A stretch of DNA of 22,291 nt from a virus: the IMG/VR virus record IMGVR_UViG_3300009374_000043, positions 1 through 22,291 of that record. One strand, 5' to 3'. Both the position numbers and the translations under genes were made by a program. This document shows, piece by piece, positions 1 through 22,291 of this stretch. Below the pieces are notes generated by a model, which was not told the DNA's origin, searched no databases, and saw only the letters and a program-made list of their open reading frames with translations. Every line of letters starts with the position of its first letter. Within the stretch, counting starts at the first letter, position 1.

Positions 1-465
1 GCTATTAATCATACTTACCAAGAAATTGGATTATTCCCTAAGGCTATTGTATCAGGTGGAACAGGAATTTACTATTCAGCCGACAATATCTGGATTCTTG
101 GTAGACAACAAGAGAAGAAAGGTACTGAGATTAAAGGTTATAACTTTATTATCAATGTAGAGAAGTCAAGATTTGTTAAAGAGAAGAGTAAGATTCCAAT
201 TTCTGTAACTTGGGAAGGTGGTATTGCCCCTTACTCTGGGCTACTCGGCGCTGCTATGGAAGGTGGGTTTGTTGTTAAGCCTACAATGGGTTGGTATGCA
301 AGAGTTGATACAAGCACAGGTGAAGTTGAAGATCAAAAAGTTAGGGAAAAGGATACTCTTACTAAAGAATTCTGGGAACCTGTATTTAATAATACTGGAT
401 TTAAAGATTATTTAAAGGAGAAGTACCAAGTAGGCCATGCTGAAATGATTAAGGGCACTGAATGA
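1..465 (+). CDS. uvsX: UvsX-like recombinase (RecA family), 3' part only
   Basis: This is the C-terminal 154 residues of a RecA-family strand-exchange protein; the start lies outside the window. The reading frame is open from base 1 to the TGA at 463-465. From memory of T4 UvsX I see its C-terminal core: SGGTGIYYSADNIWILG, then GYNFIINVEKSR, KEKSKIPI and GG(I)xPYSGLLxxAxExGFVVKP followed by GWYAR. UvsX polymerises on single-stranded DNA and drives recombination-dependent replication and repair. The Walker A region is upstream and not visible. The stop overlaps the start of the gp41 helicase gene (ATGA), which recalls the uvsX-40-41 neighbourhood of T4. The tail is shorter than in T4 UvsX, ending soon after the conserved core. 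Confidence 0.93.
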   Translation, partial: AINHTYQEIGLFPKAIVSGGTGIYYSADNIWILGRQQEKKGTEIKGYNFIINVEKSRFVKEKSKIPISVTWEGGIAPYSGLLGAAMEGGFVVKPTMGWYARVDTSTGEVEDQKVREKDTLTKEFWEPVFNNTGFKDYLKEKYQVGHAEMIKGTE

Positions 466-1820
466 ATTTAGAGACTTTAATATTACGTAACTTAATTCAT
501 GATGACAATTATACAAGTACTGTAATACCACATTTAAAGCCTCATTATTTTGATGTCCCTCATAGGATAATCTTTAAAGAGATTGTCAATTTTGTGGCTC
601 AATATGAGAAACTTCCTAATTCTGAAGCATTATCTATTGAACTTCAAAAGAATACGGATATACCTCAAGCATCAGTTGGGGAAGTGTTTTCTATTGTAGG
701 TACTTTAAATGATGATATTAAGGATACCAATAAGGATTGGTTAATTGCTCAAACAGAGAAGTGGTGCCAGGATAGATCTATCTATTTGGCTATCATGGAA
801 TCAATTGAAATTATTGATGGTAAGCATGATACACTTCAAAAGAATGCATTACCTGAGTTATTGAGTGATGCTTTATCTGTGTCATTTGATACTAATATTG
901 GTCATGACTATATTGATAACTCTGATGAGCGATATGACTTCTACCATAGAGAAGAAGAACATTTACCATTTGACCTAGAAATGTTTAATAAGATCACTAA
1001 AGGTGGATTAGTCAATAAGAGTTTAAATATTGCTCTTGCTGGCACAGGTGTTGGTAAATCTCTCTTTATGTGTCATGTTGCAGCAGGTGCTTTAACACAG
1101 ATGAAAAATGTGTTATATATATCTATGGAAATGTCTGAAGAAAGAGTAGCAGAGCGTATTGATGCTAATCTAATGAATGTTCCTATTGACCAACTTGAAA
1201 ACTTAAGTAAAGATATGTTTGATAAGAAACTTCATAAGATAACAAATGGTGGTATTGGTAAGTTAATTGTTAAAGAATACCCTACTGGGGCTGCTAATGC
1301 ATCTCACTTTAGGGCATTGCTTAATGAGTTAAAGTTAAAGAAGGACTTTGTGCCTGAATTAATTTGTGTAGACTATTTAAATATTTGTGCATCTAGTAGA
1401 ATGAAAGCAGATGGTGCTGGTGGTTCTTATCAATATGTTAAGGCAATTGCTGAAGAGTTACGAGGCTTGGCTATTGAGAATAACCTACCTATCCTATCAG
1501 CAACTCAAACAACAAGAGGTGGTTATGGTAACTCTGATGTAGGACTCGAAGATACTTCTGAGTCATTTGGTTTACCTGCCACGGCTGACTTAATGTTTGC
1601 TCTTATTTCTACCGAGGAGTTAGAAAATATGAACCAGATGATGGTGAAACAATTGAAGAATAGATATAATGATCCAACAGGAGCTACTAAAAAGTTTGTC
1701 GTTGGAATTGACAGAGCCAAGATGAGACTATATGATGTTGAAGACTCTGCCCAGTCTCTAAACTTAGGCACTACAACAGGTAGTAACAATGATAATAATT
1801 TTGAAGGATTTAGTGTATAA
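462..1820 (+). CDS. 41: Replicative DNA helicase, T4 gp41-like (DnaB family)
   Basis: The product is 452 residues, close to the T4 gp41 length of about 475. The N-terminal part (about 1-150) is the helical primase-interacting domain. A RecA-like motor follows, with Walker A GTGVGKS at residues 194-200, a conserved SMEMSEERVAER helix near 221-232 (DnaB motif 1a) and Walker B ELICVDYLN around 299-307 (D304). A late segment, ISATQTTRGGYGNSD, matches the DnaB sensor Q and loop region. The enzyme is expected to form a hexamer that unwinds the fork 5' to 3' with primase. The start overlaps the uvsX stop by four bases, so translation is probably coupled. The protein ends in an Asn/Gly-rich tail. Confidence 0.92.
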   Translation: MNLETLILRNLIHDDNYTSTVIPHLKPHYFDVPHRIIFKEIVNFVAQYEKLPNSEALSIELQKNTDIPQASVGEVFSIVGTLNDDIKDTNKDWLIAQTEKWCQDRSIYLAIMESIEIIDGKHDTLQKNALPELLSDALSVSFDTNIGHDYIDNSDERYDFYHREEEHLPFDLEMFNKITKGGLVNKSLNIALAGTGVGKSLFMCHVAAGALTQMKNVLYISMEMSEERVAERIDANLMNVPIDQLENLSKDMFDKKLHKITNGGIGKLIVKEYPTGAANASHFRALLNELKLKKDFVPELICVDYLNICASSRMKADGAGGSYQYVKAIAEELRGLAIENNLPILSATQTTRGGYGNSDVGLEDTSESFGLPATADLMFALISTEELENMNQMMVKQLKNRYNDPTGATKKFVVGIDRAKMRLYDVEDSAQSLNLGTTTGSNNDNNFEGFSV

Positions 1821-2530
1821 TGAAAAGTAATAATATAAAAGGAAGTGTGAAGAACCCAAGTGTAGAACATCAGGATTCTTTTACCAGGGCTAGATTGGTT
1901 AGTTTCTCTCAACCAAGTGATGAATTTAAAGATGAAGGTCTTGATGATGTAATGGATTTAGTAGCATTCTGTGCTAGGGTAAGTAATCCATCGAATCAGT
2001 TTAATAAAGAAACTGCCGAGCAGCTTATTAAGTATTTGGTAAAACATCAACATTGGTCTCCTCTTGAAATGGCAAGTGCTTGCATTGAAATTGAAACAAC
2101 AAGAGATATTGCTCGTCAAATCTTAAGACACCGATCATTTTCTTTCCAAGAGTTCTCTCAACGATATGCTGATCCTACTAAGGACTTATCATTTATGTTA
2201 CGTGAGGCAAGGTTACAAGATACAAAGAATAGACAAAACTCTATTGAAAATGATGATGAAACATTAAGTGCTATGTGGAGAATTAAGCAAGAGAAGGTTA
2301 TTAAAGCTGCTCTTGAAGCTTATGACTTTGCCATTAATAATGGTATTGCCAAGGAACAAGCTAGATGTGTGCTCCCAGAAGGTAACACTATGTCAAGAAT
2401 GTATATGAATGGAACCATCAGAAGCTGGATTCACTATATTGATTTAAGAAGTTCACACGGAACCCAAAAAGAACATATTGAAGTTGCTCGTGAATGTGCT
2501 AAAGCTATTGCGGAGATTTTTAAGTTATGA
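1820..2530 (+). CDS. thyX: FAD-dependent thymidylate synthase ThyX
   Basis: The protein has 236 residues, the usual ThyX size. The signature RHRxxSxxxxSxR is present as RHRSFSFQEFSQR at residues 103-115. Other family features are a WSPLEMASACIEIE segment near 79-92, the helix TTRDIARQILRHR, and C-terminal ARCVLPEGNTMSRMYMNGTIR followed by WIHYIDLR, which match the ThyX substrate-binding region. ThyX methylates dUMP to dTMP using methylene-tetrahydrofolate, FAD and NADPH. Its role here is dTTP supply, alongside the ribonucleotide reductase genes further on. The start shares its first base with the last base of the helicase stop (TAATG), so the genes are co-transcribed. ThyX rather than ThyA is common in marine phages and in many alphaproteobacteria. 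Confidence 0.95.
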   Translation: MKSNNIKGSVKNPSVEHQDSFTRARLVSFSQPSDEFKDEGLDDVMDLVAFCARVSNPSNQFNKETAEQLIKYLVKHQHWSPLEMASACIEIETTRDIARQILRHRSFSFQEFSQRYADPTKDLSFMLREARLQDTKNRQNSIENDDETLSAMWRIKQEKVIKAALEAYDFAINNGIAKEQARCVLPEGNTMSRMYMNGTIRSWIHYIDLRSSHGTQKEHIEVARECAKAIAEIFKL

Positions 2531-2694
2531 ATATTATTGGTAAATATAAAGAAAAGGTAAAATCATTATTAAAACCTAAGCCTGATTATGAAAAAATGTA
2601 TAATGAAGAAAGAAAGAATGCTGAACACTGGGAGTTTAAATACAATAAGCTATATAGACAATTAGGTGCTATCATTAAAGAAAGTAATCAATAA
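2527..2694 (+). CDS. Small hypothetical protein, 55 aa
   Basis: The ATG overlaps the thyX stop (ATGA), which supports translational coupling. The 55-residue product is charged, rich in Lys, Glu, Asn and Tyr, with no Cys and no membrane segment. Most of it (about residues 20-55) could form one amphipathic helix (YEKMYNEERKNAEHWEFKYN). I do not recognise the family. The overlap geometry and uninterrupted frame up to the next promoter are the only evidence that it is real. Confidence 0.6.
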   Translation: MNIIGKYKEKVKSLLKPKPDYEKMYNEERKNAEHWEFKYNKLYRQLGAIIKESNQ

Positions 2695-2708
2695 TTATTG
2701 CAAAATGG

Positions 2709-2738
2709 TTAACATATTCCTGCTAGTTGTGTTATAAT
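2709..2738 (+). promoter_or_regulatory. Sigma70-like promoter of the lyase lipoprotein gene
   Basis: There is a -10 TATAAT at 2733-2738 inside TGTGTTATAATATACATA and a -35 TTAACA at 2709-2714, with an 18-bp spacer. The block around the -10 is shared with four other promoters in this window, and the -10 and downstream bases are nearly identical to the one at 20264. The predicted transcript starts near 2745, giving a short leader with the ribosome site AGGAG at 2758-2762. Confidence 0.8.
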
Positions 2739-2768
2739 ATACATATAAACAATAAAAAGGAGTTAAAA

Positions 2769-3599
2769 ATGAAAAAACTAATATTATTAACATCAATTGC
2801 TTTACTAGCATCTTGTAGTTCAACTGGTGGCAATTATTATGCAACTGATAACTATGGTTTAATTAGCAATGTTGGTAATTCATTAAGTGCCAATAAGTCT
2901 TATTCATATCAACATGTTGAAATGGATGGTGAGTTAGTAGAGAGATTTGAATTAAGACATGGTGATTGTGGTACTGATTATAAATCTGACTATACTGATT
3001 GTGGTAGAGGCAAGGGTAGACAAGAAGTAGACACCCAAACAACCGAACATGAAGTTATTGAAGTATTAGACTATACAAAACCTAATATAGTATGGTATTC
3101 ATACTCAATTTACTTCCCTAAAGATTATGAAAATTATCAAAGGGATTATAATGGAATATCCACTATTTATGGTCAGGTTAAGTTGTATGGATGGGATATG
3201 CCAATGTGGAGTGTAAAGGGTGTGGAAGATGGACTTATGTTTGAAGCAGATACCTCAGGTGGTACATGTATCATTGCCCCTTGGGAAGAGGTTAAAGGAA
3301 GATGGACTAATATTACAGTAAGGGCAGATTATGATACTAAACATCGTGTTAATGCTCCTAACGGGTATATGTTTGATCCAAAAACAGACTATTCATATGC
3401 TGATGTTTGGGTAAATGGTGAACAAGTACCGGGGTGTATTACCTTTCAACCACTACTCAATAGTTGGACTCCAGGTCAATCCAGAAAACCTGATATGAGC
3501 AATAGAGTTCACTTTAAGCATGGTATCTATAGTACATTTGCTGATAAATATTTTCCACCACAAGTGGTGTATTACAAGGATATTAAAATACATAAATGA
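2769..3599 (+). CDS. Secreted lipoprotein, polysaccharide lyase-like
   Basis: The start is placed at 2769 because AGGAG sits seven bases upstream; the frame is open further 5' but runs into the promoter. The 276-residue product opens with a short signal peptide (Lys-Lys, then hydrophobic 4-13) and a lipobox LASC with Cys16, so it should be exported and lipidated. The body resembles the heparin lyase I / Pfam polysaccharide lyase jelly roll. I see ERFELRHGDC near 58-67, a WYSYSIYFPKDY strand, GRWTNITVRADY, ADVWVNGEQVPG, and near the C-terminus HFKHGIYS plus VVYYKDIKIHK. This family cleaves acidic polysaccharides or binds glycans. A membrane-anchored version made in the infected cell, rather than a tail depolymerase, is unusual. 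It stands alone behind its own promoter. The lyase assignment is by recalled motif pattern; catalytic residues were not confirmed. Confidence 0.7.
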   Translation: MKKLILLTSIALLASCSSTGGNYYATDNYGLISNVGNSLSANKSYSYQHVEMDGELVERFELRHGDCGTDYKSDYTDCGRGKGRQEVDTQTTEHEVIEVLDYTKPNIVWYSYSIYFPKDYENYQRDYNGISTIYGQVKLYGWDMPMWSVKGVEDGLMFEADTSGGTCIIAPWEEVKGRWTNITVRADYDTKHRVNAPNGYMFDPKTDYSYADVWVNGEQVPGCITFQPLLNSWTPGQSRKPDMSNRVHFKHGIYSTFADKYFPPQVVYYKDIKIHK

Positions 3600-3601
3600 T
3601 A

Positions 3602-3727
3602 ATGAAACAATGGTGTGTGTTATTCCATGATGGCTCAGGTAAAGTTGTCTTGGGTCATTCAAAAGAACATATTAGACAAAAATTTAACAACGTGAAAAGC
3701 GTATTTGAAATGGGAAGGAAAACATGA
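3602..3727 (+). CDS. Small hypothetical protein, 41 aa
   Basis: This short frame (MKQWCVLFHDGSGKVVLGHS...) starts three bases after the lyase stop and ends by overlapping the next ORF in an ATGA. It is basic and contains one Cys, with no membrane segment. The family is not recognised. Its credibility rests on the chain of overlapping starts and stops that continues through 4540. Confidence 0.5.
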   Translation: MKQWCVLFHDGSGKVVLGHSKEHIRQKFNNVKSVFEMGRKT

Positions 3728-3867
3728 GCAAAACAATGATTGATGGCATCGTATCAAGAGGCCAAAAGAGTAGAGATTTGAATGGTAATAGAATTGTAAA
3801 GAAATCTATGTCGCACGGTACATATAGATGTAAGCGACATCCAAATTCAAAAAGATGTCAGAGTTAG
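3724..3867 (+). CDS. Small basic hypothetical protein, 47 aa
   Basis: The start overlaps the preceding stop by ATGA. The 47-residue product is strongly basic (many Lys and Arg) with a C-terminal HGTYRCKRHPNSKRC segment holding two Cys and two His. That is compatible with metal or nucleic-acid binding but does not prove it. The family is not recognised. Confidence 0.55.
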   Translation: MSKTMIDGIVSRGQKSRDLNGNRIVKKSMSHGTYRCKRHPNSKRCQS

Positions 3868-4010
3868 TTGATTGGTTAAACATTATTGCAATTATTATAC
3901 TACTTGGTATAGTAGGTATAGTAATGGCAGTATTTATTTTATTATGGACACCATTTCTTTTATTAGGAATGGCATTGGATTATTATGACAGCAGAAAAAC
4001 TATACGATAA
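3855..4010 (+). CDS. Small membrane protein, 51 aa
   Basis: The frame overlaps the preceding ORF by 13 bases and the following one by 26. Residues about 9-42 are almost wholly hydrophobic (IIAIIILLGIVGIVMAVFIL, then WTPFLLLGMAL), enough for one long or two short transmembrane helices. A charged tail YYDSRKTIR follows. The function is unknown. A small inner-membrane modulator or holin-like role is possible but unsupported. Confidence 0.55.
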   Translation: MSELVDWLNIIAIIILLGIVGIVMAVFILLWTPFLLLGMALDYYDSRKTIR

Positions 4011-4305
4011 GTGGTCATTCGTAGAAAAAGATTTAGATCAAGACCAGTGGTATGTTAAATTAACCGGTGGTAAATATCATGGGGTTGTATATAACTATAA
4101 CTCTATTAAAGCAAATGAAACCACAGAGTCAATTGACTTTGATTATGAAGTTGTTGATTGGTTAGATGATAACCCTCACGGTGAACCTGAGTTTAATCAA
4201 GTAGCAGGTGATATACTTCAACTTGTGTTGAAAGATGCAATGGAAGCAGGTGATTATGTATTAGGTGATAAAGGTGAATCAAGAAGCACTGATAATACTA
4301 GCTGA
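3985..4305 (+). CDS. Hypothetical protein, 106 aa, acidic
   Basis: This is a soluble, acidic protein of 106 residues with no Cys and no signal. A middle segment, WYVKLTGGKYHGVVYNYNSIKAN, looks like beta strands. The C-terminal half is helical and acidic (VAGDILQLVLKDAMEAGDYVLG). I do not recognise the family. It overlaps both neighbours, the membrane ORF upstream and the MazG-like gene downstream. An alternative start is not obvious, and there is no strong ribosome-binding site. Confidence 0.65.
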   Translation: MTAEKLYDKWSFVEKDLDQDQWYVKLTGGKYHGVVYNYNSIKANETTESIDFDYEVVDWLDDNPHGEPEFNQVAGDILQLVLKDAMEAGDYVLGDKGESRSTDNTS

Positions 4306-4540
4306 AGAGTGTGCTGAAATCCAGCAAGCCGTTGCTAAGATTCAGCGATTTGGTGATGATGACAAGAACGTTAGACAATTAGAAAATGAAATTGGTGATG
4401 TTCTTGCCATGATTGCTATTCTTGGTCATGAACATGATATAGACCATGACGTAGTTCTGCGACGTGTTCCTGCTAAACTTCGTAAATTAAAGAAATGGAG
4501 TTCCATTAATGATCTTGATGACATAATCAAAAGTTTATAA
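4265..4540 (+). CDS. MazG-like nucleotide pyrophosphohydrolase
   Basis: The 91-residue product carries the all-alpha NTP pyrophosphohydrolase pattern. LAEECAEIQQAVAKIQRFG supplies the EExxE metal-binding helix (near residues 13-18). It is followed by QLENEIGDVLAMIAIL, which supplies the ExxD helix around 39-50. These enzymes hydrolyse NTPs or dNTPs to the monophosphate, and phage versions are thought to affect nucleotide pools or ppGpp signalling. The reading frame has no ATG before the motif; the start is GTG at 4265 or GTG at 4274, both within the previous gene. Its stop overlaps the late promoter at 4536. Confidence 0.8.
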   Translation: MIKVNQEALIILAEECAEIQQAVAKIQRFGDDDKNVRQLENEIGDVLAMIAILGHEHDIDHDVVLRRVPAKLRKLKKWSSINDLDDIIKSL

Positions 4541-4543
4541 ATA
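4536..4543 (+). promoter_or_regulatory. T4-type late promoter box TATAAATA
   Basis: An exact TATAAATA lies at the end of the MazG-like gene, 28 bases before the first gene of the capsid-targeted cassette. T4 late transcription (gp55/gp33/gp45) uses this single box with no -35. Its position just ahead of a group of candidate head-internal proteins fits late expression. Confidence 0.7.
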
Positions 4544-4570
4544 ACACTATAAGTATTAATAATAAAATAT

Positions 4571-5641
4571 ATGAAATCATTTAAGCATCATTATTTAACC
4601 GAAGGTAATACATCAAAGGCCTTTGATATGGAGCATGTAATTGTTTCTAGTGCTGGAGGCCCTTCATTTAAATCTAAATCTATTAAACCTGAGATTGGCG
4701 ATAAGATTGTTAGCTCTTTGAAATTAATAGGTAAAGGATCATTCCCTGCCAATAGTTATCCGGCATCTAAAAGATGGAATGAACATTTCCCATCAGGTGC
4801 AAAAGGGTCAACACTCACACCAAAGACTGATTTTATTATTGGTAAGAAAAAGATATCTTTAAAAACAGGTGATGCACAACTAATGAGTGGTGGGAAAAAT
4901 GAAGCATCAGCTACATTTTCTGTTGCGGCAGAAATGTCAGGTACTCAATTAGATAAAGCCATTATGGATATGCAAAAGCATATCGAAAATTTATTACCTA
5001 ATACTGATATGACTAAATTAGATATTAAAGGTAGTAAAACAGAATTAACAAAGAAAGGTATGTTTAAAGACATTGATATTCTTAAAAAAGCTGATGATGC
5101 ACATCATGCGTTTAAAAATGATTTAAGAAAATTATTTGCTTCTAATGCAGCATTTGCAAATGCTTTTGTATTTGAAGCAATGACTGGCCAAGTTAAATTT
5201 GGTAATAATCCAGGTACTGCAGATAACTTTTTAGTTACAGACTATGATGGTAATGCTACTATACATACTGTAACATCGATGGGGGATTCATATGTTAAGA
5301 AGATAGCCAAACAGGTTAAGCCTGATGTTAAATTCAAATCATCTCAAAAGACTGCATCTGCTCATAAATCAATTGAAAACCCTAAAGGTAAGACTGGATA
5401 TTATACATTTTGGAGTGCTGTAGGTATTGGTATCAATATGGTAGTTAATGAAGCACTTGAGGATAGTAAAGATGATATGTTAACTGAAGGTTGGATTAAA
5501 GATGTAGTATCTAAAATTAAGAATTGGTTTAAGAAATTCTGGGCTAACATTAAGAAACAAATTGGGGACTCCTGGAGTAATCTAATGGAGTTCGCTGGGG
5601 TGTTACCAGAAGTTACTTTTAACAATACACCAAAATGGTAA
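4571..5641 (+). CDS. Candidate capsid-packaged PD-(D/E)XK nuclease-like protein
   Basis: The protein has 356 residues. Its leader MKSFKHHYLTE|G matches a T4-type capsid-targeting sequence cleaved by gp21 after LTE. Residues 84-111 read PKTDFII, then KKISLKTG and QLMSGGKNE. The D87...S96-x-K98 spacing resembles a PD-(D/E)XK nuclease core, with an upstream Glu at 21. A second LTE|G occurs at 304-307, which would release a 50-residue basic aromatic tail (WIKDVVSKIKNWFKKFW...). It is the first gene behind the late promoter at 4536. The nuclease idea is inference from spacing only. If it is correct, the protein could act on host or competitor DNA upon injection. Otherwise it is a conserved phage protein of unknown function. 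Confidence 0.6.
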   Translation: MKSFKHHYLTEGNTSKAFDMEHVIVSSAGGPSFKSKSIKPEIGDKIVSSLKLIGKGSFPANSYPASKRWNEHFPSGAKGSTLTPKTDFIIGKKKISLKTGDAQLMSGGKNEASATFSVAAEMSGTQLDKAIMDMQKHIENLLPNTDMTKLDIKGSKTELTKKGMFKDIDILKKADDAHHAFKNDLRKLFASNAAFANAFVFEAMTGQVKFGNNPGTADNFLVTDYDGNATIHTVTSMGDSYVKKIAKQVKPDVKFKSSQKTASAHKSIENPKGKTGYYTFWSAVGIGINMVVNEALEDSKDDMLTEGWIKDVVSKIKNWFKKFWANIKKQIGDSWSNLMEFAGVLPEVTFNNTPKW

Positions 5642-6288
5642 CATTTAAATCATACATTACAGAAGGTAAAAACGACAAGGCCATATTCCATGTTGTCTTT
5701 ATGGCAGGTGGCCCTGGTTCTGGTAAGTCTTATATCAATAAGAAACTAGGCCTTAGAGCTTTAAACTTTGTTGATATTAACTCAGATTCTGCATTTGAAC
5801 ATGCCATGAAGAAATCCCTATTAGACCTTAACATGCCGAAAGGCCAAGACTATGCTAGGGATATTGTTAGGGGCCTTGCTAAGAAAACTACAATGAAAAA
5901 GAAAGGTCACGCACTCGATGGTAGACTAGGTATGGTCATCGATGGTACTGGTGCAAAGGCTAATAAGATTCAACAAATGGTTGATGACTTTACTAAGTTA
6001 GGTTATGAATGTGCCATGGTGTTTGTAGATACTGATCAACAAACTGCTCTTGATAGAAATAACCAAAGGGAAAGATCATTAAGGGCTTCTCTTGTTACTA
6101 AGATGTGGAAGGAAGTACAAGACAATAAGCCAACTTTTAAGAAATTATTCAAGGAACATTTTTATATTATTGATAATTCAGATGGTGCAGACGGCACAGA
6201 TATAAATAAAGTTTATTCTAAACTAGCTACTTGGTCTAAGAAGTTACCAAACAATCCTCAAGTTAAAGCTTGGATGGACGCAAACTAA
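5635..6288 (+). CDS. P-loop kinase with capsid-targeting leader
   Basis: The 217-residue product starts MVTFKSYITE|G, again a likely gp21 cleavage site, followed directly by a P-loop NTPase. Walker A is GGPGSGKS at residues 25-32. VDINSDSAFEHAMKK follows, then a strand with GMVIDGTGAK. AMVFVDTDQQTALDRNNQRERS gives the Arg-rich lid of the polynucleotide kinase / zeta-toxin group of small kinases. It probably phosphorylates a nucleic acid end, nucleotide or sugar-nucleotide; the substrate cannot be read from the sequence. It overlaps the upstream gene by seven bases and shares one base with the next start. The leader suggests packaging in the head. Confidence 0.8.
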   Translation: MVTFKSYITEGKNDKAIFHVVFMAGGPGSGKSYINKKLGLRALNFVDINSDSAFEHAMKKSLLDLNMPKGQDYARDIVRGLAKKTTMKKKGHALDGRLGMVIDGTGAKANKIQQMVDDFTKLGYECAMVFVDTDQQTALDRNNQRERSLRASLVTKMWKEVQDNKPTFKKLFKEHFYIIDNSDGADGTDINKVYSKLATWSKKLPNNPQVKAWMDAN

Positions 6289-6554
6289 TGAAATCATTTA
6301 AAGAACACTTAAACGAAAATGCACCGGCCCTTAGGTTTAAAGATTTATTACCTAAGAAGATTAAACATAAGCTTAACTTATTACTTAAGAAAGATAAGTA
6401 TAAGGCAGCAATTAAAATGAAACATGAGATACATCGAAAGTATCCAGATTATTCAGAGGCTAAGATACTGCGAATAGTTTCTGATTTTACCCACATTAAA
6501 CTTAAAGAACTTAAAGCTGTATTAAATAGAAAAACCAGATATGAAGAAGTTTAA
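6288..6554 (+). CDS. Small Lys-rich candidate internal head protein, 88 aa
   Basis: The start at 6288 (TAATG, sharing a base with the kinase stop) was chosen over an upstream ATG because it yields the leader MKSFKEHLNE|N, matching the leaders of the neighbouring genes. After cleavage a 78-residue, very Lys-rich, helical protein remains (KKIKHKLNLLLKKDKYKAAIKMKH...). Size, charge and leader resemble the T4 internal proteins IPI-IPIII, which are packaged with DNA and injected, and one of which (IPI*) inhibits a restriction enzyme. The cleavage residue Asn is less canonical than Gly or Ala. It overlaps the next gene by 14 bases. Confidence 0.65.
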   Translation: MKSFKEHLNENAPALRFKDLLPKKIKHKLNLLLKKDKYKAAIKMKHEIHRKYPDYSEAKILRIVSDFTHIKLKELKAVLNRKTRYEEV

Positions 6555-7773
6555 AAGCTATATTACAGAAGCTAAGAATACCCACATGGGTCATATTGAA
6601 GATGCTGTTATCGATGGTGGTGTTGACGGTACTAGAGCAGCTATTAACGCATTAAGAGACTTGAGGAATATGTTAGGAGGTCATACAAATGACACAAAAG
6701 CAGTCACAGTTAAATGGGATGGAGCCCCTGCAGTATTCTGTGGAATCGACCCGAGCGACGGAGAGTTTTTTGTCGCGAAAAAGGGAATTTTTAACAAAGA
6801 ACCTAAAGTGTATAAGTCATTTAATGATATTGATGATGATACTTCAGGTGACTTATCTGATAAGCTTAAAGTTGCTTATACTGAATTAAAGAAGTTAGGT
6901 ATTAAGAAAGGTGTATATCAAGGTGATATTATGTTCACCAAAAATGATTTAAAGAAGGCTACTATTGATGGAGAGAAATACATAACATTCCATCCAAATA
7001 CTATTGTATATGCAGTACCAGTAGCTGATGCTAAAGAGATAACACAAGCTAAGATTGGTGTTGTATGGCATACGAAGTACACAGGGGCAACCTTTGATAC
7101 TATGTCTGCTTCATTTGGAGTTAAAGGAAATGAGTTTAAAAAGGTATCATCAGTATGGAGTAAGAGTGCTGACCTTCCTGAAGTACCTATGGCAACACTC
7201 ACAAAGAAAGAAACTGATGCAATATCTAAACACATTTCTCTTGCAGGTAAGATATTTCAAAAGATATCAAGTGGTGTACTTAAGGATGTTTCAACCAATA
7301 AAGAGATTAATCTATATATTAATACATTTAGAAATACTAAGGTTAGAGCTCAATCAGAAATTAAGAACACAACAACCCACGTTAAGGAATTGATGACTTG
7401 GATACATAATAGGTACGATAAAGAAATTGATAAACTTAAATCTGACAAGGGTAAAGCACGTAAGAATGCTAAGAAGATTGAAGCACTTGAATGGTTCAAT
7501 AAAGAAAATACAAAGAATTTAATTCTTATGTTCGATATGCAAAATCATTTGGTTGATGCCAAAAGAGAATTACTTAAGCATCTTAATAAGATGGATAGTA
7601 TAAATACCTTTGTGAAAACAAAAGATGGTTATAAGGTTACCGGTGCTGAAGGTTATGTTGCAATTGATCATTTAACCAATGGTGCTGTTAAAATCGTTGA
7701 TCGAATGGAGTTTAGTTTTAATAACTTCTCTAAGGATATAATTAAAGGGTGGGAGTCCGAGTCAAGAGGATGA
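6541..7773 (+). CDS. Ligase-like nucleotidyltransferase with capsid-targeting leader
   Basis: The 410-residue protein starts MKKFKSYITE|A. The mature part has VTVKWDGAPAVF with KWDG at residues 58-61. This is the KxDG motif I of ATP-dependent DNA/RNA ligases and capping enzymes, where Lys58 would take the AMP. Later elements are GVYQGDIMFTKND, KYITFHPNTIVYAVP, and EGYVAIDHLTNGAVKIVD at about 370-387, which fits motif IV (EGxV) and motif V (xKxxx). A Lys-rich helical region lies between them. Related long proteins occur in cyanophages as conserved hypotheticals. Ligase activity is inferred, not shown. The context, with a P-loop kinase two genes upstream, suggests nucleic-acid end repair. The stop overlaps the next start (ATGA). 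Confidence 0.7.
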   Translation: MKKFKSYITEAKNTHMGHIEDAVIDGGVDGTRAAINALRDLRNMLGGHTNDTKAVTVKWDGAPAVFCGIDPSDGEFFVAKKGIFNKEPKVYKSFNDIDDDTSGDLSDKLKVAYTELKKLGIKKGVYQGDIMFTKNDLKKATIDGEKYITFHPNTIVYAVPVADAKEITQAKIGVVWHTKYTGATFDTMSASFGVKGNEFKKVSSVWSKSADLPEVPMATLTKKETDAISKHISLAGKIFQKISSGVLKDVSTNKEINLYINTFRNTKVRAQSEIKNTTTHVKELMTWIHNRYDKEIDKLKSDKGKARKNAKKIEALEWFNKENTKNLILMFDMQNHLVDAKRELLKHLNKMDSINTFVKTKDGYKVTGAEGYVAIDHLTNGAVKIVDRMEFSFNNFSKDIIKGWESESRG

Positions 7774-8603
7774 TTAAAGGTTTTAAGGAACATTATTTAA
7801 AAGAAGCAGCTTCTGAAGAGATTATTATTACGTTTGGTAGATTTAATCCACCAACGAATGGTCATGAGAAATTACTCGATGTGCTTGCTAAAAACTCTAA
7901 GGGTTCCAAGTATAGAGTATATGCTTCTCAATCAGAAGACAAGAAAAAGAATCCATTAGCCTTTACTGATAAGATTAAATTTATGAGAAAGATGTTTCCT
8001 AAACACGCAAGGGCTATTATATTAGATAAGAAGGTACGTAACTTCTTTGATGCACTTGTTATTGCATACAATGATGGGTATAAGAAATGTACTATTGTTG
8101 TTGGTTCGGATAGAGTATCTGAATTTGATAAGGTATTAAATAAGTATAATGGGAAGAAGGCCGGCCATGGTTTTTATGACTTCGATGGTGGAGTTAATGT
8201 AGTCTCGGCTGGTGAACGCGACCCTGACTCTGATGATGTATCAGGTATGTCTGCTTCTAAACTGAGAGCAGCTGCGAAGGACAATGACCTTATTACATTT
8301 ACAAAGGGTATGCCTAAAGGATTCAAAGGCGCCGAGGCGTTAATGAATGCGGTTAGATCCGGTATGGGTCTTAAAGAACACTTCTCTTTCAGAAAAGATA
8401 TTAAATTAGGTAGAACATCATACATCAGAGAGAAATATATTGATGGTGATCTATTTAACTTAGAAGATAATGTAGTGGTTGTTGAAACATGTGAGACAGG
8501 CACTATAAATAAACTATGTAGCAATTATGTAGAAGTTAAATTGGATGAATCAAAAGAAACAAAGAACTTTTGGCTCTCCGATATTTGTTTAAATAAGGAA
8601 TAA
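7770..8603 (+). CDS. HxGH-type nucleotidyltransferase (NMNAT/cytidylyltransferase fold) with leader
   Basis: The start at 7770 (ATGA with the previous stop) gives the leader MIKGFKEHYLKE|A; a longer in-frame ATG at 7749 lacks this pattern. Residues 19-32 read IITFGRFNPPTNGH, the nucleotide-binding motif in a TxGH-like form. SGMSASKLR at 158-166 is the matching ISxSxxR motif, and VVGSDR at 110-115 is also typical. The family includes NMN adenylyltransferases (NadM/NadR), PanC-like and cytidylyltransferase enzymes; the substrate here is unknown. A C-terminal segment (about 205-272) has a separate small beta-domain look (LEDNVVVVE...TINKLCSNYVEVKL...NFWLSDI), similar to domains I recall in cyanophage proteins. 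It closes the five-gene leader-bearing cassette. Confidence 0.75.
   Translation: MIKGFKEHYLKEAASEEIIITFGRFNPPTNGHEKLLDVLAKNSKGSKYRVYASQSEDKKKNPLAFTDKIKFMRKMFPKHARAIILDKKVRNFFDALVIAYNDGYKKCTIVVGSDRVSEFDKVLNKYNGKKAGHGFYDFDGGVNVVSAGERDPDSDDVSGMSASKLRAAAKDNDLITFTKGMPKGFKGAEALMNAVRSGMGLKEHFSFRKDIKLGRTSYIREKYIDGDLFNLEDNVVVVETCETGTINKLCSNYVEVKLDESKETKNFWLSDICLNKE
8504..8511 (+). promoter_or_regulatory. T4-type late promoter box, intragenic
   Basis: TATAAATA lies within CACTATAAATAAA, inside the 3' end of the nucleotidyltransferase gene and about 97 bases before the Lys-rich small ORF at 8608. The same extended 13-base context occurs at the late box at 12344, which argues for function over chance. 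Confidence 0.6.
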
Positions 8604-8607
8604 GAAT

Positions 8608-8784
8608 ATGGCACATACAAGAGTAGGTTGGTTAGCAAACGCAACAATGAAGGACAATGGTATCTTCGCAGACAATGGTGAAATGTTAGTATCAGGTAAG
8701 TTTGATTCTGATGCACAAGCAGCATTTAATCCAAAAGCAGCTAAAAAAGAAACTAAGAAAGCAAAGAAAAAATCTGAAGACTAA
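8608..8784 (+). CDS. Small protein with Lys-rich tail, 58 aa
   Basis: The 58-residue product begins MAHTRVGWLANATMKDNGIF and ends in a Lys-rich acidic-tipped tail (KAAKKETKKAKKKSED). A good ribosome site AAGGA lies eight bases upstream, and a late promoter box stands at 8504. Composition and expression context fit a small, abundant structural or scaffold protein, comparable in size to T4 gp67/gp68, but I cannot assign homology. Confidence 0.7.
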   Translation: MAHTRVGWLANATMKDNGIFADNGEMLVSGKFDSDAQAAFNPKAAKKETKKAKKKSED

Positions 8785-8803
8785 TACATTATGAGATTAT
8801 ATT

Positions 8804-9160
8804 ATGAAATTAACAAAAGACAACTTTGAGCTATATGCTTCTAAGCACTATCAAAGAAGTAAATGGGTAACGACTGAAGAATTTAAAGGTGATTTAGCTC
8901 GTTTCAAATATGTTAATAGATTGATTAATAGATATTATAGGGATGATGATTTAAAAGAAAGACTTATACTTAATCATATTATTATTTTGGCTAATGGATT
9001 TGGCCCAGGGCCAACTGCAAAGATGTTAATGATTAAAATGGATGATTGTTTAAAGCCAATTATTAAATCTTTCTTAATTTATCTTAACTATTTACCAGAT
9101 GAACTATATGTTGATATTCCATTAGATTCAACTATTATTAATGTATTAAGAAAACTATGA
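8804..9160 (+). CDS. Conserved hypothetical protein of marine T4-like phages, 118 aa
   Basis: The protein has 118 residues, is soluble, and is mostly helical with many aromatic and basic residues. Segments such as FKYVNRLINRYYRDDDLKER, LILNHIIILANGFGPGPTAKML and IKSFLIYLNYLPDELY feel familiar from hypothetical proteins of cyanophages. I recall that pattern but cannot name a function. No catalytic motif is visible. The gene overlaps the following one by ATGA, so the two are probably made together. No strong ribosome site precedes it. Confidence 0.75.
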   Translation: MKLTKDNFELYASKHYQRSKWVTTEEFKGDLARFKYVNRLINRYYRDDDLKERLILNHIIILANGFGPGPTAKMLMIKMDDCLKPIIKSFLIYLNYLPDELYVDIPLDSTIINVLRKL

Positions 9161-9675
9161 GTAAAGCAGTAGATTTATATTTTAGCTTTAGATTTTTAAA
9201 GTTATTAACAACCAAATGGAAAGATACAGATGCTTTCTCTGAAGGTGTTATAGACTCTAAAGGTAAGCTACTTATTAAAGTAAAAGATCTTGAAACAACT
9301 GCTCAGAAGGATTCATACTCTGTATTCCATAGATTGGTCTTTAACATTAAGAGACTTATTGAAAGGGTTCCATTTGGATCATCACAAATTAAATCATACG
9401 CCGCGGCTCTATTCTTAATCAGAGAAGAAACTGGTATGGATGAGGAAAATATCTTATCTATTTTATCAGAATTAGGTGTTGATACCGACCTATATATCAC
9501 TGAAGACTCTGAGCTCTTTGAAGTAGGTGATTATATATTGAATGAAGATATATATGGAGCTTCAAAGGGCACACCAATCACCATTAGTGATACAACAAGT
9601 GTGGGTTTCTTCTCTGGAATCCCTATATATAAAACTACAAACAACTTATATATTACCTCAAATAATATTAAATAA
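9157..9675 (+). CDS. Conserved hypothetical protein, 172 aa
   Basis: The 172-residue product follows the previous gene by ATGA overlap. The N-terminal two thirds are helical (VDLYFSFRFLKLLTTKW, VFHRLVFNIKRLIERVPFG, IKSYAAALFLIREETG). The last third looks like a small beta region with repeated Ile-Tyr-Thr stretches. It seems to belong to a pair of co-occurring phage proteins with the 8804 product; I recall similar sequences among marine T4-like phages without assigned function. There is no signal peptide and no Cys. A virion or assembly role is possible because it lies between the late cassette and the nrdA promoter, but this is only context. Confidence 0.72.
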   Translation: MSKAVDLYFSFRFLKLLTTKWKDTDAFSEGVIDSKGKLLIKVKDLETTAQKDSYSVFHRLVFNIKRLIERVPFGSSQIKSYAAALFLIREETGMDEENILSILSELGVDTDLYITEDSELFEVGDYILNEDIYGASKGTPITISDTTSVGFFSGIPIYKTTNNLYITSNNIK

Positions 9676-9678
9676 GGG

Positions 9679-9707
9679 TTTACTTTTAACCTAAAATGTG
9701 ATATAAT
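9679..9707 (+). promoter_or_regulatory. Sigma70-like promoter of the nrdA operon
   Basis: -35 TTTACT at 9679-9684 and -10 TATAAT at 9702-9707 are separated by exactly 17 bp. The -35 lies in GGGTTTACTTTT, shared word for word with the promoters at 12300 and 18787. It starts just after the stop at 9675 and would give a leader of about 28 bases before nrdA. Confidence 0.88.
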
Positions 9708-9741
9708 ATAACTATATTACTTGAATTATAGACTATAAATT

Positions 9742-11991
9742 ATGAACCTAGAAGTGACAAAAAGGGATGGTCATAAAGAACCATTTCACCTATCAAAAAT
9801 CCACAGAGTCCTAGACTGGGCATGTGAAGGTATTACAGGTGTATCAGTATCAGAAATTGAGCTTAAAGCAAATGTTCAATTATATGATAACATGGATACA
9901 GACCACATCCACGAGTTACTTATTAAAAGCTCGGCTGATTTAATATCAGAACAAACTCCAAATTACCAATTCGTCGCGGCACGCCTAGTTAATTATAAGC
10001 TTCGTAAGCATGTGTATGGTCAATTCGAACCTACCGATGTATGTTCGCATATTGAAAATAACATTGCCCTTGGTGTATATGATGATGATATTCTTAACCA
10101 TTATACCAAAGCAGAATTACAGTATGTAACTGATGAAGTTATTAAGCATGAGAGAGACATGGACTTTACTTATGTTGGGATGGAACAATTCAGAGGTAAA
10201 TACCTAGTTCAAAATAGAACAACAGGTAAGATTTATGAAACACCACAAATGTTATATGCTATGATTGCTTTAACATTGTTTGCTTCTTATAATGGTAAAC
10301 GTATGAAGTATGTAAAAGACTTCTATAATGCCATTTCACAATTTTACATTTCGTTACCAACTCCCATCATGGCTGGGGTGCGTACACCGACAAGACAATT
10401 TTCATCTTGTGTGGTACTTGAGTCTGATGACTCATTAAACTCTATTAATGCCACAGCTTCATCTATTGTCCAATACATTTCAAAGAAGGCTGGTATTGGT
10501 ATCAATGCGGGTAAAATTAGAGCTGTTGGTTCACATATTGGAGATGGTTCTATTGCCCACACAGGAGTGATACCATTCTTAAAGTATTTTAAAGCAGCTG
10601 TTAAATCATGTTCTCAAGGTGGTGTAAGAGGTGGGGCCGCAACAGTATATTTCCCGCTATGGCATTTAGAGTTTGAAGACCTTGTTGTATTAAAGAACAA
10701 TAAGGGTACAGAGGAAACTCGTGTACGTGAACTTGACTACTGTTTCCAATTCAATAAGTTAATGTATGAAAGACTATTGACTGGTGGTAATATTACGTTC
10801 TTCTCTCCAGATGAAGTACCTGGTTTATATGAAGCCTTTGCTGAAGATCAAGATGAGTTCAAACGCTTATATGAGAAGTATGAAAAGAAAAGAAACATTC
10901 GTAAAAAGACATTGCCAGCCCTTGAAGTATTTTCTAAGTTCTTAACAGAAAGAAAAGAGACCGGAAGAATATACTTACAGAATATAGATCATGCAAACAC
11001 TCATGGTTCATTCGATGAAGCAGAAGCTCCTATTAAACAAAGTAACTTATGTTGTGAGATTAATCTTCCAGCCTCAGGCCTTGATGATTATAATGATGAT
11101 GAGAGTGGTGAAATTTCTTTATGTACATTAGCAGCAATCAATTGGGGTATGATTAATGATCCTAAAGACTTTGAAAAGTATTGTGACCTATCAGTAAGAG
11201 CATTAGATGCATTACTTGATTATCAAAGCTATCCTGTTAAGGCAGCAAAAACATCTACCTTTAATAGAAGACCTCTTGGTGTAGGTATCATTAACTTTGC
11301 TTACTTCCTTGCGAAGAGAGGTCTTAAGTATAATGATGAAGCATTAGAAACTGTCGATGAATATGCAGAGGCTTGGTCATATTATCTTATTAAGGCTTCT
11401 AATAAATTGGCACAAGATAAAGAAGCATGTCCTAAGTCATGGCAAACAAAATACTCTGAAGGAGTATTGGCAATTGACACATATAAGAAAGAAGTTGATG
11501 AATTGGTTAAGCCACAGGAAAGAATGGATTGGGGTTCGCTTAGAGAAGATTTAAAAGAGTTTGGCATTCGTAACTCAACTCTTATGGCTCTTATGCCAGC
11601 AGAGACAAGTGCTCAAATATCCAATAGTACAAATGGTATTGAACCACCAAGAGCTTTAGTAAGTTATAAACAAAGTAAAGATGGTGTTATGGCTCAAGTA
11701 GTACCTGGTATTCATAACCTTAAAAACAAATATGATCTTCTTTGGGACCAAGAGAGCCCGGAAGGTTATTTAAAAATTATGGCAGTGCTTCAGAAGTATA
11801 TCGATCAAGGTATCTCTGTTAACACCAGTTATAATCCGGAACATTATGAAGATAATAAAATCCCTATGAGTGTAATGCTTAAGGATCTTATTACATTTTA
11901 TAAGTACGGTGGGAAACAACTATATTATTTTAATACGAATGATATGGCTGGTGATGTGAGTGACGATGATTGTACATCATGTAAAATTTAG
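9742..11991 (+). CDS. nrdA: Class Ia ribonucleotide reductase large subunit NrdA
   Basis: The 749-residue protein aligns by eye with Escherichia coli NrdA over its full length. An ATP-cone region opens the protein (VTKRDGHKEPFHLSKIHRVLDWA). Active-site residues are in place: Cys223 (RQFSSCVV), the NLCCEI motif with Asn435, Cys437 and Glu439, Cys461, the PAETSAQ loop, and the tyrosine pair Tyr728-Tyr729 (QLYYFN). The tail ends CTSCKI with the redox pair Cys744/Cys747. It reduces ribonucleoside diphosphates to deoxy forms together with NrdB, using reducing power from the glutaredoxin encoded at 14185. It is driven by the promoter at 9679. Confidence 0.97.
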   Translation: MNLEVTKRDGHKEPFHLSKIHRVLDWACEGITGVSVSEIELKANVQLYDNMDTDHIHELLIKSSADLISEQTPNYQFVAARLVNYKLRKHVYGQFEPTDVCSHIENNIALGVYDDDILNHYTKAELQYVTDEVIKHERDMDFTYVGMEQFRGKYLVQNRTTGKIYETPQMLYAMIALTLFASYNGKRMKYVKDFYNAISQFYISLPTPIMAGVRTPTRQFSSCVVLESDDSLNSINATASSIVQYISKKAGIGINAGKIRAVGSHIGDGSIAHTGVIPFLKYFKAAVKSCSQGGVRGGAATVYFPLWHLEFEDLVVLKNNKGTEETRVRELDYCFQFNKLMYERLLTGGNITFFSPDEVPGLYEAFAEDQDEFKRLYEKYEKKRNIRKKTLPALEVFSKFLTERKETGRIYLQNIDHANTHGSFDEAEAPIKQSNLCCEINLPASGLDDYNDDESGEISLCTLAAINWGMINDPKDFEKYCDLSVRALDALLDYQSYPVKAAKTSTFNRRPLGVGIINFAYFLAKRGLKYNDEALETVDEYAEAWSYYLIKASNKLAQDKEACPKSWQTKYSEGVLAIDTYKKEVDELVKPQERMDWGSLREDLKEFGIRNSTLMALMPAETSAQISNSTNGIEPPRALVSYKQSKDGVMAQVVPGIHNLKNKYDLLWDQESPEGYLKIMAVLQKYIDQGISVNTSYNPEHYEDNKIPMSVMLKDLITFYKYGGKQLYYFNTNDMAGDVSDDDCTSCKI

Positions 11992-12003
11992 GAGAAATAT
12001 ATT

Positions 12004-12291
12004 ATGTTAGAAAGAACAAGTAACGGGTATTTAGTAGACCCATCAATTTGGTCAGAAGAGATCATGCATGAAATGGCAAAGGAAGATGATATTGTATTAA
12101 CTGAATCTATGGTTAATCAAATCTTAAAGGCTAGAGAGTATTTTGATGAGAATTCAAGTGTACCACCAATTAGAACATTTTCTAAATACGTTGGTATTGA
12201 TAAGAAGATTCTATTCAAAGAATGGTTAACTGGCCCTATGAAGCCTATTACAAAGTATGGTGGAATGCCCCAACCGACGGGTTGTGTGTAA
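12004..12291 (+). CDS. TusE/DsrC-family sulfur-relay protein
   Basis: The product has 95 residues. The fold signature of DsrC/TusE is recognisable along its length: GYLVDPSIWSEEI, then a helix REYFDENSSVPPIRTF, LFKEWLTGPMKPITKYGGMPQPTGCV at the end. The single Cys is the penultimate residue (Cys94), the catalytic CysA of the family. The second Cys used by true sulfite-reductase partner DsrC is absent (the aligned position is in KPITKYGG). It is therefore more TusE-like, a persulfide carrier in tRNA 2-thiouridine synthesis, though the TGCV ending is typical of DsrC. AGGAG overlaps the nrdA stop, so it is translated from the nrdA message. Phage dsrC-like genes are known from marine viruses. Confidence 0.85.
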   Translation: MLERTSNGYLVDPSIWSEEIMHEMAKEDDIVLTESMVNQILKAREYFDENSSVPPIRTFSKYVGIDKKILFKEWLTGPMKPITKYGGMPQPTGCV

Positions 12292-12299
12292 AATAAGGG

Positions 12300-12328
12300 T
12301 TTACTTTTGAACGAAAATGTGTTATAAT
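12300..12328 (+). promoter_or_regulatory. Sigma70-like promoter upstream of the membrane protein and tmRNA
   Basis: -35 TTTACT at 12300-12305 and -10 TATAAT at 12323-12328 have a 17-bp spacer. The -35 flank GGGTTTACTTTTGAACG and the -10 flank TGTGTTATAATAT match the other members of the set. It lies 16 bases before a late box, so the downstream gene has tandem early and late promoters. Confidence 0.88.
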
Positions 12329-12343
12329 ATATTATATAAACAC

Positions 12344-12351
12344 TATAAATA
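12344..12351 (+). promoter_or_regulatory. T4-type late promoter box
   Basis: TATAAATA in the context CACTATAAATAAA, identical over 13 bases to the box at 8504. It precedes a structured leader and a well-formed ribosome site (TAGGAG) before the gene at 12449. Confidence 0.75.
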
Positions 12352-12356
12352 AATTA

Positions 12357-12373
12357 GCTATTCATTGAATAGC
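12357..12373 (+). other. Perfect 7-bp hairpin in the 5' leader of the small membrane protein
   Basis: GCTATTC and GAATAGC pair around a three-base loop, directly after the late promoter box. A transcript starting about a turn downstream of the box would carry all or part of this hairpin at its extreme 5' end. Such placement can protect mRNA from decay. A second weaker stem (GTTAAA/TTTAAC, near 12414-12431) lies ahead of the ribosome site. The role is inferred. Confidence 0.5.
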
Positions 12374-12448
12374 AATGTTTTTCAACAATGGGAGTTGAGA
12401 ACATCCGAAATGATGTTAAACTATTTTTTAACAATATAGGAGAAATCT

Positions 12449-12667
12449 ATGTTAGATAAAGTTGTAGGCTGGATCAAGGCCGGAACTGAAGCAGGTGTAG
12501 CATTAATTGCTTTTGCAATTGTATTACAAGTAATCTTCGGTGGAACTGTACCGTTTGTTGGTGGTGATATCATCGCTACTATTACTGGTATCGTTGCTCA
12601 ACTTGGTGCTCAAGGTCTAGTTGGTCTTGTTGCGGCTGCTGTACTATACAAGATCTTCGATAAGTAA
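12449..12667 (+). CDS. Small Gly/Ala-rich membrane protein, 72 aa
   Basis: The 72-residue product has a short amphipathic start (MLDKVVGWIKAGTEAG) and then two hydrophobic stretches: about 16-40 (VALIAFAIVLQVIFGGTVPFV) and about 54-69 (AQGLVGLVAAAVLYKIF). It is probably inserted in the inner membrane as a hairpin. Tandem early and late promoters, a structured leader and a strong TAGGAG site predict high expression throughout infection. Holin, virion membrane-interacting protein or pore-like roles are all possible; I recall similar short proteins in marine phages but know no function. Confidence 0.78.
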   Translation: MLDKVVGWIKAGTEAGVALIAFAIVLQVIFGGTVPFVGGDIIATITGIVAQLGAQGLVGLVAAAVLYKIFDK

Positions 12668-12779
12668 GATGTGAGAAATCCGTTGAAATATACGGGTCAG
12701 TTTTATTAGTTTTTCTGCATAACCCAAAGAACTAAGAACCACTTTCAGACTGAGGATCCTCGGTCGCTATAATGGAAGA
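12668..12779 (+). promoter_or_regulatory. Intergenic region with palindrome and candidate tmRNA promoter
   Basis: No gene is seen here. A near-perfect inverted repeat occupies 12749-12766 (GACTGAG, loop GATC, CTCGGTC; one G-T pair). Immediately after it is a -10 TATAAT at 12768-12773. A weak -35-like TTCAGA at 12744-12749 would give an 18-bp spacer. The repeat sits inside the spacer, where a protein could bind, or it may be the end structure of the upstream message. The start of transcription would be near 12780. Confidence 0.4.
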
Positions 12780-13005
12780 TAAGGATTGGCTAAAGTCGAT
12801 TGAGTGCTTCCACCTAATTTGGTATAAGGCGTGGGTTATAACCATAGCCTTTACCATTTACTCTTTATTGGAGTTATGTAGGACACGAGTTCAATTCTCG
12901 TCGACTCCACCAATGAAGGCATTGTTCCCCGCAGTGTCTTCTTTAGTGGGGTTGCTAGGTTTCGACTAGGTAACAGAAGATTTAGAGTTGTAAGACCAAG
13001 TAAAC

Positions 13006-13038
13006 GCAAACGCAAATACTTACAGTTTAGCTGCTTAG
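13006..13038 (+). other. tmRNA proteolysis-tag reading frame, ANANTYSLAA
   Basis: GCA is the resume codon, followed by AAC GCA AAT ACT TAC AGT TTA GCT GCT and the stop TAG. The encoded tag, ANANTYSLAA, has the standard AN start and the LAA end recognised by ClpXP in bacteria; E. coli has ANDENYALAA. The tag is ten codons long. This short frame is translated only when the tmRNA enters a stalled ribosome, so it is not a conventional gene. Confidence 0.9.
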
Positions 13039-13061
13039 GACCGGCTAATGGGGATTTAGGC

Positions 13062-13089
13062 AGGGTGTTCCTTATTATCAAAACACCCT
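13062..13089 (+). terminator. Hairpin at the 3' end of the tmRNA coding piece
   Basis: AGGGTGTT and AACACCCT form an 8-bp stem around a 12-base loop. No T-run follows, so it may define the 3' end by processing or weak termination and could let transcription continue into nrdB, which starts 26 bases later. Confidence 0.55.
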
Positions 13090-13114
13090 CCAACAAATTA
13101 TAGGGGATTATATT

Positions 13115-14188
13115 ATGCATTCAGTATTTCAAATTAATACTAAAGACTATTTAACTAAAACAATGTTCTTTGATGAACCGGTTGATATCGCTCGATACGA
13201 CCAAGTTAAATATCCACATATCCAAAAGTTACAGGAGAAAATGTCTTCATTCTTTTGGACACCAGATGAGATTGATGTTACAAAGGATAAGATTGACTTT
13301 AATAAGTTAACCGAGTCTGAACAACATATCTTTACTGCTAATCTTAAAAGGCAAATACTACTTGACTCTGTTCAAGGTAGATCCCCTAACATTGCATTAC
13401 TTCCGATTTGTTCTTTACCAGAGGTAGAGTTACTTATTGAAACGTGGGCATTCTTTGAGACGATTCATTCTAAATCATATACACATTTAATTAGAAATGT
13501 ATACCCTAATCCATCAATGGTATTTGATGAAATGGTAACCATTAAAGAGATTGTAGAATGTGGAGATGATGTAAGTAAACACTATGATGCTCTTATTAAT
13601 TTTAAAGGGAAGTATGGGTCATACGAACATAAGAAAGCTTTATATTTAACAATGATGTCTATCTTTATTTTAGAAGGTATCAGATTCTATGTTTCATTCG
13701 CATGCTCTTGGGCCTTTGCAGAACTTAAGAAAATGGAAGGCAACGCTAAGATTATTAAGATGATTGCAAGAGATGAGAATACTCACTTGTCTGCCTCTAT
13801 ACATATTATCAAAGGTCTTATGAAAGAAGATGAAGACTATGTTAAGATCAAAGATGAAACTGAAGATGAAGTGATGGGTATGTTTGCCTCAGCAATTGAA
13901 CAAGAAAGAGATTGGTGTGACTACCTATTTCAAGGTGGTTCAATGATTGGTCTTAACTCTAGTTTATTAAAAGAATATATAGAATGGATTGCATCAAAAA
14001 GAATTAAAACTGTGGGTTACTCTGTACCTTTTCATGTTAGTAAAGCTAACCCATTACCATTTACTGAAAAATGGATTGGTGGTGGTAATGTACAGGTAGC
14101 ACCCCAAGAAACTGAAATCACCTCTTATGTAATTGGTGGTGTTAAACAAGACGTAGAAGAAAATACTTTAAAAGGATTAAGTTTATGA
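13115..14188 (+). CDS. nrdB: Class Ia ribonucleotide reductase small subunit NrdB
   Basis: The product is a 357-residue ferritin-like protein. The di-iron ligands are all visible: Asp84, Glu115 and His118 (FFETIHSKSY), Glu187 (FILEGIR), Glu221 and His224 (ARDENTHL). Tyr122, the radical-bearing tyrosine, is in the SKSYTH segment. The C-terminal tail ends in an acidic-hydrophobic peptide that docks on NrdA. It generates the tyrosyl radical for ribonucleotide reduction. It is separated from nrdA by the TusE-like gene, the membrane protein and the tmRNA. Its stop overlaps the glutaredoxin start (ATGA). Confidence 0.96.
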   Translation: MHSVFQINTKDYLTKTMFFDEPVDIARYDQVKYPHIQKLQEKMSSFFWTPDEIDVTKDKIDFNKLTESEQHIFTANLKRQILLDSVQGRSPNIALLPICSLPEVELLIETWAFFETIHSKSYTHLIRNVYPNPSMVFDEMVTIKEIVECGDDVSKHYDALINFKGKYGSYEHKKALYLTMMSIFILEGIRFYVSFACSWAFAELKKMEGNAKIIKMIARDENTHLSASIHIIKGLMKEDEDYVKIKDETEDEVMGMFASAIEQERDWCDYLFQGGSMIGLNSSLLKEYIEWIASKRIKTVGYSVPFHVSKANPLPFTEKWIGGGNVQVAPQETEITSYVIGGVKQDVEENTLKGLSL

Positions 14189-14436
14189 AGAATATTATAT
14201 GGACAACTAAGTACTGTCCATTTTGCGATAAAGCAAAGAAGATGATGGAAGACAGAGGGATGACATTTGAAACTAGATTAGTTGATGGCGAAATGTGGAC
14301 CTTAGATAATTTATTAACCTATGCACCAGATGCTAGGACCTATCCTCAAGTATGGTTAGGCGAAAAACATATTGGTGGATGTGATGACCTTGAAGCCCAC
14401 TTTGCATTACAGGAGATGGGAATAAATGGTTTGTGA
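14185..14436 (+). CDS. Glutaredoxin
   Basis: The 83-residue thioredoxin-fold protein has the dithiol active site CPFC at residues 11-14. It has a TYPQVWLG segment supplying the cis-proline, and a GGCDDLEAHF ending that binds glutathione in glutaredoxins. In T4 the equivalent electron donor (NrdC) serves the phage ribonucleotide reductase, and the ATGA overlap with nrdB strongly suggests the same job here. An extra Cys sits in GGCDD near residue 66. Confidence 0.92.
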   Translation: MKNIIWTTKYCPFCDKAKKMMEDRGMTFETRLVDGEMWTLDNLLTYAPDARTYPQVWLGEKHIGGCDDLEAHFALQEMGINGL

Positions 14437-14587
14437 ACAATGTAATTCAGAATATGAAATTCTGGTTGATGTTGATGGCAAAGAGATGGTATCAGCGCCT
14501 GAAATGGAGATTGAAACTCCTTATTGCCCGTTTTGTGGATGTGAATGTGAGGACTGGCGAGATGGATTCGACGAAGTGGACGTATGA
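14426..14587 (+). CDS. Small zinc-ribbon protein, 53 aa
   Basis: The frame (MVCEQCNSEYEI...PYCPFCGCEC) has CxxC near the N-terminus and CPFC-x-C-x-C near residue 34, a four-cysteine zinc-ribbon arrangement with an acidic tail. It overlaps the glutaredoxin end by 11 bases and the GIY-YIG gene by 26 bases. Similar mini zinc ribbons are common beside nrd genes in T4-like phages. The function is unknown, possibly protein or nucleic-acid binding. Confidence 0.78.
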   Translation: MVCEQCNSEYEILVDVDGKEMVSAPEMEIETPYCPFCGCECEDWRDGFDEVDV

Positions 14588-15008
14588 AGGTAAAGAATTT
14601 ACCTCAGATGATATCAACGAGTATTATGGTTTTATTTACCGTATCACTAATTTGGATAATGGCCATGATTATATTGGACGTAAGTACTTCAAGAGTAAAC
14701 GAAAGCTTAAACCACTTAAAGGAAAAAAGAATAAGCGATCTAAAATTGTTGAAACCGACTGGCAAGATTATTATGGCTCAAGTAAAAGATTATTAGAAGA
14801 CATCGAGTTATTAGGTAAAGAAAACTTTAAGAGAGAAATAATTGAGTTGTGCTTGACACGGGGCAACACAAATTATGCTGAATTAGTATGGCAAGTGAAG
14901 GAAGATGTATTATTAAGAGAAGACAACTACAATGGTATTATTGCTATTAAGATAGGTGTTGGATCAGTGAAGAATTATATAATGGAGAATAAAGATGGTA
15001 ATAGTTGA
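14562..15008 (+). CDS. GIY-YIG-family endonuclease-like protein
   Basis: The start at 14562 is preferred because the longer frame from 14433 would run through the zinc-ribbon gene. The 148-residue product begins MDSTKWTYEGKEF and carries YYGFIYRITNLDNGHDYIGRK. This is the GIY...YIG pair in a GFIY/DYIG form with the following Arg. Then come a Lys/Arg-rich loop, DWQDYYGSSKRLLEDIE and GKENFKREIIELC, and a Glu (NYAELVWQ) that can serve as the metal ligand. The pattern is close to Seg-like or freestanding phage GIY-YIG proteins. It may nick DNA. No intron sits nearby, so a homing role is not evident. Confidence 0.82.
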   Translation: MDSTKWTYEGKEFTSDDINEYYGFIYRITNLDNGHDYIGRKYFKSKRKLKPLKGKKNKRSKIVETDWQDYYGSSKRLLEDIELLGKENFKREIIELCLTRGNTNYAELVWQVKEDVLLREDNYNGIIAIKIGVGSVKNYIMENKDGNS

Positions 15009-15858
15009 TTATAATGGAATTGGAATTGGCTCAATTATGGGGCAATTGGGTAGGGGTGAAGAATTAAGTGAAGAGCTTATTCGACATGTCATTTTAAATA
15101 ACTTAAGATCATATAGAGTTAAATATCCAGCTCATACTTTTGGCGAAATGGTTATTGCATGTGATGATAGATCTTGGAGACGAGATATCTTTCCTCAATA
15201 CAAAGCAAATAGAACAACCTCAAAGGAAACTGACAAGTATGATTGGGATGAAATTTTTAGAATCCTTAATCTTATCACGGCTGAAATCACCGAGAACTTT
15301 CCTTACCCAGTAATCAAGATAGAAGGTGCAGAGGCAGATGATATTATTGGTGCTCTTGTGACATATAAGACTCAACCTATGATGGCAGAAAAGGTAGTTA
15401 TTATTTCCGCTGATAGGGACTTCATTCAATTGCACATTAAAGGTGAAGTGATTCAATTTTCTCCTATGCAACAGAAGATGGTAACACCACTAGAATCAAC
15501 CGCGGCCAGATATGCATTCGAACATCTTATGAAGGGTGATTCTGGTGATGGTATTCCTAATGTTCTATCCCCGGACAATTCATTTACGGATAAGATTAGA
15601 CAAACACCAATGCGTAAAAAGTTAATTGATGAATGGTGGGAAAATAGAGATAATCTTAAAGCTGTTATGCCGGAAGAAGCATTTAGAAACTATATCAGAA
15701 ATAGAGAGTTAATTGATCTTGATAGAACTCCACAAAAAATCAAAGATGAATCAATAACACAATTGGAAAGTTATAAATATCCTAAAGAAGGAAGTGTTTT
15801 GAATTTTTTAATCGAGAAAAGAATGAATTTATTAATTGAATGTGCAGGTGAATTTTAG
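14995..15858 (+). CDS. rnh: RNase H, T4 Rnh-like 5' nuclease
   Basis: The 287-residue product matches T4 RNase H (a FEN-1 family 5' to 3' nuclease, not an RNase HI). It has VIVDYNGI at the start and IACDDRSWRRDIFPQYKANR. EGAEADDIIGAL and IISADRDFIQLH carry the acidic metal ligands, and SPMQQKMVTP and LMKGDSGDGIPNV contain the helix-three-turn-like region. It ends in NEF-like AGEF. It removes RNA primers from lagging-strand fragments. The start overlaps the GIY-YIG gene by 14 bases. A TATAAATA at 15772 inside the gene may be chance. Confidence 0.93.
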   Translation: MVIVDYNGIGIGSIMGQLGRGEELSEELIRHVILNNLRSYRVKYPAHTFGEMVIACDDRSWRRDIFPQYKANRTTSKETDKYDWDEIFRILNLITAEITENFPYPVIKIEGAEADDIIGALVTYKTQPMMAEKVVIISADRDFIQLHIKGEVIQFSPMQQKMVTPLESTAARYAFEHLMKGDSGDGIPNVLSPDNSFTDKIRQTPMRKKLIDEWWENRDNLKAVMPEEAFRNYIRNRELIDLDRTPQKIKDESITQLESYKYPKEGSVLNFLIEKRMNLLIECAGEF

Positions 15859-15859
15859 A

Positions 15860-16270
15860 ATGGAAATACATGAAATCCTCAAAGCGGTAGGGGAAGTAAA
15901 CTCAAGGGCTATGAAAGCTCAAATACTAATGGACAATGACTCTGTTGCATTACGTAGTATCATGAGGATCAACTTTGATCCTGATTTAATTATATATGTA
16001 TCTAATGATCTTGACTGGACACCAGCTCCTAATTCGTCTCAATGGTATACATCATTAAAGAATGAGACTAAGAACTTAGTACCATTAATCAAAAGACCTC
16101 TTGATAAAGCACATCAAGAACGAAATGATTATAAATTCTCTGAAATTTTAGAAAGCATGGATCCACTCGATGCTAATATTCTAATGGATGTCAAAAACAA
16201 AAAACTTAAGGTCAAAGGGTTAACACTCAAATTGGCCGAGGAAATTTGGGGACGACGAATCTTTAATTAA
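15860..16270 (+). CDS. Conserved hypothetical protein, 136 aa
   Basis: The start at 15860 follows the rnh stop by one base; an upstream in-frame ATG at 15836 lies inside rnh and is less likely. The protein begins MEIHEILKAVGEVNSRAMKAQIL. It has VALRSIMRINFDPDLIIYV in the middle and ends LKVKGLTLKLAEEIWG. I recall the same layout (IHEIL..., ALRxxL..., E(S/I)(M/H)PxDAxI...KxKKL, LT.KLxEExxP) in a conserved family of cyanophages and T4-like phages, without known activity. It follows DNA-processing genes. Confidence 0.75.
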   Translation: MEIHEILKAVGEVNSRAMKAQILMDNDSVALRSIMRINFDPDLIIYVSNDLDWTPAPNSSQWYTSLKNETKNLVPLIKRPLDKAHQERNDYKFSEILESMDPLDANILMDVKNKKLKVKGLTLKLAEEIWGRRIFN

Positions 16271-16271
16271 C

Positions 16272-16358
16272 ATGGATATGACACCAAACGAGATTTTAGT
16301 TTTATTGGTTTTTATGTTTGGTTTATTTGCTATGATTTGGTGCACAAACCACGACTAA
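16272..16358 (+). CDS. Tiny membrane protein, 28 aa
   Basis: The frame encodes MDMTPNEILVLLVFMFGLFA and then MIWCTNHD, a single transmembrane helix of 15-18 residues with an acidic N-terminus. It fits exactly in the gap between two genes. The family is unrecognised and its expression is uncertain, but the composition argues for a real micro-protein. Confidence 0.45.
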   Translation: MDMTPNEILVLLVFMFGLFAMIWCTNHD

Positions 16359-16362
16359 TATT

Positions 16363-16581
16363 ATGCCAACATACGACTTTAGACATAACGACACCGGCGA
16401 AGAATGGGAAGCCACAATGGGTTATAATGATAAGAAAGCCTATTGTGAAGAACATAATTGTGCCCACGTAATACTATCATCACCTAAATTTGTTTCAGGT
16501 ATTAAAGATGTTTGGTCTCAGACTGATGAAGGTTTTAAAGAACGAATGAAAGGTATTAAAAATGTTGGTGAATGCAAATAA
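16363..16581 (+). CDS. FmdB-like small phage protein, 72 aa
   Basis: The 72-residue product begins MPTYDFRHNDTGEEWEATM, the opening typical of FmdB-type regulatory/zinc-ribbon proteins that T4-like phages carry (MPTYxFxxxxTGEExE). It ends with SGIKDVWSQTDEGFKERMKGIK, like the phage versions (SG...K.DSGFK..L..IK). The canonical FmdB CxxC knuckles are missing, which is also usual in the phage branch. The function is unknown. Confidence 0.75.
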   Translation: MPTYDFRHNDTGEEWEATMGYNDKKAYCEEHNCAHVILSSPKFVSGIKDVWSQTDEGFKERMKGIKNVGECK

Positions 16582-16586
16582 TATAA

Positions 16587-17678
16587 TTGAAAAATAAATT
16601 TATACGATTGCTTAAAGCAAACCACCACCGGATAGATTTTATAAGTTATATGGGTGGATGTGGTGGTGAATATTTGGCATTAACTATATCAAATTTATCT
16701 AATGACTATCCATCATACAGTATGGATAGGTTAAACCAAAATGATATTCATACAAATAGGTGGAGTTTTTATGATGATCCATTTTTTGGTTTTTGGGGTA
16801 AATTAGTAAAATATTCAAGAAACAATGATATAACCTTTACTGATTGGGGTTCAATTGCTGATGTGTGGTGTGAATTTTATAAAGATAAAGATTTAAATAT
16901 ACATATAAAATCAATTGAGGATCATTTTGATAAGTACCCTAGGATGCTAATTAGAATGCACGGACCTTTCAAAGGCTTTAAAGAATTATTTACCAAATCA
17001 AAACATATCAGTATAACAGTTGAGACATCTGAGTGGTATGCCTATATTAAATATCTAGTCTTAATTAAGATACTTGGTATTTCATACCCCGATAAAGATG
17101 TTGCTTTAAATTTTATACGTGATTCGTGGAGTGTCGCCAATAAAGTAGGGGCATTTAAAATAATAGATAAAGCGATTTTTATGAATCGGATGAATATTAT
17201 ATTAAATAGTTCTGATGATCTTAGAGCACATAGTGTTATAGCATTTGTTGATCCTTGGGCATTAGGTTATCGTGGTTCATACGAAGATATTATAAGTAAG
17301 GTTTTAGCAAAAGATCCTATTGAATATAATAAATTTGAAACATTGTTGGCAACACCTGAAGGGATAAGAACTCTCGCATTTAGTGATGACACTATTAAAC
17401 CAGAGTTCAATATTGTTGAAGGTGTTAAGGTTAACACCTTCTTAGAGGAAAAATACGAACAACATAAAACTATAAGACCTATGTTTTATGCCGGTGACTT
17501 AGAGAAAATAGGTATCGCTGAATTATTATATAGTGACAAATTACCTATTTTATTCAATGTTGATATTGATAAATATAGTAAGCAAATGTTAATATGGCAT
17601 CAACGTAATATGGATATGATATACGATTTGGAGTTAGATTTAAATATACTATTAGTGAATGACTTATGGGAACTATAG
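16587..17678 (+). CDS. Hypothetical protein, first of two tandem paralogues
   Basis: The likely start is TTG at 16587; the first ATG (codon 22) would cut into a motif shared with the next gene. The 363-residue product has IDFISYMGGCGGEYLALTISNLS at 16-38. Next is a middle block RMLIRMHGPFKGFKELF (119-135), and near the end WHQRNMDMIYDLELDL. The next gene has the same three blocks. The FISxxGGxGxEYL loop resembles the glycine loop of sulfotransferase-like P-loop phage proteins that begin FISGxHGHFLEY, but that link is from memory and weak. No signal peptide is visible. Confidence 0.72.
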   Translation: MKNKFIRLLKANHHRIDFISYMGGCGGEYLALTISNLSNDYPSYSMDRLNQNDIHTNRWSFYDDPFFGFWGKLVKYSRNNDITFTDWGSIADVWCEFYKDKDLNIHIKSIEDHFDKYPRMLIRMHGPFKGFKELFTKSKHISITVETSEWYAYIKYLVLIKILGISYPDKDVALNFIRDSWSVANKVGAFKIIDKAIFMNRMNIILNSSDDLRAHSVIAFVDPWALGYRGSYEDIISKVLAKDPIEYNKFETLLATPEGIRTLAFSDDTIKPEFNIVEGVKVNTFLEEKYEQHKTIRPMFYAGDLEKIGIAELLYSDKLPILFNVDIDKYSKQMLIWHQRNMDMIYDLELDLNILLVNDLWEL

Positions 17679-18784
17679 CAGAAAAGAAAAGATTTATAGC
17701 AGCAATGGGATCAATGGCTGATACATTTGATTTTATTCATGGTGACGGTGGTTCAGGTGCAGAATTTATTTGTATATATCTATCAAATAATTGTGATAGA
17801 TATATACCATTCAATGATAATACCTCAGGTGCATGGATGTCATATAATAGATTTGGATATAAAGAAAGATTTATGAAAAATTTCTTTTTAACTTTAGGTA
17901 TGCACTCTATAAATTTCAATACAAAGTTTGACACCTGGGGTGAGGTTTATGAAGGTTGGGACATCATGACGACTCGTAATATGGAAGTTAGAAATAATAT
18001 TATTGAAGGAATCGAAGGCTTTAAAGAAATGTATCCAGGTAAAAGAATCTTATGTAGAACACATGATGCGTTTTATGGATTTGAGAAATTATTTCCTAAC
18101 TCAGATAGTATTCATTTAAAAGCTAAAAATGAGAAATGGTTAATGTATAGAGAACTTCTGGTTGGTATAAAGGTGATGGGATCCGAAACAGGGCTTGAAG
18201 GTGATAAATTATATACACATTTAATGAATACATATGATACATTAGCCAGAACTGAAAATTCAGGTGTTATGACACCTACAGCAATCATAAATAAGTCTCA
18301 AGGATGGATGAAACCAACAGAATTTTTATCCAGAGATGAATTTAGTAAAAGAATTAAGATTATTATAGATTCAGACACTCCAATGAATACACATTATCCC
18401 ATTGCACTTATGATGCCTGAACGTGTTGGAGCATCAAAAGAGGAGAAAAAATCATTATTGGATATAGAGCCATTCCTATTAAATAGTAAAGATTGGTATT
18501 GGAATACTAGTTATGCTGGCCACAAATATAAAAGAAGAATGAAATTCACAAATTGGTTTAATGATTCATACAACCCAGAGGAATGGAATAGAGCTGGTAA
18601 ATATTTTTGTTTATCAGAATATATATTTGAAGATGACTTTGCACTTCACTACAATATAGATCCTATTAAATTTCACAAAGCTATTTTCGATTGGCATGAA
18701 AAAAACATGGATCTTATATATGAAACAGAAATATATTTGGAAGAACAATTGCTCAAACCAGATATAAATTATTTTGTAAAATAG
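17666..18784 (+). CDS. Hypothetical protein, second tandem paralogue
   Basis: The 372-residue product overlaps its paralogue by 13 bases. Shared blocks are FDFIHGDGGSGAEFICIYLSNN (21-42), KRILCRTHDAFYGFEKLF (126-143) and FDWHEKNMDLIYETEIYLE near the C-terminus. Between blocks the two proteins differ in loops and have diverged strongly, so the duplication is old. The conserved glycine loop and the RTH/RMH motif look catalytic or ligand-binding. Transferase activity (sulfo- or glycosyl-) is a guess. No RBS of note; it is probably translated by coupling. Confidence 0.73.
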   Translation: MGTIAEKKRFIAAMGSMADTFDFIHGDGGSGAEFICIYLSNNCDRYIPFNDNTSGAWMSYNRFGYKERFMKNFFLTLGMHSINFNTKFDTWGEVYEGWDIMTTRNMEVRNNIIEGIEGFKEMYPGKRILCRTHDAFYGFEKLFPNSDSIHLKAKNEKWLMYRELLVGIKVMGSETGLEGDKLYTHLMNTYDTLARTENSGVMTPTAIINKSQGWMKPTEFLSRDEFSKRIKIIIDSDTPMNTHYPIALMMPERVGASKEEKKSLLDIEPFLLNSKDWYWNTSYAGHKYKRRMKFTNWFNDSYNPEEWNRAGKYFCLSEYIFEDDFALHYNIDPIKFHKAIFDWHEKNMDLIYETEIYLEEQLLKPDINYFVK

Positions 18785-18786
18785 GG

Positions 18787-18815
18787 TTTACTTTTGTCCT
18801 GTTTTGTGTTATAAT
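18787..18815 (+). promoter_or_regulatory. Sigma70-like promoter of the exonuclease gene
   Basis: -35 TTTACT at 18787-18792 and -10 TATAAT at 18810-18815 have a 17-bp spacer, with flanks GGGTTTACTTTTGTCC and TGTGTTATAATA. The -10 ends six bases before the ATG at 18822, so the transcript should begin at or within a base or two of the start codon. Confidence 0.88.
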
Positions 18816-18821
18816 AGTATT

Positions 18822-19481
18822 ATGATATTTAAACATGAACCTATTGATCTGGGCTATAAAGATCTAAGCTGCGTTACAAAAGAAACTGGTAGAAAATATG
18901 AAACACCAAAGGGCAATTCATATTCATCAATTACTACCATACTATCTCTACAATCCAAAGAAGCTATTAAAGCTTGGAGAGCCAGAGTAGGACCTGAAGA
19001 AGCCAATAGGATATCACGTAAGGCTTCATCTCGAGGCACTGCAGTACATACCATTGCTGAAAAGTATGTTAACAATGACCCAACTTGGAATGACGCTCCA
19101 TTACACGCCGTGGGTTCATTCATGGACATAAAGCCTATCCTCGATAAAAGATTAACAACTGTGTATGGTCAAGAACTTCCGTTGTACTCTGATCATTTGG
19201 GTGTCGCAGGAAGAGTGGATTGTGTTGGTGTATTTGATGGACAGATATCTATTATTGATTATAAAACATCAAGCAAACCTAAGAAGTTGGAATGGATAAA
19301 GAATTACTTTATTCAAGAATGCTTTTATGCTATTGCTTGGGAAGAAAGAACGAAAATGCCAATTACACAATTGGTAACTATTATTACTGTTGATAATAAT
19401 GAGCCCCAAGTCTTTATTGAGCATAGAGACAATTGGGATAAGGAATTAATTAGATGTATAAAGGAGTATAATGAACAATAA
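18822..19481 (+). CDS. PD-(D/E)XK (Cas4/RecB/MGME1-like) exonuclease
   Basis: The ATG at 18822 is chosen because the longer frame uses codons that are the promoter itself. The 219-residue protein shows the RecB-type nuclease motifs: an N-terminal helix with SSRGTAVHTIAE (His76), GVAGRVDCVGVF (Asp133), IIDYKTSSK (Asp147, Lys149) and the QxxxY-type helix YFIQECFYAIAW (Gln165, Tyr169). These resemble the Cas4 and mitochondrial MGME1 single-strand exonucleases. It may process ends in recombination or degrade host DNA. The gene lies directly on its promoter with no room for a ribosome site. The ClpP-like gene overlaps its end by 11 bases. Confidence 0.86.
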   Translation: MIFKHEPIDLGYKDLSCVTKETGRKYETPKGNSYSSITTILSLQSKEAIKAWRARVGPEEANRISRKASSRGTAVHTIAEKYVNNDPTWNDAPLHAVGSFMDIKPILDKRLTTVYGQELPLYSDHLGVAGRVDCVGVFDGQISIIDYKTSSKPKKLEWIKNYFIQECFYAIAWEERTKMPITQLVTIITVDNNEPQVFIEHRDNWDKELIRCIKEYNEQ

Positions 19482-20058
19482 GACAATGGGTTTACTAGAT
19501 GGGCTAATAGGTAATGATGAAAAGGATATGTTCTCTGCTTCTATTGGTACACAATATGATTATTATTTGAGTGGTGCTATTGAATCGCCTGAGCAGTACA
19601 CTGATATGTTTCACCAAATACGTAACGCTACTTCAAATGATACTATTAACATGCATATCAATAGCCCTGGTGGATCACTCGCTACAGCATTACAATTCTT
19701 TAGATGTTTGGGTGAATCACAGGCAACTATTGTAGCTTCAATTGAAGGAGAATGTATGAGTGCTGCAACCATTCTTATGATGCAGGCCGACGCTTATTTT
19801 ATATCACCACACTCTATGTTTATGTTCCATAACTATTCAGGTGGTGTATTTGGTAAAGGCGGTGAAATGATGGATCAATTAGAATTTGAACGTTTATGGT
19901 CAACCAACTTACTACATGATGTATATAAAGACTTCTTAACTGAAGACGAGGTTAATACTATTCTTGATAACAAAGACATTTGGTTAACCTCAGATGAAGT
20001 ATCCGAAAGACTACAAACTAGAGCAGATAAAGTAACAAAGGAAAATGATGAAGAATGA
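19471..20058 (+). CDS. clpP: ClpP-like serine protease
   Basis: The 195-residue protein fits the ClpP family. INSPGGSLATALQ is at 64-76. GECMSAATILM carries the nucleophile Ser97. FMFHNYSGG has His120 where ClpP has MIHQP. NKDIWLTSDE has Asp169. All three triad positions are thus present, though the His motif is HNY rather than HQP. There is no propeptide-length N-terminus. A strong ribosome site (AAAGGAG) precedes the start even though it overlaps the exonuclease gene. ClpP forms tetradecamers fed by ClpX or ClpA. A phage copy could join or alter the host protease; a scaffold-cleaving role is an alternative. Confidence 0.9.
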   Translation: MNNKTMGLLDGLIGNDEKDMFSASIGTQYDYYLSGAIESPEQYTDMFHQIRNATSNDTINMHINSPGGSLATALQFFRCLGESQATIVASIEGECMSAATILMMQADAYFISPHSMFMFHNYSGGVFGKGGEMMDQLEFERLWSTNLLHDVYKDFLTEDEVNTILDNKDIWLTSDEVSERLQTRADKVTKENDEE

Positions 20059-20179
20059 TTTATGTGATACCTGTGCTAAAGCATACAAAGGTGGTTGTCC
20101 AATTTGGCCTACATTAAGATCAACAACATATTGCGTAGAATATATTAAAAGAGGATCGGTTCCTACCACGAAGAAATAG
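20048..20179 (+). CDS. Cys-rich mini-protein, 43 aa
   Basis: The frame begins inside the ClpP end (11-base overlap). It reads MKNDLCDTCAKAYKGGCPIW followed by a Cys-containing C-terminal part and a basic tail. Four Cys (CxxC, C, C) suggest one bound zinc ion. The family is not recognised. It could be a small DNA- or protein-binding domain. Confidence 0.6.
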   Translation: MKNDLCDTCAKAYKGGCPIWPTLRSTTYCVEYIKRGSVPTTKK

Positions 20180-20210
20180 GTATCCCTATGGGGATACAAA
20201 AAGGTATCCC
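20180..20210 (+). terminator. Alternating hairpin pair (three-arm repeat)
   Basis: GTATCCC occurs at 20180-20186 and again at 20204-20210, with the complement GGGATAC at 20191-20197 between them. The middle arm can pair with either side, 7 bp in both cases. The loops are 4 and 6 bases. No T-run follows on the + strand; a run of five T is in the loop on the minus strand. It stands between the last gene of the ClpP unit and the next promoter, so termination or mRNA end protection is the simplest reading. Confidence 0.5.
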
Positions 20211-20240
20211 TATTTAGTTGCAAAATAAACGATAAAATGG

Positions 20241-20269
20241 TTTACTTTTGGTGCATGTTATGTTATAAT
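20241..20269 (+). promoter_or_regulatory. Sigma70-like promoter of the 20303 unit
   Basis: -35 TTTACT at 20241-20246 and -10 TATAAT at 20264-20269 have a 17-bp spacer. The downstream bases (TATACATATA...AATAAAAA, AGGAG) closely resemble those of the promoter at 2709, including the ribosome-binding site, which suggests that promoter and leader were duplicated as a unit. Confidence 0.88.
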
Positions 20270-20302
20270 ATACATATACAAAATAAAAAAAGGAGTTACA
20301 AA

Positions 20303-20596
20303 ATGCAAAACACAACACTAAAACAGCAATTACAAATGTCAATCACTTTAGCTTGTCTTAAGGATGAGAACAAATTTGAAGATGGTGATATTAACTGGAA
20401 TTATGTAGATGCAGATGTTACAATGGACTACCCTAATGCTCCTAATGATTTAATTGTTGAATTACTTAATAAGACTGCTGATGAATACTATAAAACAATT
20501 GGTAGAAATAAAGCTGAATCAACAGCATTAAGAAATATTGACTTTACATCTGGTATGGTTGAATGTAAAGATGGTTCAGGTTGGGTGGTAGCTTAA
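20303..20596 (+). CDS. Hypothetical protein, 97 aa
   Basis: The start at 20303 is supported by AAGGAG at 20290-20295; the frame upstream is promoter. The soluble 97-residue protein begins MQNTTLKQQLQMSITLACLK, is acidic in its middle (DGDINWNYVDADVTMDYPN), and ends GMVECKDGSGWVVA. It carries two Cys and no signal. The family is not recognised. It is the first gene of an early unit, which in phages is often host-takeover or anti-defence, but this is positional inference only. Confidence 0.75.
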   Translation: MQNTTLKQQLQMSITLACLKDENKFEDGDINWNYVDADVTMDYPNAPNDLIVELLNKTADEYYKTIGRNKAESTALRNIDFTSGMVECKDGSGWVVA

Positions 20597-20597
20597 T

Positions 20598-21176
20598 ATG
20601 AAAGATAATATTATTTTAGTAGATTGTGACGGTGTCCTATTAGATTGGGAACCATATTTTTATAACTGGCTTAAAGAGAAGCATGGATTAGAAATTCAAA
20701 ATCCAAAGGAATATAATGTAGGAAAGGCCTTAGGTATCCAGCCTCATGAAGGTAAACGATTGGTTGAAGCATTCAACTCTTCAGTTCATATGTCTAATCT
20801 TGGCCCTCTTCGTGATGCAGTTAAATATGTACGTAAGTTATATACAGATCATGGTTATCGTTTCCATGTAATTACTTCTCAAACAAGTGATGAAGCGGCA
20901 AGGGAATTTCGTAGGTATAATCTTAATAAGTTATTTGGTGCTGAAGTGTTTGAAGGATTTACTATTCTTAATCAAGGTGAAGATAAAGATAAAGAACTTG
21001 ATAAGTGGAAAGACTCAGGTTGTTACTGGGTAGAAGATAAGCCTGCTAATTATGAGGCTGGTGAGGAACGTGGATTAACACCTATTCTGATGGGTCATGT
21101 CCACAACGATGGTTACAAAGGAAATGTTCTTTGGAACTGGGGTGAAATTTATAATAAAATAACAGGAGAAGTGTAA
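20598..21176 (+). CDS. HAD-family phosphatase / 5'-nucleotidase-like
   Basis: The 192-residue protein opens IILVDCDGVLLDW, HAD motif I with the DxDG nucleophile pair (Asp9 and Asp11). HVITSQTSDEA provides motif II (Ser/Thr). The acidic motif IV WVEDKPANYEAG follows, with a Lys-containing region before it. The cap is small. Phage and bacterial relatives include 5'(3')-deoxyribonucleotidases. The substrate is uncertain; a nucleotide monophosphate is most likely in this context. Confidence 0.82.
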   Translation: MKDNIILVDCDGVLLDWEPYFYNWLKEKHGLEIQNPKEYNVGKALGIQPHEGKRLVEAFNSSVHMSNLGPLRDAVKYVRKLYTDHGYRFHVITSQTSDEAAREFRRYNLNKLFGAEVFEGFTILNQGEDKDKELDKWKDSGCYWVEDKPANYEAGEERGLTPILMGHVHNDGYKGNVLWNWGEIYNKITGEV

Positions 21177-21280
21177 TGGATACAGTTAGTATGTTAGTTG
21201 GAGCTTTTATTGGAATGGTATCGGTTGTGGTGTCAATGATGATTGTTGGTGTTGAAATGCAATATAAGGAAAAGAAATGA
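21176..21280 (+). CDS. Tiny membrane protein, 34 aa
   Basis: The first base of the ATG is the last base of the previous stop. The product MDTVSMLVGAFIGMVSVVVS... has one hydrophobic helix of about 22 residues and a basic tail (QYKEKK), so it is a single-pass membrane peptide. It is the first of three overlapping small membrane ORFs. Confidence 0.5.
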   Translation: MDTVSMLVGAFIGMVSVVVSMMIVGVEMQYKEKK

Positions 21281-21402
21281 TAGATCAAATGACAGTATTA
21301 TTTTTGGTAGGCTTTGCTATGGCAACCGGATTTTGGATGGGTTCTATGCATGAGTCATCTAAAGATTTACATAAAAGAATAAAGGAACAAAAAGGATGTT
21401 AG
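21277..21402 (+). CDS. Tiny membrane protein, 41 aa
   Basis: Starts by ATGA overlap with the previous ORF. One hydrophobic helix (TVLFLVGFAMATGFWMG) is followed by a basic, helical tail ending KEQKGC. Its function is unknown. Confidence 0.5.
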   Translation: MIDQMTVLFLVGFAMATGFWMGSMHESSKDLHKRIKEQKGC

Positions 21403-21530
21403 AATATTATCAATGGTATATTGTAGCCGCCTTTATGATTATTTCATATTATATTGGGGTTGCCTCTGGGATTAATCAGACAACACAAGAAGTGATAGAC
21501 ATAATCGAACATGAAGAACGAAAAAAGTAG
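21396..21530 (+). CDS. Tiny membrane protein, 44 aa
   Basis: Overlaps the previous ORF by seven bases. The helix YIVAAFMIISYYIGVASG is followed by a charged tail (EVIDIIEHEERKK). This is the same architecture as the two preceding ORFs, and the three may act on or in the membrane together. No family is recognised. Confidence 0.5.
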   Translation: MLEYYQWYIVAAFMIISYYIGVASGINQTTQEVIDIIEHEERKK

Positions 21531-21544
21531 ATAGCTCCGCTTTT

Positions 21545-21613
21545 CCCGATGTTTAGTGATATGAGCTTAGCTGAAAAACTGCTAAGAGGTACTTCACTAA
21601 AATCGGGTTTTTT
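21545..21613 (+). terminator. Rho-independent terminator with long bulged stem
   Basis: CCCGAT plus TTTAGTGA (with one bulged G at 21551) pairs with TCACTAAA plus ATCGGG at 21594-21607, 14 pairs. Six T follow at 21608-21613. An inner hairpin CTTAGC/GCTAAG (21566-21571 with 21581-21586) sits inside. This is a strong end for the 20303-21530 unit, though larger than a simple terminator. Confidence 0.85.
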
Positions 21614-21614
21614 A

Positions 21615-21622
21615 TATAAATA
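21615..21622 (+). promoter_or_regulatory. Late promoter box TATAAATA, distal copy
   Basis: Exact box directly after the T-run of the terminator, in a very AT-rich stretch where chance matches are likely. It reads into the 21697 gene. Confidence 0.4.
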
Positions 21623-21648
21623 TATATTAACATATAATAATATAGTTA

Positions 21649-21656
21649 TATAAATA
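21649..21656 (+). promoter_or_regulatory. Late promoter box TATAAATA, proximal copy
   Basis: Exact box 48 bases upstream of the small secreted protein at 21697, which has a clear TAGGAG ribosome site. The distance suits a T4-type late leader. Confidence 0.6.
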
Positions 21657-21696
21657 AAATAAACAAGAGGATTTACAACAATATAGGAGAACAATT

Positions 21697-21885
21697 ATGT
21701 TCAAATTTTTAATAGCAATGATGTTTACAACATCAATCTTTGCGTGTAACTTAACACAAGAAGAAAAAGATAAGAAAGCAAGTAATGGCATGTGGTCTGA
21801 GTATTCATTCCCAGTGGATGAAAAGTCAAAGACTCAAGCATATAATATCACAAATGGTTTTTGGGAGAGTGTAAAATGGGATTAA
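21697..21885 (+). CDS. Small exported protein, possible lipoprotein, 62 aa
   Basis: The N-terminus MFKFLIAMMFTTSIFAC is a signal-peptide-like hydrophobic helix ending in a Cys17 within IFAC, a loose lipobox. The mature part is short, acidic and Lys-rich. TAGGAG precedes the start at a good distance, and late boxes lie upstream. The family is not recognised. An entericidin-like or superinfection-exclusion lipoprotein is conceivable. Confidence 0.65.
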   Translation: MFKFLIAMMFTTSIFACNLTQEEKDKKASNGMWSEYSFPVDEKSKTQAYNITNGFWESVKWD

Positions 21886-21989
21886 GAGATAACTTAAACG
21901 TAGTGTATGCTGCTTGGAAGATGAATTGTCCAGGCCCTAGATTATACAGATGGATTAAGAACCATCTTGCAAACTTAGATTCAAAGTAG
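21876..21989 (+). CDS. Small hypothetical protein, 37 aa
   Basis: The frame MGLRDNLNVVYAAWKMNCPG... is basic, contains no clear membrane helix, and overlaps the previous ORF by 10 bases. It is supported only by the overlap pattern. Confidence 0.45.
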   Translation: MGLRDNLNVVYAAWKMNCPGPRLYRWIKNHLANLDSK

Positions 21990-21990
21990 T

Positions 21991-22113
21991 ATGGAATTAT
22001 ATATTATTAACGGGATAATGTTAATGGCGGTTTTATTTGGCATTTACATTACCCAAGCTGATAGAAACTTTTTCTGTCAGAAAATGTGGAGTAAACTATG
22101 GGACAAAAAATGA
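21991..22113 (+). CDS. Small membrane protein, 40 aa
   Basis: It begins one base after the previous stop. The helix LYIINGIMLMAVLFGIYIT spans the membrane, followed by a basic, aromatic tail. The stop overlaps the next ATG (ATGA). Confidence 0.5.
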   Translation: MELYIINGIMLMAVLFGIYITQADRNFFCQKMWSKLWDKK

Positions 22114-22291
22114 AAGGTGTATTAATCGCAATAGCATTATGGACAGGGTTAATTCTATTCGGTAATAATGCCCGTGCACAAGTAACAATGGATGTTGATA
22201 AATGGAATGGTCCATCTGGTACATATAGATGTGTTAATACTAGATCATGTTGGTTATTATATAGAGCAGCTGAAGCAAGAGGTGACACTTA
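22110..22291 (+). CDS. Exported protein, 5' part only
   Basis: The start at 22110 (ATGA overlap with the preceding stop) gives a signal peptide MKGVLIAIALWTGLILFGNN ending ARA|Q, a standard cleavage site; an in-frame ATG at 22098 adds four residues. The visible mature part (VTMDVDKWNGPSGTYRCVNT...) has two Cys that could form a disulfide in the periplasm. It continues beyond the window, so the family cannot be judged. Confidence 0.65.
   Translation, partial: MKGVLIAIALWTGLILFGNNARAQVTMDVDKWNGPSGTYRCVNTRSCWLLYRAAEARGDT

Follow-up and report, generated by a model that had tools for sequence, protein, structure and literature searches.

The stretch analysed here, referred to as the window, is a contig of 22,291 bases from a marine bacteriophage with T4-like genes. 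Its exonuclease most resembles the one encoded by phage C48C1, which is filed under Kyanoviridae. The window carries two adjacent genes, P1 and P2, whose coordinates and lengths, together with the TTG start of the first, were as given in a sequence-only reading made beforehand (Table 1). The glycine loop, the RxH motif and the WHxxNMDxIY ending, which that reading had named as common to both proteins, were all located in P1 as well as in P2. Positions 10587-16776 of the window, which take in the start of P1, recur unchanged in a second contig, L004. The GC content is 29.9% in P1 and 30.6% in P2 compared to 33.9% in the contig, and among 201 segments of 2.2 kb the five lowest in GC all lie over the pair.

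Table 1. Features of the P1/P2 locus (positions in the window)
Feature	Position	Strand	Remarks
72-aa gene, read as FmdB-like	16363..16581	+	directly upstream of P1; flanks the slot on the left, also in relatives
P1, first copy, 363 aa	16587..17678	+	TTG start (16587-16589), immediately after an in-frame TAA
P1 glycine loop FISYMGGCGGE	16638..16670	+	
P1 RMH	16953..16961	+	ends a predicted strand, residues 120-125
P1 WHQRNMDMIY	17595..17624	+	within the last predicted helix, residues 327-352, low confidence
Overlap of P1 end (including stop) and P2 start, 13 nt	17666..17678	+	
P2, second copy, 372 aa	17666..18784	+	ATG start
P2 glycine loop FIHGDGGSGAE	17732..17764	+	
P2 RTH	18056..18064	+	
P2 WHEKNMDLIY	18692..18721	+	
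Sigma-70-like promoter TTTACT-17-TATAAT	18787..18815	+	right boundary; found also in relatives without the pair
Conserved phage exonuclease	18804..19481	+	right flank of the slot; ORF listed from TTG 18804, ATG 18823 likelier start

BLASTP aligned P1 with P2 over 381 columns at 23% identity and 44% positives (E = 1e-23), and their Smith-Waterman score was 248, compared to a mean of 38.9 (sd 5.8) and a maximum of 65 for 1000 shuffles of P2. The significant similarity on which the proposed duplication depended was therefore found, and a chance resemblance is rejected by both tests. These alignments indicate that P1 and P2 are full-length homologues whose likeness extends beyond the three motifs, so that the description of the proteins as sharing these motifs but little else was right about the motifs and understated the rest. 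Searching the contig with P2 returned P2 and P1 alone.

We then considered the flanks of the pair, using the best 80 of 182 relatives fetched by their exonuclease. In L006-L008, whose exonuclease is 91% identical to that of the window, no match to P1/P2 was found; the next features after the FmdB-like gene of L006 and L008 are a similar TTTACT-TATAAT promoter and the exonuclease, and the blastn alignment of these two loci to the window restarts at 18764, shortly before the end of P2. Since near relatives run from the FmdB-like gene through the promoter to the exonuclease with the pair missing, the pair represents an insertion (or a loss in the relatives), and the empty slot bears out the impression, gained earlier from the sequence, of an insert flanked by small conserved genes and a promoter. 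The promoter at the right boundary was singled out because it is conserved in relatives and not by its scan score, since a scan over the region gave 22 sites versus 19.9 expected, which is not above chance. The 72-aa upstream gene had no Pfam match at E ≤ 0.01. Several other exonuclease loci have a gene that we read as PhoH-like in the slot.

A similar pair occupies the same slot in a second phage lineage, represented by L032 and L033, which are 99.99% identical across their shared stretch and have the gene order FmdB-like, PhoH-like, P1-like, P2-like, exonuclease; L087, L088 and L090 are further contigs of the L032 population and therefore not independent cases. When P1, P2 and the first and second L032 copies (L032a and L032b) were compared, every pair was similar at E 4e-23 or better, with BLASTP identities of 35% for P1-L032a, 30% for P1-L032b, 27% for P2-L032b and 24% for L032a-L032b, next to the 23% between P1 and P2. 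In an unrooted tree of seven members of the branch that contains them (branch A, below), with L132, L135 and L224b taken as the outgroup, P1 and L032a were split from all others with SH-aLRT/UFboot values of 95/91 in the untrimmed and 96/92 in the trimmed alignment. Since P1 groups with the first copy of L032, the duplication is older than the split of the two phage lineages, in agreement with the old tandem duplication that had been proposed. The grouping of P2 with L032b was weak (45/60 untrimmed, 60/63 trimmed), and it is less certain that the second copies form one clade; a separate duplication in each lineage is rejected by the tree, although not fully closed because of this weak clade. 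The copies overlap by 16 nt in L032 (6910-6925) versus 13 nt in the window, stops included and in the same relative frame, and the age argument is carried by the tree, the overlap not being used as a sign of common origin.

Searches with established profiles gave nothing above chance for P1, P2 and the L032 proteins in Pfam, PHROGs, NCBIfam and PADLOC (for P1 and P2, no Pfam family at E ≤ 10), and ten relatives from the A, B and C branches described below reached best E-values of 0.017 in Pfam and 0.015 in PHROGs, none beyond chance. Neither did tblastn of eight members (P1, P2, P0003, P0004, P0007, L224b, L145 and L231) find a match in 50,697 phage records, and when viral contigs were scanned for exact peptides of P2, P1 and A1, L004 alone was found. 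A scan for the WHxxNMDxI pattern gave 40 stretches, in which the best profile match besides L032-type contigs had an E-value of 0.29. The best E-values in PDB sequence searches (0.083 for P2, 0.069 for the profile A2 and 0.01 for the profile A4) were all to unrelated proteins.

By contrast with these library searches, profiles made from the proteins themselves found relatives. The four-protein profile (A2) had three matches at E ≤ 1 in 50 related records, namely the L004 contig, the L032 contig and contig G038, which contains a new member of branch A (440 aa, E 1.1e-5). This new member, L132, was aligned with branch A by hhalign at E 1.1e-6 over 164 columns, and L224b matched the P1/P2 profile at E 5e-10. 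From the loop of the G038 protein we derived the pattern [IV]xYxGGxGGE, which occurs in 115 stretches of viral contigs; the family proteins open with h-x-Y-x-GG-x-GG-E. Within the loci fetched by this loop pattern and with L132, 81 ORFs with the loop near the N terminus, together with the seven known A members, separated into branches B (64), C (13) and A (10) and one singleton (L185), which was left out of the family counts. Removal of rows more than 85% identical and of the truncated duplicate L169 left 23 B, 10 C and 6 A members.

Comparison of the branch profiles gave E-values of 3.8e-7 for A-B and 2.1e-9 for A-C, these full-length scores being inflated because the loop pattern itself had served to select members of B and C. 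With the loop removed, the scores of 26.4 (A-B) and 25.7 (A-C) still exceeded the maxima of 17.2 and 16.5 from 100 column shuffles each, at E-values of 0.007 and 0.011; L224b was left out of this comparison because it lacks the pattern used for cutting. Among 6502 ORFs, the C profile found P1 (E 5e-4) and L032a (E 1e-4). The B profile (A4) matched one of 26 records, the L032 contig, at E 5.9e-4 and over 27 loop positions only, and had no match in L004. As judged from these profiles, P1 and P2 belong to a wider family, a placement that is firm within branch A, with modest evidence tying it to B and C. The family is uncharacterised, as had been said, but calling it a two-gene family was too narrow, since at least three branches occur in uncultivated phages.

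The family was seen in viral contigs only, and none of the four libraries searched has a profile for it. In genome contigs, the A2 profile search found zero relatives, and a stricter loop pattern gave nine stretches, none of which was read as a family member (none at E ≤ 1 with the A or C profile, and two weak B matches at E 0.0019 and 0.0026). The stricter pattern detects only [IV]xYxGGxGGE[FY] members, and the term virus-only therefore rests on that scan together with the A2 search. We also considered a tandem pair in phage C48C1 (345 and 337 aa, likewise with a 13-nt overlap), which had no profile match and was read as a glycosyltransferase and a UDP-galactopyranose mutase.

Whether the copies are always paired had been posed as a question for a profile search, and the answer is that they are not. 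Two adjacent copies were present in 14 of the 98 loci with a profile match, and these came from five phages: three loci are of the window type and eight of the L032 type (both A-A), and the others are L147 (C-C), L175 (B-B) and L224 (C-A). Within the available stretches a single copy was found in 63 of the 64 B loci, in 11 of the 13 C loci and in the A relatives L132 and L135. Obligatory pairing is ruled out by this single-copy majority; pairing recurs but follows no rule. In both the window and L032, the first copy has the loop GGCGGE, whereas the loop of the second is altered, to GGSGAE in P2 and AGAAGE in L032b. Because B and C were chosen by GGxGGE, the arrangement of one intact and one altered loop is unbiased for the window and L032 only, where it hints at a division of labour between the copies.

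We next turned to predicted structures. The AlphaFold model of P1, made from four sequences, was poor (pLDDT 60, mostly low confidence past about residue 140). At its N terminus it has a strand, the glycine loop and a helix, and another strand ends in RMH. Foldseek found nothing below 0.001 for it, and its best structural match was to a clamp-loader ATPase (Z 3.8), while tyrosylprotein sulfotransferases made up 4 of the 50 listed rows (Z 3.2-3.5) among weak matches to P-loop folds. Because the P1 model is poor, the fold was inferred through the family, via a B-branch relative whose AlphaFold model from 23 sequences had a pLDDT of 91.4 and a pTM of 0.89. Sulfotransferases accounted for 49 of the 50 rows that VIA-align listed for this model, at Z 8.8-10.2 and with 170-189 residues aligned; two of the 49, Teg12 and Teg14, are counted as sulfotransferases from background knowledge of these proteins. 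VIA-align took its list from the Foldseek top 1000, treats rows within 1 as tied and had 126 of 999 chains reaching Z 8; models without a clear match commonly score Z 7 to 8. Even so, a single fold takes up nearly all of the listed matches, and does so across the whole B model. Foldseek by itself gave a less sharp picture: its top four matches were chains of heparan 3-O-sulfotransferase 3 (E 1.6e-3 to 5.6e-3), none being below 0.001. A viral structure library placed five uncharacterised phage proteins on top (E 3e-5 to 5e-4), comprising A0A6J5LYI0 and A0A6J5R281 of uncultured Caudovirales in BFVD and three more, which resemble the B model in structure; it also returned a marseillevirus protein annotated as 'Sulfotransferase domain protein' (E 4.6e-4) and one from Synechococcus phage S-SCSM1 annotated as 'Sulfotransferase' (E 8.4e-3).

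The structural matches leave room for an ordinary P-loop NTPase of the nucleotide-kinase type, in which the glycine loop would bind a nucleotide triphosphate and the sulfotransferase match would reflect a shared P-loop core. The weak P1 model is indeed nearest to AAA-type ATPases, and the B model also matches UMP/CMP kinase, next in the Foldseek list with a probability of 0.97, and the kinase-like YorR, the one listed VIA-align row that is not a sulfotransferase (Z 9.1). That row covers 2-199, however, against 49 sulfotransferase rows over nearly the full B model, and the listed loops contain no Walker-type GK[ST], although some C members have GGEK; we regard the NTPase reading as quite improbable. 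That P1 and P2 have a sulfotransferase-like fold and belong to this family is, on the models, likely. The earlier guess of a sulfotransferase-like enzyme is supported as a predicted fold reached through the B relative and not through P1 or P2 themselves. Residues typical of the donor loop are missing.

PAPS-dependent sulfotransferases (heparan 3-O-sulfotransferases, tyrosylprotein sulfotransferases and SULTs; PF00685 and PF13469) share the predicted fold over the whole B model. In sulfotransferases the donor loop follows strand 1, and a catalytic histidine or glutamate follows a later strand; in SULTs a histidine follows a core strand, as it does in the family models. The family differs from them in having a GGxGGE loop in place of [KR][ST]G[TS], in matching no sulfotransferase profile and in having no C-terminal GxxGxxK/R. 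The donor-loop pattern [KR][STAN]G[TS], R[ND]P and the C-terminal GxxGxx[KR] were each absent from all 39 non-redundant members (6 A, 23 B and 10 C), R[ND]P, which stood for the 3'-phosphate-binding arginine and serine after a core strand, being too strict a pattern because the control sulfotransferase L258 has RDL there. PF13469 matched nothing in the window at E ≤ 10, no curated Pfam family was found for P0003/P0004 or P0007, and ten relatives had no sulfotransferase match at E ≤ 1.

All three branches, A, B and C, keep the glutamate-bearing glycine loop that follows the first strand. R-x(1,2)-H occurs in 5 of 6 A, 20 of 23 B and 7 of 10 C members, as a sequence pattern of which at least one B match lies in a different stretch; L224b and some B and C members are without it. 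An arginine and a histidine follow a later core strand in both the P1 and the B model, and the equation of RxH in A with RxDHG in B is our own reading, hhalign having positioned them differently. An asparagine in the last helix is invariant in B and in the four window-type proteins and absent from L132 and L135. The loop glutamate would be odd for a phosphosulfate site, and PAPS is a doubtful candidate for the actual donor.

These departures could also mean that catalysis has been lost and that the proteins are binding proteins or paired subunits with a sulfotransferase fold, acting for instance in superinfection exclusion or as inhibitors of a host or defence protein. The missing canonical donor loop would fit this, as would the further alteration of the second-copy loops (GGSGAE and AGAAGE) and the position of the pair in the window, away from sugar genes. 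Nevertheless, the loop glutamate and, in most members, RxH have been kept over a very large divergence, as an active site would be, and ten members gave no defence-related match beyond chance, so that we consider a non-catalytic role unlikely.

Canonical phage sulfotransferases (Sulfotransfer_3) offer a comparison, since they too are phage-encoded. Our control, L258, which came from one of 36 records, matched PF13469 at E 2.7e-16, above its cut-off, and lies near genes read as tail-fibre-like and sugar-modifying-like, as does the A relative L132. It differs in its loop, GLPRSGST, and in its profile match, and by sequence it is no closer to A, B and C than shuffles are: in hhalign comparisons of A, B and C with L258, L259 and L260, shuffles reached the score in 24, 20 and 40 of 100 cases. 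L259 (G062 37235-37468) and L260 (G022 37901-38092) are marginal Sulfotransfer_3 matches below the cut-off, and each adjoins a secreted solute-binding-like protein that we read as TctC-like. Their loops are AGAPGSKWS and TGAPGSMWS; phages therefore depart from the canonical loop in more than one way. Phage sulfotransferases are reported in OM43 phage genomes by the sole paper found to discuss them (PMC10580990), which describes their function as unclear.

The surroundings of the relatives point towards sugars. Among the 13 C loci, 10, of which several are close relatives, have a C gene or C pair following a phosphomannomutase gene, a context found in none of the 64 B loci and in none of the 80 loci from the exonuclease search (best 80 of 182). 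This phosphomannomutase is of the eukaryotic type (PF03332, E 1.9e-24 in L224), at 2779-3525 in L224, at 3037-3735 in L147 and in eight more C loci; it sits between a 5'-3' exonuclease and the C gene, with a methyltransferase gene as well in 5 of the 10. An A relative adjoins Glyco_transf_8-like and 2OG-oxygenase-like genes, with Pfam scores under the curated cut-offs, in surroundings that we read as tail-fibre-like, and B genes lie among structural-type genes, as read in a few loci. The P1/P2 pair of the window has no sugar gene next to it. More 2OG-oxygenase-like relatives (35-38% identity) are present in related phages at L048 532-1209 and L074 9-497. An SbmA/BacA-like transporter gene (PF05992, E 8e-138) adjoins the C-C pair of L147 at 3-950 on the minus strand.

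The sugar-related genes beside C and A relatives might favour the glycosyltransferase that had been named as an alternative enzyme. However, the structural matches listed for the B model include no glycosyltransferase, and no glycosyltransferase profile matched P1, P2 or 13 relatives in Pfam, or P1, P2 or eight relatives in NCBIfam; we consider this alternative very improbable.

Taken together, the pair is real, old and well defined, and it probably represents a diverged offshoot of a known fold, the family consisting probably of divergent transferases of the sulfotransferase fold, perhaps directed at glycans. By analogy with sulfotransferases, we propose that the GGxGxE loop after the first strand would replace the phosphosulfate-binding loop and hold the donor, and that the RxH histidine after a later core strand would serve as the base to activate the hydroxyl of the acceptor. 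This acceptor may be a sugar on a glycan of the virion or of the host surface, as suggested by the phosphomannomutase beside C and the Glyco_transf_8-like and 2OG-oxygenase-like genes beside an A relative. Next to the intact-loop copy, the one with the altered loop (P2 or L032b) could be a partner that is specialised or weakly catalytic. For P1 and P2, glycan-directed group transfer is a tentative assignment, and so, with this mechanism included, is the model-based picture of anciently duplicated tandem phage enzymes with a sulfotransferase-like fold, which we hold as our best explanation. A bolder version, in which a virus-only superfamily has exchanged the PAPS loop for a glutamate-bearing glycine loop that takes another activated donor, the intact and altered copies of window-type phages together modifying a surface glycan of host or virion, seems rather unlikely. 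A family without a library profile now has a predicted fold and a testable chemistry, and if its members are active, they would provide the sulfotransferase fold with a further way of binding a donor and marine phages with a means of altering glycans.

Two further features of the window lie apart from the pair. A lipoprotein-like gene at 2763-3596 on the plus strand matches Polysacc_lyase (PF14099, E 3.5e-10), and its protein had no tblastn homologue at E ≤ 1e-5 in the fetched loci. At 12820-13129 on the plus strand, ARAGORN identified a permuted tmRNA gene with the tag ANANTYSLAA, which Rfam RF04321 matches over 12860-13038 with 70.5 bits. Permuted tmRNAs are typical of alphaproteobacteria, and this gene may point to an alphaproteobacterial host.
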